This document shows, piece by piece, positions 1-64,000 of a DNA stretch of 64,000 bases. The DNA comes from Apibacter mensalis (GTDB taxonomy: Bacteria > Bacteroidota > Bacteroidia > Flavobacteriales > Weeksellaceae), in NCBI RefSeq assembly GCF_001418685.1, contig NZ_LIVM01000002.1, positions 62,001 to 126,000 on the forward strand, in the 5' to 3' direction. Under the pieces are notes generated by a model. That model did not search any database and had not been told where the DNA came from. It saw nothing but the letters and a program-made list of their open reading frames with translations. Made by a program: the position numbers and the translations under genes. Each line of letters begins with the position of its first letter. Position 1 is the first letter of the stretch.

Positions 1-2400
1 GTAATGGTCTCAGATTTAAATCCGATAGAGATATGTGATATCGATAATAGTCATAACAAAACCGTTAACTTAATTTCTGCTATTGATGAGAGTGGTATAG
101 ATAATACCCAGGTTTCAATGGAATTTTATCTTACTCAAAAAGGCGCTCAAAACCAAAATAATAATGAAAAAATTTCAGACCCCACCTCATTTTCTCTTTA
201 TAATACAACTACAGTTTTTGTGCGTTTTACTAACATAAAAACAAAATGTTATGAGGTAAAGCCTTTGAAATTAAAATTAAATCCATTTCCTCAGGTGTTG
301 AAATCAAATTTAGAAATATGTGATTTTAATAATGATCAACAAGAAGAAATAATTTTGAGTGATTTAAATTCTCATTTAGTTAATAATTATCAAAGTTTTA
401 CCTTCTCCTATTATTATACTGAAAAAGATGCATTAAATAATATAAATAATCTGATCAAGCATACTATTAAGAGCTCAACGGAATTGTATGTTAAAATCTC
501 TTCCGGGAATGAATGTCAGGTGATTCAAAAATTAGGATTTACATTAAAATCATCTCCTCTAGTTCATAATAAAACAGTAGAAATATGTGACAATAATGCG
601 GATGATACGGAAATAGTTAATTTAACCCTGTATGAAGATTTTTTAATTGATGATTCAAAATCAAATTACAATTATTCCTATTTTACCTCTTTCGAAAACG
701 CTTATAACAATAAACTAATGATTTATAATACGAAAGAATACGTAATTCAAAAATTTCCTTCCACCATTTTTGTTAGAATTTCAAATTCATTCGGATGCTT
801 TTCCATAGCTGAATTAACATTTAATAGTGCAGAAAAGACACTGGCTCAAAATAAAAAAATTCATATTTGCGATGAAGGTTCAGATATGCAAGAATATGTA
901 AATTTAACTAAATATATATCTGAAATTTTACTCACTTCTGAACAAAATTTAATCATAAATTATTATAAAACGGAAAAAGGAGCCAACAATAAAGATGTAC
1001 AAACTCTTATAAAAAACCCTGATCGTTATTCTGTAACACTGGCTAAAGATTATGTTTGGATTCGTATGGACAATCCTACTACCGGTTGTTATACGGTCAG
1101 ATATTTAGAAATTAATTTGGAACCTCTTCCAAAACTCATTAATGCTAAGTATTTAGTTTGTGATAAAGACTTTGACGGTATATATAAGATAGATTTAGAT
1201 GAACTTCGCTATACGGTAATATTCAACCCTGAAGGGTATACTTTTTCTTATTACCATACTCTTGAAGATGCCACAAAAGACATTAACATAATTGAAAATA
1301 TACATTCCTATACTGTTAATAGTTTTAATGAAAAAATAGTTTTAAAAGCAACCAATAACTATGGATGTAGTTCCATAAGAACGGTAACTTTATACACCAA
1401 GGATAAAATAAAAGTTAATTCCAATTCTATTGAAATTGAAAGTTGTGATGATGATTTTGATGGATTAACATTATTTAATATTACTACAAAAAATTCATCT
1501 ATAACTAATGATCCAAAAGCTACCTTTGAGTATTTTAGTAACTTAACCGATGCCCAAAATCAAACCCATCCTATATTAGATCCGTATAACTATAAAAATG
1601 TAGTACCTTATCATGATAAAGTATATATACGTGTATCCTCTCCCGATTATTGCCCTTCATTAAGCATACTAAATCTTAAAGTTTTACCGGTTCCGGTGAG
1701 CATATTGCAAAAAGATCTGAAAATATGTCCCAATGGCACCCTCAAACTATTTGCAGACACAAAAAACCCGAAAGATTTTTATGAGTGGAGCACCGGAGAA
1801 AAAGGATATGACAAGCATACTATTACGATTTCTAAAGCAGGAATTTATACGGTAACCATTACCAATACAAAAGGATGTAAGTATACTTATACAACGAATG
1901 TAACGGAATATCCTAAAACAAAAATCACTGATTTAAGGGAAGGTAATGATTATATCACAGTCATTGCCGAAGGGGATGCTCCTTTAGAGTATTCAATAGA
2001 TAATAAAAATTGGCAATCCAATAATACATTTTATAATCTACAACCGGGCATATATACTTTTTATGTCAGATCACTGGCCAATGGTTGCTTTTCTCCTGAA
2101 AGGAAAGGAGTTTTATTTAAAATAAATAATGTGATAACTCCTAATGGAGATAATTTCAACGACGCATGGAGATTATGTGGTTTAGAACATTTTGACTCAC
2201 TTCCTTCTCATATTAAAATCTTTGACAGATATGGTAAAGTGGTATTTTCACAAAGTTCTAATACTTGCTTTGTATGGAATGGATATTACTTAGGTCGCCC
2301 TTTACCAACTACATCCTATTGGTACGTTATCGATATTGCCGATGGAAGACAATTTACCGGCTGGATAGCTTTAAGAAACCATAACAACCAAGTTGATTAA
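1..2400 (+). CDS. Repeat-containing surface protein with type B T9SS sorting domain (5' partial)
   Basis: The frame is open from the first base, so the N-terminus lies outside the window. About 799 residues are visible. They contain six tandem modules of about 90 residues, each opening with a short strand and a Cys-Asp pair (EICD, EICD, EICD, HICD, LVCD, ESCD) followed by Asp/Asn-rich loops and a conserved Tyr-rich strand (FSYYYT, YSYFTS, INYYKT, FSYYHT). An Ig/PKD-like segment follows. The last 90 residues start with VITPNGDNFNDAW and match the gliding-motility-associated C-terminal domain (CHU_C, type B sorting signal), which directs export through the type IX secretion system and surface attachment. 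Known: this domain marks large cell-surface adhesins in Flavobacteriia. Inferred: an adhesin or matrix protein. Substrate unknown. Confidence 0.9.
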   Translation, partial: VMVSDLNPIEICDIDNSHNKTVNLISAIDESGIDNTQVSMEFYLTQKGAQNQNNNEKISDPTSFSLYNTTTVFVRFTNIKTKCYEVKPLKLKLNPFPQVLKSNLEICDFNNDQQEEIILSDLNSHLVNNYQSFTFSYYYTEKDALNNINNLIKHTIKSSTELYVKISSGNECQVIQKLGFTLKSSPLVHNKTVEICDNNADDTEIVNLTLYEDFLIDDSKSNYNYSYFTSFENAYNNKLMIYNTKEYVIQKFPSTIFVRISNSFGCFSIAELTFNSAEKTLAQNKKIHICDEGSDMQEYVNLTKYISEILLTSEQNLIINYYKTEKGANNKDVQTLIKNPDRYSVTLAKDYVWIRMDNPTTGCYTVRYLEINLEPLPKLINAKYLVCDKDFDGIYKIDLDELRYTVIFNPEGYTFSYYHTLEDATKDINIIENIHSYTVNSFNEKIVLKATNNYGCSSIRTVTLYTKDKIKVNSNSIEIESCDDDFDGLTLFNITTKNSSITNDPKATFEYFSNLTDAQNQTHPILDPYNYKNVVPYHDKVYIRVSSPDYCPSLSILNLKVLPVPVSILQKDLKICPNGTLKLFADTKNPKDFYEWSTGEKGYDKHTITISKAGIYTVTITNTKGCKYTYTTNVTEYPKTKITDLREGNDYITVIAEGDAPLEYSIDNKNWQSNNTFYNLQPGIYTFYVRSLANGCFSPERKGVLFKINNVITPNGDNFNDAWRLCGLEHFDSLPSHIKIFDRYGKVVFSQSSNTCFVWNGYYLGRPLPTTSYWYVIDIADGRQFTGWIALRNHNNQVD

Positions 2401-2442
2401 TTGATGAATTGTTCTCATAAAAATTTCAATCTTTAAAACATT

Positions 2443-2500
2443 TACAGGCATATAATTTATTATTTAATTTACATACTAAGATTATATGTCTGTATATTTT
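2443..2500 (+). terminator. Candidate terminator hairpin after the surface protein gene
   Basis: A 14-bp stem with one G-U pair (2443-2456 with 2481-2494) and a 24-base loop lies 43 bases after the stop codon and is followed by a T-rich tract. The loop is long, so it could also be a stabilising 3' structure. Confidence 0.4.
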
Positions 2501-3121
2501 ATGAATTTAATCTAATTTATACAACTTCAATAGAAATAATAATTAATGTAAATTAGGTAAGAAATTATAAGATCTGATGTTATAACATTAAATTTTATAG
2601 CTTGCTATCCATAAAAATAAACCATTCTAACTCGGTCAAATCAATCAGAAGTCTTATATAAAAGTAGATAAGATTAAAAATTTAAAACCATTAAATTAAA
2701 ATTTTTATAGACACGACCAATAATTAAGAAGTAATAGAGTGGTGAAATGTATATATTTATTATTTACTACTCATTTTCAAATATTTATATCATTTTATAG
2801 TAAAAATAAAAATAATTTTCAAAACCTAATTTAAAAACGATCTCGTTGAAATTATACTTATCAAATAATAGCGATTGTTGAGCTTCTATGATTTAAAGAT
2901 CAGAGATATATGTTATTTGGAAAATTTTCTTTTATGTTTTTTAACAAATTTCATTTAATTCTTTATATGAAACATAAAATCATTATGAATAAAAATAATA
3001 CATTTTTCTGAATATATTTATGCATGTCGATTGATTGAAATAACTTTTCCATTTCATTTACCTTATTATTCATTATAAAAAGTTTCCAGAATTATATAAT
3101 TTAATAGTATTAATTTAAGTT
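2501..3121. other. Non-coding AT-rich stretch, nothing recognised
   Basis: About 620 bases of AT-rich sequence with stops in every frame on both strands. I see no recognisable protein remnant, RNA gene or repeat. It could be decayed coding sequence, but nothing in it identifies a family. Confidence 0.5.
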
Positions 3122-3129
3122 TAAATTTG
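3122..3129 (+). promoter_or_regulatory. Candidate -7 promoter element of the HMA protein gene
   Basis: TAAATTTG fits the Bacteroidota TAnnTTTG element and lies 26 bases before the start codon at 3156. No clear -33 TTTG is seen. Confidence 0.4.
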
Positions 3130-3155
3130 TAATAGCAAATAAATTAAATGAAAAA

Positions 3156-3368
3156 ATGAAAAATGAATTAAAGTTTAAAACTAATATAGATTGTGGGGGG
3201 TGTGTAAAAGCAGTAACTCCATTTTTGTCTAAAGTGGAAGGTATTTCAAAATGGCAAGTTGACACGTCCAATCCAGATAAAATATTATCTGTACAATTGG
3301 ATGGAGCTACAGAAGAAGATATACTAAGTGCAGTAAAAAAAGCTGGTTTTTCTATTGAAAAAATTTAG
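3156..3368 (+). CDS. Heavy-metal-associated (HMA) domain protein
   Basis: A 70-residue protein that is just one HMA domain: beta-alpha-beta-beta-alpha-beta with the metal-binding CxxC motif in NIDCGGCVKAV near residues 12-18. Family members bind Cu(I), Zn(II) or similar soft metals, acting as cytosolic chaperones or as detached domains of P-type ATPases. The length is normal for a free-standing copy. It sits alone between two non-coding stretches, with a -7 box upstream and a strong terminator downstream, so it is a single-gene transcript. The zinc/cadmium-type ATPase at 51521-53506 lacks an N-terminal HMA domain, so this could be its separate partner, but distance makes that speculative. Confidence 0.88.
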   Translation: MKNELKFKTNIDCGGCVKAVTPFLSKVEGISKWQVDTSNPDKILSVQLDGATEEDILSAVKKAGFSIEKI

Positions 3369-3388
3369 TTTTTCAATAAAATTGCTCA

Positions 3389-3420
3389 AAGAACCTTAAA
3401 AAAAATAAAGGTTCTTTTTA
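3389..3420 (+). terminator. Rho-independent terminator of the HMA gene
   Basis: A perfect 10-bp stem (AAAGAACCTT paired with AAGGTTCTTT) with an A-rich loop of about 10 bases, ending in a T run, 20 bases after the stop codon. Confidence 0.8.
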
Positions 3421-4180
3421 TTAATATCTAAGTTATATTTTTAATCCTATTATAATTTTAATTTAACTTTACATTTTAAAAAATTTTGTATGTAACTCAC
3501 CTATCAATGACAACTAGGATCAAGAAAATTTTATCGCTTACCAATTATTTTAATTAGGAAATCTACATGAGAATCTACTTAACAGAAAATTGTATTATCG
3601 AAAAGTTGGATATGCCTTCATAATAATTTATTATTCATAATTTATTAGCGGAACATTCAAACGGAATATCCATGTAGAAAATTTTACAAAAAATACATAG
3701 AGATATTTCTGGAATAACTGGATCGATCTATCGAAATTTTATAAAAATATTTGTAATTAAAATCCATGCTGAAAAAGATCGTCTAAAAAATTTATATTAA
3801 TTATGCAGTAAAGAACTACATTCTAATAAATAACGAAAAAGATAGTCTATGCAATATGCAAAATCGTTGCAGAAAGACTATTTGAAACGTAACTTAATGA
3901 TTTGTTTAACATTATTAAGACTATCCAGAAAATATTATTGAGTCTAATAAATAGAGATCTTATTTGAACCTATTATTATATAAAAGATTAAAATTTATAA
4001 ATTATTAATGTAATGTAATTATTTCCAATTTTTTAAGATTTAAAAAATAAATTAATAGTTAGGCTAAGTATCTGTACTATCAGTTTATCCTAATTTAAAT
4101 CAAATTATTAAATAGGAACATTGGCAAATAGTATAAAGTAAATTAGAATAAATCATACTGAAAACTCTATTGCTAACAAA
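3421..4180. other. Non-coding AT-rich stretch, possibly decayed coding DNA
   Basis: About 760 bases with no intact gene. Several windows read as 30-40 codon open stretches that end in stops, and two similar 15-mers (3771-3785 and 3835-3849, one mismatch) occur 64 bases apart. Base composition is less extreme than in other gaps here, which hints at an eroded gene, but no family could be recognised. Confidence 0.4.
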
Positions 4181-5041
4181 TCATAATTTAACAGCTTCAA
4201 ACATTTGTGTCGGATTTACAATTTCATCTTGAGCTGCAACCACTTGCAATTCATATTCTCCTTGTCTATGAGTTTCTAACATAACGGCATAAACAGCTGC
4301 TGTCGTGTGTTCTAATACATCTTTATAAGTTTTTCCTAACAACATATTAGTTAGTAATAAACCGGAGGTAAGATCTCCTACTCCAACCGGTTGACGAACC
4401 CCAAAATCAACTAAAGGACGAGATATATGCCATTTCGCTTCAGAGGTAGATAAAAGCATTTCAAATTTATCTGAACGATACCCTGCCCTACTTAAATGCT
4501 TAACTAGTACTGTTTTTACTCCTTTATTATGGATTATATCAACAGCAGAAATCACTTCAGCAACCGAAGTAATCATTTTACCGGTTAAAATTTCCAATTC
4601 TAATAAGTTAGGTGCCATAATGTCACTTACTCCCATCGCTTCATTTTTGAAAAAATCCGATACACCGGCAGCAACGATACAACCTTTTTCCGGGTGCCCC
4701 ATAACAGGATCACAAAAATAAATGGCTTCCGGATTTTCTTTTTTTACCTTCTTAACTATTTCCAAAATTGATTTTCCTTGTTCAGGAGAGCCAATATATC
4801 CATTTAAAACTGCATCACATTTCTTTAATTGATGGATGTTGTCAATTCCTTGTACAATATCCAGCAAATGTTTTGCAGACATTACATCACCCGTCCATTG
4901 CCCATACTGCGTATGATTTGAAAATTGTACCGTATTTAATGACCATACTCTAACCCCGCAACGTTGCATTGGAAATTCAGCCGCACTATTTCCGGCATGG
5001 CCATACACTACATGAGATTGGATAGATAAAATATTTTTCAT
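4181..5041 (-). CDS. pdxY: Pyridoxal kinase
   Basis: A 286-residue ribokinase-fold enzyme that phosphorylates pyridoxal (and pyridoxine/pyridoxamine) to give pyridoxal 5'-phosphate in the salvage pathway. The N-terminal [16 protein letters not shown] and the C-terminal [17 protein letters not shown], whose GVGD contains the catalytic Asp and anion hole, are diagnostic of PdxY/PdxK. Length is normal. I chose the Met at 5041 (MKNILSIQS) over an in-frame Met at 5065, because a TAAATTTG -7 box covers 5063-5070 and the upstream extension is not conserved. The gene is monocistronic and divergent from the DegP-like protease gene. PLP from this route would serve enzymes such as the MalY-type lyase at 35587. 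Confidence 0.95.
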
Positions 5042-5062
5042 TAGTTTTACAATTAGTATATA

Positions 5063-5070
5063 CAAATTTA
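5063..5070 (-). promoter_or_regulatory. Candidate -7 promoter element of pdxY
   Basis: On the minus strand it reads TAAATTTG, matching TAnnTTTG, 21 bases before the chosen start codon. It fixes the start downstream of 5065. Confidence 0.45.
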
Positions 5071-5222
5071 TAAACTTTAATCTGCAATAAGCAGTAATTT
5101 AAAAGAATTGTTCAATATATATATATTTAATGATGAAGGGTAAAAAATTAATAAACCATATAAATAAAGATTAATTTCTTGTTAAAAACCGTTAAAGCAG
5201 CAAAATAATTGAAATTTGGTAT

Positions 5223-5230
5223 TACTTTTG
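5223..5230 (+). promoter_or_regulatory. Candidate -7 promoter element of the DegP-like gene
   Basis: TACTTTTG matches TAnnTTTG and lies 40 bases before the start codon at 5271. A -33 element is not obvious. Confidence 0.4.
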
Positions 5231-5270
5231 AAATAAAAAATTACAGTATTTATTTAAATTAAATTGTACT

Positions 5271-6827
5271 ATGAAAAAAAATAAGTTTGAAATTAAAAAA
5301 ATAGGTTCTTATATTTTAGTAGGTATGCTAGGTGGATTAATTTCTGCAGGCGCAATTTCCTCTATAACAAAAAATTCGAATTTAAACGATTTTGAAATAT
5401 TTAAAAATTCTACTAATAACGAAAAAGCTTATTTTACTTCAGCTACTACAACCAATAGCGTTGTTGGATTAAATCCTCCTGATTTAACCATTGCAGCAGA
5501 AAAAACAGTAAATGCCGTAGTAAGCGTAAAATGTTATTCTTCCTATATGCAGCAACAACAACGACGTTCATTAGATCCATTTGATTTCTTTTTTGGTGAT
5601 CCGTTTAATTCCCAAGGTCAACAAAGACAACAACAAAATCCAAAAGATACTCCTAATGGTTTAGGCTCAGGGGTAATTATTTCTAGTGATGGATATATTG
5701 TTACTAATAACCATGTTATTGATGGAGCTGATAAAATTGAAATTACTCTTAACAACCAAAAAACATATATTGCCAATTTAGTCGGAACCGATATAAATTC
5801 AGATATTGCTCTATTAAAAATAAATGAAAAAGGGCTTAGCTTTTTAAATTTCTATAATTCCGATAACGTAAGAGTTGGTGAATGGGTATTAGCTGTAGGA
5901 AATCCATTTGGATTAACTTCAACAGTAACTGCTGGTATCATCTCTGCTAAAGGTCGTAGTTTGGATTTATTACGTTCAAATTCCAGAAGTCCTATAGAAT
6001 CTTTTATTCAAACTGATGCAGTGGTAAATCCCGGTAACAGTGGGGGGGCATTAGTTAATACAAACGGAGATCTAATAGGTATTAACACTGCTATTGCCTC
6101 TCATTCCGGGACCGGAACATTTGAAGGATACAGTTTTGCTGTTCCTTCCAACATAGCTAAAAAAGTAGTTGAAGATATTCGTAAATATGGTTTGGTTCAG
6201 CGTGGATATTTGGGGATAGGGGCTCTAGATTTAAGTGATGATTCTGCAGTTAAACAATACAATCTACAAAACAAAACCAATTATAAATCTCAAGAAGGAG
6301 TACTTATTACCGAAATTCAAAATGATGGGGGAGCTAAAGATGCCGGTTTGAAAAAAGGAGATATTATCAAGCAAATTGATGGAACCAATGTTAAAAACTT
6401 TCCTACACTTTCTGGAATTATCGGAGAAAAAAGACCGGGTGATCAAGTCAAAGTTACTGTTTTAAGAGACGAATCCTATAAGTCATTTAATGTAAGAATT
6501 AAAGATGCAAAAGGTGGTACTTCTGTTAAAACTAAAAACGATTTAAGTGTTGCCGAAAAGTTGGGTGCTGAATTTCAAGAATTGAGTGATGACCAGAAAG
6601 TTAACTATGGTTTAGAATCCGGTATGGTAGTAACCAGAATTGATTCTAATGGAAAACTAAAATTAGCAGGAGTTGGCGAAGGATATATTTTGATGGAGGT
6701 AAACGATAAACCTGTTAATAGTGAAAAAGATATTGAAAAAATATTAAAAAATTATAAAGGGACTGTTTCTGTTAGATATGTTGATCCTTATGGTAGAATT
6801 TATCGAAGAGGATTTAAAATGGAATAA
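5271..6827 (+). CDS. degP: DegP/HtrA-type periplasmic serine endoprotease
   Basis: A 518-residue Do-family protease. A hydrophobic N-terminal segment (about residues 11-30) acts as signal or anchor. The trypsin-like domain carries the triad His148 (TNNHVIDGAD), Asp178 (NSDIALLKI) and Ser257 in NPGNSGGALVN, and two PDZ domains follow (about 310-400 and 430-515). A Gln-rich linker sits near residues 95-125. Family members degrade or refold misfolded envelope proteins. Length and order are as in other Bacteroidota DegP homologues. It is monocistronic, with a terminator shared by the convergent obg gene. DegP genes are often under envelope-stress control, but no such site was seen here. Confidence 0.95.
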   Translation: MKKNKFEIKKIGSYILVGMLGGLISAGAISSITKNSNLNDFEIFKNSTNNEKAYFTSATTTNSVVGLNPPDLTIAAEKTVNAVVSVKCYSSYMQQQQRRSLDPFDFFFGDPFNSQGQQRQQQNPKDTPNGLGSGVIISSDGYIVTNNHVIDGADKIEITLNNQKTYIANLVGTDINSDIALLKINEKGLSFLNFYNSDNVRVGEWVLAVGNPFGLTSTVTAGIISAKGRSLDLLRSNSRSPIESFIQTDAVVNPGNSGGALVNTNGDLIGINTAIASHSGTGTFEGYSFAVPSNIAKKVVEDIRKYGLVQRGYLGIGALDLSDDSAVKQYNLQNKTNYKSQEGVLITEIQNDGGAKDAGLKKGDIIKQIDGTNVKNFPTLSGIIGEKRPGDQVKVTVLRDESYKSFNVRIKDAKGGTSVKTKNDLSVAEKLGAEFQELSDDQKVNYGLESGMVVTRIDSNGKLKLAGVGEGYILMEVNDKPVNSEKDIEKILKNYKGTVSVRYVDPYGRIYRRGFKME

Positions 6828-6867
6828 AAAACGCATAGTGATTAGTATATAATTAATTAGTAAATTG

Positions 6868-6908
6868 AATTGCAACTTTTTAATTAACTTAAAAAGTTGC
6901 AATTTTTT
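6868..6908. terminator. Bidirectional terminator between degP and obg
   Basis: A perfect 16-bp inverted repeat (6868-6883 and 6889-6904) with a 5-base loop, flanked by T on one strand and A on the other. It sits between two convergent genes. Confidence 0.85.
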
Positions 6909-6940
6909 ATATACAAATAAGTATGATTATTTGATTTTTA

Positions 6941-7924
6941 CTAATGTAATAATTTCCAAAGTTCATCTTTTAATTGAATAAGATTTTCTCCCGTTATAGC
7001 AGAAATAAATAGTAATTTAAAATTTTCTGGAAAAGTCTTTCTTATTTCTTCTTTCAATTCTTTATCTAACAAATCTGATTTTGAAATTGCAAGTATTCTG
7101 TCTTTATCGTTCAATTCCGGATTATATTTATTGAGCTCATTTAACAAAATTTGATATTCTTGATAATAATCCTTTGCATCTGCCGGAATCAAAAATAATA
7201 AGATTGAATTTCTCTCTATATGTCTTAAAAATTTGTGACCTAATCCTTTCCCCTCGGATGCTCCTTCAATAATACCGGGTATATCTGCAATTACAAATGA
7301 TTGGAAATCCCTGTATTTAACTATTCCTAAATTGGGAACCAGAGTGGTGAAAGCATAGTCGGCTATCTTGGGTTTTGCTGAAGTAATAGCAGATAACAGT
7401 GTTGATTTTCCTGCATTAGGAAAACCTACCAATCCTACATCGCCCAATAATTTTAACTCTAAAATAAAATTAGCTTCCTTACCCGGTAAGCCGGGTTGAG
7501 CATAACGTGGAGTTTGATTTGTTGGAGATTTAAAGTGTGAATTTCCTAATCCTCCTTTTCCTCCTTCTAATAAAATAAATTCTTCTTTATCTTTAGTTAT
7601 TTCGCCAACAATATTTCCGTTTTCATCTTTAACTATGGTTCCAACAGGAACCTCTATATACAAATCGGCTCCATTGGCACCGGTTAATTCTTGCTTTCCG
7701 CCCGGTTGACCATTTTCAGCTTTATTATGCTTAGAATATTTTAAAGCCAATAATGTCCACAATTGAGCATTGCCCCTTAAAATTATATGTCCTCCTCTTC
7801 CTCCGTCGCCTCCATCGGGACCTCCTTTAGGTATATATTTTGCCCTGTGAAGATGTGCAGAACCTGCACCGCCATGTCCACTTTTACAAAAAATTTTCAC
7901 ATAATCAACAAAATTCGACTGCAT
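6941..7924 (-). CDS. obg: Obg/CgtA GTPase
   Basis: A 327-residue GTPase involved in late 50S subunit assembly and stress control. The N-terminal glycine-rich Obg fold ([23 protein letters not shown]) covers residues 1-155. The G domain then shows G1 GFPNAGKST, a switch/G3 region [16 protein letters not shown] and G4 SKSD. The variable C-terminal domain found in some Obg proteins is absent, which is common in Bacteroidota. It lies 87 bases downstream of adk, with a terminator hairpin between, so read-through from hpt-adk may be only partial. Confidence 0.96.
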
Positions 7925-7943
7925 AACTATCTTTTATTTTTGT

Positions 7944-7980
7944 AAAAAAAGGATTATTATTTTTCATAATAATCCTTTTT
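7944..7980 (-). terminator. Terminator after adk
   Basis: A perfect 15-bp stem (7946-7960 with 7966-7980) and 5-base loop. On the minus strand it is followed by a run of seven T. It lies between the adk stop and the obg start and probably ends or attenuates the hpt-adk transcript. Confidence 0.75.
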
Positions 7981-8010
7981 TATAAGTAGGTACGTACATG
8001 TATGTACTCG

Positions 8011-8589
8011 TTAAATAAACTTTTCTATTTCTTTAGACAAAGCTGCTGTAATCTCTTCAATATTTCCTTCTCCATCTAATTCTACCAACTTATGTTGTTG
8101 TTTATAATAATTAGACACAACAGCTGTCTTTTCATAATATTCATTGATTCTGTTTCGAATTATACTTTCATCTGCATCATCTAAACGTTCGCTGGCCTCA
8201 CTTCTTTTTAATATTCTTTTTACAAGAATTTCATCTTTTACATATAGTGCTAACGTCACATCAACTTGAGTTCGAAATATGGTATTTAATAATTTATCAA
8301 GCGTTTCAGCCTGGCTTTTAGTTCTTGGATACCCATCTAAAATAAATCCTTTTTGACTTGAATTTCTTCGAAGTTCGTCAATCAGCATTTCGGTGGTAAG
8401 TTCATCCGGAACTAAATTTCCCTTATTTATATAAGATTGGGCTTCTTGTCCTAATTTCGTATTATTCTTTATATTATATCTGAATAAATCTCCGGTGGAA
8501 ATGTGTTCTAAGTGAAATTTTTCTGATAAAATTTTTGCTTGTGTCCCTTTTCCACTTCCGGGAGGGCCAAATAAAACAATTATATTCAT
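8011..8589 (-). CDS. adk: Adenylate kinase
   Basis: A 192-residue enzyme catalysing ATP + AMP = 2 ADP. The P-loop FGPPGSGKGTQ is at residues 7-17, the AMP-binding HISTGDLFR follows, DGYPRT is present, and RSEASERLDDADESIIRNR carries the Arg residues of the phosphate clamp. The LID domain is short (no four-Cys zinc finger), as expected for the 190-residue short form. It is 14 bases downstream of hpt and almost certainly co-transcribed with it; both serve purine nucleotide balance. Confidence 0.97.
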   Translation of the reverse strand: MNIIVLFGPPGSGKGTQAKILSEKFHLEHISTGDLFRYNIKNNTKLGQEAQSYINKGNLVPDELTTEMLIDELRRNSSQKGFILDGYPRTKSQAETLDKLLNTIFRTQVDVTLALYVKDEILVKRILKRSEASERLDDADESIIRNRINEYYEKTAVVSNYYKQQHKLVELDGEGNIEEITAALSKEIEKFI

Positions 8590-8603
8590 ATTTGAAATTC
8601 TGT

Positions 8604-9146
8604 TTATTCTCCTTTTAATTGGTATAAGTCTTTAAAATTTCTTCCTAATCCGTTATAGTCCAATCCATAACCTATTACGAATTTGTTAGGTATATTCATG
8701 CCTATTAAATCTATATTTAAATCCTTTTTGTATACATCCGGTTTAAAGAACAAGGTTGCTATTTTAATGCTTCTTACAGGTTTTATTTCTAGTAATTTAT
8801 ATAGATATTCCAGGGTATTTCCGGTATCAATAATATCTTCAAGTATTATTATATCCCTGTTTGTAATATCTACTGTCATATCCGCAATTAAATCCACAGT
8901 GCCTGAACTTTGCAATCCACCCTTGTATGAGGATACTTGAAGAAAGCCAATTTCACAATTACCTTTATAATTTTTTAAAAAATCACTGAAAAACATAATA
9001 ACTCCATTGAGTACCCCTATAAAGACAGGTATCTTATCTTTGTATTCTTCATACAAAGTATTCGTCATCCTTTGTATGGAATGGTCTATTTCTTCTGAAG
9101 AGATAAAAGAGGTAAAAGTTTTATCCAGAATCTTAATTTCTTCCAT
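8604..9146 (-). CDS. hpt: Hypoxanthine phosphoribosyltransferase
   Basis: A 180-residue type I phosphoribosyltransferase that converts hypoxanthine (and probably guanine) with PRPP to the nucleotide in purine salvage. The PRPP loop IILEDIIDTGNTLEYL is intact, with the two acidic residues before DTGNT. Other hallmarks are VSSYKGG, where the flexible loop begins, and FVIGYGLDYNGLGRN near the C-terminus, with the purine-contacting residues. First gene of an hpt-adk operon with a promoter at 9169-9198. Confidence 0.96.
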   Translation of the reverse strand: MEEIKILDKTFTSFISSEEIDHSIQRMTNTLYEEYKDKIPVFIGVLNGVIMFFSDFLKNYKGNCEIGFLQVSSYKGGLQSSGTVDLIADMTVDITNRDIIILEDIIDTGNTLEYLYKLLEIKPVRSIKIATLFFKPDVYKKDLNIDLIGMNIPNKFVIGYGLDYNGLGRNFKDLYQLKGE

Positions 9147-9168
9147 AAATAACTATCTTTACTATGCG

Positions 9169-9198
9169 CAAATATAATGATATTGACAAAATATCAAA
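9169..9198 (-). promoter_or_regulatory. Candidate promoter of the hpt-adk operon
   Basis: On the minus strand a TTTG (9198-9195), an 18-base spacer and TATATTTG (9176-9169) match the Bacteroidota -33/-7 pattern. The -7 box ends 22 bases before the hpt start codon. Confidence 0.55.
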
Positions 9199-9253
9199 GT
9201 TTGAAGTCTATATTTTTTAATTTTAGATAAATTTACCATCTTAAAATATTATA

Positions 9254-9706
9254 TTATTTTTCGTGATGATGTTGATTGGGGGGAACAATAAGAATGGGAA
9301 CTTTAGATTTATTAATAACATTTTTTGAAACACTACCCAGAATTGCTTCCATGAGTATACCTCGTCCATGTGACCCCATAATGATAAGATTAGCTTTTCT
9401 TAATTCTGCCTCTTTTAAAATTATGTCTGCCGGAGTACCTTGTTTAATTACAATTTCTACTTCAATTCCTTGTTCTTTGATAGATTTTTCATATTCTACT
9501 AATTGTCCGGTTTCTTCCTTCATACCCGCTTGTTCCAATTCCGGGAGATATTGAAAACCGATATCCCCTATAATAAAACCCAGATCTAAACTGGCAACAT
9601 GTAAAAGGCACATTTTACTTCCGGTAGCTTTAGCGTAGATGACAGCTTCTTTCAAAATATATTTTGTAGAAGCTGAAAAATCTACAGGTACTATCATCGT
9701 TTTCAT
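9254..9706 (-). CDS. Universal stress protein (UspA family)
   Basis: A 150-residue single-domain Usp protein. It opens with MIVPVDFSAST and ends with the nucleotide-binding signature GSHGRG...GSVSKNVINKSKVPILIV (G-2x-G-9x-G-S), so it is likely an ATP-binding type. Family members are cytoplasmic stress-responsive proteins with no single known reaction. It is monocistronic and divergent from rseP. Confidence 0.92.
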   Translation of the reverse strand: MKTMIVPVDFSASTKYILKEAVIYAKATGSKMCLLHVASLDLGFIIGDIGFQYLPELEQAGMKEETGQLVEYEKSIKEQGIEVEIVIKQGTPADIILKEAELRKANLIIMGSHGRGILMEAILGSVSKNVINKSKVPILIVPPNQHHHEK

Positions 9707-9788
9707 AACCCTATTGTTTTATATATACAGTTTAAAGTTAATCAATATTTTTATTTTTATCATAAAATTTCTATATAATAAATTTTAT

Positions 9789-9796
9789 TATTTTTG
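9789..9796 (+). promoter_or_regulatory. Candidate -7 promoter element of rseP
   Basis: TATTTTTG matches TAnnTTTG and lies 22 bases before the chosen rseP start at 9819, supporting that start. Confidence 0.45.
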
Positions 9797-9818
9797 CAAA
9801 CTAAGTTTTATATTGAAC

Positions 9819-11147
9819 ATGCATATATTTATCCAAATTGCCCAATTATTATTATGTTTATCAATTTTAGTTGTATTTCATGAAGCGGGGCACTTTTTAG
9901 CGGCAAAATACTTTAAGACAAAGGTTGAAAAATTTTATTTATTCTTTGATCCCTGGTTTTCTTTATTTAAAAAGAAAATAGGCGATACTGAATATGGAAT
10001 TGGTTGGTTGCCTTTGGGGGGATATGTTAAAATAGCCGGTATGATTGATGAAAGTATGGATACTGAGCAAATGAAAAATCCACCTCAACCTTGGGAATTT
10101 CGTTCTAAGCCGGCTTGGCAAAGGTTAATTATAATGCTTGCCGGAATTTTTGTAAATATTCTGTTAGCCATTGTCATTTATGCAGGAATTTTAATGACAA
10201 CCGGTGAACAAACTATTAATACTGATCAACTAAAAGACGGGTATGCTTTTTCTGATGTAGGAAAAAAATTAGGCTTTAAAAATGGAGATATTATTTTAAA
10301 GGTTGATAATAAAGCGATTCCTACTTTTAATTATTTACCTGTTTCACTTTTATTCGGTGATAATGTAACAGTTAAGCGTGATGGAAAAATTATTAAATTC
10401 AATCTTCTTCCTGAAGAAAAAAAAGATGTTTTAAAGCAAGAAGGAAGAGGTTTCATTTCGCCACGAATAATTGTAGATGTGGATTCGATTTTACCTAATT
10501 CATTAGCTTCAAAGTATCTTAATAAAGGAGATGTTATTTTCAGTTTTAACGGACAATCCATTAAATATTTAGATGAATTTAAATTTGAACTTAATAAACA
10601 TAAAAATGACAGTATTACTTTAGGTATAAATCGAAATGGGCAAAATATAAATGTAAAACTTTTTGTGCCTGATAGTACCGTACTTGGATTTGTCCCTAGT
10701 GCTTCAAATTTAAAAAATGCAACAGCCTATAAAAAATATAATTTTATAGATGCCATTAAAAGAGCTCCAGTATTATCTTGGGAAATGTTATTGGTACAAA
10801 TAAAACAATTCAAACTTATTATAAATCCTAAAACTGAAGCATATAAACAAGTTAGCGGACCATTACGATTATACAAAGCCTTTTCACCTGAATGGAATTG
10901 GGGACAATTCTGGAGTTTTACTGCTATGTTTTCCATCTGGCTTGCTTTCTTAAATTTATTACCTATTCCAGGGTTAGACGGGGGGCATGCTCTATTTACT
11001 ATTGCTGAAATGATTACAGGCCGAAAATTAAGTGATAAAACCATGGAAAAGATTCAAATGGTTGGCATTTTTATTCTTCTAGGACTAATGATACTGGTAT
11101 TTGGAAACGATATTTGGAATATTGTACAAAGTATTATAAACAAATAA
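9819..11147 (+). CDS. rseP: RseP-type site-2 membrane metalloprotease
   Basis: A 442-residue M50 intramembrane protease. The start MHIFIQIAQLL at 9819 puts the zinc-binding HExxH (VFHEAGHFLAAKYF, His21-His25) in the first transmembrane helix, as in the family, and follows a -7 box. The longer in-frame extension back to 9639 runs through that promoter and into the divergent usp gene. Two PDZ-like segments occupy the middle, and the third zinc ligand lies in NLLPIPGLDGGH near the C-terminus. Known role: cleaving anti-sigma factors or signal-peptide remnants in the inner membrane. The local ECF sigma factor is 31 kb away, so no pairing is implied. Confidence 0.95.
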   Translation: MHIFIQIAQLLLCLSILVVFHEAGHFLAAKYFKTKVEKFYLFFDPWFSLFKKKIGDTEYGIGWLPLGGYVKIAGMIDESMDTEQMKNPPQPWEFRSKPAWQRLIIMLAGIFVNILLAIVIYAGILMTTGEQTINTDQLKDGYAFSDVGKKLGFKNGDIILKVDNKAIPTFNYLPVSLLFGDNVTVKRDGKIIKFNLLPEEKKDVLKQEGRGFISPRIIVDVDSILPNSLASKYLNKGDVIFSFNGQSIKYLDEFKFELNKHKNDSITLGINRNGQNINVKLFVPDSTVLGFVPSASNLKNATAYKKYNFIDAIKRAPVLSWEMLLVQIKQFKLIINPKTEAYKQVSGPLRLYKAFSPEWNWGQFWSFTAMFSIWLAFLNLLPIPGLDGGHALFTIAEMITGRKLSDKTMEKIQMVGIFILLGLMILVFGNDIWNIVQSIINK

Positions 11148-11249
11148 CTAATCCAATCTATATTATGACTATGATTAAAATTTAAGAATAATAATACAAT
11201 ATTTTATTAAATATCACAATTATTCAACTATAATTACAAATTCATAAAG

Positions 11250-11284
11250 AAAGGTTGCATATTAAAAAATATGCAACCTTTTTT
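11250..11284 (+). terminator. Rho-independent terminator downstream of rseP
   Basis: A perfect 14-bp stem (11250-11263 with 11268-11281), a 4-base loop and a T run. It lies about 100 bases after the rseP stop codon. Confidence 0.75.
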
Positions 11285-11696
11285 AAATCAAAACTAAAAA
11301 ATAATCCTAAAGCTAAGCATAAATTATATAGCATTCAATTGCTTTATCTTTATAATATATATAAATAATTATCTTTTTATTATTGAAATTAGATAAATCA
11401 GAAATTTAGATTTAAAAAAATTTCTAATTCATTTTTTTTAAATTTATAACTTCTTTAAAAATACTAAATTTAAAAAACTATTTAAATATTTTTAATCTAC
11501 AAATTTATATAAAAAAAATATAATTAAATGATAATTTATTATTAATAAATATAAATTAAAATTTATAAAAATCTCTCTTTATTTATATGAATAAATTAAG
11601 AAATAACTATACTTTATATATAATAAAATAATTGTATTTTATATTTTTTTATTAAATATAATATTAAATTTTATTTTTTTTACTATAATTTAATAG
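11285..11696. other. Extremely AT-rich intergenic stretch
   Basis: About 410 bases that are close to 90 percent A+T with no open frame of note. Apart from an AT-only inverted repeat near 11400-11430 and the promoter at its right end, I see nothing in it. Confidence 0.5.
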
Positions 11697-11704
11697 TATA
11701 TTTG
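11697..11704 (+). promoter_or_regulatory. Candidate -7 promoter element of the OmpA-family gene
   Basis: TATATTTG matches TAnnTTTG, 21 bases before the start at 11726. An upstream in-frame Met at 11702 overlaps this box and is therefore unlikely. Confidence 0.5.
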
Positions 11705-11725
11705 CACATTATATTTATAATTTAC

Positions 11726-12967
11726 ATGAAAAAGATAGTATTAGTTCTTTTTTTATCTCTGTGTTCATCTTATTTATTCTCTCAGGAAACTATAGATAAT
11801 CAAAAATATGTATTAAACAATTTTTGGGATAATTGGTTTTTTAATTTCGGAGGTGGTAGCGGTGTATATTTTGGCGGTAAGCAACATAAAGAAGCTAACT
11901 TTATTGAAAGATTAAATTGGGCTACTACATTAAGTGTCGGAAAATGGTTTTCTCCATTAATAGGAGCAAGATTAACATTACAAGGTGGAAAAAAACATAC
12001 TTTTAACGTTAATGGAAAACCTGTTTACGATATCAACACTGGAGAACCTATTGATTTAAATACACTTGATCCTAGCAAAATACATCATATGACACGAGGA
12101 TATTATATTACGGTACATGCCGATGCAATGTTTAATTTTTCAAATTTATTGTATGGTTATAAAGATAAAAGATTTTATAACTTAATTACCTACGCCGGAG
12201 CAGGTATGGGTACGGATAGGAATTTAATAGACAATAATTCACCGGTAATTGTTTTGGGCTTACTTAATACTTTTCGCATTAACGAAAAATTAACTTTTAG
12301 TTTTGATATTTCAGGTCAAACTGTACAATCCAAATTTAATGATGCTCAATATCAAAGAAAGTGGGTTAAATCGTATAAAAAACAGGATTGGAATTGCATT
12401 GGCTCAGTAAATTTGGGATTAATAATAGGATTAAGTAATAAACAAAAATTTGATAAAATAAGTTGTGATACCGTTAATACAATTAAACCTGAATATACCA
12501 TCAAAGAAGCGCTATTAAGCAATTTATCTAAACAATTAGATTCATTAACTAAGGAAAATAGAAATTTACTTCGAGAATTGGAAAATCAAAGAAATTTGCA
12601 ACCTAAAACTGTATATATTAAAGATCTGATAGTTAAAAATAATTCATATTCTATTCAGTTTGACATTAATAGCAGCTCTATTGATCCTAAACAGGAAACT
12701 CTTATTTTTGATATAGCTGATTTCCTTAAAAAGAATGAAGATTTTAGTATTGAAATAGTAGGCTTAGCTGATAAAAATACCGGCTCATCTCAATTCAATG
12801 AAGCATTGTCCATTAAGAGAGCTAAAGCTATTGAAAATAAGCTAATTAGGGATTATGGTATTTCTCCTGACCGTATTTTTTCATCAGGTAAAGGGGATAC
12901 AATTCAGCCTTATCCTAAAAATTATTATAATCGTGTAGTTATTTTAACCCTAATTAATTCAAAATAA
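11726..12967 (+). CDS. OmpA-family outer-membrane protein
   Basis: A 413-residue protein from the Met at 11726. A signal peptide (MKKIVLVLFLSLCSSYLFSQ) is followed by a region of about 220 residues with alternating hydrophobic strands typical of a small beta-barrel, a short coiled stretch (LSKQLDSLTKENRNLLRELE), and a C-terminal OmpA peptidoglycan-binding domain of about 105 residues. That domain carries FDINSSSIDPKQ and NEALSIKRAKAIENKL, the NxxLSxxRA signature with its Arg. It likely anchors the outer membrane to peptidoglycan. The gene stands alone, with its promoter box just upstream and the convergent polysaccharide locus downstream. Confidence 0.92.
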   Translation: MKKIVLVLFLSLCSSYLFSQETIDNQKYVLNNFWDNWFFNFGGGSGVYFGGKQHKEANFIERLNWATTLSVGKWFSPLIGARLTLQGGKKHTFNVNGKPVYDINTGEPIDLNTLDPSKIHHMTRGYYITVHADAMFNFSNLLYGYKDKRFYNLITYAGAGMGTDRNLIDNNSPVIVLGLLNTFRINEKLTFSFDISGQTVQSKFNDAQYQRKWVKSYKKQDWNCIGSVNLGLIIGLSNKQKFDKISCDTVNTIKPEYTIKEALLSNLSKQLDSLTKENRNLLRELENQRNLQPKTVYIKDLIVKNNSYSIQFDINSSSIDPKQETLIFDIADFLKKNEDFSIEIVGLADKNTGSSQFNEALSIKRAKAIENKLIRDYGISPDRIFSSGKGDTIQPYPKNYYNRVVILTLINSK

Positions 12968-13046
12968 TTTTTAAAAAGGTTACTTTATAAGGCTACCCTT
13001 TATGAAATAGGATTAGCTTTAATCTGAAATTATTGAAATAGAGAAC

Positions 13047-14399
13047 TTATTTACCTTTACCTTGAATCATAACAACTAATGTTAAATATATAATTTTTAA
13101 ATCAAAAAAGAAATTCTCATTTTGAAGATACAATAAATCATATTTTAAACGTTGAGCCATTTCTTCAACATTTTCTGCATAACCAAAATATACTTGCCCA
13201 ATTGATGTTATGCCGGGTTTTACTTTATGTAATTTTTTATAATTAGGATCTAATTTTGAAATTTTATCAATAAAATATTTTCTTTCGGGACGTGGACCTA
13301 CTATAGACATTTCTCCTTTTAGTACATTAATAAACTGTGGAAATTCATCTATACGGTATTTTCTCATAATTTTACCAATAGATGTTATTCTCGGGTCTGA
13401 ATCTGAGGCTAATTTTGGACCACTATATTCTGCATCAGTATACATAGACCTGAATTTCATTATTTTAAATGGTTTACTATGTAAACCCATTCTCTCTTGT
13501 TTATATATAATGGGGCCTTTTGAGGTTAATTTGATTATCAAAGCTATTATAGGTAATAGCCAACTTAATATAAATATAATGAAAATCAATGAAAGTGTTA
13601 TATCAAATATTCTTTTAAAAAGTTTATTAAATAAATTCAATTTTCTTCTATAAAGATAAATAGGTAGAGTTTCAAAATAGTTTAAACTCGAATTTTTATA
13701 AAATTCATAGGATAAATCCGGAATAATATAAATCATGTATTTACTGTCTGAAAATTTAATTATGGTGTCCTCTACTTCTTTACTTAATGCCCCATTTAAT
13801 GAGAAAACCAATATTTGTATGTTATGATTTTTTATGAATAAATTTAATTGGTTGAAATCATATTTATACTGACCTTTTTTCTGAGGAAATTTAACAAATT
13901 CTCCAAAGTTTCGTATCTTTTTTCCATGTACAAAATGCTTAATGATATTATTAGTGTTATTATTAGTATCTATAAATACAGCCCTGGAAAATTTTTGTTT
14001 TTGATAAAGATCTGCCAGAATATGGATTAAAGTGATAGATATTAAAACCGTAATATTATATAGAAATGTTATATTGTTATTGAATAAATATTTGCTTTTT
14101 AATCCTGATATTGCAAATACTATTAGTGCATAAAAAATTACTTGTATAAAAATTTTTCTTATTAATTCAAAATTGTTACTATTTTTTATTTTATATAATC
14201 CTGTTTTTTCTGAAATAAAATACCAACTTACAATGAATAGCAATAATGCTTTGTGGTGATTTTCAAATAATAGCAGTAGATTCCATTTATCGCCTTGCGT
14301 TTCATATTGGAATTTTAAAAAACGGAAGAACAAATAAATAATAATAAAAATATCAATTAGAAATTGAATCACTGGTATAAAAAATTTATATGGATTCAT
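13047..14399 (-). CDS. Undecaprenyl-phosphate sugar-1-phosphate transferase
   Basis: A 450-residue polyprenol-phosphate hexose-1-phosphate transferase of the WbaP/WcaJ type. The N-terminal half has about four transmembrane helices and a degenerate CoA-binding-like region. A fifth membrane segment (RIFDITLSLIFIIFILSW) leads into the catalytic domain with YKQERMG, KFRSMY, DEFPQFINVLKGEMSIVGPRPE and KPGITSIGQV. The enzyme starts each repeat unit by loading a sugar phosphate on undecaprenyl phosphate at the cytoplasmic face. It is the last gene of the capsule locus. The sugar cannot be told from sequence. Confidence 0.94.
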   Translation of the reverse strand: MNPYKFFIPVIQFLIDIFIIIYLFFRFLKFQYETQGDKWNLLLLFENHHKALLLFIVSWYFISEKTGLYKIKNSNNFELIRKIFIQVIFYALIVFAISGLKSKYLFNNNITFLYNITVLISITLIHILADLYQKQKFSRAVFIDTNNNTNNIIKHFVHGKKIRNFGEFVKFPQKKGQYKYDFNQLNLFIKNHNIQILVFSLNGALSKEVEDTIIKFSDSKYMIYIIPDLSYEFYKNSSLNYFETLPIYLYRRKLNLFNKLFKRIFDITLSLIFIIFILSWLLPIIALIIKLTSKGPIIYKQERMGLHSKPFKIMKFRSMYTDAEYSGPKLASDSDPRITSIGKIMRKYRIDEFPQFINVLKGEMSIVGPRPERKYFIDKISKLDPNYKKLHKVKPGITSIGQVYFGYAENVEEMAQRLKYDLLYLQNENFFFDLKIIYLTLVVMIQGKGK

Positions 14400-14440
14400 T
14401 ACAAGATGTTTATGTTATTACTTTAACACTCTTAAAATTC

Positions 14441-15559
14441 TTACGGCTTTGTATCTTGAAACTCTTTATATTTTTCTAATACAAATTTTTTTATTTTATT
14501 TTTAAATTTTTCTTTAGAAAAATTTAATGCATGATCTCTTATTTTTTTATAGTTAAATTCTATTTTAGAAAATTCTTCTAAAGCAGCCTTTAAACTTTTA
14601 ACGCTTTGTTTATTAAAAAACACACCCGTTTCTCCAGGTATGATCGTTTCAAGTGCTCCACCTTTTCCTAGGGCTATAACCGGAGTTCCACATGCTTGAG
14701 CCTCAACGGGAAATATACCAAAATCTTCATCTGCTGCGAAAATAAATCCTTTGGCTCTTTGTAAATAAAATTTTAAAGTTTCATTGGATACAAACCCTTT
14801 AAGTTCAATGTTATCCTTTGCTATACTTGCTATTTTCTTAAAATCTGGTCCATCTCCTATTACTATTAATTTCTTGTCCGGCATAGTGTTGAAAGTTTCT
14901 ACAATTAGATCCATCTTTTTATAAGGAACCATTCTTGAGGCTGCTAAATAAAATTCGCTTTTTTGATCATAATAGCTAAAAAATTCTGTATCAATGGGCG
15001 GATATATAACTTCAGAATCTTTATTATAAATTTTTTTTATCCTTTTTGCTATATTATTTGAATTAGCTATAAAATAATCTACTCTATTGGAAGAAATCAC
15101 ATCCCATATTCTAAATTTGTGAAGAATATATTTTGCATATAAACCTTTCAAACCTTGATTTAGACCTGATTCCAATAAATAATTTTGGTATAAATCCCAA
15201 GCATATCTTGCCGGAGAATGGCAATAACATATATGTAATTGATTAGTGTGACTTAACACACCTTTGGCGATAGAAGAGGAAGAACTTATAATTAAATCAT
15301 ATTTACTTACATCCAGCTGCTCAATAGCTTGGGGATATAATTGTAAGAATTTTCTATGATTTTTCTTCGCCGTAGGTATTTTCTGTATAAAACTAGTAGT
15401 AACTTTTTTGCCATTTAGTATTTCATCTCTTTTTTTATCATCAAAAGAATCTACTAATGAGAAAAGATCAAAATCGTCCCATATCTCATTTAGGGCTTTT
15501 ACTACCATCTCTCCACCACCTATAGTACAATACCAATCGTGGACCAATGCTTTGTTCAT
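14441..15559 (-). CDS. Family 4 glycosyltransferase (WbaZ-like)
   Basis: A 372-residue GT-B fold enzyme. The N-terminal MNKALVHDWYCTIGGGEMVV has the glycine-rich acceptor loop. The C-terminal half has GDGPDFKKI, a loop FAADEDFGIFPVEAQACGTPVIALGKGGALETI with the EX7E-type nucleotide-sugar site, and ends normally. Known relatives are mannosyl- and other transferases of O-antigen and capsule loci. It lies 41 bases upstream of the sugar-phosphate transferase gene, same operon. Donor and linkage are unknown. Confidence 0.92.
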   Translation of the reverse strand: MNKALVHDWYCTIGGGEMVVKALNEIWDDFDLFSLVDSFDDKKRDEILNGKKVTTSFIQKIPTAKKNHRKFLQLYPQAIEQLDVSKYDLIISSSSSIAKGVLSHTNQLHICYCHSPARYAWDLYQNYLLESGLNQGLKGLYAKYILHKFRIWDVISSNRVDYFIANSNNIAKRIKKIYNKDSEVIYPPIDTEFFSYYDQKSEFYLAASRMVPYKKMDLIVETFNTMPDKKLIVIGDGPDFKKIASIAKDNIELKGFVSNETLKFYLQRAKGFIFAADEDFGIFPVEAQACGTPVIALGKGGALETIIPGETGVFFNKQSVKSLKAALEEFSKIEFNYKKIRDHALNFSKEKFKNKIKKFVLEKYKEFQDTKP

Positions 15560-15608
15560 ATTAAATCAATGAATATCTAGTTGCTAGTGATTGCAATTTA
15601 TAAAAAAA

Positions 15609-16712
15609 TTACAATAATTTCTTAAAAATATTTAAATGTATTTTGGCAGACTCTTTCCAAGTATATTCTCTATATTTTTTGTTCCCTTTAATTATGAGTG
15701 AGTTACGCAAATATTTAGATGAATATATCATATTTATTTTTTTTGAAATATCGATAATTGAATTCGGGTCAAAATAGAGAACACTATCTCCGCATATTTC
15801 TTTAATAGATGGTATATCTGAAGCTAATACCGGACATTTTACCTTCATAGCTTCTAAAGGAGGTAGCCCAAAACCTTCATATTTAGAGGGAAATATTAAA
15901 GCTATTGCTTCAGAGTATAATTTATACAATTCAATATCTGTAATATAACCTGTAAAAACAATAAAATTTTTTAAATTGGGTTGTTCGTTTAATAGTTCTT
16001 CTAATCGATTATTACTTCCATTGATAAATCCGTCTCGTTTTCCTACAATTTTAAATAACGGTTTTATCTTATCTTCGGGATGGTTTTTTAAAAAAAGAGC
16101 ATAAGCTTCAATGGCTCTTTCTAAATTTTTATGTGGTTTTATATTCCCAACATATAATAGATATGGAATGGGTTTCTTGTTTAATTCATTCGGGTAGTTA
16201 ATTAATTCTAATTTATTATCTGAAACTCCATTATACACAACCTCTATTTTATCTTTGTATTTCTGATCAGTATAATGCAAAATCTCTTTTTTTGAAAAAT
16301 TTGAAACTGTTATAATTTTATCAGATCTTTTTAAGGCTGAATTAATTACTTTCTTAGCATATATTTTTTGTAATAGAGATAATTCTTTACAATAGGCTAA
16401 ATGATAAGCATCATGAATAGTTGCAATCCTTTTTTGGGAATTAATAGGTAATAAGGGAATATTAAAATGTGGAGACCAAAATAATTTCGACTCAGGTATA
16501 ATTTTCCTGTATCCCATTTGTTCTTGTATGGAATAAATAGGTGCATCAAATTTTATAACTTTAGCATCATAGGGTAATAGATCTTTTTTTTTACCTAATA
16601 AGACCACATCTTCTTTAAGCTCCTTAATTATATACGGTAATAATTCTGAAATGTACCTCCCTATTCCTGACATAGAAATCATTCTACAATCTATACAAAG
16701 TAATTTTCTCAT
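15609..16712 (-). CDS. Family 4 glycosyltransferase (MtfB-like)
   Basis: A 367-residue GT-B glycosyltransferase. The start LLCIDCRMISMSGIGRYISELLP holds the acceptor-side Gly loop. YVGNIKPHKNLERAI and the motif FPSKYEGFGLPPLEAMKVKCPVLASDIPSI hold the two Glu residues of the EX7E site. Relatives include mannosyltransferase MtfB. It is separated from the following gene by 49 bases in the capsule operon. Donor sugar unknown. Confidence 0.92.
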   Translation of the reverse strand: MRKLLCIDCRMISMSGIGRYISELLPYIIKELKEDVVLLGKKKDLLPYDAKVIKFDAPIYSIQEQMGYRKIIPESKLFWSPHFNIPLLPINSQKRIATIHDAYHLAYCKELSLLQKIYAKKVINSALKRSDKIITVSNFSKKEILHYTDQKYKDKIEVVYNGVSDNKLELINYPNELNKKPIPYLLYVGNIKPHKNLERAIEAYALFLKNHPEDKIKPLFKIVGKRDGFINGSNNRLEELLNEQPNLKNFIVFTGYITDIELYKLYSEAIALIFPSKYEGFGLPPLEAMKVKCPVLASDIPSIKEICGDSVLYFDPNSIIDISKKINMIYSSKYLRNSLIIKGNKKYREYTWKESAKIHLNIFKKLL

Positions 16713-16867
16713 CTTATAAACATTACTAATTTAATTACTTATAAATAAGCTATTTATACTAATTTTCGACGACATTATATTTTTTAGATAACTCTATTGA
16801 AATAAGGTTTTTCTTTTCAACCTGTTTATTTAATAGTATGTGATTGTTAAAATTTTATATAAGTATT

Positions 16868-17989
16868 TTACTCTTTAAACATGTAAGAGGCAATAAACCA
16901 ATAAAAAGACATAACCGGAATTAATAATATTGCACCGTCTGAAAAACAAAGTATCATATATAGAATTAATCCCCAATAAAGATTACTGGTGTTCTTCTTT
17001 AATTTGTATATTATTATTGGAGATGATAAATATAATATAAATAGCAAAAAACCAATAATTCCAAATTTATCGATAATGGTTAGATAAACAATTTCAGCAA
17101 TACCTTTGAATGATCCCTGTCCAAATAAAGAGGCATTTTTCAAAATATTAAGTTGATATCTTCTACCACCTAAATTACTATCCATGATAAAACTTATATC
17201 CTTATTCATAAAACTTAATAAATAAGGGAAACCAACAATTAAAACTAGAGCTACGAATATTATGTAGAATATATTTTTACCTTTTGTAAAATTTTTCAAT
17301 ATAAAAAATAAAAAATAGATGATTATTCCTATCCAGATTGTTCTTGATAACGTCAAAAAAAGTGTAATAAAAAATAATGCACGATAAATATTGTTTTTTT
17401 CATGTTTTAGAAATAATGGTGTTAATATGATCATGCATATACCATATAAATTTCCATTATTATATGTTGAGTATAATTTTGATATTCCTGATCTATTATT
17501 GTGTTTTTCTTCCATATTATCATCAAAATTAACTGTTAGATAAGGTATCTCTAAATTAGTACCCAAGTATAATCTATAGAAGAATAATAATAAGCCAAAA
17601 GTAACCACAATTCGTATTCCCCATAAGAATATTTTAGGAAATATTTTATTAAAAATGTTACTATCTATAATGTTATCATATAGAATTAGAAATACAAAAG
17701 GTAAAATTAATAAGCTCAAAAAAAACGATAAAGTATAACCTAAATTGATTTTCTCCATTCTTAATAATACTACAATAAATGAATATATTATAAATGGTAA
17801 GGTTAGAATAAATACTTTATATCTATTTTTATTTATATACCTATTTTTACTTAATAAACATATGGGTATTGAAAATATTAATAGCAAATATCCCCAAGTT
17901 ATAGGAATATCTCCCACCTTAAATCCACCTTTTGGAAATATTATTAAGAAAATTAAAATTAATATTATATATATTTTTTTAAAAAACAT
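16868..17989 (-). CDS. Polysaccharide polymerase-like membrane protein (Wzy/O-antigen ligase family)
   Basis: A 373-residue integral membrane protein with about ten predicted transmembrane helices and a longer polar loop around residues 150-175 (NFDDNMEEKHNNRSGISKLYS), then FFITLFLTLSRTIWIGIIIYF with the Arg seen at this place in Wzy/WaaL proteins. Sequence conservation in the family is low, so the call rests on topology plus its position among glycosyltransferase genes. Expected role: joining flipped repeat units in the periplasm. A ligase role is the alternative. Confidence 0.8.
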   Translation of the reverse strand: MFFKKIYIILILIFLIIFPKGGFKVGDIPITWGYLLLIFSIPICLLSKNRYINKNRYKVFILTLPFIIYSFIVVLLRMEKINLGYTLSFFLSLLILPFVFLILYDNIIDSNIFNKIFPKIFLWGIRIVVTFGLLLFFYRLYLGTNLEIPYLTVNFDDNMEEKHNNRSGISKLYSTYNNGNLYGICMIILTPLFLKHEKNNIYRALFFITLFLTLSRTIWIGIIIYFLFFILKNFTKGKNIFYIIFVALVLIVGFPYLLSFMNKDISFIMDSNLGGRRYQLNILKNASLFGQGSFKGIAEIVYLTIIDKFGIIGFLLFILYLSSPIIIYKLKKNTSNLYWGLILYMILCFSDGAILLIPVMSFYWFIASYMFKE

Positions 17990-18212
17990 TTCTAAAAATA
18001 TTATGGAATTCTTATCATATTGATTTTTATAAAAATTAATATGTTATAAATATTAATTATAATACTGATATTCTATACTGAAATAAAGATTTTTTGCAGA
18101 AATTTCTTTATTTATAAAAATATGTTTAAATAGAGATTTATAATTCATAAATAGCTAGTTTAAATATTAGTTTAATTAATAAATAGTTATTATAAAAAAA
18201 TTGATAATAATT

Positions 18213-19397
18213 TCATAGATTTTGAATGATAGTTTCATATTCATCTAACATTTTATCAACATCTAAAAAAGATTCAACGCTTTTTCTAGCTTGTGCTGAT
18301 AAACTATTAAATAATTTTTTATTTTTATATAATTCTAAAATAGCTTTTCCTAAAGAATTTTCATGATCAGGATCTATTAATATTCCATTTACTTGATCAG
18401 TTATAATTTCAGGTATCCCTCCACGCTTAGTTGCAATTACAGGTATACTGTTTGCAGTAGCTTCATAAGCTACTCCAGGTAAATTATCTTCACATATAGA
18501 GGGAAGACAAATTATATCTACTTTTTTATAAAATTCTGAAGAATCAACATATCCTAAAAATTCAATTTTATTGTTTGCAAGTTTTTTAAGATATTTTTCA
18601 TATATCAATTCTCCTTTACCTGCAATTAATAATTTTGCATTAATATTTAACTGATTAAATTGGGTAATCAACCATTCAATACCTTTTGACTTGGTTAAAG
18701 ATCCTATATAACCAATTTTAAGTACATCTGTCCCATCCCATATTTTTTCTTTGTTTATATATTTAATATTTTGAGCATTATAGATTACTTGTTTTTTAAC
18801 TGACTTAAAATAATTGTAAGAGGACATTTTATGGATTATAAACTGACTAACCCCTACTAAAACATCAATCTTTTCTGATTTACCTTTATGTATTTTTCTT
18901 AGTACTTTACATATGGTGCATTGCTTTTTACAAGTATGATCTTTTCTAAACATCGTACTATTAGCACACAATAAATACATATCATGTAATACTTGAATTA
19001 TTTTTAAATTATTTTTTTTTATTTCATCCCATATTGAAATTGAAAATCCAGCTAGATTATGGCATATGACAATATCAGGATTCTCCATATCCAAAATTGA
19101 ATTAATGTACTTTTTCATTTGTATATTATAAGAATCTCTTACATGCCAAAATAATTTAATTAATTTATTATTTGATTTATTATTTCCATAATGCCAATAA
19201 AAATTTTTTATACCCGCTCTATATATTACAATATCATTTACATATTCTTTAATTAAATTTTCGTTTTTACCTGTTGTTAATACACATATTTCATATCCTC
19301 TTTTTTTTAAACCTTCCACTTGTTGTTGGAAAATTATTTCTGCACCGCCACCAATATATGGATGATATAAAGTATTAATTAATAAAATTTTTTTCAT
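18213..19397 (-). CDS. Family 4 glycosyltransferase
   Basis: A 394-residue GT-B enzyme starting MKKILLINTLYHPYIGGGAE. The Met at 19397 is preferred over one at 19415, because its ATG overlaps the TGA of the preceding gene (ATGA), a typical translational coupling. Other features are a four-Cys patch CANSTMFRKDHTCKKQCTIC near residues 145-165, which also occurs in relatives, then IGYIGSLTKSKGIEWL, GKGELIYEKY and LPSICEDNLPGVAYEATANSIP with the EX7E region. Donor sugar unknown. Confidence 0.92.
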   Translation of the reverse strand: MKKILLINTLYHPYIGGGAEIIFQQQVEGLKKRGYEICVLTTGKNENLIKEYVNDIVIYRAGIKNFYWHYGNNKSNNKLIKLFWHVRDSYNIQMKKYINSILDMENPDIVICHNLAGFSISIWDEIKKNNLKIIQVLHDMYLLCANSTMFRKDHTCKKQCTICKVLRKIHKGKSEKIDVLVGVSQFIIHKMSSYNYFKSVKKQVIYNAQNIKYINKEKIWDGTDVLKIGYIGSLTKSKGIEWLITQFNQLNINAKLLIAGKGELIYEKYLKKLANNKIEFLGYVDSSEFYKKVDIICLPSICEDNLPGVAYEATANSIPVIATKRGGIPEIITDQVNGILIDPDHENSLGKAILELYKNKKLFNSLSAQARKSVESFLDVDKMLDEYETIIQNL

Positions 19398-20260
19398 TTT
19401 TTTATTATTCCACATAATTTATTAATTAAAACTTGCGAATTTTCATTAAATTTTCTAGCAAATATTTTATTCGAAGTAATCAATTTATTATAATCGCTCA
19501 TATCCAAAAAAGCAGGTCTGCTGCCTCCCCTATAGGTCCAATCTATATATCTTAAATTATCATTAATAATGTCTTTTAAATAGGGTGAATTGACTAGAAT
19601 TGTTTGAAAATATATTTCATCCGGAAGAAGGGTATGGTTTAATCTATTTATTAGAAAAGAATTATTTTCACTTTCTTTAATAACATATAGTAAAACTTCT
19701 CTTGTTAAACTCCACCACATACTGCCTCCATATAATTGAGGTAAGTGTTCACCATAAGGCCTCGTAATGTTCATTTTTTTTTGAAAATGAACCAATAAGT
19801 TCAATAATTTTCCACGTCCGTATTTCCTTGCATTAAAGATATCATTAAAATGATAATAATGTACTCGATCAAGTCCTCCATTTCCATCCCAAACTTTCCT
19901 AGGCAATTTTTCAAACGCTAAATAGTTTTTATTTTCTCTAGCTAAATCATAAAAATAATCTAATGGTTTAATTGGAAAATCTTGTTCACTGATCAAATGA
20001 AAATATTTATTATTATCATTTTCTAATGCTTTTTTAACTAAAAATAATGCAACTTTCATAAAGAAAACTCCTCCCCAATTCACTACATATTTTCTGTAAA
20101 TATTTATTGATTTATTTTTGATCGTATAAAGTTTTGATAAATCGGCTTTACTTTTTTTATCTATATGAATATAAAATTTAAAGTTATCATCAAAATAATG
20201 TATTATTCTAATTAGGTTATTAATATCTTTATAACCTAATATTAATATCGCTTGTTTCAT
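19394..20260 (-). CDS. Family 14 glycosyltransferase (core-2/I-branching type)
   Basis: A 288-residue GT14 protein. Motifs include FYIHIDKKSK near residue 30, VNWGGVFFMKVAL, YFHLISEQDFPIKPLDY (the SGQDFPI-like donor motif), YGGSMWWSLTREVL and LLPDEIYFQTIL, which resemble the animal beta-1,6-N-acetylglucosaminyltransferases and their bacterial relatives. It would add a branching or terminal GlcNAc/Xyl-type residue to the repeat unit. It lies 2 bases downstream of the preceding GT2 gene and overlaps the next by 4 bases, so it is tightly coupled. The sugar is inferred from family only. Confidence 0.9.
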   Translation of the reverse strand: MKQAILILGYKDINNLIRIIHYFDDNFKFYIHIDKKSKADLSKLYTIKNKSINIYRKYVVNWGGVFFMKVALFLVKKALENDNNKYFHLISEQDFPIKPLDYFYDLARENKNYLAFEKLPRKVWDGNGGLDRVHYYHFNDIFNARKYGRGKLLNLLVHFQKKMNITRPYGEHLPQLYGGSMWWSLTREVLLYVIKESENNSFLINRLNHTLLPDEIYFQTILVNSPYLKDIINDNLRYIDWTYRGGSRPAFLDMSDYNKLITSNKIFARKFNENSQVLINKLCGIIKK

Positions 20261-20262
20261 AG

Positions 20263-21168
20263 TTAATTTTTAAAATTTAAAATTTTTAAAAATCTTTTTA
20301 TTAATGATTGAATAGTACTTAAAATAATTTTATTATTATTAATTTTTGCTTTTTTAATTGTATTAAAAAATTTTTTAAATCCATAATTAATTGAAATAAC
20401 TATGTCATCACCTAATGGTATTTTATATCTATCTTTACCTTTATCGTCTAGGTAATTATTGATTCTAATTTTTGCATTAAATCTTTCATCAAAAAAAGTT
20501 TCATTGGTTATAGAAAATGTCAAACTGGTAATGCTATAGGTAACACAATATATCGGAAATTTATCTACAGCAATTTTTTTTGCATTGATACCAGATTCTA
20601 AAACAAATAATGCATCATTTCCTACTTTTACTTCTTCAAAAAATAAATTCTTATGTTTTATAAAATTATGTTTAAACATTTTGCTCCAAGGCGTCCAATT
20701 CTTAAAAATTAAATTTTCTACAGTTTTATACTTTTCTTTATTAAAATTATTAATTACTTTTACTATATCTTTGTTTCTATTTGCTATTTTTCCTGTTTTA
20801 TTGTCTATACTTGATGCCGAAAAATATATTACATCGTTATCTGAATTTAGATATTTATCAATAATATCAAGAAATCCTTTATTAAAATAATCATCAGCAT
20901 CTGCAAATAATAACCATTTTCCTTTCGCACAAGATAATCCAATATTTCTTGCATATCCTGCTCCTTTACCTTCTTTAGTAAAATATACTTCAGTATTTTT
21001 TTTATTTAATCCCGGAAAATTAATTGTGTCGATGTAATCACTGTTATCATCAACAATAATTATTTGTATATCATCTCTTTCAGGGATGGAATCTAAACAC
21101 CTTTGAAGGTATTTTGGAGTATTTTTATGTGGAATTATTATAGTGTAATTGATCATTTCATTTATCAT
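20263..21168 (-). CDS. Family 2 glycosyltransferase
   Basis: A 301-residue GT-A enzyme with YTIIIPHKNTPKYLQRCLDSI, IIIVDDNSD, GKGAGYARNIGLSCAKGKWLLFADADDYF (the DXD-type metal site in DADDY). The C-terminal half is lysine-rich with no membrane segment. The start may be the Met at 21168 or the one at 21156. It is followed after 2 bases by the GT14 gene. Donor and acceptor unknown. Confidence 0.9.
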   Translation of the reverse strand: MINEMINYTIIIPHKNTPKYLQRCLDSIPERDDIQIIIVDDNSDYIDTINFPGLNKKNTEVYFTKEGKGAGYARNIGLSCAKGKWLLFADADDYFNKGFLDIIDKYLNSDNDVIYFSASSIDNKTGKIANRNKDIVKVINNFNKEKYKTVENLIFKNWTPWSKMFKHNFIKHKNLFFEEVKVGNDALFVLESGINAKKIAVDKFPIYCVTYSITSLTFSITNETFFDERFNAKIRINNYLDDKGKDRYKIPLGDDIVISINYGFKKFFNTIKKAKINNNKIILSTIQSLIKRFLKILNFKN

Positions 21169-21274
21169 TAAAACTAAATAAGTTACAGAATTTCATTAAA
21201 TTAATTAACAATTTATCTAAATATAGTATTATCATATAATTGTTTAATAATGGTTTTTTTGAACAAATTATATC

Positions 21275-22153
21275 TTATTTTATATAAAATATTTTATCTT
21301 TACATAATTTATCAACGTCGTATTCAGAAAATTTGGATTGAGCGTATTTTATCAGATCTTGATCCTTTTTTTTATATGCTTGCCCCCAAATATCTAATAG
21401 ATATTGTAAAATAAAACGTCTTAGCTGATTAGAATGATGAGTTATATTTAATAATCTGTCCATGGAATAAATTCTATCTTTTATGTTTTTAATACTACCC
21501 CCAGTCATGGTAGAGTTCTTTCTATATCTTCTATGGTATCCGTTATATTCTATATAATTTATTTGGTTAGTATTGGTAATACACTTCAACCAGAATTCTA
21601 CATCTTCGCCAAATATACCTTCCGGAAAATAAATTGTATGTTTTTTTATAAATTCTGCTGAATATAATTTTAAACATGGAGAGATACATGGTGCTAAATA
21701 TTTAATATGATTTCCTTTTTTTATTTCACTGATCAGATCATCATTATTTATTTCAAAATATTTTGAGGAAACAATTTTACCTGATTCGTGCATAAATGAA
21801 ATTGCATTAAAAACACAAATATGATTGGTGTGTATTGATTTTACCAAAACGTCAATAGTATGTGATTCAATAAAATCGTCTGAATCTAAAAAATAAATAT
21901 ACTCTCCTAAAGAATTATTGATACCGATGTTTCTTGCTTTACCTTGACCACTATTATTAATCGAAAAAAATTTTATCCTACGATCGTTTTTTTTATATAT
22001 TTTTATAATATCTTTACTTCGATCTGTAGATCCATCATCTACAATTATAATTTCAATATTAGAATAGGTTTGCTTGATTACTGAATTCAAACATTCATCC
22101 AGATATTCTTCAACGTTATAAACAGGGATAATTATCGATACGAGCGGATTCAT
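21275..22153 (-). CDS. Family 2 glycosyltransferase
   Basis: A 292-residue GT-A enzyme: PLVSIIIPVYNVEEYLDECLNSV at the N-terminus, IIIVDDGSTDRS, GQGKARNIGINNSLGEYIYFLDSDDF with the DSDD metal site, then FGEDVEFWLKC with the catalytic-base ED. It follows, in transcription order, the decayed GT2 copy at 22415-23085, with which it shares its motifs. Intact, and part of the capsule operon. Confidence 0.92.
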   Translation of the reverse strand: MNPLVSIIIPVYNVEEYLDECLNSVIKQTYSNIEIIIVDDGSTDRSKDIIKIYKKNDRRIKFFSINNSGQGKARNIGINNSLGEYIYFLDSDDFIESHTIDVLVKSIHTNHICVFNAISFMHESGKIVSSKYFEINNDDLISEIKKGNHIKYLAPCISPCLKLYSAEFIKKHTIYFPEGIFGEDVEFWLKCITNTNQINYIEYNGYHRRYRKNSTMTGGSIKNIKDRIYSMDRLLNITHHSNQLRRFILQYLLDIWGQAYKKKDQDLIKYAQSKFSEYDVDKLCKDKIFYIK

Positions 22154-22414
22154 TTATTCAATTTTAAAATATTTAAAAAATAAACAATTATGGTTTTTAA
22201 TTTATCTCTTAAACTATATTATTGAATCCACGATTTATTAATCTTTGATTTAATTGATGGCATAAATTTTTCATAGGATATTAGTATATAAATATTAATT
22301 AATCTTTTTTTAGAATAAAATTTTTAAATAGTTTAAACAAATTTTTTTTGACCAATTTCAATTTTAAGAGCATTTAAGTTTAAAGTAGCATTAAGTTTGT
22401 ATAAATATTTGTAA

Positions 22415-23085
22415 TTACTCATCATACTTTTTTCTCTTTGTAGATAATAATACACTGTTTGGTATATTGGTATACTTCAGCAATTTTTTATTATAAAATA
22501 TATCAGGATATATAATTCTTCTTCCTTCATTAAATCTTTCAATAGAAAATTTTAAAGAATTCAATATCTCTTTCGTAAAATTTTTTTATACTAGGACATA
22601 TTTAACTAAACTAAATTTATTATAAAAATGATCGAAAACTTTTACTACTAAAAAAATATTTATAGTAAAATCATTAAAGTGAATGTTTTTCAATTCATCA
22701 AAGTTTGAAAAACATTCTAAATCACAAAATGATAAATCATTACTTAATTCGATCCATATTTTATTTTGTACAATATTTCATAAATATTTATATATAACTA
22801 TAAAATCATCACTGTCTTTAAAATCTAAAAAATTTTCATTTGCAATATCTAATCCTGCATTTCTAGCTCCTGATAATCCTTTTTTTATAAATTACTTTAA
22901 TTCTATTATCATGTGAAGCAACCTATCACATATTTTCCCGATACAATATGTTAATCCTCCATTTACAAAAATAATTGATTCCCAAGCCAACATACATTTG
23001 ATTTATTAAAAGATATATACATTTTGAAAGATATTTTTCAAAATTGTAAATTGGAACAATAATTAAAAAAATGCTTATATCTCAT
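22415..23085 (-). pseudogene. Decayed family 2 glycosyltransferase
   Basis: On the minus strand three pieces of one GT2 protein can be read, broken by stops and frame changes. The N-terminal piece LIIVPIYNFEKYLSKC lies below 23066 and runs to a TGA near 22926. The donor-site piece KGLSGARNAGLDIANENF followed by DSDDF lies at 22882-22802. The C-terminal piece holds FNEGRRIIYPDIFYNKKLL and KYTNIPNSVLLSTKR, ending at a TAA at 22415-22417. A run of T near 23066-23072 may be the site of a frame shift just after the start codon. Order and spacing match an intact GT2, so this is a dead gene inside the operon, not chance similarity. The rest of 22154-23400 shows nothing else. Confidence 0.82.
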
Positions 23086-23400
23086 TCGTTAAAATTTCTG
23101 AGAAAATTTATTAATAATTAATACATAAAGATCAGACGCATAAAACCCAAAATCAAAATTTTTACTATGGATAATCAATTCATAAATTAAAAATTATTTT
23201 AATAAGTTTCAATTTATTCAATATTTAAACAAAAAATAAATGCTAATAAGTTAAATGGTATAAAATACAAGAACATAATAAGGCAGTCATAATATAATTT
23301 TTAATAATGAATTAATTTTTTACTTTACATATAAAATTATTGATAAATTACATATTATAATTAGTTGCACAAATCTAATACAAATAAATTAAATTCATAA

Positions 23401-24948
23401 TTATATATTTTTATTTATTAAGAAATTTTTTAAAAAAATAAGTTTATCCATAATTAATTTTATTATTTTCTTTCTAATTTTCCTATCAAATAATACAAAA
23501 AAACTCAATAAAGGGATTATTAGTATCGATAATAAACAGGTTGAAATTAATCTTATCCATCCTTCCGGAAAACAATTGTGAATGTAAATTAGAATTATAG
23601 AAGATAGTACAACCATAATCAAAGATAAGATAGCATTTTTTAAAGATATAATACTATATGAAAGCTGGGGCAATAGGTAATGCAACACTAAAGTTACTGC
23701 AATGTAAAGAATCATCATTAAAACGATATTCAATATATACGGAATTATAGGTGAAAATCCCATTTTAAAAAAAAAGTAAGAAAAGGGAATTACTGATAAA
23801 TAAATTGTTCCGGTAATAAAACTAAAACTTTTTATTTTTCCTGAAGCATGAATAGCAAAAACCATAGGGGAACATAATGTGTATATTAAACTCGGTATTA
23901 AATTTAATTGAGTAAAAACTAAAGCATATTCAGGAACCTTTTTCAACCATAGATGTAGAATAAAATTACATTCTAATATAAAGGGAAGTTCTAATAGATA
24001 CATTAGAATAAAAGCAAATTTTGATGAATTATTCATTAAACTTCTCATTTTTTCTATTTCACCAGACGCAAAATATTTCATAACCTGCGGTCGTGTCGCC
24101 AACAAAAAGTTACTTGAAAAACTATTCACGGCACCCTGAACTTGATTAGCTATTCCATATGCAGCATTAACTAATACCCCAAAAAATAAATTTAGAAGCA
24201 TATTTACGCCTTGTGTTTTTGCAATTACACTCATATTACCATATAAATCCCAAGTAGAAAAATTCAACATGGGCAAAATAACTTCCTTATTCCATTTCAA
24301 ATTAAATTTAAATGGACTTATAATCTTTATACAACATATTCTATAGATAATCGTAATGATAGCAGATACGCATAATATTAAAAAAGCATATAATATTAAT
24401 TTATCATAATTTAAAATATTTAATAATAAAATAATACCGAGTTTTAGTGAACTATTAAAAATTTCTATATAAGCATAAATATTCATTTTTTCATGCGCTA
24501 TAATAATCGCATTATACGGCACTTGTATAATACTAAATATAGCACTTATAATTGAAAATTGATATACCCATTGTGCTGCATATAATTTAGTTGGACTAAT
24601 AACTAATTTAGTATTCATCCACCATAAACCAAAAGTTTCTCCTAAAATAAGTATGATTCCTGCAATTATAAAATGTACGGTTAAAGAAGCTGAAAAAGTT
24701 TTTAATAAGCTCTTTCTATTACCTTTTCCAAGTTCAAATGTTAAGAACCTGGATGTCGCTCCACTCATTGAAGCATTTAAAAAGCCAAACATTACAATCA
24801 CTCCTGCAACAATATTATATATCCCATAATTCTCTATTCCTAATGTCTCTAATACTAAACGAGAAGTATATAGATTCACTCCCATAGTGAATATCATTCG
24901 AATATATAGGAAAAGCGTATTTTTTATTATACGTTTATTATTGTTCAT
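23401..24948 (-). CDS. Polysaccharide flippase (Wzx-like, MOP superfamily)
   Basis: A 515-residue membrane protein with about twelve to fourteen predicted helices. It starts RIIKNTLFLYIRMIFTMGVN and has YGIYNIVAGVIVMFGFLNASM in the second helix region, both typical of oligosaccharide flippases of Bacteroidota. Expected role: moving undecaprenyl-linked repeat units across the inner membrane. It lies between the wzc-like gene and the decayed glycosyltransferase, at the usual place in such a locus. The C-terminus is very hydrophobic with a Lys-rich tail. Confidence 0.92.
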   Translation of the reverse strand: MNNNKRIIKNTLFLYIRMIFTMGVNLYTSRLVLETLGIENYGIYNIVAGVIVMFGFLNASMSGATSRFLTFELGKGNRKSLLKTFSASLTVHFIIAGIILILGETFGLWWMNTKLVISPTKLYAAQWVYQFSIISAIFSIIQVPYNAIIIAHEKMNIYAYIEIFNSSLKLGIILLLNILNYDKLILYAFLILCVSAIITIIYRICCIKIISPFKFNLKWNKEVILPMLNFSTWDLYGNMSVIAKTQGVNMLLNLFFGVLVNAAYGIANQVQGAVNSFSSNFLLATRPQVMKYFASGEIEKMRSLMNNSSKFAFILMYLLELPFILECNFILHLWLKKVPEYALVFTQLNLIPSLIYTLCSPMVFAIHASGKIKSFSFITGTIYLSVIPFSYFFFKMGFSPIIPYILNIVLMMILYIAVTLVLHYLLPQLSYSIISLKNAILSLIMVVLSSIILIYIHNCFPEGWIRLISTCLLSILIIPLLSFFVLFDRKIRKKIIKLIMDKLIFLKNFLINKNI

Positions 24949-25041
24949 AATTTAGTAATTAGTAGTTGGTTTTGTCTGGATTTAAAAAAGTATTAATCTT
25001 AAATTTGAATCATATATATACATATTTCATCTTTAAAAATT

Positions 25042-27432
25042 TTATGATTTTAATATATAATTGTTTATAAATCTTTTAAACCAAGGCTTTTTTGTTTCAC
25101 CATATCCATATGTATAAGTATATCCATACCCACCTTTGGAATCTACATTATTGATCAAAATAGCTGTTTTATGAAGATTTAATTTTCCTTCTCTTTGCAA
25201 TTGTACTAAAACATCTAACATATTCCTTTGCAAATAATTAACGCGTATTAGATATAAAACCATATCAGCATAATTATTTATTAATAAGGTATCAGTCACT
25301 ACTCCCACTGGAGCTGTATCTACAATAACATAATCATAATTATTACGACCAAAGTCAATTATATCCGCAAATTTTCCATTCATTAATAATTCTGAAGGAT
25401 TAGGAGGTATCTTTCCGGAAGTAAGTATATCTATTTTTAAGGAAGATAAGGAATTTTTGTTATAAGAATAAAAAATTGATGTTATTTTACTGGATAAATC
25501 TGTAATATTACCAGATAAATATTCTGAAATACCTTCTAATTTATCTGTTATACCTAAATTTTCTCTAACTTTAGGTTTTCGAATATCGCCTTCAATCAAC
25601 AAAACTTTCTTATTAGCTAGAGCTAATGTAAATGCTAAATTTACTGAAGTATAGGTTTTTCCTTCTCCGCTAATAGTAGAGGTAACATATATGCATTTAG
25701 TTGGATATTCAAATTCAGGAAGTAAAAAATTTACATTTGTACGTAATATTCTAAATGCTTCAGCAGAAGATGAATTTGTACTTTGGATATCTACTATATT
25801 AGTTTCTGCTTTGGGTATATAACCTATAAATGGAATATTTGGAACCACTTTTTCAATTTCTTTTTTAGATTTTACTTTATTATCAAAAAAGAAATTTATA
25901 TACAAAATACCCACAGGAATTATAAAACCAATTATGGAAGATATAAATAAAATAATATATGATTTAGGATAAACCGGATTATTAGAATAAAAGGACTTAT
26001 CAACCACTTTGATAACATTAGGTGTTGATGCTGTAGTTATTTCCATTTCTTCTCGTTTTTGAAGTAACAATAGATATAAAGCCTCAACAGTTTGTTGCTT
26101 TCTAAAAATATCTTTAAATCCTCTTTCTTTAGCAGGCAACTCTGAAATATTATTTGAAACTTGATCCATTTGCTTTTGCAAATTTCCAATAGCTATGCTT
26201 GTTGAATTTCTATAATTTCTTAAACTCCTTCTTAAATTATTATTATAATCGCGAATTTGTATATCTAAATTTTTTACTATAGGATTCTCCTTTGTTGAAC
26301 TTTTTAACAATTTATCCCTTTCTAATACTAATTTATTAAATTCATGGGTGGTAGAAATTAGAGATGCGTCCGTAAGCCCTATATTTGAAGGTAATAAAGA
26401 ATTGTTGTTAGAAGTAATAAATTTTTCCATATAATCAATTAGACTTAATTGTATAGAAAACTGTTTTAATTGCTCTTCTATTCTTGAAGATTCTTGAACT
26501 TCCTTACTACCTTCAGTCTCAACACTAATAATCCTTTTACCCGATTTATATTTTTCCATATTATGATCTGTATCACTCAGATCTTTCGATATCAATGACA
26601 ATCTTTCATTTATAAATGATATAGTATTTTGCCCTATTTTATTTCTATCATCAATTATATCATCTTGAAGTTGTAAAACTAGTAGATCTATTAATTTATT
26701 AGCGTTTTCAGGTAAAATGCTTTGCATTCCAACGCTAATTGTATTGCCATTTTTGGTTATATTTTCAATTTCAAGTGCGCTAATACACTCTAAAGTAACA
26801 TCAATAATTGGTCTGATAGTTATAAAGACTCTATCTCCGGGTTTTGATATGGGTTTACGTAAAAAAATGATATCGCCAAAAGGAAATTTAACAGGTTTTC
26901 CAAAATTTCCATGAAATTCATTCTTAGTATCAATATCTTTACATATAAATTTATCGTTATTAAAAATAACTACTTCAAGATTTGTTGATTTATCAATTAA
27001 ATACTTCGATTTTTCATCAACAAATTTTATATAAACACTTGCATCCTTCTCATATACTTGTTTGGATAATAATCCATTTTTTTCTGCATATTGTATATTA
27101 AGATTTAATTTTTCAATTACCTTAGATAACAATCGACGTGATTTTAACATTTCAATCCAATCTTCTAATTTACTTCTCGATAAATCGGAAAAATCAGATA
27201 TTTCAGGTAAGCCGGAAAAGATTAAATTTTCATTATTCCCTGAATTGATAAGAATTTTTGATTCAGATAAATACTTTTTTGGAGTAATTTTTAAATATAA
27301 ATAACCTATTCCTGTAGTTAATATCATAGATAAAATTATCCATTTCCAATATTTTAAATAACGATAGGCTAATTCTTTTATATCTAAATCATTATCATTT
27401 TCAAAATATAAATTTTTATGATTTTTTTTCAT
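25042..27432 (-). CDS. Tyrosine autokinase / chain-length determinant (Wzc-like)
   Basis: A 796-residue fusion of a Wzz-type chain-length region and a BY-kinase. Transmembrane helices lie near residues 34-52 and 505-525, flanking a large periplasmic part with a coiled-coil section. The cytoplasmic kinase has a Walker A at about 588-595 (SGEGKT), Walker A' LLIEGDIRKPKV and Walker B DYVIVDTAPVG. The C-terminal tail has a tyrosine cluster GYGYTYTYGYG with five Tyr, the autophosphorylation site. Known role: control of polymer length and export with Wza. It is 12 bases downstream of the wza-like gene. No cognate low-molecular-weight phosphatase gene is beside it. Confidence 0.95.
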   Translation of the reverse strand: MKKNHKNLYFENDNDLDIKELAYRYLKYWKWIILSMILTTGIGYLYLKITPKKYLSESKILINSGNNENLIFSGLPEISDFSDLSRSKLEDWIEMLKSRRLLSKVIEKLNLNIQYAEKNGLLSKQVYEKDASVYIKFVDEKSKYLIDKSTNLEVVIFNNDKFICKDIDTKNEFHGNFGKPVKFPFGDIIFLRKPISKPGDRVFITIRPIIDVTLECISALEIENITKNGNTISVGMQSILPENANKLIDLLVLQLQDDIIDDRNKIGQNTISFINERLSLISKDLSDTDHNMEKYKSGKRIISVETEGSKEVQESSRIEEQLKQFSIQLSLIDYMEKFITSNNNSLLPSNIGLTDASLISTTHEFNKLVLERDKLLKSSTKENPIVKNLDIQIRDYNNNLRRSLRNYRNSTSIAIGNLQKQMDQVSNNISELPAKERGFKDIFRKQQTVEALYLLLLQKREEMEITTASTPNVIKVVDKSFYSNNPVYPKSYIILFISSIIGFIIPVGILYINFFFDNKVKSKKEIEKVVPNIPFIGYIPKAETNIVDIQSTNSSSAEAFRILRTNVNFLLPEFEYPTKCIYVTSTISGEGKTYTSVNLAFTLALANKKVLLIEGDIRKPKVRENLGITDKLEGISEYLSGNITDLSSKITSIFYSYNKNSLSSLKIDILTSGKIPPNPSELLMNGKFADIIDFGRNNYDYVIVDTAPVGVVTDTLLINNYADMVLYLIRVNYLQRNMLDVLVQLQREGKLNLHKTAILINNVDSKGGYGYTYTYGYGETKKPWFKRFINNYILKS

Positions 27433-27444
27433 AATATTAAATAT

Positions 27445-28230
27445 TTAACGGGTAATAATTGAAATAACAGATAAAATTATTCCTGCTAAAGATATAAATA
27501 TAGAATTTGTAGCACTATAGGCTGAGGAATTCGTTTTCGCACCGTTAGGATGTACATATATTATATCATTCTGCGATAAATAATATACAGGGGATTTAAA
27601 TATATCATTAGTAGTTAAATCAACATGGGTAAAAGTTTTATCCCCATCTTTATCTCGAATTACCATAATATCTTTTCTTTTCCCATATATGGTTAAATCA
27701 CCGGCTAAACCTAACGCTTCTAAAATCGTAATTTTTTCATTGGATAACGTATAAGTTCCAGGTTTAGCTACTTCTCCTAAAACAGTAATTCTAAAATTGG
27801 AAATATGAATATTTACAGAAGGGTCTTTAATATAAACTCTTAATTTATCTTTCATAAAATCCATAGCTTGAGATCGAGTTAATCCACCTAATTTTAATTT
27901 TCCAAGTACCGGAAAATCTATTTCTCCATTTTCATCAATTAAATATGTTTTCAACCTTGGATTGGTAGAAGTAATACTTTCTGATCCTGAAGAGCTTACA
28001 TTATATGGACTTTGTTGATTAAATGGAAGTGTCGATTCCATATCCAAAGCAGAAATAGTTATAATAAGCAAATCATCAGGTTTTAATGTGGGAGTATATT
28101 TATAAACTTCGTTTAAAACTGTTTCATTTCCTTGAAAGTAATAAAGATTTTTTTTTGAAGCACAAGACAGTAGACTAAAAATAAAAAATAAAATTATTAA
28201 AGGAACGATAAAAGAACTAGTTTTTTTCAT
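27445..28230 (-). CDS. Polysaccharide export lipoprotein (Wza-like)
   Basis: A 261-residue protein with a lipoprotein signal peptide (FSLLSCASKKN, lipobox LLSC with Cys at about residue 23), a poly_export domain (LKPDDLLIITISALDM) and a SLBB domain (ITVLGEVAKPGTYTLSNEKITILEALGLAGD). The C-terminal end has a hydrophobic stretch (IFISLAGIILSVISIITR) that may form the outer-membrane helix as in Wza. First gene of the capsule operon, with a candidate promoter about 210 bases upstream. Confidence 0.94.
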   Translation of the reverse strand: MKKTSSFIVPLIILFFIFSLLSCASKKNLYYFQGNETVLNEVYKYTPTLKPDDLLIITISALDMESTLPFNQQSPYNVSSSGSESITSTNPRLKTYLIDENGEIDFPVLGKLKLGGLTRSQAMDFMKDKLRVYIKDPSVNIHISNFRITVLGEVAKPGTYTLSNEKITILEALGLAGDLTIYGKRKDIMVIRDKDGDKTFTHVDLTTNDIFKSPVYYLSQNDIIYVHPNGAKTNSSAYSATNSIFISLAGIILSVISIITR

Positions 28231-28637
28231 TATTTTATTAGTTTTACAATTTAAAACTTATTAAAAAATAATTTATTATTTAATAGTTTAAAAGAAATTA
28301 TTTATATATATTATGATTTTATTCTTTCTCAATTTTAAATACCAATTACAATCATATTATTTACCTCAAAATACAATACTTAAATAATTTTTATTTATGG
28401 ATAATATTAATAAACAATTTAACCTAAATTTTATGTGCCAAAAATAATCTATTTTATTAATAATTTCAAAATATAAATCTAATTAAATGATACATTATAC
28501 TTTTTGGTTTAATTATATAAAACAAAAAACCATCACATTTAATTTAATGCTGAAAATTCTATTTTTTAGCCAATTTTATTATATACTATAAATTAGTATA
28601 AATTAATATTTTTCACAATATGAAATTAAATTTTTAT
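28231..28637. other. Intergenic region with capsule promoter
   Basis: About 400 bases of AT-rich sequence between the wza-like gene and ppx. Both genes are on the minus strand, so it holds the ppx 3' end and the capsule-operon leader. Apart from the promoter at 28439-28470 nothing is recognised. The resulting 5' leader of about 200 bases is long enough for post-transcriptional control. Confidence 0.45.
28439..28470 (-). promoter_or_regulatory. Candidate promoter of the capsule operon
   Basis: On the minus strand TTTG (28470-28467), a 20-base spacer and TATTTTTG (28446-28439) fit the Bacteroidota -33/-7 pattern well. It is the best match between ppx and the wza-like gene. Confidence 0.5.
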
Positions 28638-29537
28638 TTATATTCCATTATTATTCTTCATCTTATACATTAAATTGATCATACCATCAGCCAATCCAAT
28701 TTTGGGAACGTGAATACGGGTAGAATGTGCAAATTTCATCACTGAACTATATATTAACAAAGCAGGAACGATTACATCAGCCCGATCGGGTTTCATATTA
28801 AATTTTTCAATTCTTTCTTCATATGTAAGGCTTTTATATAACTCGTATTGATGATGTATATAAGTCGATGAGAGGAATTTTCCTTCTTTTTTTCCCGAAT
28901 TTTTAAATATAAAATTAATATTTCCTCCCGATCCTACTACATCTACAGACTTTCCTTTAGTTATTTTTGTCACCCATGGTTTAACAATATTTGTCAAATA
29001 ACTTTCGTCGATCTTTTTATCCAATAATCTGACTGATCCTATAGGAAAGGATTGACTGTAATGAACTTTACCTTTATTTAATAGAGATATTTCTGTGCTT
29101 CCTCCTCCCACATCTACGAATAAGTAATAATTATCTGAGTATAAAAAATTTTTAAGATCAGTACTAAATATCACTTTTGCTTCTTCTTCTCCTGATATAA
29201 TATCTATCTTTATTCCGCTTTTTTCTTTTATGTAATCTATAACATCTTTTGAGTTTGAAGCTTCTCGCATAGCTGAAGTTGCAAATGCTCTATATTTATC
29301 AACATTATAAACCTTCATCAATAGGCTATAGGCTGTCATAGCTTCATTTAATCTATTCATCGTTTTCTTGGATATTTTTTTTTCTGTAAAAACATCCTGC
29401 CCTAATCGTATAGGTACGCGTACCAAACTCGTTTTATTAAATGTTACTGTTTCCTGGGTTTCATAAATAGTATTTATTAGTAGCCGTATAGCATTAGACC
29501 CTATGTCTATAGCTGCATATGTTAGTATATTCATCAT
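28638..29537 (-). CDS. ppx: Ppx/GppA family exopolyphosphatase
   Basis: A 299-residue member of the sugar kinase/Hsp70/actin ATPase fold. The phosphate-1 motif YAAIDIGSNAIRLLI is at the N-terminus and the phosphate-2 motif FVDVGGGSTEISL near residue 140. It is the short form (about 300 residues) without the HD-like C-terminal extension of E. coli Ppx. It hydrolyses polyphosphate ends or pppGpp. Its start overlaps the ppk1 stop by 4 bases (ATGA), so the two are translationally coupled and act on the same polymer. Confidence 0.93.
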   Translation of the reverse strand: MMNILTYAAIDIGSNAIRLLINTIYETQETVTFNKTSLVRVPIRLGQDVFTEKKISKKTMNRLNEAMTAYSLLMKVYNVDKYRAFATSAMREASNSKDVIDYIKEKSGIKIDIISGEEEAKVIFSTDLKNFLYSDNYYLFVDVGGGSTEISLLNKGKVHYSQSFPIGSVRLLDKKIDESYLTNIVKPWVTKITKGKSVDVVGSGGNINFIFKNSGKKEGKFLSSTYIHHQYELYKSLTYEERIEKFNMKPDRADVIVPALLIYSSVMKFAHSTRIHVPKIGLADGMINLMYKMKNNNGI

Positions 29538-31591
29538 TTATTTAACTCTTTGATATATTGATAGATTGATTCTTGAGATCTGTTTTTCTTTTTTCTATTT
29601 TTTTGATACGGTTCTTCAAAGCCTTCTTTAATTAAGCGTCCTTTAACATTATCATTAAATCCTAGCTCAAAAATTTTCATAATTTCATGTTTATTTTTAA
29701 TACTGGTTACCGGACAAGCTACTTCAACTCTGTAATCTAAATTTCTTGCCATAATATCAGCAGATGATATGTATATAAGGTCATCTCCACCATTCTTAAA
29801 CCAATAAATTCTTGGATGTTCTAAAAATTTATCAACTACACTAATTATTTTTATATTTTCGCTTAAACCCGGTACTTGAGGAATTATTGAGCAAATCCCC
29901 CTTACCACCATCCTCACCTCTACACCCACTTTGCTAGCCTCATATAAATAATCAATTATTTCTTTATCACATATACTGTTCACTTTTATATTAATTTGTG
30001 CCGGTAAACCATTTTTCTTATTTTTTATTTCACGTTCTATGCCAAGCATGAGTTTGCGACGTATTCCCCATGGACTTACCGCTATGTCTTTATAATGTTT
30101 AACTAAATAATTTGTATTGAAAAAATCGAAAACTTGATCTACCTGTTTAACTATAGCTTCATTTGCTGTAAAAAGAGTAAAATCAGTATATAATCTTGCT
30201 GTTCCTTCATGAAAATTCCCAGTAGAAATAAATGCGTACTTAGTTGCAGCACCGCGTTGAGGTTCTCTTTCAACAATTCCAATTTTAGAATGAACTTTTA
30301 ATCCGGGAACTCCAAAAATGACCTTTACTCCCTCATCCTGTAATTGTTTAGACCATTTTATATTATGAGCCTCGTCAAATCTTGCTCTTAATTCCAATAC
30401 TGCAGTTACCTCTTTTCCATTTCTGGCAGCATTTAGTATAGCACTAAGAACCTGTGAATCTCCGGCAACTCTGTAAATAGTTATTTTTATTTTTTTTACC
30501 TTGGGATCTATAGCTGCACCTCTAAGAAATTTTAAAAAAACAGAGTAATCATAATAAGGAGTATAAAGTAAAGTATCTTCTTTTGCAAAAGCCTTAAAAT
30601 AGTTTTTTTCACCTTTTAAAATTTTAGGAATAATCGGATCTATTTTTTTATATTCAAGATCCTGTCTACCTAAAGTAGGAAATTTCATAAAATCTTTCTT
30701 ATTATGATACTTTCCTCCGGGAGCCAAACTATCGTATTCATCAAGATCAAACATTTTCTTTAAGAATTGAAGAGTTTTAGAATCTATAGTTTTATCATAT
30801 ACCAATCTAACCGGTAATCCCTTTAATCTTTCTTTTAAAGCCCCTGCTATGCTATCTACATAACTGACTTGCACATCATTATCTATGGATAAATCTGCAT
30901 CTTTAGTTAATTTTATAGACTTACCTTCAATAGTCTCGAATTTAAAAAACTGAAATATATCTCTTAAATGATACCTGATAATATCCTCCAGAAATATTAC
31001 ATAATGCTTATCATTAATATCCGGTAATACCAAAAAACGTGAAAATCTATCGGAAGGTACTTCAATAAGTGCATATTGCTTATTTCCATTTTTTTTTGTC
31101 ATGGTTACTATTAAATAAAAAACATTATCTCTAAGATTGATCGTTTTATCTCCTTGTTTCCAGTACAAAATTGTTAGATTATGACTTAATTTATTTTCAA
31201 AAAAATTTTGAACAAAAGGTTTTAAACTTTCAGGTAAGGTTTTATCATCTACTAACAAAGTTTTTTCTTTGGCTAATTCTTTTATGATCTGTTCATACAA
31301 CTTATCATATTTTTCTTGTTGATGAGCAACTGTCATATTAATTTCTTCCAATAAGTTAACATCCTCTTGTTCCTCAACAATATTGTTATATTTTCTATTG
31401 AACTGAATCATTCGCGCTATATAGGCATATCTAACTTTATAGAATTCATCTAAATTATTCGAATATATTCCTAAAAAACGAAGCCTTTCCAATAAAGGAT
31501 TTTTCTTGTCCATTGCTTCCTGAAGTACACGAGAGTTAAATTTAAGCCAACTTATTTCTCTATTGATATAACGATTATTAGATTGACCCAT
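29534..31591 (-). CDS. ppk1: Polyphosphate kinase 1
   Basis: A 685-residue PPK1 that reversibly makes polyphosphate from ATP. The N-terminal domain begins YINREISWLKFNSRVLQEA. The two conserved His are in LKVHSKIGIVER (the autophosphorylated His by homology) and FLEHPRIYWFKNGGDD. RGICSIIPQVPGLSENI is also conserved. Length is normal. It is the first gene of the ppk1-ppx pair, and no pho-box-like repeat was noticed upstream. Confidence 0.96.
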   Translation of the reverse strand: MGQSNNRYINREISWLKFNSRVLQEAMDKKNPLLERLRFLGIYSNNLDEFYKVRYAYIARMIQFNRKYNNIVEEQEDVNLLEEINMTVAHQQEKYDKLYEQIIKELAKEKTLLVDDKTLPESLKPFVQNFFENKLSHNLTILYWKQGDKTINLRDNVFYLIVTMTKKNGNKQYALIEVPSDRFSRFLVLPDINDKHYVIFLEDIIRYHLRDIFQFFKFETIEGKSIKLTKDADLSIDNDVQVSYVDSIAGALKERLKGLPVRLVYDKTIDSKTLQFLKKMFDLDEYDSLAPGGKYHNKKDFMKFPTLGRQDLEYKKIDPIIPKILKGEKNYFKAFAKEDTLLYTPYYDYSVFLKFLRGAAIDPKVKKIKITIYRVAGDSQVLSAILNAARNGKEVTAVLELRARFDEAHNIKWSKQLQDEGVKVIFGVPGLKVHSKIGIVEREPQRGAATKYAFISTGNFHEGTARLYTDFTLFTANEAIVKQVDQVFDFFNTNYLVKHYKDIAVSPWGIRRKLMLGIEREIKNKKNGLPAQINIKVNSICDKEIIDYLYEASKVGVEVRMVVRGICSIIPQVPGLSENIKIISVVDKFLEHPRIYWFKNGGDDLIYISSADIMARNLDYRVEVACPVTSIKNKHEIMKIFELGFNDNVKGRLIKEGFEEPYQKNRKKKNRSQESIYQYIKELNK

Positions 31592-31698
31592 AACTTAAAA
31601 ATTATATAATTATATTTAAAAAATTTACTTTATTTTCAAATAAATTTAAAAAAAACAACCCATAAAATCTATGGATTGCTTTCAATAATGTCGTTCAA

Positions 31699-33843
31699 CT
31701 ATTTTTTTGTTATAATGTCGTTTAAAATATTTACAGATTCTTTTAGGTTAAAATCTTTTCTCATTCCTTTATACCAATCTTCGCGCTTTGCTTTAAGGAC
31801 AGTGTCTTCCTTAAACTTGACTAATTCATAGGCCGGAGCCTCAACTTTAATTTTAGCATCAAAATTTGTTTCTTTTTCAAATTCTTTTCCTTGATTAATC
31901 CTTTTTGTCATTTCCTGCATAAATTTATCATATTTAAGCGGAATTTTATCGACCTTTTCCAGTTCTTTTGTCCACTTACCTGCTTTCTCAATAGATGAAA
32001 CATACGTACTACCCTTTAACCTTTCTGCACTTTTTGCTTTTAAATATTCGTAATCTATTTTCGGAGTACCTTGCCAAGTGGTGTAATTAGTTGGAGCTAT
32101 TTGATCCCAAGGCAAAGCATATTCTTGAGTTTTTTCGAATATATCGGAGTAAGAAAAAATCCCAGGAATAACAATATCGGAATTAACCCCTTTCAATTGG
32201 GTAGAACTTCCGGTTATTCTGTAAAATTTCTGAATAGTTACTTTTAAAACACCGAATTTATCGTCTTTCATACCAAATCTATCTAACGGAAAAATGGTTT
32301 GTACTGTTCCTTTTCCATACGTTTGATAAGGTCCCACTACAACAGCCCTTTTATAATCTTGCATAGCTCCGGCCAGTATTTCTGATGCTGAGGCTGAAAG
32401 CTCATTGGTCATAAGAATTAATGGACCATCCCATACAATATCTTTTTCTTTACTGTTTAATACTTTAATTTTTCCACTGGTATCTTTAACTTGTACTACA
32501 GGTCCCTTTCCTATAAACAAACCGGTTATATCTACAACTTCAGATAGTGATCCTCCTCCATTGTTTCTCACATCCATGATTAAACCGGTAATTCCTTGCT
32601 TTTTTAATTCATTAATTTCTCTTTTAATATCATCGGAACAATCTCTCCCTTTACTGTTATTATCAAGATTGATATAAAATTCTGGCAGATATAAAATTCC
32701 GAATTTATTACCTTTATCGTCTGTTATAATTGCGCTTCGAACGAAAGTTTCCTGAATTTCTATTTCTTCTCTTACCAGAGAAACCGTCTTGGTGCTTCCG
32801 TCTTTTTTCTCTAAAGTTAATACTATGGTTGTTTTTTCTTCACCTCTTATTAATCGTATGGCATCATCCAACAACATCCCTACTACACTTACCGGATTAC
32901 CGTTTTTACCTTGTTGCACTTTTATGATTTTATCTCCTGCCTCAATTTCCTTAGATTTCCACGCCGGACCGCCAATTACCAATTCTCTTATAGTAGGATA
33001 TCCTTTAATATCTTGTAAGGTTGCTCCTATTCCAATAATTTTACCACTGATTGAACTATTAAAATTTTCTTTATCTTTAGGTGAAAAATAGGTTGTGTGG
33101 ATATCAAAAACCTCTGTGTATGCATTAATAAATATAGAAAATAAATCCGATTTTTTTCTAAGTTTTATTTGTCTAAAATATTCTGACAGGTTTTCCTTTA
33201 CTTTTTTTACCGCATCAGCTTGTATTTCTTCTTTTGTTTTAGGCTTTTCTATTTTTTTAATATTTTTTTCATTAACAAAATCAGTTTTTATCGGATTAAC
33301 GGTATTGATACTATCTTTTTCCCTTTGGCTATTAAATATTTCTTGCAACACTCTATATTTAATATAGGATTTCCAATATTGTTTTGCTTGATCTTTATTT
33401 TTTGGAAATTTTCTTTTTTTATCGTCTGTATAAAAGTAATCATCATCAGTAAAAGTAATCGGCTTACTGAAAATATCATTAACATATTGTTCAGTTTCAT
33501 CAATCCTTTTATATAACCTATCAATGGTTAATGTATAAAATGAAATATCGTTATTAATAAACATATCACTCATTTTATCTTTATATTCGGAAAACTCATC
33601 CATATCGGATTCTAAAAAATATCTTTTAAAAGGGTCTAAATCTTCCATGTATTTTTTAAAAACATCTCTCGAATAAGCCAAATCCAAATTTTTAGGAGCA
33701 TAGCTTGTATAAAGCAATGTTTCTCTAACTCTTTTCATTAACTCTTTTTCTCTATCATCATGAGAAGAAGCATTAAAACAAAATACTAACAGGCTCATGG
33801 AACATAGCGATAAAAATATCCATGTCTTTTTTAAATTAAGCAT
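31699..33843 (-). CDS. prc: Carboxy-terminal processing protease (tail-specific, S41)
   Basis: A 714-residue periplasmic protease starting MLNLKKTWIFLSLCSMSLL, an export signal. A longer in-frame start at 33942 is rejected because it runs through a TATCTTTG -7 box at 33883-33890. After a helical N-terminal region comes a PDZ domain (about 250-345), then the S41 catalytic core with ELSASASEILAG (catalytic Ser) and TYGKGTVQ (catalytic Lys), as in E. coli Prc. A C-terminal DUF3340-like part follows. It degrades proteins with non-polar C-termini and trims envelope proteins. Divergent from surE. Confidence 0.94.
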   Translation of the reverse strand: MLNLKKTWIFLSLCSMSLLVFCFNASSHDDREKELMKRVRETLLYTSYAPKNLDLAYSRDVFKKYMEDLDPFKRYFLESDMDEFSEYKDKMSDMFINNDISFYTLTIDRLYKRIDETEQYVNDIFSKPITFTDDDYFYTDDKKRKFPKNKDQAKQYWKSYIKYRVLQEIFNSQREKDSINTVNPIKTDFVNEKNIKKIEKPKTKEEIQADAVKKVKENLSEYFRQIKLRKKSDLFSIFINAYTEVFDIHTTYFSPKDKENFNSSISGKIIGIGATLQDIKGYPTIRELVIGGPAWKSKEIEAGDKIIKVQQGKNGNPVSVVGMLLDDAIRLIRGEEKTTIVLTLEKKDGSTKTVSLVREEIEIQETFVRSAIITDDKGNKFGILYLPEFYINLDNNSKGRDCSDDIKREINELKKQGITGLIMDVRNNGGGSLSEVVDITGLFIGKGPVVQVKDTSGKIKVLNSKEKDIVWDGPLILMTNELSASASEILAGAMQDYKRAVVVGPYQTYGKGTVQTIFPLDRFGMKDDKFGVLKVTIQKFYRITGSSTQLKGVNSDIVIPGIFSYSDIFEKTQEYALPWDQIAPTNYTTWQGTPKIDYEYLKAKSAERLKGSTYVSSIEKAGKWTKELEKVDKIPLKYDKFMQEMTKRINQGKEFEKETNFDAKIKVEAPAYELVKFKEDTVLKAKREDWYKGMRKDFNLKESVNILNDIITKK

Positions 33844-33882
33844 CGGTTTACGTATATTATTTATAATTTTAAAAAATAAATT

Positions 33883-33890
33883 CAAAGATA
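33883..33890 (-). promoter_or_regulatory. Candidate -7 promoter element of prc
   Basis: Minus-strand TATCTTTG, matching TAnnTTTG, 39 bases before the chosen start codon. It faces the surE promoter at 33915-33922, so the two cores sit within 40 bases. Confidence 0.45.
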
Positions 33891-33914
33891 CTATATTTTT
33901 ACAACTAAAAATCT

Positions 33915-33922
33915 TAGTTTTG
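33915..33922 (+). promoter_or_regulatory. Candidate -7 promoter element of surE
   Basis: TAGTTTTG matches TAnnTTTG, 29 bases before the surE start codon at 33952. Confidence 0.4.
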
Positions 33923-33951
33923 TTATAAATTTTAAATTTCATTGAAATCCT

Positions 33952-34728
33952 ATGGAAAAGCCTTTAATACTAGTAACTAATGATGACGGTATCAATGCTC
34001 CAGGTATCCGTGAACTGATTGACATAATGAATGAAATCGGTGAAGTATATGTAGTTGCTCCGGATAAACCTCAAAGTGGAATGGGACATGCTGTAACTAT
34101 TCATTCCACTATTCGGGCTGAAAAAATGTATACCGAAAATGATACACGCAGAGAATGGGCTTGTAGCGGCACTCCTGTAGATTGCGTTAAATTAGCCATT
34201 GATCAATTATTACCTAGAAAACCGGACATTTGTGTTTCAGGGATTAATCATGGTTCTAATTCTTCAATTAATGTAATTTACTCAGGGACTATGTCTGCAG
34301 CAATTGAAGGAGGTATTGAAGGAATTCCATCGGTTGGTTTTTCTCTTTGCGATTTTTCTTATACTGCGAATTTTAAAGCAGCAAGAAGGCATATTAAATC
34401 TATTTGTGAAAATATTTTACAATACGGATTACCGGAAGGGATTGTTCTAAATGTGAATATTCCTAAAGCCGAAGAAAAGGATATCAAAGGGATTAAAATT
34501 TGCAGACAGGCAGTTGCGCATTGGGATGAAGAATTCGATCGTAGAATCGATCCTAAAGGAAAAACTTACTATTGGATGACCGGAAACTGGTGTAACACTG
34601 ACAAGGGAGACGATACGGATGAATGGGCTTTGAATAATAATTATATAAGCATAGTTCCAACACAATATGATCTAACAGCTTATCATTTTATTGAAAAAAT
34701 AAAACAATGGAATTTTAAAATAGAATAA
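33952..34728 (+). CDS. surE: 5'/3'-nucleotidase SurE
   Basis: A 258-residue metal-dependent phosphatase hydrolysing nucleoside monophosphates. Metal ligands are in LVTNDDGINAPGI (Asp-Asp) and the conserved SGINHGSNSSINVIYSGTMSAAIEG motif, with CSGTPVDCVKLA between them. Length is as in the family. A possible 24-residue membrane peptide ORF follows at 34787. Confidence 0.96.
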   Translation: MEKPLILVTNDDGINAPGIRELIDIMNEIGEVYVVAPDKPQSGMGHAVTIHSTIRAEKMYTENDTRREWACSGTPVDCVKLAIDQLLPRKPDICVSGINHGSNSSINVIYSGTMSAAIEGGIEGIPSVGFSLCDFSYTANFKAARRHIKSICENILQYGLPEGIVLNVNIPKAEEKDIKGIKICRQAVAHWDEEFDRRIDPKGKTYYWMTGNWCNTDKGDDTDEWALNNNYISIVPTQYDLTAYHFIEKIKQWNFKIE

Positions 34729-34786
34729 TGTAATTTAGTTATCTTTAAAAGGTATTGCATTATCTTAAAAAAATAATTTAAAAAAG

Positions 34787-34861
34787 ATGGTTGTTATCGG
34801 TATTTGTATTTTTGCAATTTTGGGAGTAGTTTTATTTGCTATATTAAATAATAAAAAATAG
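34787..34861 (+). CDS. Possible 24-residue single-pass membrane peptide
   Basis: The frame reads MVVIGICIFAILGVVLFAIL then NNKK and a stop: one hydrophobic helix with a positive tail, the profile of real small membrane peptides. It starts 58 bases after the surE stop on the same strand, preceded by an A-rich tract with one G rather than a good ribosome binding site. No promoter box was found. The function is unknown, and AT-rich DNA can yield such frames by chance. Confidence 0.35.
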   Translation: MVVIGICIFAILGVVLFAILNNKK

Positions 34862-34910
34862 AATTAATTTTATCATTTTTTCGATATCCAATCTTTAAAT
34901 CCTATTAAAA

Positions 34911-35333
34911 TTAAGGATCAAATTGCAATAAGTTATAAAGTTCTTTCTTAACATCAACTTTCTGAAGTTCTTCTTCAACTTTAGGAAATAAAAACATAGT
35001 ATTAAATATTCCCAATCCGACGGTACTCCACTGATCATTATATAATATTTGTACGGTAGAAAACAGAAAATAATTTTTTCTTCGTACATGAGTATCCATC
35101 ATATGAGTGATAAATTTATCGCCTAAAGACGGGAATATATTCTTACTTAAATTAGCGAAGAATTTAATATTGGGATCTTTCGTTTTTATTAATTCATCAT
35201 CCATTTTTTGATTCACTATAGATATAAACTTCCCCTTTATAAATGTTCTATGCATCTCATTATCAGGATTAGTAAAAAAAAGTATGCCAGCCAGTATAAT
35301 AAAAACAGGAGTAAACAGATATCTTAGTTTCAT
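34911..35333 (-). CDS. Hypothetical membrane-anchored protein
   Basis: A 140-residue protein with one N-terminal helix (LFTPVFIILAGILFFTNP) and a soluble part containing ISIVNQKMDDEL and a C-terminal YNDQWSTVGLGIFNTMF. The pattern (helix, then TNP, then a compact 110-residue domain) resembles DUF4359-like proteins, but I cannot confirm that. It is monocistronic with its own -7 box. It probably faces the periplasm, as inferred from topology. Confidence 0.65.
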   Translation of the reverse strand: MKLRYLFTPVFIILAGILFFTNPDNEMHRTFIKGKFISIVNQKMDDELIKTKDPNIKFFANLSKNIFPSLGDKFITHMMDTHVRRKNYFLFSTVQILYNDQWSTVGLGIFNTMFLFPKVEEELQKVDVKKELYNLLQFDP

Positions 35334-35354
35334 AACTATATAAATAAACTGTTA

Positions 35355-35362
35355 CAAATTTA
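35355..35362 (-). promoter_or_regulatory. Candidate -7 promoter element of the 140-residue hypothetical gene
   Basis: Minus-strand TAAATTTG, matching TAnnTTTG, 21 bases before the start at 35333. Confidence 0.4.
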
Positions 35363-35560
35363 CTCTAAATTTATAAAAACCTATTTATAACCAACTTAAT
35401 TTACACTTATATTATCGTATTTACAAAAAAAATTACCTAACAAGATTGGCATTCATTTTTTAAATAAAAATTTTAATAAAACTGTCGCATTGCACTGATT
35501 AACAAAATAATTCTACGATAGGTTAAATAAAAAATTCCACTTTTAATTTAAAAAAACTCA

Positions 35561-35568
35561 TATTTTTG
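35561..35568 (+). promoter_or_regulatory. Candidate -7 promoter element of the MalY-like gene
   Basis: TATTTTTG matches TAnnTTTG, 18 bases before the chosen start at 35587. It overlaps an upstream in-frame start at 35566, which is therefore unlikely. Confidence 0.45.
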
Positions 35569-35586
35569 TGTAAATATTATTCGAAA

Positions 35587-36765
35587 ATGGGTAACTATAA
35601 TTTTGATCAAATTATAAACAGAAAAAATACAGATTCGCTAAAATTCAGAGCACTAAAAGAAAGATTCGGAAGAGAAGATCTAATTCCTCTCTGGGTTGCA
35701 GATATGGATTTTCAATCTCCACAGGAATTAGTGGATGCTATGGTTGAAAGATCAAAGAACGGAATTTTTGGATATCCTTTTGTTTCAAAAGAATATTATC
35801 AATCAATTTCTAATTGGCAATGGCAACAACATCAGTGGAAAGTTAGCGAAGAAGAGATTAGTTATTTACCCGGTGTAGTAAAAGGAATTGCGTTCGCTAT
35901 TGATGTTTTTTCTGACAAAGGTGACCAAATTATTATTCAACCACCCGTTTACCATCCTTTTCGAATTATTACTCAATTACACGAAAGAGAGGTCGTTATT
36001 AATCCTTTAATTTTAGAGGAAGATCAATACAGAATGGATTTGGATGGATTGGAAAAATTAATAACAAACAAATGTAAAATTTTATTACTATCAAATCCTC
36101 ATAATCCAGGAGGAAGGGTTTGGAATCGGGAAGAGCTGAAAAAACTTGCAGAAATATGCTATAAAAATAAAGTTTTGGTTATCTCGGATGAAATTCATTC
36201 CGATCTTGTTCTTTTTGGTAATAAGCATATTCCTTTTGCAACGGTTTCCAAGGAAGCAGAACAAAACAGTATTATCTTAAGTGCACCTTCTAAAACATTT
36301 AATATTGCCGGTTTGGTAACCTCCTATTCTATAATTAAAAATAAAAATTTAAGAGAGCGCTATCATAAATATTTAGTTAGTAATGAGTTGAATCAGGGAA
36401 ATATTTTTGCCTATATGGCAATACAGATTGCTTATGAAAAAGGGGAAGATTGGATGAATGAATTAAAGCATTATATAGAAGAAAATATAAAATTTGTTGA
36501 TAAGTATTTAAAAGCAAATTTTCCAAGAATAAAGGTTGTATTACCGGAAGCATCTTTTCTTATCTGGTTGGATTGTCGAGAATTAAAGCTTTCCCAAAAA
36601 GAATTAAATTCTTTTTTTATAAATAAAGCCCGTTTAGCGCTCAATGATGGAGCCATGTTTGGTAAAGAAGGAATAGGATTTATGAGGATGAATGTAGGAT
36701 GCCCTCGTACTACATTGGAAAAAGCTTTGAAACAACTAATGGATGCCACCCATTCACTATTTTAA
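35587..36765 (+). CDS. MalY/PatB-type PLP-dependent C-S lyase
   Basis: A 392-residue fold type I aminotransferase-like enzyme starting MGNYNFDQIINRKNTDSLKF. Hallmarks are LIPLWVADMDF near the N-terminus, QPPVYHPF, LLLSNPHNPGGRVW, VISDEIHSDLVL, and SAPSKTFNIAGL with the Lys that binds pyridoxal phosphate. Members cleave cystathionine or related C-S bonds, giving homocysteine or thiols. Some act in regulation. Aminotransferase activity on other substrates is possible. Confidence 0.92.
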   Translation: MGNYNFDQIINRKNTDSLKFRALKERFGREDLIPLWVADMDFQSPQELVDAMVERSKNGIFGYPFVSKEYYQSISNWQWQQHQWKVSEEEISYLPGVVKGIAFAIDVFSDKGDQIIIQPPVYHPFRIITQLHEREVVINPLILEEDQYRMDLDGLEKLITNKCKILLLSNPHNPGGRVWNREELKKLAEICYKNKVLVISDEIHSDLVLFGNKHIPFATVSKEAEQNSIILSAPSKTFNIAGLVTSYSIIKNKNLRERYHKYLVSNELNQGNIFAYMAIQIAYEKGEDWMNELKHYIEENIKFVDKYLKANFPRIKVVLPEASFLIWLDCRELKLSQKELNSFFINKARLALNDGAMFGKEGIGFMRMNVGCPRTTLEKALKQLMDATHSLF

Positions 36766-36945
36766 ATTAAATTTTATTGACTTAACAATCAACTAATTTA
36801 TAATTAAAATAAATTAAAACCTCATAACTTAAATTTATATTCACAGTGTATCACTGAATTAGATCAAAATTCAATAATTTATGTTAAAAATCATATAAAT
36901 AAAAAATGATAAATTGCTTAGTTTTATCCTTGAAAAAGAAGTTAT

Positions 36946-38478
36946 ATGAAAAACATTTATATTATATTACTAACTTTTATCTTATTAACACCAATTATTG
37001 TTAACTCTCATATTTTAAGTTTAAATGTATTAGTTACAACTAATGAATTAAATCAAAAAAATTTATCGCTATCAGATTTTAATGAAATTAAATCAAAAAA
37101 AACTAGACAAGAAACATCAAACTCTACTAATAAAAATAATGCCCCTGTCAAATTTATTACACAATTAGGCTTATTATTAATTATTATTTATTTTGGAATA
37201 AAAAAAGGGGGAGTTTCATTAGGTTTATTAGGAGGTTTGGGAGTAGCAATTTTAGTTTTATTATTCAGAGATTCACCCGGATTCCCCCCTATTGATGTAA
37301 TGCTAATTATCCTGGCTGTAGTTACCGCCTCATCGACGTTAGAAGCCACCGGAGCATTAGGTATGTTGGTAAATTTTGCAGAGAGAATTTTACGTAAAAA
37401 CCCAAAATATATTGTTTATTTAGCTCCGCTATCCACTTTTTTATTAACCATGCTCGTGGGAACCGGACATGCAGTTTATCCTTTACTACCGGTTATATAC
37501 GATGTATCTTTTAAGCAAAAAATAAGGCCGGAAAGACCTATGGCTGTAGCCTCTATAGCCAGTCAAATGGGAATCACGGCCAGTCCGATTGCAGCTGCCA
37601 CAGCAGCAATGATAGGAGTAGCATATAAAGCAGGAATTACCATAAACTTAATTGACATTTTATTAGTTACTGCTCCTTCTTGTTTTATAGGGGTTATGTT
37701 AGCTGCAACTTGGAGTTTAAACAGAGGTAAAGACCTCTATAAAGATCCTATGTTTTTAAAAAAAATGGAAGATCCCGATATGAAAGCTTATATTGTAGGT
37801 GATTTAGAAAGATCAGTAAATATAAAACCTTCAAAAGATGCCAAAATTTCTTTAAGCTTATTTTTTATTGGAATCTTATTTATTATACTAATTGCATTAT
37901 TTCCTGATTTGATTTTACCGAAAAATAACGGTAAAACTATACCCATGACCAGCGTATTGCAATTTACTATGTTAGGAGTAGGCGCTTTAATTGTACTAAT
38001 AACCCGAGTTAAAGCTAAATCGATATCGGATACCAAAGTCTTTAATGCAGGAATGATTGCTGTAATAATGATTTTCGGTATTGCCTGGATGAGTGAAACT
38101 GTAATAAAAAATAATGAAACCTACTTATTATCTTTAATAAGTAATATGGTAAAAGAACGCCCTTGGACCTTTGCCATAGCCATGTTCTGTGTGTCCATGT
38201 TTTTAAAAAGTCAGGCAGCCACCCTCTTAGTCATGATGCCCATAGGATTTATGTTAGACATACCTGTGTCTATTTTAATCGGATGCATTCCAGCTTCTTA
38301 CGCTTATTTCTTTTTTGCTTTTTATCCTTCGGATTTAGCCGCAATAAATTTTGATAGAACAGGAACCACACATATCGGTAAATATATTCTTAACCATAGT
38401 TTTATGATTCCGGGATTAATTGGTGTAATTTCAGCAACTGCAATAGCATTGTTTTTATCCAACTATGTAGTCAACTAA
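36946..38478 (+). CDS. Anaerobic C4-dicarboxylate transporter (Dcu family)
   Basis: A 510-residue membrane protein. The conserved core starts near residue 70 (ITQLGLLLIIIYFGIKKGG) and has VTASSTLEATGALGMLV, LTMLVGTGHAVYPLLPVIYD and ASQMGITASPIAAATAAMIG, which define DcuA/DcuB. Known role: fumarate-succinate exchange or aspartate uptake in anaerobic respiration. The first 70 residues are an extra, starting with a hydrophobic segment (IYIILLTFILLTPIIVNS) and a polar Lys/Asn/Ser-rich linker not found in E. coli DcuA/B. The stop overlaps the end of the convergent ABC ATPase gene by 4 bases, with no room for a classical terminator. Confidence 0.93.
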   Translation: MKNIYIILLTFILLTPIIVNSHILSLNVLVTTNELNQKNLSLSDFNEIKSKKTRQETSNSTNKNNAPVKFITQLGLLLIIIYFGIKKGGVSLGLLGGLGVAILVLLFRDSPGFPPIDVMLIILAVVTASSTLEATGALGMLVNFAERILRKNPKYIVYLAPLSTFLLTMLVGTGHAVYPLLPVIYDVSFKQKIRPERPMAVASIASQMGITASPIAAATAAMIGVAYKAGITINLIDILLVTAPSCFIGVMLAATWSLNRGKDLYKDPMFLKKMEDPDMKAYIVGDLERSVNIKPSKDAKISLSLFFIGILFIILIALFPDLILPKNNGKTIPMTSVLQFTMLGVGALIVLITRVKAKSISDTKVFNAGMIAVIMIFGIAWMSETVIKNNETYLLSLISNMVKERPWTFAIAMFCVSMFLKSQAATLLVMMPIGFMLDIPVSILIGCIPASYAYFFFAFYPSDLAAINFDRTGTTHIGKYILNHSFMIPGLIGVISATAIALFLSNYVVN

Positions 38479-39473
38479 TTGCTTGAAATTTCTAAATTCA
38501 AAAAATTGATAACCTCTTCTATAGAAGTAAAGCAATACTCAATTTCATTCTTATCAATTAGATGAAATATAGAATTTTTTTCAACTATTTGGATGGGAGC
38601 TTGATCGGAAATAGTAAAATTATTTTTTATCAGGGCTTTTTTTAACCAATAAATAGCTGGTGAATTGTTATTTATTTGTATAATTTTATGATTATGAGAA
38701 TTTAAAAAACAATATTCATTAGCCTGATAATCAAACCGTACATTATCATTGGTAAAATAATCAAATAGATTGTGCTTAATAGCAATATCTTCAGTAAATC
38801 CTGTATGTAAAAAATTATCTTTTATAAACCATAACTGATCAGATATAGCAAGGCCTAAAGCTAAATCATGAGAAGTAAGTAAAATGGATTTTCCTTGATC
38901 ACGAGCATAAGCTTTGATAATTCTCATTATTTCCAATTTATTATTTATATCTAAATGTGAAGTAGGTTCATCTAAAATCAACAATGGGCTATTTTGAACT
39001 AAAGCCCTGGCAATCATTACCTTTTGAAGATTCCCATCGGAAAGATTAGTAATATAATATTCCCTATATTGGTTAAGATTCAAAATTCGTAATATATGGT
39101 TAATACCATCCATCTCCATTTTTGTAAGTCTTTGATACCATTTTTTATAAGGATACCTACCCAAAGCGACTAAATCAAATACACGTAATGAGGGATTAAT
39201 TGGATTATGTGAAAGAACTACCGCGATGTGCTTGCCTATTTCCATAGGAGAAATTTCAGAAATGTTTTTACCCTCTATTTTTATCTTTCCCTTTAACAAA
39301 GGAATTTCACCATAAATAGATTTCAATAAAGTTGTCTTTCCACTTCCATTTTTGCCTACTAATAATATAATTTCTCCTTTTTTAATTGTTGTATTTATCC
39401 CGGAAAGAATCGGTGATTGATAACCTATGGAAAGATTATTAATTTCAAGTATAGGATTACTATTTTTTTCCAA
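38475..39473 (-). CDS. ABC transporter ATPase (FecE/BtuD type) with C-terminal extension
   Basis: A 332-residue ATPase. Walker A GKNGSGKTT, Q-loop VLSHNP, signature LSDGNLQKVMIARAL, Walker B LLILDEPTSHLD and the switch His in LLTSHDLAL place it with siderophore, heme and cobalamin importers. FecE homologues are about 255 residues; here about 90 extra residues follow the ATPase core (including QANEYCFLNSHNHKIIQINN), forming a small alpha/beta part. It lies 4 bases downstream of its permease gene. No periplasmic binding protein or TonB receptor gene lies next to it. Confidence 0.93.
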   Translation of the reverse strand: MEKNSNPILEINNLSIGYQSPILSGINTTIKKGEIILLVGKNGSGKTTLLKSIYGEIPLLKGKIKIEGKNISEISPMEIGKHIAVVLSHNPINPSLRVFDLVALGRYPYKKWYQRLTKMEMDGINHILRILNLNQYREYYITNLSDGNLQKVMIARALVQNSPLLILDEPTSHLDINNKLEIMRIIKAYARDQGKSILLTSHDLALGLAISDQLWFIKDNFLHTGFTEDIAIKHNLFDYFTNDNVRFDYQANEYCFLNSHNHKIIQINNNSPAIYWLKKALIKNNFTISDQAPIQIVEKNSIFHLIDKNEIEYCFTSIEEVINFLNLEISSN

Positions 39474-39477
39474 ACGA

Positions 39478-40467
39478 TTAATTTTTAACTCTGTATTTTA
39501 AAATGATAAATAATATGGTAGGTACTCCAATCAAAGAGGAAAGTATATTTACAGGCAATTGCGTATAACTCATGATAAGGCTTACCAATAACATGAATCC
39601 GATCCCGGTTAAAATATTTAAATTAATTTGCATCCAAAGCGCTGCCGGATTCCATATCTGTCGGCAAAAATGTGGAATAATAATACCAACAAATACTATT
39701 GGCCCCAACATAGCAGTTGTACTTCCTGTGAGTAAACAAACTGCTATCAATATATTAACTTTAAGTTTAGTCATATTTACACCTAAAACCTTTGCATATT
39801 CTTCCCCCATGAGAAAACCTATTAATTTTTCTACCGATATAAAAGCCGAAAGCAAGCCTATTATTGTGCAAATTGTAAAAACTAAAACTTGTTTTCCGGA
39901 TAATCCTTCAAATGAGCCAAAAGACCAATATACATATTGTTTAAGGGATTCAGATTGTGAATAAAATTGTAAAGTACTGATCAAGGAGCCGCTAAATGAA
40001 GATAAAAGAAAACCAATAATAATAAATGTGGAAACATTTTTTATTCCTCTAGCAATAAATAACAACAATAGTGAAGTTAGCAACGCTCCAACAAAAGCAC
40101 TTACTATTAGTAACCATCCACTTAACCATTGATAATGTAACAAGACAACGCCTCCGCCTGAGAAAATTACCAAGGCAACTGCTAATGCAGAGGCTGATGT
40201 TATCCCTAAAACAGAGGGTTCTGCCAATGGATTTTTAAATAATTCTTGAAGTAAAAATCCGCTTACTGGCAATGAGATTCCTGCCAATACTACAGCTAAA
40301 GCTCTGTTAAATCGATAAGATATGATTAAATTTTTAGTCTCTTCTTGAGTAAAAAAAAGATCATATAAAGTTATATTTTCAAATCCTGTCAATAAATTAA
40401 CCATAAATAACAATATACAACTTATCAAAAGTATAATTATAAGCAGCATAAACCTTTTTGAAAACAT
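39478..40467 (-). CDS. FecCD-family ABC transporter permease
   Basis: A membrane protein of about 329 residues with roughly ten helices. GISLPVSGFLLQELFKNPLAEPSVLGITSA and IVFVGIIIPHFCRQIW are the FecCD signature and the coupling region. It forms a homodimer channel for iron-siderophore, heme or vitamin B12 import with the downstream ATPase. Possible starts are 40497, 40467 and 40449. A TATATTTG box (40480-40473) makes 40497 doubtful, and 40449 has an AAAAAGG just before it. I list 40467 as a compromise. Confidence 0.92.
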   Translation of the reverse strand: MFSKRFMLLIIILLISCILLFMVNLLTGFENITLYDLFFTQEETKNLIISYRFNRALAVVLAGISLPVSGFLLQELFKNPLAEPSVLGITSASALAVALVIFSGGGVVLLHYQWLSGWLLIVSAFVGALLTSLLLLFIARGIKNVSTFIIIGFLLSSFSGSLISTLQFYSQSESLKQYVYWSFGSFEGLSGKQVLVFTICTIIGLLSAFISVEKLIGFLMGEEYAKVLGVNMTKLKVNILIAVCLLTGSTTAMLGPIVFVGIIIPHFCRQIWNPAALWMQINLNILTGIGFMLLVSLIMSYTQLPVNILSSLIGVPTILFIILKYRVKN

Positions 40468-40472
40468 ACATA

Positions 40473-40480
40473 CAAATATA
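40473..40480 (-). promoter_or_regulatory. Candidate -7 promoter element of the metal-chelate ABC operon
   Basis: Minus-strand TATATTTG, matching TAnnTTTG. It overlaps the longest possible permease reading frame, which argues for a downstream start. It faces the promoter of the FAD oxidoreductase gene. Confidence 0.35.
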
Positions 40481-40536
40481 AAAAACAACCCAATCATTTG
40501 TGGAGAATAATCTATTAAATTCTCTAATCAAATTAG

Positions 40537-40544
40537 TACTTTTG
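40537..40544 (+). promoter_or_regulatory. Candidate -7 promoter element of the FAD oxidoreductase gene
   Basis: TACTTTTG matches TAnnTTTG and is 18 bases before the start codon at 40563. Confidence 0.45.
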
Positions 40545-40562
40545 CAATGAATTTTTAACCAT

Positions 40563-41951
40563 ATGCCTGATTATATTGAATTTTTTATTGAATTATTAGG
40601 TCCTGAACATTGTTTCAACGACGAGCAAAGTCTTGAATATTATTCACATGATCATACTGAAAATTTAAGATTTAAACCTTCATTGGTCGTTAAACCTAAA
40701 AACGCGGAAGAAATTTCTCAAATAGTTAAATTCTGTAATGAAAAAAATATACCTATTACGACCAGATCCGGAGGAACCGGACTTATGGGAGGAGCTTTAC
40801 CAATAAACGGAGGTATCGTTTTATCCGTGGAAAGACTTAATAAAATAATAGATATTGACACTCAAAACTTTCAAGCGACCGTTGAAGCAGGGGTTATAAA
40901 TTTTCAACTTCAACAAGCATTAGAACCGTACGGGTTATTCTACGGTCCGGACCCATCCAGTTGGGGCAGCTCTTATATAGGAGGAAATATAGCGACTAAT
41001 GCCGGAGGATTACGAGCCGTGAAATATGGTGTAACTGCTGCTGCTGTATTGAATTTGGAAGTAGTTCTCCCTAATGGAGAAATCATATGGACGGGAGCCA
41101 ATACTCTTAAAAATTCAACCGGGTATAATCTTACCCAATTGTTTGTTGGTAGCGAAGGTACGTTAGGAATAATTACTAAAGCCGTTTTGAAAATACTTAC
41201 CAAACCCAAAACAGACATTACGTTACTAATTCCCTTTCATCACCTTGAAGATTCGGCAAAGGCTGTAACTGAAGTTTTTAAAAGCGGACTGATCCCCTGC
41301 TCACTTGAACTTATGGAAAGAAATGCCTTGGAACAAACATTATTGCATTTAGAAGAAAATTCTATTTCTTTACAGAAGAATGTTCAAGCACATTTATTAA
41401 TTAATTTTGATGGTAATTCTCATGAAGAATTGTTACCCTTGATGGAAAAAACTATAGATGTTATTAAACATTACCCCACTGAAGAAATTTATTTTGCCGA
41501 CAATGAAATAGACAAAAATCGTTTATGGGAATTGAGAAGAAAAGTTTCTGAAATTGTAAAATTAAACGGATATACCATAGAAGAAGACACCGTAGTACCA
41601 AGAGCAAAGTTACCTGATTTAATAAAATTTGCTCATCAATTAGCAGAAAAAAATAACATGAAAGTAGTATGCTACGGACATGCAGGAGATGGTAATTTAC
41701 ACATGAGATTCAACCATCCCGAATATAAAAACTCATACCAAAATCCCAACATTAATGCCATGCTTAAGGAACTATTTGAGTATATCCATATGCTTGGAGG
41801 AACTATTTCCGGAGAACATGGAATTGGATTGCTTCAAAAACCTTTCTTGCCCATTGTTTTTTCAAAGGCAAATCTGTTAATACAAAAAAACATAAAAAAA
41901 GCTATAGATCCTAAAAACATTATGAATCCTGGAAAATTAATCCCCGATTAA
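40563..41951 (+). CDS. GlcD-type FAD-linked oxidoreductase (D-lactate/glycolate dehydrogenase family)
   Basis: A 462-residue protein with an FAD-binding PCMH domain (TTRSGGTGLMGGALPINGG at about residues 74-92, then GGNIATNAGGLRAVKYG) and a C-terminal FAD-oxidase C domain with VCYGHAGDGNLHMRFNH and GTISGEHGIGLLQKPFL. Members oxidise 2-hydroxy acids such as D-lactate, glycolate or D-2-hydroxyglutarate and pass electrons to quinone. There are no Fe-S cluster Cys motifs and no GlcE/GlcF neighbours, so it would be a single-subunit enzyme. The exact substrate cannot be told. Confidence 0.93.
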   Translation: MPDYIEFFIELLGPEHCFNDEQSLEYYSHDHTENLRFKPSLVVKPKNAEEISQIVKFCNEKNIPITTRSGGTGLMGGALPINGGIVLSVERLNKIIDIDTQNFQATVEAGVINFQLQQALEPYGLFYGPDPSSWGSSYIGGNIATNAGGLRAVKYGVTAAAVLNLEVVLPNGEIIWTGANTLKNSTGYNLTQLFVGSEGTLGIITKAVLKILTKPKTDITLLIPFHHLEDSAKAVTEVFKSGLIPCSLELMERNALEQTLLHLEENSISLQKNVQAHLLINFDGNSHEELLPLMEKTIDVIKHYPTEEIYFADNEIDKNRLWELRRKVSEIVKLNGYTIEEDTVVPRAKLPDLIKFAHQLAEKNNMKVVCYGHAGDGNLHMRFNHPEYKNSYQNPNINAMLKELFEYIHMLGGTISGEHGIGLLQKPFLPIVFSKANLLIQKNIKKAIDPKNIMNPGKLIPD

Positions 41952-42019
41952 AATAATCCGAATTCTATTTATGTAACAAAATATTTAATGTAATTACTTA
42001 TAATTTAATAACTAAACTT

Positions 42020-42520
42020 GTGAAAAAAATTGAATTAGAATTTTCGAAATTAATTGAAAAAAATCAGGGAATTATTTATAAAGTTTGCAGAATTTATGCA
42101 AACAATGAAGAAGATTCTCAAGACTTATTTCAAGAAATTCTATTACAACTTTGGAAATCATATAAAAGTTTTCAGGGAAATTCTAAATTCACTACATGGA
42201 TGTATAGAGTTGCACTAAATACAGCTATTACGCTTTTTAGAAAATCAACTAAAAGCATCAATACTCAAGAGATTGATAACACCTTATATAAAATCTCTGA
42301 AAACGATGATTTTAGCGAAAAACAAGAGCAAATTAATAGACTTTACGAGGCTATTAAAAAACTTTCTGAAATAGAGCGAGCATTAGTATTGCTATATTTA
42401 GAAGATTTATCCTATAGAGAAATTTCTGAAACACTGGGTATTACAGAAGTCAATGCTCGTGTAAAGATGAATCGCGTTAAAACCAAATTAAAAGAAATAA
42501 TGAATAAAAATGAAGAATGA
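42020..42520 (+). CDS. ECF-type RNA polymerase sigma factor
   Basis: A 166-residue sigma-70 family protein with only regions 2 and 4. Region 2 includes NEEDSQDLFQEILLQLWKSYKSFQGNSKFTTWMYRVALN. Region 4 is a helix-turn-helix in LEDLSYREISETLGITEVNARVKMNRVKTKL. The start is a GTG at 42020; no ATG lies between it and the conserved N-terminus. Its end overlaps the next gene by 11 bases, so the two are coupled, and the partner is the likely anti-sigma or signal protein. Target genes are unknown. Confidence 0.93.
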   Translation: MKKIELEFSKLIEKNQGIIYKVCRIYANNEEDSQDLFQEILLQLWKSYKSFQGNSKFTTWMYRVALNTAITLFRKSTKSINTQEIDNTLYKISENDDFSEKQEQINRLYEAIKKLSEIERALVLLYLEDLSYREISETLGITEVNARVKMNRVKTKLKEIMNKNEE

Positions 42521-43199
42521 ATTGGATATAGACAGTCTAAAAAAATCTTGGCAAAAGCAAACTGAGACTAATCAATATTCTCAGGCAGAATTACTATTGA
42601 TGCTTAATAAAAAATCCCGTAACAATGTTAAATACATTGTTATCATAAGTATTATTGAATTTATAATTTTAATGACCTCACTCCTTTTTACTGCAGCGGA
42701 TATGAATCTTATCATGCCAAACTTGGGAGGTGAAGCTCTAAAAGTTTATATTCGTAATTATCACATAAGTAGGTTGCTCATCTATTTTAATCTAATTACC
42801 TCTATTGGATTTATCTTTTATTTCTACAGATGCTATAAAAAAATTAATCTCCTGTACTCTACTAAAGATCTAATTAACAATATATTAAGATTTAGAAAAA
42901 GTGTAAATTGGTTTATTATCATTAATATTTTTCTAGGATTACTTATACTTATTTTAACCGGTTTTTATGAATTCATGTATGGAAAAAGATTGGGTCGAGG
43001 ATTTAATTCAACAGATATTTTAGACATTGACCAAATTCAACTAAATTTTTCTTATCCTGAAAATATATTTGTATTTATTATCATTTGCATAATTTTATTT
43101 TTAATAATCATTGCATATTATTTACTAATTTATGGGATATTACTTAAAAAATTAAAGAAAAATCTTAAAGAAATTCAAAAATTGGAAAAAGTTAACTAA
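42510..43199 (+). CDS. Membrane protein coupled to the ECF sigma factor (possible anti-sigma)
   Basis: A 229-residue protein. The N-terminal 40 residues are polar and helical (DIDSLKKSWQKQTETNQYSQ), a form common in proteins encoded just after ECF sigma genes in Bacteroidota. Four transmembrane helices follow near residues 47-68, 88-108, 130-152 and 180-210, then a Lys-rich cytoplasmic tail. The overlap with the sigma gene implies a joint role. No zinc-binding anti-sigma motif (HxxxCxxC) is present. Anti-sigma function is inferred from context only. Confidence 0.75.
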   Translation: MKNELDIDSLKKSWQKQTETNQYSQAELLLMLNKKSRNNVKYIVIISIIEFIILMTSLLFTAADMNLIMPNLGGEALKVYIRNYHISRLLIYFNLITSIGFIFYFYRCYKKINLLYSTKDLINNILRFRKSVNWFIIINIFLGLLILILTGFYEFMYGKRLGRGFNSTDILDIDQIQLNFSYPENIFVFIIICIILFLIIIAYYLLIYGILLKKLKKNLKEIQKLEKVN

Positions 43200-43302
43200 T
43201 GATTTATTATAAATACATAAGGTAGACACTTACAACAAAAGCTATTACAAAATCATATACAATATACTATTTGTTTATGATTTTTTTTTAACTTAAAAAT
43301 TG

Positions 43303-43310
43303 TACTTTTG
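43303..43310 (+). promoter_or_regulatory. Candidate -7 promoter element of parE
   Basis: TACTTTTG matches TAnnTTTG, 20 bases before the parE start at 43331. Confidence 0.45.
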
Positions 43311-43330
43311 CATATATTAGTTGGAAAAAA

Positions 43331-45169
43331 ATGAATCAAAACACTCAGTATACCGAGGATAATATTAAAACTCTTGAATGGCAGGAGCATATACGTATCC
43401 GTCCGGGAATGTATATTGGTAAATTAGGTGACGGTTCTTCCCCTGATGATGGTATCTATATTCTATTAAAAGAGATTATAGATAATTCCATTGATGAATA
43501 CGTAATGGGGGCTGGTAGAAAAATTGATCTTTCTCTTGATAATACTATAGTAAAAATAAGAGACTATGGAAGAGGAATTCCTTTAGGAAAAATGGTTGAT
43601 GCGGTTTCCAAAATGAATACGGGAGGAAAATACGATTCCAGAGCGTTTAAAAAATCTGTAGGACTGAACGGAGTGGGTACTAAAGCTGTCAATGCACTAT
43701 CATCCTATTTTAAAGTAAAATCCATTCGTGATGGGTTTTCACGATATGCTGAGTTTTCGAAAGGAGTGCTTACCTACGAAAGTCCTCAAATAGAATCCAA
43801 AGAAAGAAAAGGTACTGAAATTTCTTTTGAACCGGACTTTTCCATATTCGGAAATTTTAAGTTTAGGAAAGAATATATAGACAAAATGCTTAAAAATTAT
43901 GTCTATCTCAATCCCGGGTTAAAAATTTTCTTAAATGGAGAAGAATACTTTTCGGAAAATGGTTTGCAGGACTTACTTCAAGATAATATAGAAGGAGATA
44001 CCATCTATCCCATCATACATTTAAAAGATGAGGATATAGAAGTAGCTTTCACTCATAGCGAACGTTCTCAATCAGAAGCATACTTTTCATTTGTCAACGG
44101 GCAGCATACTACACAAGGGGGAACTCATTTAAATGCTTTTAAGGAAGCCTTTGTAAAAACTATACGCGAATTCTATAATAAAAATTATGATGCTTCCGAT
44201 ATTAGAAAATCAATAATAGCAGCAGTCTCGATTAAAATCATCGAACCAGTATTCGAATCACAAACTAAAACTAAATTGGGAAGCAGTGAAATGGGCCCTG
44301 ATTTACCTACAATTCGAACCTATATAAATGATTTTCTAAAAAAGCATTTAGATAATTTTTTACATAAAAATTCGGAGGCAGCAGAAGCCTTGCAAAGAAA
44401 GATTATTATTTCCGAAAAAGAAAGAAAAGAACTTTCCGGCATTCAAAAATTGGCAAGAGAAAGAGCAAAAAAAGTAAGCTTACATAATAAAAAATTAAGA
44501 GATTGTCGTCAACATTATAATGATCAAAAGTCCCAAAGAAAACTGGAATCCACTATATTTATCACGGAAGGAGATTCTGCTTCAGGATCCATAACCAAGA
44601 GTAGAGACGTGGAAACACAAGCTGTATTCAGTCTTCGTGGGAAACCATTAAATTGTTACGGATTAACCAAGAAAATAGTATATGAAAATGAGGAATTTAA
44701 TTTACTTCAATCTGCATTAAATATTGAAATCAGTTTAGAAGATTTAAGATACAATAATGTGGTAATTGCAACTGATGCAGATGTTGATGGAATGCACATT
44801 AGGTTGCTTATGATTACTTTTTTCTTACAATTTTTTCCGGATTTGATCAAGAACGGACATTTATATATTCTCCAAACTCCTTTATTTAGAGTTCGAAATA
44901 AAAAAGAAACACGGTATTGCTATACAGATGAAGAACGATTAAAAGCAATCCACGAGTTAGGAAAAAATCCGGAAATAACTCGTTTTAAAGGCTTGGGGGA
45001 AATTTCACCTGATGAATTTAAAAATTTTATTGGTAAAGATATTAAACTTGAGCCCGTTATGCTAAGTAAAAATACTCCCATAGAAGAACTATTAGACTTT
45101 TATATGGGAAAAAATACTCAAACCAGACAAGAATTTATAATCAATAATTTAGTAATTGATAATTTTTAG
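43331..45169 (+). CDS. parE: DNA topoisomerase IV subunit B
   Basis: A 612-residue type IIA topoisomerase ATPase subunit. The GHKL ATPase has [28 protein letters not shown] and [14 protein letters not shown] (ATP lid). The transducer domain carries [13 protein letters not shown]. The TOPRIM domain has [14 protein letters not shown] and [10 protein letters not shown], whose acidic residues bind Mg. The C-terminus has [13 protein letters not shown]. The lack of a large TOPRIM insert and the pairing with parC favour topoisomerase IV (decatenation) over gyrase B. Confidence 0.96.
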
Positions 45170-45219
45170 TGGTATAAACTAAAAAACATATGTGAAGAAT
45201 GACTTAAAAGCTAGTTTTT

Positions 45220-45705
45220 ATGAAATTTCAAAACCCAAAAACCAAAAGTAAAGTTGCAATTATAAATATAGTAATACTAATTATTTTTTTTACAAGCTTT
45301 GTATTTATCTATTTAAATATACCTGCTTTTGGAAGAAGTGATGAATTTGTGTTATTAATAAGTCTATTATTACTTATTTATTTAGCTTATCTAGGATGTC
45401 CATTCTTTAGATATGATAGCGATGGAGAAACTCTAATATTCCAAAATGAAAAATCACTTCCGATTTCCTTTTTAGTCAAAGAATCATTATCTGATTTCCC
45501 TAAAAGAAAACTTATTAAATTTGTAATAAAAAATAAGCCCTTATTTAAAAAAGTATTGGAAATTTACATCTCAAGCAAACGGGTGAGTTCGGGACTATCT
45601 AAAGTGAATTTTGATATCTCTTATCTTGATTCCAAACAGATAAGAGATATACGAATTTCCCTCAATAAGGTAATTAATGAAAATAAAAAAGATACTTTTC
45701 AATAA
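45220..45705 (+). CDS. Hypothetical small membrane protein between parE and parC
   Basis: A 161-residue protein with two N-terminal transmembrane helices (about 15-35 and 44-64) and a soluble C-terminal half containing RYDSDGETLIFQNEKSL and a final NFDISYLDSKQIRDIRISLN. The soluble part looks like a PH-like beta-barrel plus helix, as in bacterial bPH membrane proteins; this is an impression, not a proof. It is 50 bases after parE and 37 before parC on the same strand, so it is likely in the same transcript. Function unknown. Confidence 0.72.
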   Translation: MKFQNPKTKSKVAIINIVILIIFFTSFVFIYLNIPAFGRSDEFVLLISLLLLIYLAYLGCPFFRYDSDGETLIFQNEKSLPISFLVKESLSDFPKRKLIKFVIKNKPLFKKVLEIYISSKRVSSGLSKVNFDISYLDSKQIRDIRISLNKVINENKKDTFQ

Positions 45706-45742
45706 AATTTTAAAATCATAAAAAAACACTTTTAAACTAATA

Positions 45743-48340
45743 ATGAACAAAAACAATCAGGAAAACATAAATAAAGATAATTCTAATACTGAAACTATAC
45801 AAAAAATATCTGGTATGTACCAGAATTGGTTTTTAGATTATGCTTCTTATGTTATTCTTGAAAGGGCTATTCCTTCTATCTTCGACGGTTTAAAACCCGT
45901 ACAAAAAAGAATACTTCATTCTATGAAGGAATTAGAAGATGGCCGTTATAATAAAGTTGCCAATGTGGTTGGAAATACTATGAAATATCATCCACATGGA
46001 GATGCTGCTATTACTGATGCAATTGTACAAATAGGACAAAAGGAATTATTAATTGATACTCAAGGAAATTGGGGGAATATATATACCGGTGATAGCGCGG
46101 CAGCTGCCCGTTATATCGAATCTCGCTTAACCCCTTTTGCCTTGGAGGTTATCTTCAATCCCAAAACAACAGTTTGGAAGCCTTCTTACGATGGAAGAAA
46201 CAAAGAACCTGTAAACTTACCTATAAAATTCCCTCTACTTTTATCTCAAGGTGTTGAAGGAATTGCTGTAGGCTTGTCTACAAAGATTTTACCACATAAT
46301 TTTTTAGAATTACTCGATGCTTCTATAGCAATCTTAAAAGGAAAACCTTTTACCCTATATCCTGATTTCCAAACGGGCGGTTTAATTGATGTTACAAATT
46401 ATAATGATGGAGAACGAGGAGGAAAAATAAGGGCTCGAGCCAGAATTTCAAGTTATGAAAAAGGACTTCTCTTAATTAATGAAATCCCATACGGAACTAA
46501 TACAGGATCTCTAATAGACAGCATTCTTAAAGCCAATGAGAAGGGAAAAATTAAAATAAAGAAGGTTGAAGACAATACTGCTTCTGAGGTTGAAATTATA
46601 ATTCATTTTCCTCATGATGTTTCTCCTGACAAAATGATAGATGCCTTATACGCATTTACAGACTGTGAAATTTCAATTTCACCCAATGCTTGTGTGATAA
46701 ATGTAGACAAACCTGAATTTTTAAGTGTTTCGGAAATATTAAGAAGAAATACCGAAAATACAGTAAACCTTCTTAAACAAGAATTAGAAATTGAGCTTAC
46801 AGAACTGCAAGAGCAATGGCACTTTGCTTCTTTAGAAAAAATTTTTATTGAAAATAGGATCTATCACCAAATTGAAGAGCTTGATAAGTGGGAAGATGTG
46901 GTCTCTACTATCGATACAGGTTTAAAACCCTTTACTTCCCATTTGATAAGAAAAGTTTCCGAAGAAGATATTAACAAGCTGACAGAAATACGAATTAAAA
47001 GAATCACTCGCTTTGATCTGGATAAAGCAGAAGAAAATATTATTGCATTAGAGGGTAAAATAAAAGAAGTTAAATATCATTTGAATAATTTAATTCCATA
47101 TGCAATTGATTATTTTATCAACATAAAGAGAAAATACGGAAAAGACAAAGAAAGAAAAACTGAAATACGGACCTTTGATACAATCGACGCAGCAAAAGTT
47201 GCGGTAGCGAATATTAAATTCTATGTCAATCGTGAAGAAGGGTTCATTGGATACTCCCTCAAAAAAGATGAATACCTTTTTGACTGTTCAGATATTGATG
47301 ATATCATTGTGTTTAGAAAAGATGGTGTAATGTTGGTTACAAAAGCAGATGCAAAAACCTTTGTTGGAAAAAATATTATTCATGTCGGAATTTGGAAAAA
47401 GAATGATACTCGTACCATTTACAATATGATTTATCGGGAAGGAAAATTGGGACCCTGGTATATGAAAAGATTTCCGGTTACCTCTATAACCAGGGATAAA
47501 GAATATAATTTAGCTTCTTTAGTTAAAGGTTCAGAAATTCAATATTTTACTGCTAATCCCAATGGAGAAGCAGAATCGGTTTCCATTTTTCTTAAGCCCA
47601 ATCAAAGATTGAAAAAACTAAAATTCGACATTGATTTTTCTGAATTGGCTATAAAAGGAAGAAGCTCTAAAGGAAACTTGGTATCAAAAAATTATATAAA
47701 GAAAATTGAATTAAAAGAATCAGGAATTTCAACCTTAGCACCCAGAAAAATATGGTTTGACGAATCTGTGCAACGCCTAAATGTTGAAGGCCGAGGTAAA
47801 TATCTAGGTGCATTTAAAGGATCGGATAAAATATTAACCCTTTCCTCTACTGGCATTGCTAAGCTTCACACATGCGATTTATTAAATCATTTTGATGATG
47901 AATTTTTAATTCTTGAAAAATGGAATCCCGAAAAGCCTGTTTGTTGTATATACTATGATGGGGATAAATCCATTTATTATATTAAACGTTTTTTATTAGA
48001 TGATACATTGAATCCTCAACCATTTTTCATTTCAGAAAACCCAAGATCTTTTATAGAATGGGCAGGAACCGGATGGAAATTAATTGCTGAAATCAATTTT
48101 GGAAAAGACAAAAGTCAAGAAATTATCAATTTAGAAGAATTTATAGCAATTAAAGGTATAAAGGCTCAGGGAAATCAAATTTCTAAAGAAAAAATAAAAA
48201 AAATTACCATAACAGAAGAGTATTCTGAGCAGGAAAATGAGGTAAATTCCGTTGCTGAATCTGAAGAATATTCTACTAAACACAAGAATTCTCAGGATAA
48301 TAATTTAGATTCAGAAGGAGAGCAAATTAATCTATTTTGA
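45743..48340 (+). CDS. parC: DNA topoisomerase IV subunit A
   Basis: An 865-residue type IIA topoisomerase cleavage subunit. The catalytic Tyr lies in GDSAAAARYIESRLTPFA (near residue 123), in the usual AxR-Tyr context, after KYHPHGDAAITDAI, where quinolone-resistance positions fall. A coiled region follows (about 335-470), then a C-terminal beta-pinwheel-like part without a clear GyrA box, as for ParC. The C-terminal tail of about 60 residues is acidic, ending DNNLDSEGEQINLF. Together with parE at 43331 it forms topoisomerase IV. Confidence 0.95.
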   Translation: MNKNNQENINKDNSNTETIQKISGMYQNWFLDYASYVILERAIPSIFDGLKPVQKRILHSMKELEDGRYNKVANVVGNTMKYHPHGDAAITDAIVQIGQKELLIDTQGNWGNIYTGDSAAAARYIESRLTPFALEVIFNPKTTVWKPSYDGRNKEPVNLPIKFPLLLSQGVEGIAVGLSTKILPHNFLELLDASIAILKGKPFTLYPDFQTGGLIDVTNYNDGERGGKIRARARISSYEKGLLLINEIPYGTNTGSLIDSILKANEKGKIKIKKVEDNTASEVEIIIHFPHDVSPDKMIDALYAFTDCEISISPNACVINVDKPEFLSVSEILRRNTENTVNLLKQELEIELTELQEQWHFASLEKIFIENRIYHQIEELDKWEDVVSTIDTGLKPFTSHLIRKVSEEDINKLTEIRIKRITRFDLDKAEENIIALEGKIKEVKYHLNNLIPYAIDYFINIKRKYGKDKERKTEIRTFDTIDAAKVAVANIKFYVNREEGFIGYSLKKDEYLFDCSDIDDIIVFRKDGVMLVTKADAKTFVGKNIIHVGIWKKNDTRTIYNMIYREGKLGPWYMKRFPVTSITRDKEYNLASLVKGSEIQYFTANPNGEAESVSIFLKPNQRLKKLKFDIDFSELAIKGRSSKGNLVSKNYIKKIELKESGISTLAPRKIWFDESVQRLNVEGRGKYLGAFKGSDKILTLSSTGIAKLHTCDLLNHFDDEFLILEKWNPEKPVCCIYYDGDKSIYYIKRFLLDDTLNPQPFFISENPRSFIEWAGTGWKLIAEINFGKDKSQEIINLEEFIAIKGIKAQGNQISKEKIKKITITEEYSEQENEVNSVAESEEYSTKHKNSQDNNLDSEGEQINLF

Positions 48341-48358
48341 AAAACTTTTTTTATATCT

Positions 48359-48390
48359 TAGTTACTAAAAATAGTAACTATCTGTTTTGA
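48359..48390 (+). terminator. Candidate terminator after parC
   Basis: A perfect 8-bp stem (TAGTTACT with AGTAACTA) and 6-base A-rich loop begins 18 bases after the stop codon and is followed by a weak T-rich tract. Confidence 0.4.
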
Positions 48391-48456
48391 TATTAATTTT
48401 AAATATCTATATCAAATAATATAATACCATTGATGAAATCTTATTGCTAAATTTAC

Positions 48457-48464
48457 TAGATTTG
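48457..48464 (+). promoter_or_regulatory. Candidate -7 promoter element of the superoxide dismutase gene
   Basis: TAGATTTG matches TAnnTTTG, 56 bases before the start codon at 48521. The leader is longer than for most genes here. Confidence 0.4.
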
Positions 48465-48520
48465 TTTAATAAATTTAAAAACTTAAGTTAAGTTTAATTA
48501 TTAATTAAAAACAAGAGAAT

Positions 48521-49123
48521 ATGGCATTTGAATTACCTAAATTACCGTATGCATACAATGCACTAGAACCTTATATTGATGCAAAAACCATGGAAATCCA
48601 TTATACTAAGCATCATGGTACATATACTACTAATTTAAATAATGCTATCGCTGGCACTGAACTTGAAAATTTACCTATAGAACAGATTATAATTAAAGGT
48701 TTTGATAAAACTCCTATCCGAAATAATGGAGGAGGTTATTTGAATCATTGTTTATTTTGGGAGTGGTTAACACCTGATAGTAAAGGTAAGCCGGAAGGAA
48801 GTTTAGCCTCAGCAATAAATGAATCTTTTGGTTCTTTTGATGCTTTTAAAGAAGAATTTTCAAAAACAGCTGCAGGAAGATTTGGATCTGGATGGGCTTG
48901 GTTATTATCCAATAACGGTAAATTAAGTATTGGATCAACAGCTAATCAGGATAATCCCTTAATGCCTGGAGTGGGTGCTACAGGAACACCTATTCTTGGT
49001 TTAGATGTTTGGGAACATGCCTACTATCTTAATTATCAAAATAGAAGAGCTGATTATATCAATGCTTTCTTTAAGGTTGTTAATTGGAATAAAGTTGCTG
49101 AACTTTTTGAATCAAGTAAATAA
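48521..49123 (+). CDS. sodB: Iron/manganese superoxide dismutase
   Basis: A 200-residue SOD that turns superoxide into H2O2 and O2. Metal ligands by homology are His in [13 protein letters not shown], His in [11 protein letters not shown], and Asp and His in [16 protein letters not shown]. The [12 protein letters not shown] context and GSGWAWL are shared by Fe and cambialistic enzymes, so metal choice is not certain. No signal peptide: cytoplasmic. Monocistronic, with a terminator at 49147-49175. Confidence 0.95.
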
Positions 49124-49146
49124 GTATTTGTAAAGCATAATTTAAT

Positions 49147-49175
49147 AAAAAGCCGTCTTTTTTAGATGGCTTTTT
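49147..49175. terminator. Terminator shared by sodB and the YeaQ-like gene
   Basis: A 12-bp stem with one G-U pair (49147-49158 with 49164-49175) and a T loop, ending in five T. It overlaps the last two bases of the convergent gene and is likely used from both sides. Confidence 0.7.
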
Positions 49176-49413
49176 ATCTTTTATTAAAAATTGACACCAA
49201 CAATAAAAGTGCAATTGCTCCTACGGTCGACATGGCCAACATAGCCGTTTTACTGCCCTCACTCACTGAAATTTGTAGAAAATTAAATATCCAGTTTCCT
49301 AAAAAACTGCCAACAATACCTACCAATAAATTTCCAAAGCATCCAAAACCTCGACCTTTAATTAAAATTCCAGCCAAAAAACCGGCTAATATTCCTATAA
49401 TTATTGTCCACAT
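49174..49413 (-). CDS. GlsB/YeaQ/YmgE-family membrane protein
   Basis: A 79-residue protein with three hydrophobic segments and the family pattern: IIIGILAGFLAGILIKGRGFG, then GNLLVGIVGSFLGNWIFN, then a last helix MSTVGAIALLLLVSIFNKR. The family (transglycosylase-associated protein fold) is linked with stress but has no proven reaction. It sits 29 bases downstream of pnuC and may share its transcript. Confidence 0.9.
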   Translation of the reverse strand: MWTIIIGILAGFLAGILIKGRGFGCFGNLLVGIVGSFLGNWIFNFLQISVSEGSKTAMLAMSTVGAIALLLLVSIFNKR

Positions 49414-49442
49414 TATTTTTAAGGGTATTTATATCATCAAAA

Positions 49443-50072
49443 TTATGGATTATTTTTTAGTTTTAAATTTTGTAAATGAACAAGCTTTTTCCAATCCAAA
49501 TAGCCAAAAATTGCTATAATAAATAGAAATATTGTCAAAATAGAATATAATATTAACCCTTTATGTATTAATAAAGGAACAGATATAAAATTACTTATAT
49601 TTAAAAAAATCCAATTATCCAGCTTTCTTTTTGCTAACAACCACATACCGGCCCAGGCAAACGCGCTGACTAATGAATCCAATACAGGAACATCTGAATT
49701 GGTGTATTTAGTAAGGAAAAAATATAAAAGTATCCATGAAAAGATCACTATAAAACACGCTATTAACCTATCTTTGGTAGTACATAAACTTACATGGTTT
49801 GTATTATTTTTTTTACTAGCCCATATAAACCATCCATATAAACTCATTACAAAATAATATCCCTGTAACAATATTTCTGCATATAAACGGATATCTAAAT
49901 AGATATACATGGTAACAAGAATATTAATTAATCCGCAAGGATACAACCAAACCTTATTATTTTTAGCGAGAAAAGCTTCAGCAACACCAAAAGCAACTCC
50001 TATAGCTTCAAGATATGAAATTTGATAAAATTGTTGTTTTAAAATTAACCACCATTCACTTATTGAAACCAT
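49443..50072 (-). CDS. pnuC: PnuC-type vitamin transporter
   Basis: A 209-residue integral membrane protein with seven predicted helices. VGVAEAFLAKNNKVWLYPCGL-like and IRLYAEILLQGYYFVMSLYGWFIW, together with the later LDSLVSAFAWAGMWLLAKRK, match the PnuC family (motif WxxW at the substrate site). The classical substrate is nicotinamide riboside; some Bacteroidota relatives carry thiamine or riboflavin. No TPP or FMN riboswitch was seen upstream, so nicotinamide riboside is the default guess. Confidence 0.92.
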   Translation of the reverse strand: MVSISEWWLILKQQFYQISYLEAIGVAFGVAEAFLAKNNKVWLYPCGLINILVTMYIYLDIRLYAEILLQGYYFVMSLYGWFIWASKKNNTNHVSLCTTKDRLIACFIVIFSWILLYFFLTKYTNSDVPVLDSLVSAFAWAGMWLLAKRKLDNWIFLNISNFISVPLLIHKGLILYSILTIFLFIIAIFGYLDWKKLVHLQNLKLKNNP

Positions 50073-50385
50073 ATAAACTCATTTATTTAAAAATTTAAAC
50101 TTTAACGATCTTATAATTTTATACGTCTTTAGTTTTTCACGATTTCAATATAATTTTCAAAATAATGTTCAACTATTTTTACAAAAATTAAGCATATTAA
50201 TCAATAGATAATATTTCTGAATTCGTATACTAATTTAATTTTTTACCTGCAAAGATATTAAAAAGTCTTACTTTAATTTGTATTCTTTTATGAATAACTA
50301 AAATGTAGATTATTTCAATAATTTTTATGGCAATAAATTTAATGTTTTTTAAGTTTTTAATTAGTAATATAATTCAAACAATAGT
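50073..50385. other. Intergenic region between divergent pnuC and phosphatase genes
   Basis: About 310 AT-rich bases. A minus-strand TATCTTTG at 50257-50250 could be a distant pnuC promoter with a 180-base leader. No hairpin, riboswitch or plus-strand promoter stands out. Confidence 0.4.
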
Positions 50386-51384
50386 ATGATAGCAAGTATG
50401 ACCCAAGAAAAAGGAAATTCAGATAATAATATGAACATTTTAAAAAGATGTAAAATTATACGTGAAAAGCATACGAAGTCAGCTTATTTAAATATTAATA
50501 TTTCAGGTGAGTGGAAATTATATTCTGGAGATTCAGTACAAACTATTAATACAGAAAAACCGATAGCTCAAGGTAAAGATTATGGAATCTATCCCTTATA
50601 TGTGCTACCATCCAAAAGAAGTTATTTTAAATTAGAAACTTCGGAAGGTTCGGCTATACTTGCAGAAACACATCTTCCTATGGAAGGGGGATATAATTTC
50701 AGAGATTTAGGAGGTTTAGAAGCTAAAAATGGAAAAAGAATAAAATGGGGTAAATTATTTAGAACTGATGATTTATACAATTTAACCCATGACGATTTAA
50801 CCTATTTATCCAGTATACCTGTTATTACTATCGTTGATTTTAGATCCAAAGAGGAATATAACGCCTTACCAGACAAAATTCCCGCAGGTGTTAAAAATCA
50901 TTATTATTTATGTATTGAGCCCGGACGTTTAAAAGAATTTGCTAAAAGTGTCCATACAAACAAAACTGATGTCATCAATGCGATGAAGCATTTATACAAA
51001 ATTTTAGTAACAGATGATAAATATATAAACGCATATAAAGAATTTTTCACTTATTTACAAGCTCAAGAAAAATTACCTATCCTTTTTCATTGTTCAGCCG
51101 GGAAAGACCGTACAGGTTTGGCAGCGGCATTGTTGCTTTATGCCCTGGATATTCCAAAGGAAACAATTATTAAGGATTATTTGGCATCCAATGATTATCT
51201 AATTGATAAATATCGTGCATTAATTGAACAAAATCCTTTCAATAAATATTTATATACTGTTATTCCTGAATATTTAGAAAGTGCTTTGAACGAAATTGAA
51301 AAAAATTATGGTACGGTTCATAACTTTCTTATACATAGAATGCATTTAAATACGGAAAAGTTAAAGCAGAATTTATTGTATTAA
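50386..51384 (+). CDS. Tyrosine/serine phosphatase-like protein (Y_phosphatase3)
   Basis: A 332-residue cytoplasmic protein. The P-loop HCSAGKDRTG has the catalytic Cys near residue 236 and the Arg six residues on. Upstream, YNFRDLGGLEAKNGKRIKWGKLFRTDDL is the family's N-terminal signature. Before it lie about 85 residues that look like a small beta-rich domain (SGEWKLYSGDSVQTIN). The family covers protein and phosphoinositide phosphatases. The start could be the Met at 50386, 50398 or 50431. It is a candidate counterpart of the tyrosine autokinase at 25042, but no genetic link supports that. Confidence 0.9.
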   Translation: MIASMTQEKGNSDNNMNILKRCKIIREKHTKSAYLNINISGEWKLYSGDSVQTINTEKPIAQGKDYGIYPLYVLPSKRSYFKLETSEGSAILAETHLPMEGGYNFRDLGGLEAKNGKRIKWGKLFRTDDLYNLTHDDLTYLSSIPVITIVDFRSKEEYNALPDKIPAGVKNHYYLCIEPGRLKEFAKSVHTNKTDVINAMKHLYKILVTDDKYINAYKEFFTYLQAQEKLPILFHCSAGKDRTGLAAALLLYALDIPKETIIKDYLASNDYLIDKYRALIEQNPFNKYLYTVIPEYLESALNEIEKNYGTVHNFLIHRMHLNTEKLKQNLLY

Positions 51385-51453
51385 TTTTTTAGCATTTTAA
51401 TTAAAATTAATTGATAATTTAGAGCATTTTTTCGTAAAAACAGTGTGGGCAGA

Positions 51454-51476
51454 TAAGTAAATAAATTATTTACTTA
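51454..51476. repeat. Perfect 23-base palindrome between convergent genes
   Basis: Two 11-base arms (TAAGTAAATAA and its complement) around a central A, between the phosphatase and the P-type ATPase stops. There is no long T run on either side, so it may be a weak bidirectional terminator or a protein site. Confidence 0.6.
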
Positions 51477-51520
51477 CCTGTTCTTAGCTATGTAAATATT
51501 TATTTTTAATTGTGAAGTTA

Positions 51521-53506
51521 CTATTTACCCAAGTTGGATTTTTGCAGTCGAACTGCATTTAATATAGCTAAAAGAGCTACCCCCACATCTGCAAATACGG
51601 CCTCCAATAAATGGATATTACCAAATATGCCTAAAATCATAATAATAATTTTGATTCCAAAAGCTAAAAACACATTCTGCCATACCACATATTTAGTTGC
51701 TTTTCCTATTTTAACAGCAATTGGTATTTTAGAGATTTGATCATCTTGGATGATCACGTCAGCCACTTCGATCGTTGCATCACTACCAAGCCCTCCCATA
51801 GCTATACCTACATCACTTAATGCAATAACCGGTGCATCATTAAATCCATCACCTACAAAAGCTACTTTTTCGGTAATAGAGGATTTTATTTCTTTCATTT
51901 TAGAGACTTTATCTTCAGGTAAAAGCTCACCATAGGCATGTTCAATCCCTAAATCTTTTGCTACTTTTTGTACGATTGAACTTTTATCACCGCTAAGAAC
52001 TGTTAAACCTATACCTAATTCATGCATACTTTTAATATCTTCTTTAGCTCCTGATTTGATTTGATCTGCTATTACCAAATACCCGGCAAATTTATGGTTT
52101 ACTGCAACTAAAACTACCGTATTAATTATCTCCTTACTATTACTAGGATAAGAAATTCCATAAGCTTCCAGTAATTTAAAATTACCAACTAATATTTCAT
52201 TACCCTCAATTTCCACTTTTATACCTTTACCCGGGAAGTCTTCCATGGTAGTAATTTTAGTTACATCCGGCTTACAGCCAACATATTCAAGAATAGCAGC
52301 AGCAATGGGATGATTACTATGAGATTCTGCCATATTTATCCATTGTAAAACTTGAGTTTGTTCAAAACCCGGTTCAATGTGTACGGTCTCAACAGAAAAA
52401 TTTCCTTTTGTTAAAGTACCTGTTTTATCGAACACAACTTGCTTAACATCTGCCAAAATATCCAGGAAGTTGGATCCTTTAACCAAAATCCCATTTCTGG
52501 AAGCTAAACCTATACCTCCGAAATATCCTAAAGGTATTGAAATTACTAAGGCACAAGGACAGGAAATAACTAAAAATATTAATGAACGATACAACCAGGT
52601 TTCATATACATAATTCGTGACAAAAAAATACGGAAGTATAAATACCATTAAAGCTATAAAGAAAACGAAAGGAGTATAAATCTTAGCAAATTTTCTGATA
52701 AATAACTCAGTTTTTGCTTTTTGACCGGTAGCGTTTTGAACTAAATCTAATATTTTGGATAATTTACTATCGGAATAGGGTGTGGTAACTTTTACAATGG
52801 AAGAAGTAGTTAGATTAATCATTCCCGCTAATATAGTTTCTCCTTTTTCCTTAATTTGAGGGGCACTTTCTCCGGTTAGTGCCGAGGTATTGAAAGTAGC
52901 TGAACTAGAAAGTAACTCTCCATCCAAAGCTACTTTATCTCCCGGTTTTAACTGAATTATTTCTCCTACTTGTACATCATTAGCTTTCACAACTCTAACC
53001 GTTTGATTTTCTATTACTGTGGCTTCATCAGGTCTTTGATCCAATAAAGCGTTAATATTACTTTTTGCTTTAGCCACCGCTAACGATTGCAAATTTTCTC
53101 CTATGGAATAAAAAAGCATCACTGCTACCGCTTCCGGAAATTCACCTATATAAAAAGCACCTACCGATGCTAAAAATATCAAAGATAGTTCATTAAAAAA
53201 ATCCTTATGCTTAAACTCTTCCAACATTTCTTTAAACACGGGATATCCCACAGGTAAGTATGCTAAAATATACCCTCCAAGTCTTAGCCAAGATTTAAAA
53301 AATGAAGTATGCGAATAATCTAAAATAAGAGCGATAGCCAACAGAACTGAACAGATTATAGCCGGTAAAAATAATTGATAAATATTTATATTGAAGTCGA
53401 TTTTATGATCATGAGTATGTTCATGATTGGTTTGATAGTTATCATGGGAGTGATTCTTTTTATTATCGTCATCATTACAGGCACAACCGGGTTTATAATT
53501 AGACAT
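51521..53506 (-). CDS. zntA: Heavy-metal P1B-type ATPase (zinc/cadmium exporter type)
   Basis: A 661-residue transporter. The membrane motif SCPCALVISIPLGYFGG carries the CPC triad of P1B pumps. The phosphorylated Asp is at residue 360 in DKTGTLTKG, followed by the HP motif SHNHPIAAAI-like (ESHSNHPIA) and GDGFNDAPVIALSDVGIAMGG. The last helix holds ADVGVALLAILNAVRL, whose Asp typifies Zn2+/Cd2+/Pb2+ pumps (P1B-2). The N-terminus has no HMA domain but a Cys/His/Asp-rich stretch of about 35 residues with eight His, a likely metal-binding tail. Promoter box at 53533-53540. Confidence 0.94.
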   Translation of the reverse strand: MSNYKPGCACNDDDNKKNHSHDNYQTNHEHTHDHKIDFNINIYQLFLPAIICSVLLAIALILDYSHTSFFKSWLRLGGYILAYLPVGYPVFKEMLEEFKHKDFFNELSLIFLASVGAFYIGEFPEAVAVMLFYSIGENLQSLAVAKAKSNINALLDQRPDEATVIENQTVRVVKANDVQVGEIIQLKPGDKVALDGELLSSSATFNTSALTGESAPQIKEKGETILAGMINLTTSSIVKVTTPYSDSKLSKILDLVQNATGQKAKTELFIRKFAKIYTPFVFFIALMVFILPYFFVTNYVYETWLYRSLIFLVISCPCALVISIPLGYFGGIGLASRNGILVKGSNFLDILADVKQVVFDKTGTLTKGNFSVETVHIEPGFEQTQVLQWINMAESHSNHPIAAAILEYVGCKPDVTKITTMEDFPGKGIKVEIEGNEILVGNFKLLEAYGISYPSNSKEIINTVVLVAVNHKFAGYLVIADQIKSGAKEDIKSMHELGIGLTVLSGDKSSIVQKVAKDLGIEHAYGELLPEDKVSKMKEIKSSITEKVAFVGDGFNDAPVIALSDVGIAMGGLGSDATIEVADVIIQDDQISKIPIAVKIGKATKYVVWQNVFLAFGIKIIIMILGIFGNIHLLEAVFADVGVALLAILNAVRLQKSNLGK

Positions 53507-53532
53507 AATTATCTATTTTTTTAATTATATAA

Positions 53533-53540
53533 CAAAAATA
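53533..53540 (-). promoter_or_regulatory. Candidate -7 promoter element of zntA
   Basis: Minus-strand TATTTTTG, matching TAnnTTTG, 26 bases before the start codon. A TTTG at 53569-53566 is 25 bases upstream, longer than usual. MerR-type promoters have long spacers, but no clear dyad is seen. Confidence 0.4.
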
Positions 53541-53803
53541 ATTCCTCTATGGTGTAATTTGGTTGCAAAGTCATAGATAAATCATATTACTTAAAATTAC
53601 AATCCAGTAAACAATAAGTCTTTAAAAAATTTAAGTTCCTAGTTCATGATTACTTTTTAATAAAAATACTCTTTAATTTTATATGTATATTAATTTTTTT
53701 GATAAGAACTTCTTAAAACAAAAAAATATCTAAAAACATTAAGAGTAAAATATCCAACTACTCAAACTTTACTATACTGATGATCTTTGAGTATATTTTT
53801 TCA

Positions 53804-53811
53804 TAAATTTG
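53804..53811 (+). promoter_or_regulatory. Candidate -7 promoter element of the thioesterase-isochorismate synthase pair
   Basis: TAAATTTG matches TAnnTTTG, 22 bases before the start at 53834. Confidence 0.45.
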
Positions 53812-53833
53812 TATAAGCTTCAAATAGTTTAAA

Positions 53834-54271
53834 ATGGATAAAGCAAGAATTTTAGCCACGTTGAATGAATCTTCACCTAATACCCTGATAGAAACTTTAG
53901 GAATCGTATATACGGACTTTACCGGAGATACACTTACTGCAGAAATGGAAGTAAAATCCCATGTATATCAACCCTTAGGATTTTTACATGGTGGTGCTTC
54001 TTTAGCCCTTGCAGAAACAGTAGGTTCTGTTTTATCTATTACAACAATTAATTCTTCAGATTATTATGTTTTCGGAACACAAGTAAACGGATATCATCTA
54101 AAATCAGTTAAAAACGGAAAAATCTCTGCTACAGCAAAATTTATTAATAAAGGAAATACCACACATGTTGTTGAAATTAATCTCTTTTGTACAGATGAAA
54201 ATGGAAATATTTTTAAGAATTGCTATGTTACCATGACCAACCGTATAGTTCCAAAAAATAATTTTGAGTAA
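53834..54271 (+). CDS. menI: Hotdog-fold acyl-CoA thioesterase (likely DHNA-CoA thioesterase)
   Basis: A 145-residue PaaI/MenI-type protein. The catalytic motif FLHGGASLALAETVGSVLS is at about residues 49-67 with the conserved Glu. A run NGYHLKSVKNGKISATAKFINKG follows, as in the family. It lies directly before an isochorismate synthase gene and its stop overlaps that start by one base (TAATG), so they are coupled. This context points to 1,4-dihydroxy-2-naphthoyl-CoA hydrolysis in menaquinone synthesis, though a phenylacetyl-CoA type thioesterase is possible. Confidence 0.88.
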   Translation: MDKARILATLNESSPNTLIETLGIVYTDFTGDTLTAEMEVKSHVYQPLGFLHGGASLALAETVGSVLSITTINSSDYYVFGTQVNGYHLKSVKNGKISATAKFINKGNTTHVVEINLFCTDENGNIFKNCYVTMTNRIVPKNNFE

Positions 54272-55278
54272 TGATCGTCTCAGAAACGGTAAAAAAATGT
54301 ATAAAAAAAGATATACCTTTTGCTTTTATACGATTGCCTAAGGATAAAAAAATATACTTAATTAAAGAAGATAAAAACGGAATATACACCTATTCTTTTC
54401 AATCTTTTGATGATTCAAAAAAATATACTTTACAATTTTCAGAATTTATTGAGGTTAAAGATATTACTACATTGAATGATTTAATAATCCCTCTTTCAAA
54501 AAATGAAAATACACGGGTTATTTCAGAAAATGAATATTTAAGTCTTCTCAAAAAAACCATCCATTATATTTACCAAAAAAAAACAGATAAAATCGTTATT
54601 TCACGTGAAAAATGGATTGATAAAGATACGATTAATCCTCTCCAATCGTTTGGCTTTCTATGCAAACGATACCCCACTTCCTTTTGTCATATAAGTTATT
54701 GGAATCAAAATGAGATTTGGATGGGAGCTACACCGGAAATTTTGGGTTCTTATGAAAATACCTTATTTACAACTATGGCACTTGCCGGAACTTTACCGGA
54801 TGTAGATTCAATTCCATGGGAAAATAAAGAAATAGAAGAGCAAAAATATGTTACGGATTATATTGGTGAAAAAATTAAGACGTACGCTTCTAAATTTACT
54901 ATTAATGGTCCCGAAACACTTCATTTAGGGCACGTTAAACATTTAATAACCTATCTGACAGCGGAATTAAAAAACTCTAATTTACTAACCGAATTGATAA
55001 CGTCTTTACATCCTACTCCTGCTGTTTGTGGTATTCCATTGGAAAAAAGTAGAAATTACATTTTGAGCAATGAAGGTTATAATCGTGGTTTTTATGCCGG
55101 ATACATAGGCTTGGAAACTACAGAATACAAAAAGTATTTTGTTAATTTACGATGTGCTCAACTTTATAATAATGGGGCTTTACTCTATGTGGGAGGCGGT
55201 ATAACAGCACAAAGCAATCCGAAAAAAGAATGGATGGAAACTGAATTAAAGGCTAAATTTATTGGAGAAAGTCTTTGA
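54271..55278 (+). CDS. menF: Isochorismate synthase (chorismate-binding family)
   Basis: A 335-residue enzyme turning chorismate into isochorismate, the first step to menaquinone (or to catechol siderophores). The C-terminal chorismate-binding domain shows WMGATPEIL, TMALAGTLP, EEQKYVTDYI, SLHPTPAVCGIPLEKSRNYI, and NRGFYAGYIGLE with catalytic acidic residues, and ends with LYVGGGITAQSNPKKEW. It is shorter than E. coli MenF (431) because the N-terminal part is reduced, which is usual in Bacteroidota. The rest of the men genes are not in this window. Confidence 0.92.
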   Translation: MIVSETVKKCIKKDIPFAFIRLPKDKKIYLIKEDKNGIYTYSFQSFDDSKKYTLQFSEFIEVKDITTLNDLIIPLSKNENTRVISENEYLSLLKKTIHYIYQKKTDKIVISREKWIDKDTINPLQSFGFLCKRYPTSFCHISYWNQNEIWMGATPEILGSYENTLFTTMALAGTLPDVDSIPWENKEIEEQKYVTDYIGEKIKTYASKFTINGPETLHLGHVKHLITYLTAELKNSNLLTELITSLHPTPAVCGIPLEKSRNYILSNEGYNRGFYAGYIGLETTEYKKYFVNLRCAQLYNNGALLYVGGGITAQSNPKKEWMETELKAKFIGESL

Positions 55279-55444
55279 TTAACATTTTTAACTTAGTCGA
55301 ACAGGTTGAATTAATTTTTATCTATTATTTTATTTTTATATTGATAATTTTTCTTTACTGTATTTTTTATAAAGTTATTACTTGCTACTGCATCTCCGTA
55401 AATGTTTTTACCTTATAATTAATAAATAATTGACGCTTTTAAAT

Positions 55445-56110
55445 TTATTTCAGACACTTTTTAACTAAAAGTTTTTCAGCAATAAGATTACTTAATACTT
55501 CCGTTCTATTCTGACCAACAATCAAAACAGTAACACTTCCATCAAATTCTTCTACCGATTCTATCTGAAACTTGATTCCTAAATTAAAATTTTTAGAATT
55601 CAAATATTTTAAAAACTCCTTAGAACTGTGAATTATCGCGGATAATTCAACAATTTCTCCAATCTTGTATTCATTCAACTTTTTAAAACGAACCCATTCA
55701 ATATTTCCTTGTTTATCCGGTATAGGTGAGCCGTGAGGATCAAGCTTCGGAAAATCTAACAATTCGTCCATTTTATTAAAAAACTTTTCAGAATGTATAT
55801 GTTCGATTTGTTCGGCAACCTCATGGACATCTTCCCAATTAAAACCCATTTTTTCAACCAGATACATTTCTGTCAAACGATGCTTTCTAAGAATTAATGC
55901 TGCTTCTTTTTTTCCTTTTTCCGTCAGCCTAATTGGTTTATAGCTTTGATAGTATACCAATCCTTTTTTTAAAAACTTTTTCATCATGCTGTTAACCGTA
56001 GGCATTTTGATATCTAAGGATTGACTTAATGACAAAGTAGATACTTCTCCCTTTTCGTCAGACAGATTATATAAGGCTTTAAGATAATTTTCTTCTATAG
56101 ATGAGAACAT
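55445..56110 (-). CDS. DtxR/MntR-type metal-dependent transcriptional repressor
   Basis: A 221-residue regulator. The N-terminal winged helix-turn-helix (SSIEENYLKALYNLSDEKGEVSTLSL to GLVYYQSYKPIRLTEKGKK) covers residues 3-70. The dimerisation/metal domain has KHRLTEMYLVEKMGFNWEDVHEVAEQIEHIHSE with the usual Glu/His ligands, and a C-terminal SH3-like FeoA-type domain of about 75 residues follows. Members bind Fe(II) or Mn(II) and repress metal-uptake genes. It is divergent from a TonB-dependent receptor gene whose promoter carries a palindrome (56187-56202), its likely target. Confidence 0.92.
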   Translation of the reverse strand: MFSSIEENYLKALYNLSDEKGEVSTLSLSQSLDIKMPTVNSMMKKFLKKGLVYYQSYKPIRLTEKGKKEAALILRKHRLTEMYLVEKMGFNWEDVHEVAEQIEHIHSEKFFNKMDELLDFPKLDPHGSPIPDKQGNIEWVRFKKLNEYKIGEIVELSAIIHSSKEFLKYLNSKNFNLGIKFQIESVEEFDGSVTVLIVGQNRTEVLSNLIAEKLLVKKCLK

Positions 56111-56160
56111 TTACAAATATATTAAATTATTAATTTTTTTAAATCAAATAATCAACTTTT

Positions 56161-56168
56161 CAAAAATA
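56161..56168 (-). promoter_or_regulatory. Candidate -7 promoter element of the DtxR-type gene
   Basis: Minus-strand TATTTTTG, matching TAnnTTTG, 50 bases before the start codon. A second match (TATATTTG, 56121-56114) lies only 3 bases before the start and would give a nearly leaderless message. Confidence 0.35.
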
Positions 56169-56186
56169 CAACAGTCAAATAAATTT

Positions 56187-56202
56187 ATTAGAATACTCTA
56201 AT
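56187..56202. promoter_or_regulatory. Candidate operator palindrome for the DtxR-type repressor
   Basis: ATTAGA, four bases, then TCTAAT: a perfect 6-bp inverted repeat ending 4 bases before the -7 box of the receptor gene, so a bound repressor would block polymerase. It lies inside the intergenic region shared with the repressor gene, 77 bases upstream of its start. The match to a DtxR/MntR site is by position and symmetry, not by a known consensus for this species. Confidence 0.45.
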
Positions 56203-56206
56203 TTTT

Positions 56207-56214
56207 TATATTTG
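56207..56214 (+). promoter_or_regulatory. Candidate -7 promoter element of the TonB-dependent receptor gene
   Basis: TATATTTG matches TAnnTTTG, 19 bases before the start codon at 56234. Confidence 0.5.
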
Positions 56215-56233
56215 TGAGTCTAAATTAATAATT

Positions 56234-58273
56234 ATGAAAAGAGATTTAACTGCACTTTTTGTATTATCCCTTTGCTCATTATATTCCCAAGAGGTAAAAG
56301 ATTCATTTGAAAATAACAAGGAAAAACATATAGATGATATAGTCATTACGGGAACTTTAAAGGAAGTAAGAAAATCTGACAGTACGGTACCGGTAGAAAT
56401 TATTACGCCGAAATTTTTCCAGAAGAACCCTACTCCTAGTCTTTTTGATGCTGTCGGAATGATTAATGGAGTTAAACCTCAACTCAATTGCAGTGTTTGT
56501 AATACAGGAGATATACATATTAATGGTATGGAAGGTCCTTACACCATGATATTAATAGATGGAATGCCCATCGTTAGCGGATTAGCTACTGTTTACGGAC
56601 TTAGTGGTATTCCCAATAGTCTGGTGGAAAGAATTGAAGTAGTTAAAGGTCCTGCTTCTTCTTTATACGGTTCGGAAGCCATGGGAGGAATTATAAACGT
56701 AATTACTAAAAATCCGCAAAAAGCTCCTAAATTTGCAGCAGATATTTTCAGTACAAGCTGGGGAGAGCTTAGTACAGATTTATCTTTTAAATTTAATGCC
56801 GGTAAAAAAGCAGCCGGCTTGCTGGGTATTAATCATTTTTATTATGATAATCCTATGGATGCCAATCACGATGGATTTACTGACTTAACCTTACAAAACA
56901 GAATATCGGTTTTTAATAAATGGAGCTTTAAAAGAAAGGATAACAGAATAGCTAGTTTAGGTTTACGATGGGTAAATGAAGATCGCTGGGGAGGAGAAAT
57001 GAAATGGAATAAAAAATATCGGGGAAGCGATCAGATTTATGGAGAAAGTATATATACGAAACGTGCAGAAATAATCGGGCTTTACCAATTACCTCTCTCA
57101 GAAAAAATTTTTACACAATTTTCTTATAATTGGCATAATCAAAATTCATGGTATGGAGAAACTCCCTTCATGGCAACCCAACAAGTTGCATTTATCCAAA
57201 GTTACTGGGATAGGACTATAAAAAATCATAATCTTTTAGCAGGAGCATCTTTCAGATATACTTATTTCGATGATAATACACCTGCAACCTCTTCTGCCGA
57301 CGGTTTGAAAAACAAACCAGCTGAAACTCCTTTACCGGGATTATTTTTACAAGATGAATGGACCATTAATGACAAAAACAAACTCTTGATAGGTTACAGA
57401 TACGATAACGATAAACATCATGGAAATGTGCATTCTCCTAGAATAGCCTACAAATTTACATTGAATCATTATAATTCTTTTAGAGCCAGTTTGGGTACTG
57501 GTTTTAGAGTTGTAAATATATTTACTGAAGATCATTCTGCTCTTACAGGAGCCAGAGATGTGGTCATATTGAATTCTTTGAAGCCGGAACGGTCCTATAA
57601 CGGAAATTTAAATTATGTCAAAAAAATTATGTCAAAAAATCTGAATGTAAATCTCGATGTTACCGGATTTTATTCTTATTTCACCAATAAAATCATTGGA
57701 GACTTTGACTCTAATCCAACTAAAATCATTTATGATAATTTAAACGGACATGCAGTTTCTCAAGGAATATCATTAAATACAGAATGGTTTTTCTTAGTTC
57801 CATTTAAAATTATAGCAGGTATTACTTATATGAATGTTTACACCAAAGAGAAAAATGATTTTAGGAACTATTTCAGAATTGAACAGCTTTACGCTCCCAA
57901 ATGGTCCGGAACATTCGTCATGACCTATACCTTCCCTCAAAACTTTATTTTGGATTTTTCCGGACAATGGAATGGAAAAATGAGATTACCTATTGAACCT
58001 AATGATTTTAGAAATGAGTATTCACCGTGGTATTGTATAGCAAATATCCAATTAACCAAAAAATTCGATAATGGAATGGAAATTTATGGAGGAATTAAAA
58101 ATTTATTTAATTTTACCCCTAAAAATCCTATCATGCGCCCATTTGATCCGTTTAATAAAGACGTAGATAATCCGGTTACCAATTCTAATGGTTATACTTT
58201 CGACACTTCTTACAATTATGCTTCGTTACAAAAATTAAGAGGTTTCATAGGTATAAGATATAACTTTTTTTGA
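56234..58273 (+). CDS. TonB-dependent outer-membrane receptor
   Basis: A 679-residue receptor. A short signal peptide (LTALFVLSLCSLYSQ) is followed by a TonB-box-like region DDIVITGTLKE, then the plug domain (about 40-155) with DIHINGMEGPYTMILIDGMPIVSG and RIEVVKGPASSLYGSEAMGGIINVI. The 22-strand barrel ends with the aromatic strand FIGIRYNFF. The plug carries a CxxC (Cys86 and Cys89, in LNCSVCNTGD). No carboxypeptidase-like N-terminal domain, so it is not SusC-like. It imports a metal chelate, heme, cobalamin or free metal; the DtxR/MntR-type gene next door favours a metal substrate. It is monocistronic. Confidence 0.93.
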   Translation: MKRDLTALFVLSLCSLYSQEVKDSFENNKEKHIDDIVITGTLKEVRKSDSTVPVEIITPKFFQKNPTPSLFDAVGMINGVKPQLNCSVCNTGDIHINGMEGPYTMILIDGMPIVSGLATVYGLSGIPNSLVERIEVVKGPASSLYGSEAMGGIINVITKNPQKAPKFAADIFSTSWGELSTDLSFKFNAGKKAAGLLGINHFYYDNPMDANHDGFTDLTLQNRISVFNKWSFKRKDNRIASLGLRWVNEDRWGGEMKWNKKYRGSDQIYGESIYTKRAEIIGLYQLPLSEKIFTQFSYNWHNQNSWYGETPFMATQQVAFIQSYWDRTIKNHNLLAGASFRYTYFDDNTPATSSADGLKNKPAETPLPGLFLQDEWTINDKNKLLIGYRYDNDKHHGNVHSPRIAYKFTLNHYNSFRASLGTGFRVVNIFTEDHSALTGARDVVILNSLKPERSYNGNLNYVKKIMSKNLNVNLDVTGFYSYFTNKIIGDFDSNPTKIIYDNLNGHAVSQGISLNTEWFFLVPFKIIAGITYMNVYTKEKNDFRNYFRIEQLYAPKWSGTFVMTYTFPQNFILDFSGQWNGKMRLPIEPNDFRNEYSPWYCIANIQLTKKFDNGMEIYGGIKNLFNFTPKNPIMRPFDPFNKDVDNPVTNSNGYTFDTSYNYASLQKLRGFIGIRYNFF

Positions 58274-58393
58274 TTATTTTTAAAATTATAAAAAAGGTAA
58301 ATTTCACATGAAATTGATTACTTGTATAATAAATTAAAATAGGAAGATTGTATTAATTTTTATGCTAAATTAGCACTCTCATAAAGAATAACT

Positions 58394-58990
58394 ATGATTG
58401 TCTTACCTTGTTTTTATTTTCCTCCCATTTCTTATTTTGAAAGTTGGATCAATTCAGAAAAGATATATCTGGAGCAATGGGAAAATTTCATTAAACAAAC
58501 TTATCGTAATCGTTGCATCATTCAAGGAGCTAACGGAAAACTGCCCCTGATTATTCCAATAGAGCATTCAGGAGCCAGGATTTTAAAAGATATAAAAATT
58601 TCCTACGCATCTTCGTGGCAAAAATTACATATAAAATCATTACAATCCGCCTATCAAAGCTCTCCTTATTTTGAATATTACGAAGATAAATTAATAAAGT
58701 TATTGATAAAAAAAGAGACTTTTTTATTAGATTTAAATTTAAAAACATTGGAATGGGCATGTTCAATTTTAAATTTAGAATGTACCTATACACTCACCGA
58801 AGAATATGTAAAAAAAACCAAATTTACAGATGCTCGTGAAGCATTTAATGCAAAAAAAGAAAATTCCTATAATAATAAACCATATATTCAAGTGTTTTCA
58901 GACCGATTCGAGTTTATGAAAAATCTTTCAATTATTGATCTTATATGTAATCTTGGCCCGAAATCTGCTAGCTACCTTACTAATGTCTAA
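58394..58990 (+). CDS. WbqC-like family protein
   Basis: A 198-residue protein of the WbqC family: YFPPISYFESWINSEKIYLEQWENFIKQTYRNR at the N-terminus, NGKLPLIIPIE, SWQKLHIKSLQSAYQSSPYFEYYED and a C-terminal FMKNLSIIDLICNLGP. The family has no proven reaction and occurs in polysaccharide loci and, in Bacteroidota, next to signal peptidase genes. Here it is 20 bases upstream of a secreted protease gene, so they are likely co-transcribed. Function remains open. Confidence 0.9.
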   Translation: MIVLPCFYFPPISYFESWINSEKIYLEQWENFIKQTYRNRCIIQGANGKLPLIIPIEHSGARILKDIKISYASSWQKLHIKSLQSAYQSSPYFEYYEDKLIKLLIKKETFLLDLNLKTLEWACSILNLECTYTLTEEYVKKTKFTDAREAFNAKKENSYNNKPYIQVFSDRFEFMKNLSIIDLICNLGPKSASYLTNV

Positions 58991-59010
58991 TATTAATTAA
59001 ATAAAATTAA

Positions 59011-60702
59011 ATGAAGATAAAACTATTAAGCCTAAGCTTCGCTTTTACATTCATTACTGCCATTACATTTGCTCAAAATAATGTCCAGGCGGTTGATTCC
59101 CTTGCTTTACAAAGTTGGTATCACCAAAGCTATGAAAAAACCGGCATTTATGGCGTAGGAACTATTGACGCTTTAGAATTTTTAAAGTCTAAAGGTCTCA
59201 AGCCCTCTCCTATTATTGTTGGTGTTATCGATAGTGGAGTGCAAATTGATCATCCGGATTTAAAAAACAATATTTGGATAAACCCTAAAGAAATCGCTAA
59301 CAATGGTAAAGATGATGACGGTAATGGCTATGCCGACGATGTTAACGGATGGGATTTTATTGGTGGGAAAGATGGAAAGGATGTTGACCATGACACAATG
59401 GAATCAACCCGTATTGTCTCCTTATACGAAAAATTATTTGAAACGGGTGATCTTAAAATCAATGAAAGAAATCGGAAAAAATTTCCTAACGAATTCAAAG
59501 AATATCAAAGAGCTAAATTTATATATGATAAGGACTTGGGTGAAGCTAAGGAGGCATTATCCCAAATTGATGAACAAAAAGCTTTGATAAAACAAATGGC
59601 TGCTGAATTACAAAATGCACTGGGAGATAAACCTTTAACTCTTGAAAATGTAAATGAAGCAACTTTTACCGTTCCACAATATAAAGCAGCTTTCATTCAG
59701 ATGATTGAAAATAACAGCGATCTGCAAGGAAAAAATGCTACTCAAATCAGCATGTTAGCCGATAGTGAAATGGGTGAAGCAGTAAAATATTATTCCGGTA
59801 AAGTAGACTACATGCTTAATAAAAGTTATGATTCTCGCTATATAGTGGGCGATAATTACTCAGATATAAAGGAAAAACACTACGGTAACAACGAAGTGGA
59901 AGGTCCTGATGCCTTACATGGAACACATGTATCCGGTATTATCGCTGCAGAAAGAAATAATAAAATAGGTATGGACGGTATAGCCGGAGATGTTGCTAAA
60001 ATTTTGGTGGTTCGGGCTGTACCGGATGGAGATGAAAGAGATAAAGATATTGCCAATGCCATTTATTATGCCGTTGATAATGGTGCCAAAGTAATTAACA
60101 TGAGTTTTGGAAAACCTTTTTCTCCTAATAAGGAAAGAGTTTGGGAAGCTATGAAATATGCTGAGAAAAAGGGAGTATTAATGGTTCATGCTGCAGGAAA
60201 TGATAATAAAAATGTAGATACTGAATATAATTATCCAACCAACTTTAAAGATAATGAAAATAAAACTTTTGTAAACAATTGGATTACGGTAGGGGCAAGT
60301 ACTCGTTACAATAATGCATTAAAAGCATCATTCTCCAATTACGGTAAAGAAAAAGTTGATATATTTGCGCCCGGTTTAGAAATTTATTCCACCGTTACCG
60401 GAGGAAAATATAAATTTTTACAAGGAACCAGTATGGCTTCTCCTGTTGTTGCAGGATGTGCAGCATTATTATGGTCTTATTTCCCGCAGTTAACAGCTGA
60501 ACAAGTGAAAAATATATTATTTGTAACTGCTAATAAATCTACCCAAGCAGTTAAAGCAGGTGGAGAAAGTGAAGACAGCCCTATGATTAATACAACTTTT
60601 GATCAGCTATCAGTTACCGGAGGTGTAGTAGATGTTTTCAGAGCCGTAAAATATGCATATGAAAATTTCAATCCCGAAAAAAATAGTAAAAAAAGAAGAT
60701 AA
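59011..60702 (+). CDS. Secreted subtilisin-like serine protease (S8)
   Basis: A 563-residue protein with signal peptide ending near residue 22 (FAFTFITAITFAQ). The triad is Asp74 (GVIDSGVQIDHP), His303 (HGTHVSGIIAAE) and Ser474 (GTSMASPVVAGCAAL), with the oxyanion Asn in MVHAAGNDNKN. An insert of about 190 residues rich in charged helices lies between Asp and His, far longer than in subtilisin. There is no type IX sorting domain; the C-terminus ends in basic KKRR. It is likely periplasmic or an outer-membrane-associated enzyme. Substrate unknown. Confidence 0.94.
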   Translation: MKIKLLSLSFAFTFITAITFAQNNVQAVDSLALQSWYHQSYEKTGIYGVGTIDALEFLKSKGLKPSPIIVGVIDSGVQIDHPDLKNNIWINPKEIANNGKDDDGNGYADDVNGWDFIGGKDGKDVDHDTMESTRIVSLYEKLFETGDLKINERNRKKFPNEFKEYQRAKFIYDKDLGEAKEALSQIDEQKALIKQMAAELQNALGDKPLTLENVNEATFTVPQYKAAFIQMIENNSDLQGKNATQISMLADSEMGEAVKYYSGKVDYMLNKSYDSRYIVGDNYSDIKEKHYGNNEVEGPDALHGTHVSGIIAAERNNKIGMDGIAGDVAKILVVRAVPDGDERDKDIANAIYYAVDNGAKVINMSFGKPFSPNKERVWEAMKYAEKKGVLMVHAAGNDNKNVDTEYNYPTNFKDNENKTFVNNWITVGASTRYNNALKASFSNYGKEKVDIFAPGLEIYSTVTGGKYKFLQGTSMASPVVAGCAALLWSYFPQLTAEQVKNILFVTANKSTQAVKAGGESEDSPMINTTFDQLSVTGGVVDVFRAVKYAYENFNPEKNSKKRR

Positions 60703-60720
60703 TAAGAATAAGTTTAAATA

Positions 60721-60757
60721 AAAAAAGCTATTTTAAATAAAATAGCTTTTTTTATTT
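60721..60757. terminator. Bidirectional terminator between the S8 protease and SRPBCC genes
   Basis: A perfect 14-bp stem (60721-60734 with 60739-60752) with a 4-base loop and A/T runs on both sides, between convergent genes. Confidence 0.8.
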
Positions 60758-60775
60758 ATATTTTAAATTTCAATT

Positions 60776-61168
60776 TTATGAAATTTTTGTGATACCTTCC
60801 GTTAAAGATTGAATCAAATTTTTCAATGGTTTTTCCACCATAGCAGATATAAACATGTTAAATTTACCATCAAAAGTAAATTGTACTTCACATGAATTTT
60901 CAGTCATTTTTTCAATCAAAAGACTTAAATCAAAATTCAACGTTTCTTTAGCTGAACTCAATATAATTTTTGAAAAAGGAATCCTTTCTTTCATTTTCAA
61001 GGCTATTTCAGGCATTCCTTTTAATGCAAAGACAAATCCATCCTCATCTGCATCGAACTTATCAATGTTTTCAGGCATAAATTTTTTGAATTCAGAAGGC
61101 TGAGATGCTAACGTGTAAATATCCTCTGCCGATTTATTAACCAGTATTTTTTCTCCTTTAATATTCAT
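60776..61168 (-). CDS. SRPBCC-fold protein
   Basis: A 130-residue START/Bet v1-like protein: a first strand IKGEKILVNKSAEDIYTLASQPSEF, the middle beta-sheet, and a long C-terminal helix VEKPLKNLIQSLTEGITKI. The fold holds hydrophobic ligands; no enzyme activity can be assigned. It is divergent from the NUDIX gene, with a 29-base gap, so the two share a promoter region. A similar SRPBCC-NUDIX arrangement, often with pyrE, is known to me from other Bacteroidota. Confidence 0.85.
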   Translation of the reverse strand: MNIKGEKILVNKSAEDIYTLASQPSEFKKFMPENIDKFDADEDGFVFALKGMPEIALKMKERIPFSKIILSSAKETLNFDLSLLIEKMTENSCEVQFTFDGKFNMFISAMVEKPLKNLIQSLTEGITKIS

Positions 61169-61173
61169 TTTTG

Positions 61174-61181
61174 TAATTTTG
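61174..61181 (+). promoter_or_regulatory. Candidate -7 promoter element of the NUDIX gene
   Basis: TAATTTTG matches TAnnTTTG, 16 bases before the start codon at 61198. Confidence 0.45.
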
Positions 61182-61197
61182 GTAAAAACAAATACAA

Positions 61198-61797
61198 ATG
61201 TACAAAATTTCTATAAACGAAAGATTTCTTACCATTGGCAAAAGGAAGAAAAAAGAGGCTGTTAATCTACCTTATAAAAATCTGAAAACTGTATTAAATG
61301 CTCTGGATATTTTGTACCATACAAAAGTAAAATCTATTCATATTTACTCTTCTGATACAAAAAAAATTTGGGAAAAATTAAAAAAAACAGCCACACCTGT
61401 ATATGCTTCGGGAGGAATAGTACGTAATAATAAAGACAATTATTTATTTATAAAGAGAAATGGTTTTTGGGATTTACCAAAAGGACATGTGGAGGAAAAC
61501 GAGACCTTTAAAAAGGCTGCCAAACGAGAAGTGGAAGAAGAATGCTCGATTTCCAACTTGCATTTAAAAAAATATATAACTACTACTTACCATGTATATC
61601 AATCAGAACAAAAATACTTTTTAAAAATAGTTCAATGGTTTGAAATGGAATACAAAGGTAAAGAAAAACCCCAACCTCAAATTAGTGAAGGAATTGAAAA
61701 AGCCAAATGGGTTAGAAAAAAGGAAATTCCCAAGCTAATGAAGAAAACCTATATTAATATTAAAGAATTAATCAGCAATTATGTGTTAAATGAATAA
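61198..61797 (+). CDS. NUDIX hydrolase
   Basis: A 199-residue protein with an N-terminal part of about 70 residues, then a NUDIX domain (about 75-195). The NUDIX box is complete: GHVEENETFKKAAKREVEEE (GX5EX7REVXEE), with Mg-binding Glu residues. Family members cleave nucleoside diphosphates linked to another group. The N-terminal extension occurs in Bacteroidota relatives and is of unknown role. Substrate cannot be told. Confidence 0.92.
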   Translation: MYKISINERFLTIGKRKKKEAVNLPYKNLKTVLNALDILYHTKVKSIHIYSSDTKKIWEKLKKTATPVYASGGIVRNNKDNYLFIKRNGFWDLPKGHVEENETFKKAAKREVEEECSISNLHLKKYITTTYHVYQSEQKYFLKIVQWFEMEYKGKEKPQPQISEGIEKAKWVRKKEIPKLMKKTYINIKELISNYVLNE

Positions 61798-61828
61798 TGA
61801 ATTAAAAAATAGTATATTATGATTCCAC

Positions 61829-61863
61829 AAAAAAAGGAGTAATTAAAATTACTCCTTTTTTAT
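61829..61863. terminator. Bidirectional terminator between the NUDIX and DUF5686 genes
   Basis: A perfect 14-bp stem (61831-61844 with 61847-61860) with a minimal loop, flanked by an A run and a T run. It lies between two convergent genes. Confidence 0.8.
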
Positions 61864-61879
61864 TATTAAATTATATTGC

Positions 61880-64000
61880 TTAGAAAGTAAATTGCATTCC
61901 GAATTTTATTCCGAACTTATTTACATCCGGCATGTTTAAATAATTTCCTCTCCAGTTAAAATCAATTCTGAAAATTCTTAAATTTCCAAAACCTATATTT
62001 TCAATCCCAAAACCATATTCATAATAGATATCTTTATTAGGTGCTACATAATTTATATTAGAAGCATTCATGTTTTTGGATCCATCGGATATATCCCCCC
62101 AAGCACCCCTGAAAATAATTACTTCCCTTAGTTGTAATTTTTTCAATAATGGTATATAAGAAAATATCCTACCGTTGAAATGATGTTCAACATGTAGAGC
62201 AGTATAAATATCGGTTACGAAATCATAATAATCTAACTGAGAGAAAGTATTATTAACGATACCGTAGGATTGGTTTCCGGGTATTATTCCTAACAAGGAT
62301 ATAGGAAGCTTATTGAAAGCTTTCCCAAATTCAAAGGTAACATTCGTTCTACCGATCGGTCCCCAAAGAATAGGGTGATTATATAAAAATTGAATTTTAT
62401 CGTAGTTAAAATCTCCATCCAGTACTCCATTCAATCCTTTAATATATTTTAAAATAAGAGTTGGAGATAAAGTAGTATGTTCATATCTATCTAATCCAAA
62501 ACGAGAATATTTAGCCCCGGGCCTCATCTGAATGCTAAAGGTCAGATGTGAATCATACAAATCGTTTTTAATTTCTCCTTTCTTATTGTAATATCCTATA
62601 TTAAATTTAGTGGGATTTGAAGATTTTATATATTGATACGTTCCATCTAATCTTAGTTGCACATTTTTCCACGGTTCTATGGATAAAAATGCATTGGTCT
62701 GGTTAACCGAACTCAAAAATTCATTACTTCCTCTTGATATGATGGATGAAGATGCAAAAGAACGGGTCATGATTCCCTCATTTTCTGTAAGAGAAGTTCC
62801 TAATTGGGTAATATCCCTTTTAGTTCCTACCCCTAATGTAAAACGGTTGTATTTATTTAACATCAATCGTCCCTCTAATCCATATTTAAATTGCTCGTCT
62901 TTAAAGCCATATGCGGTGTATCCTTCTACTCTCCACATATCATTGGAAGAGAAAAAAGTTCTGGCTCCTAGACGGATTCTGGTTCCTTCCACATCGTTAT
63001 AACCTAAAGTTTGATACAAGTTTCCAATATCAATAGCATTACCTACATTGACATATCCCGATGAAAGAATTTGTACTGCATCGACAATGTTTCTAAATAG
63101 ACGTGTTTTGGATACTTTATCTACCATCTCATAAGCCTTTTTATCATCTTCATTGAGACGATCCGGACGATTGTCCGCCCAAAACTCATCCTTCCTGTTA
63201 TAGGCTCCTTCGGATATGGGTTCCCATTGCTGATCTAAGAGCTTTTCCACAGCATCTTGCGGTTCGTTGAACTTATAATCATTATAGGTTAAGGTTCTTT
63301 TAGCAAACATTCCCTTTCCACTTTCTTTTTTAGTAATTAAGGACATATCCAATACTGTATAATTACGTAAAGGTATAAAGATTGAATCGTTGACATTATC
63401 ATAATTCAATTCCATATATATGTCTTTAACAAAGTTTACATTAATACCAGAAGTAGATTGTAAAGTTACTTGCTTTACTGCATAAGTATCTTTGGTGATA
63501 TATAAATCTCCTTTAAAGGTAAGCTCGTTGTCTCTTCGAGGTCTGTACTTTATATAATAACAATCTACACCATCCACTGAAACCGTATCAGCTAATAGAT
63601 AATCGTATACAGAAAATCCAATAGTAGCTACCGGACTGGTAAACCCTTTATTAAAAAAGTTTAAAACATTATCGTATATGTTGACATCCTTATACAAATT
63701 TTTAACCGTATTGGCTACAATATCATTATTTGGAATTCCGGATGCTTGGTTTCCTCTTAGAAAAGTTTTTTCTCGTTTGGTAGGACTGTTTTGTCCAACA
63801 ATATCTGAAAGAGATTCATTAAGAAAAACCGGAATGTACGTTTTACCGGAAATATCTAAAGTATCAATATCTTTTGCAGAAATATTTAATTTTTTAAAAA
63901 TTTTTTTACTTATAAAAGCACTGTCAACATTGTTTAAATCAAATTCAATTTTCTCATATTCTTTATACTGATAATTCTTAAAATTGTTCAGCCCGTTGGT
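61880..64000 (-). CDS. DUF5686-family outer-membrane protein (5' partial)
   Basis: The minus-strand frame stays open to the right edge, giving about 706 visible residues; the N-terminus, which in relatives has a signal peptide and a carboxypeptidase-like (CarboxypepD_reg) domain, is outside. The first visible residues (NYQYKEYEKIEFDL, then KTYIPVFLNESLSD and NQASGIPNNDIV) and the following DCYYIKYRPRRDNELTFKGDLYI fit DUF5686. The C-terminal half is a run of amphipathic strands ending FGIKFGMQFTF, an outer-membrane barrel end with terminal Phe. A TTG at 63697 could be mistaken for a start but lies inside the frame. Function of the family is unknown. Confidence 0.9.
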   Translation of the reverse strand, partial: TNGLNNFKNYQYKEYEKIEFDLNNVDSAFISKKIFKKLNISAKDIDTLDISGKTYIPVFLNESLSDIVGQNSPTKREKTFLRGNQASGIPNNDIVANTVKNLYKDVNIYDNVLNFFNKGFTSPVATIGFSVYDYLLADTVSVDGVDCYYIKYRPRRDNELTFKGDLYITKDTYAVKQVTLQSTSGINVNFVKDIYMELNYDNVNDSIFIPLRNYTVLDMSLITKKESGKGMFAKRTLTYNDYKFNEPQDAVEKLLDQQWEPISEGAYNRKDEFWADNRPDRLNEDDKKAYEMVDKVSKTRLFRNIVDAVQILSSGYVNVGNAIDIGNLYQTLGYNDVEGTRIRLGARTFFSSNDMWRVEGYTAYGFKDEQFKYGLEGRLMLNKYNRFTLGVGTKRDITQLGTSLTENEGIMTRSFASSSIISRGSNEFLSSVNQTNAFLSIEPWKNVQLRLDGTYQYIKSSNPTKFNIGYYNKKGEIKNDLYDSHLTFSIQMRPGAKYSRFGLDRYEHTTLSPTLILKYIKGLNGVLDGDFNYDKIQFLYNHPILWGPIGRTNVTFEFGKAFNKLPISLLGIIPGNQSYGIVNNTFSQLDYYDFVTDIYTALHVEHHFNGRIFSYIPLLKKLQLREVIIFRGAWGDISDGSKNMNASNINYVAPNKDIYYEYGFGIENIGFGNLRIFRIDFNWRGNYLNMPDVNKFGIKFGMQFTF

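Follow-up and report, generated by a model that had tools for sequence, protein, structure and literature searches.

A candidate operator shared by a TonB-dependent receptor gene and mntH points to a putative manganese uptake regulon in Apibacter mensalis and other Bacteroidota

Results

A divergent repressor-receptor gene pair with a palindrome at the receptor promoter

The stretch of DNA analyzed here (the window) comprises 64,000 nucleotides of the Apibacter mensalis genome. It contains divergently oriented genes for a DtxR/MntR-family repressor and a TonB-dependent receptor (TBDR) that are separated by 123 bases (56111-56233; Table 1). An earlier note on this DNA had described such a pair as well as a perfect 6-4-6 palindrome ending four bases before the -7 box of the receptor gene, and both descriptions hold: the open reading frames and the gap are as claimed, the Pfam domains score above their cut-offs, and the coordinates of palindrome and box agree. 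The sequence TATATTTG, which we take to be a -7 box based on the Bacteroidota consensus TAnnTTTG, is found in front of both genes. Because the box of the repressor gene lies 65 bases from the palindrome, the latter appears to be placed to act on the receptor promoter. A TCTAA sequence downstream of the receptor box is a weak candidate for an additional half-site; the spacing TTAG-N28-CTAA that it would form recurs in 6 of 30 dtxR upstream regions. It may provide a third contact or merely belong to the transcription start region. Some 2 kb from the repressor gene, the window also encodes a heavy-metal P-type ATPase of the Zn/Cd type, and no operator core was present at this ATPase gene among the sites listed for the A. 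mensalis genome.

Table 1. Features in and around the intergenic region (positions in the window)
Feature	Position	Strand	Remarks
Zn/Cd-type heavy-metal P-type ATPase gene	51521-53506	-	
DtxR/MntR-family repressor gene	55445..56110	-	221 aa; winged helix, metal-binding dimerisation domain, FeoA domain
TATATTTG, likely -7 box of repressor gene	56114..56121	-	3 bases from ATG
Candidate operator, perfect palindrome ATTAGA-ATAC-TCTAAT (ATTAGAATACTCTAAT)	56187..56202	.	Symmetry, conservation, genome-wide copies
Operator core TTAG-N6-CTAA	56188-56201	.	Inside the palindrome
TATATTTG, -7-type box of receptor gene	56207..56214	+	Sequence; box recurs after other operators
Possible extra half-site TCTAA	56219..56223	.	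Weak; downstream of receptor -7 box
TonB-dependent receptor (TBDR) gene	56234..58273	+	679 aa; Plug and TonB_dep_Rec barrel
Codons of plug motif Cys86-x-x-Cys89 (NCSVCNTGDIHINGMEGPYT)	56489..56500	+	Invariant in aligned orthologues

A putative MntR-like metal site with an unusual first ligand in the repressor

The winged-helix domain (PF01325, 52.7 bits, cut-off 26) and the dimerisation domain (PF02742, 100.6 bits, cut-off 27) place the repressor in the DtxR/MntR family, and a FeoA domain (PF04023, 30.3 bits) was also detected above its Pfam cut-off. The gene was the only one with a PF02742 match found in the A. mensalis genome. Scores against the NCBIfam MntR equivalog models, which describe other lineages, fell below the cut-offs (NF047407, 132.7 of 350 bits; PRK03902, 57.7 of 138; PRK11050, 55.7 of 153). 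In a comparison with PDB relatives, Glu100, Glu103 and His104 of the repressor matched Glu99, Glu102 and His103 of BsMntR, which together with Asp8 form the ligand set of that protein (PMC4805248). At the first ligand position, where BsMntR has Asp8, the repressor has Asn8, which is neither Asp nor Met. According to the ligand sets given in the same source, iron-type DtxR proteins carry Cys at the position of Glu100. Judged by these residues, the repressor resembles MntR apart from its unusual first ligand. Five other genomes (G035, G042, G047, G048 and G059) contain weaker DtxR-like matches (31-36% identity), mostly within frames of about 420-460 aa, which possibly represent DtxR domains fused to another protein.

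The palindrome stands out by its place and conservation

Perfect symmetry alone is no more than chance: the window contains 57 perfect 6-4-6 palindromes, and symmetry was therefore dropped as a criterion for an operator. Genome-wide over-representation was also dropped as evidence, since RTTAGN6CTAAY occurs 20 times in the A. mensalis genome versus 19 for the reversed control, and GTTAGN6CTAAC is not enriched in a set of 60 genomes (72 places versus 195 for the reversed control). For TTAGANNNNTCTAA (TTAGA-N4-TCTAA), the A. mensalis count was 11 versus 5 for the control. Nine of these 11 copies lie within ORFs, and the two intergenic ones are the receptor site and a site before mntH. Similarly, 17 of the 20 RTTAGN6CTAAY sites are within ORFs; the intergenic ones are the receptor and mntH sites and a third, G000:C7:79852 (L139), which precedes the gene for a 163-aa protein with a CLECANCC motif. 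A Pfam search with 80 residues of this protein gave no match. A second exact copy, ATTAGAGTTATCTAAT, sits within a gene and was ruled out as an operator. On sequence comparison, what rises above chance in the palindrome is its place and its conservation.

Conservation was assessed upstream of receptor orthologues. A scan of named genomes with the receptor alignment found at least 583 relatives, and the best-scoring 80 loci, which are not a random sample, were kept. They include Flavobacterium, Chryseobacterium, Pedobacter, Chitinophaga, Dyadobacter, Emticicia, Runella and other Bacteroidota; 22 of the 80 are from Chryseobacterium or Epilithonimonas, and the sequences are related. Between 200 nt upstream and 30 nt downstream of the called start, the core TTAG-N6-CTAA was present in 71 of these best 80 of at least 583 loci. 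Across the same best-scoring 80, each other spacing from 0 to 20 was found in at most 10 upstream regions and the reversed and everted cores in at most nine, while shuffled regions contained the core in 0.62 of 80 on average and in no more than four. Other ORFs in these 80 best loci had the core in 47 of 673 cases, which are at least partly divergent dtxR genes using the same site. Among the nine misses, seven do contain the core, either at a greater distance from a miscalled start or before an upstream ORF (L178, L180, L188, L205, L211, L214 and L220); none was found at L194 and L195. The flanks of 20 of the 80 loci contain dtxR, 18 of them among the 71 with the core, leaving 53 of 71 core-bearing loci (again within the best 80 of at least 583) with no dtxR in the flank. 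In this same best-80 set, a TAnnTTTG box follows within 24 nt of 21 of the 71 operators, versus 1.4 expected; 14 of these 21 boxes are at offset 5, as in the window. The box lies just upstream of the operator in 12 of the 71.

The search of 60 genomes with the receptor yielded 30 match rows in 28 genomes. A CxxC in the plug was present in 28 of the 30 rows; two of these rows cover parts of a single gene, giving 27 genes, and the core was found upstream of 25 of these 27. The upstream regions in this search were 450 nt counted from the alignment start, so that individual matches, such as that in G001, may have arisen by chance. The core was missing before the CxxC receptors of G036 and G009, the latter a genome without dtxR, and the two rows lacking CxxC (27-29% identity) had no core either. 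Only 14 of the 30 rows have dtxR in the same locus, and the site is therefore independent of a dtxR neighbourhood. A divergent dtxR-receptor pair was present in eight of 30 loci examined, the window's own included, and TTAG-N6-CTAA is kept in these.

A related pattern was observed in front of the dtxR gene. Of 30 loci in relatives, 11 (L029, L031-L033, L035, L040, L042, L043 and L045-L047) have TTAG-N18-CTAA upstream of this gene, which equals GTTAGA-N16-TCTAAC when single-base variants are counted. When gaps of 0-30 were tallied in the 30 dtxR upstream regions, gap 6 occurred in eight, at sites in common with the TBDR gene, gap 28 in six, and every other gap besides 18 in at most one. The N18 arrangement suggests dtxR autoregulation via receptor-type half-sites two helical turns apart.

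The receptor carries an invariant cysteine pair in its plug

The receptor is a TonB-dependent receptor by its matches to PF07715 (72.8 bits, cut-off 23.9) and PF00593 (100.4 bits, cut-off 27), and its nearest solved folds in a Foldseek search were Cir, BtuB and FepA. A plasmid search with the receptor returned 18 records, all below 60% identity. Cys86 and Cys89 were invariant in 18 of 18 and 43 of 43 aligned orthologues, and nearly all rows read C[S/N/G][V/I]C (CSVC, CNVC, CGVC and similar). Profile alignment to Cir places the CxxC in a loop of the plug that immediately precedes the strand bearing an IRG-like motif. The AlphaFold model of the receptor has a mean pLDDT of 79.7, but the value is below 50 at residues 78-102, which form this loop, so the spatial placement of the motif goes no further than the Cir alignment.

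In 39 of the 80 best-scoring loci out of at least 583, the receptor gene is followed on the same strand by a gene for a thioredoxin-fold protein with a CxxC motif (median 154 aa). Two example proteins scored above the Thioredoxin_2 cut-off, and a PDB search gave two weak matches (E values of 6e-4 and 7e-4). Judging by eye from the hydrophobic N-terminus, the protein is probably secreted. Apibacter adventoris has such a gene beside the receptor. None lies beside the A. mensalis receptor, and elsewhere in that genome a mere 26% match with stops was found.

The same candidate operator core precedes mntH

The A. mensalis genome has a single Nramp/mntH gene (PF01566), and ATTAGAAAAGTCTAAC is located directly before it, five bases after a TATATTTG box. 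The earlier note had named a lack of further palindrome copies near metal genes as a point against its proposal; this site is such a copy. A survey of relatives was carried out with Nramp matches above 400 bits, those below 60 bits not being counted. The core preceded mntH in 29 of 30 dtxR-bearing genomes (29 of 32 gene copies); it was missing at the G032 gene and at the second copy in both G024 and G034. It was found before mntH in none of four genomes in which PF02742, and hence dtxR, is absent (G005, G009, G011 and G022). These represent four genera, including that of the window, and the association with dtxR presence has a Fisher P value of 1.1e-4, uncorrected for kinship. In G037, which has a weaker Nramp match (201.8 bits), neither a dtxR match nor a core was seen. 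The dtxR, mntH and TBDR genes are clustered in G038, G053, L187 and L189.

The earlier note had proposed a metal-dependent repressor site at the palindrome, with the receptor importing the metal that the repressor senses. Conservation and the mntH copy support the role of the site, whereas the symmetry and spacing on which it had been based are weak grounds. The prediction about the receptor becomes more likely because its operator is common with mntH.

The length of the mntH frame varies within the genus. In A. mensalis it encodes 468 aa (G000:C3:172820-174400; L013, L098), versus 620 aa in seven congeneric genomes (L085, L087, L095, L097, L100, L106 and L107) and 619 aa in G005. A C-terminal extension seems to have been lost or broken in A. 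mensalis.

Sites before other importers

The 72 GTTAGN6CTAAC places in the 60 genomes divide into 17 at most 500 nt before mntH, seven before TBDR genes, one before dtxR and 47 elsewhere; regions before these three kinds of genes make up a very small share of the genomes searched. Thirty of the 47 other places were inspected, and 16 were within ORFs and 14 intergenic, most with no evident metal link. Three genomes without a full Nramp match are represented among the 14. In G025, the site precedes a gene for a ZnuA-family lipoprotein followed by an ABC ATPase gene, and in G017 it precedes a ZIP gene. Carriers of Zn or Fe also occur in the ZnuA, ZIP and Nramp families. The third genome, G035, has two sites (L287, G035:C8:886500-893500), located near a Fe/Mn superoxide dismutase gene and before an ABC exporter gene that adjoins an AraC-type regulator gene. 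It carries two dtxR-TBDR pairs and no Nramp match.

Discussion

A model for coordinated manganese uptake and its alternatives

We consider it probable that the repressor encoded next to the palindrome is MntR-like and activated by Mn(II), that the palindrome serves as its operator, and that it controls the receptor and mntH and thereby manganese uptake across the outer and inner membranes. Once loaded with Mn(II), the repressor would bind TTAG-N6-CTAA as a dimer and block both genes, acting at the receptor promoter from within the spacer immediately ahead of the -7 box and at mntH from a position immediately behind the box. Mn scarcity would open both genes; the TonB-dependent receptor would then import Mn(II) or a chelate of Mn through the outer membrane, and MntH would transport Mn(II) through the inner one. 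Repressor binding, the part of Mn(II) as co-repressor, repression and the receptor substrate are what we infer from sequence. Mn is the likely sensed metal because Nramp is the commonest partner and because of Glu100, and it is plausible that the receptor carries Mn. The cysteine pair in the plug is an odd ligand for Mn(II) and counts against the Mn reading, as do Asn8, the low scores against the MntR equivalog models and the Zn or Fe carriers within the importer families.

Operator and repressor could be as proposed while the metal sensed is Fe(II), as in DtxR/IdeR; the receptor would then take up a ferric siderophore, and the Nramp protein would import Fe(II) or Mn(II). The receptor does resemble Cir, PirA and FepA in sequence and fold, the repressor has a FeoA domain and an Asn8 that differs from the Mn-type Asp, and PgMntR from the same phylum binds both metals (PMC4805248). 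We nevertheless regard Fe(II) sensing as unlikely: the gene most often co-regulated is Nramp, replaced in some genomes by a ZnuA-type ABC system or ZIP, families linked to Mn; iron-type DtxR proteins have Cys instead of Glu100 (PMC4805248); and no site was found before an iron-only system in the A. mensalis genome, feo genes not being among the names searched. Somewhat less probable still is that the repressor is indeed MntR and the receptor imports something other than Mn, such as a Mn-sparing iron chelate or a corrinoid. Fold and profile matches to BtuB and ferric-siderophore receptors, a CxxC that is not a typical Mn site, and the interlinked Mn and Fe regulation of Stenotrophomonas maltophilia (PMC13217887) would fit such a substrate, but the use of one operator for the receptor and an inner-membrane metal importer in many genomes, together with the dtxR-mntH-receptor clusters, argues against it. 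A chance repeat in AT-rich DNA, or a mere part of the promoter, is hardly credible despite the 57 palindromes in the window and genome counts near or below controls (20 versus 19; 72 versus 195), given that gap 6 alone is conserved, in 71 of the best 80 of at least 583 receptor upstream regions and in 29 of 32 mntH upstream regions of dtxR-bearing genomes, and that the site is absent where dtxR is absent.

Relation to known systems

DtxR/IdeR operators are inverted repeats of TTAGG-like half-sites that overlap promoters. The candidate operator is alike in its inverted TTAG-type half-sites and differs in consisting of a single TTAG...CTAA pair with six free bases; the wider form GTTAGA-N16-TCTAAC is found upstream of dtxR in 11 of the 30 loci described above.

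The reading of the palindrome as an MntR-type operator finds its closest parallel in S. maltophilia, where, as described in PMC13217887 (2026), MntR controls mntH, mntP and a TBDR with a CQNC plug that is accompanied by a periplasmic thioredoxin-fold protein (pTFP). That account reports that mntH and the TBDR locus are up in an mntR mutant, that the MntR operators overlap promoters, and that Mn and Fe regulation are interlinked. By its description, the TBDR-pTFP module is like the system analyzed here in logic and architecture, with MntR-type control (putative here) and a plug CxxC; a thioredoxin-fold neighbour occurs in 39 of the 80 best-scoring loci out of at least 583. The two differ in the plug motif (CQNC there, C[S/N/G][V/I]C here), in the binding site (a 25-bp MntR box there, a 14-16-base palindrome with TTAG-N6-CTAA here) and in the thioredoxin-fold partner, which is present there and missing beside the A. 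mensalis receptor; in addition, the system here is in Bacteroidota, a name that does not occur in the main text of that account. By analogy of logic and architecture, and not as a proven member, the Bacteroidota receptor circuit may thus work like the S. maltophilia module. PMC13217887 also mentions MnoT of Burkholderia thailandensis, which by its description is likewise a TonB-dependent receptor for outer-membrane Mn uptake and, as a point of difference, is described together with a type VI system and TseM, a secreted protein that binds Mn.

Within the Bacteroidota, PgMntR of Porphyromonas gingivalis is likewise a DtxR-family regulator with mixed Mn/Fe ligands and C-terminal FeoA (PMC4805248). 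It differs from the A. mensalis repressor in having Asp19 and Cys108 instead of Asn8 and Glu100 and two FeoA domains instead of one, and the description in PMC4805248 mentions no receptor partner. The regulatory logic is already known elsewhere. The titles and abstract starts found in searches of open-licence literature contained no description of this regulon in Bacteroidota, which is not proof of absence; within the reach of that search, the extent in Bacteroidota, the TTAG-N6-CTAA operator and its use before unrelated importers appear to be new.

Bacteroidota encode TonB-dependent receptors in very large numbers, and a metal substrate is known for few of them. An operator rule combined with a plug motif of diagnostic value would link one widespread family of receptors (at least 583 relatives) to manganese, name the repressor of the family and give it a partner in the thioredoxin-fold protein. 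If this is true, import of Mn through the outer membrane is not confined to proteobacteria, and genome sequences would suffice to read the Mn regulon of this group. More tentatively, there might be a Bacteroidota-wide outer-membrane Mn importer in which redox-active plug cysteines are serviced by the secreted thioredoxin-fold protein, with thiol/disulfide gating of metal capture and release tying uptake to the oxidative state, and with the MntR operator having moved between mntH, ZnuA-type ABC and ZIP genes; this extended scenario is possible, though doubtful.

Another neighbour of the receptor was observed at three loci, where the receptor gene is immediately preceded by a small His-rich ORF of about 120 aa that contains a motif similar to HAHKLSSGKIITHAHPY (L194, 5192-5554; L195, 5298-5678; L205, 5233-5598). 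At L205 the operator precedes this ORF, and the His-rich products are possibly metal-binding partners.
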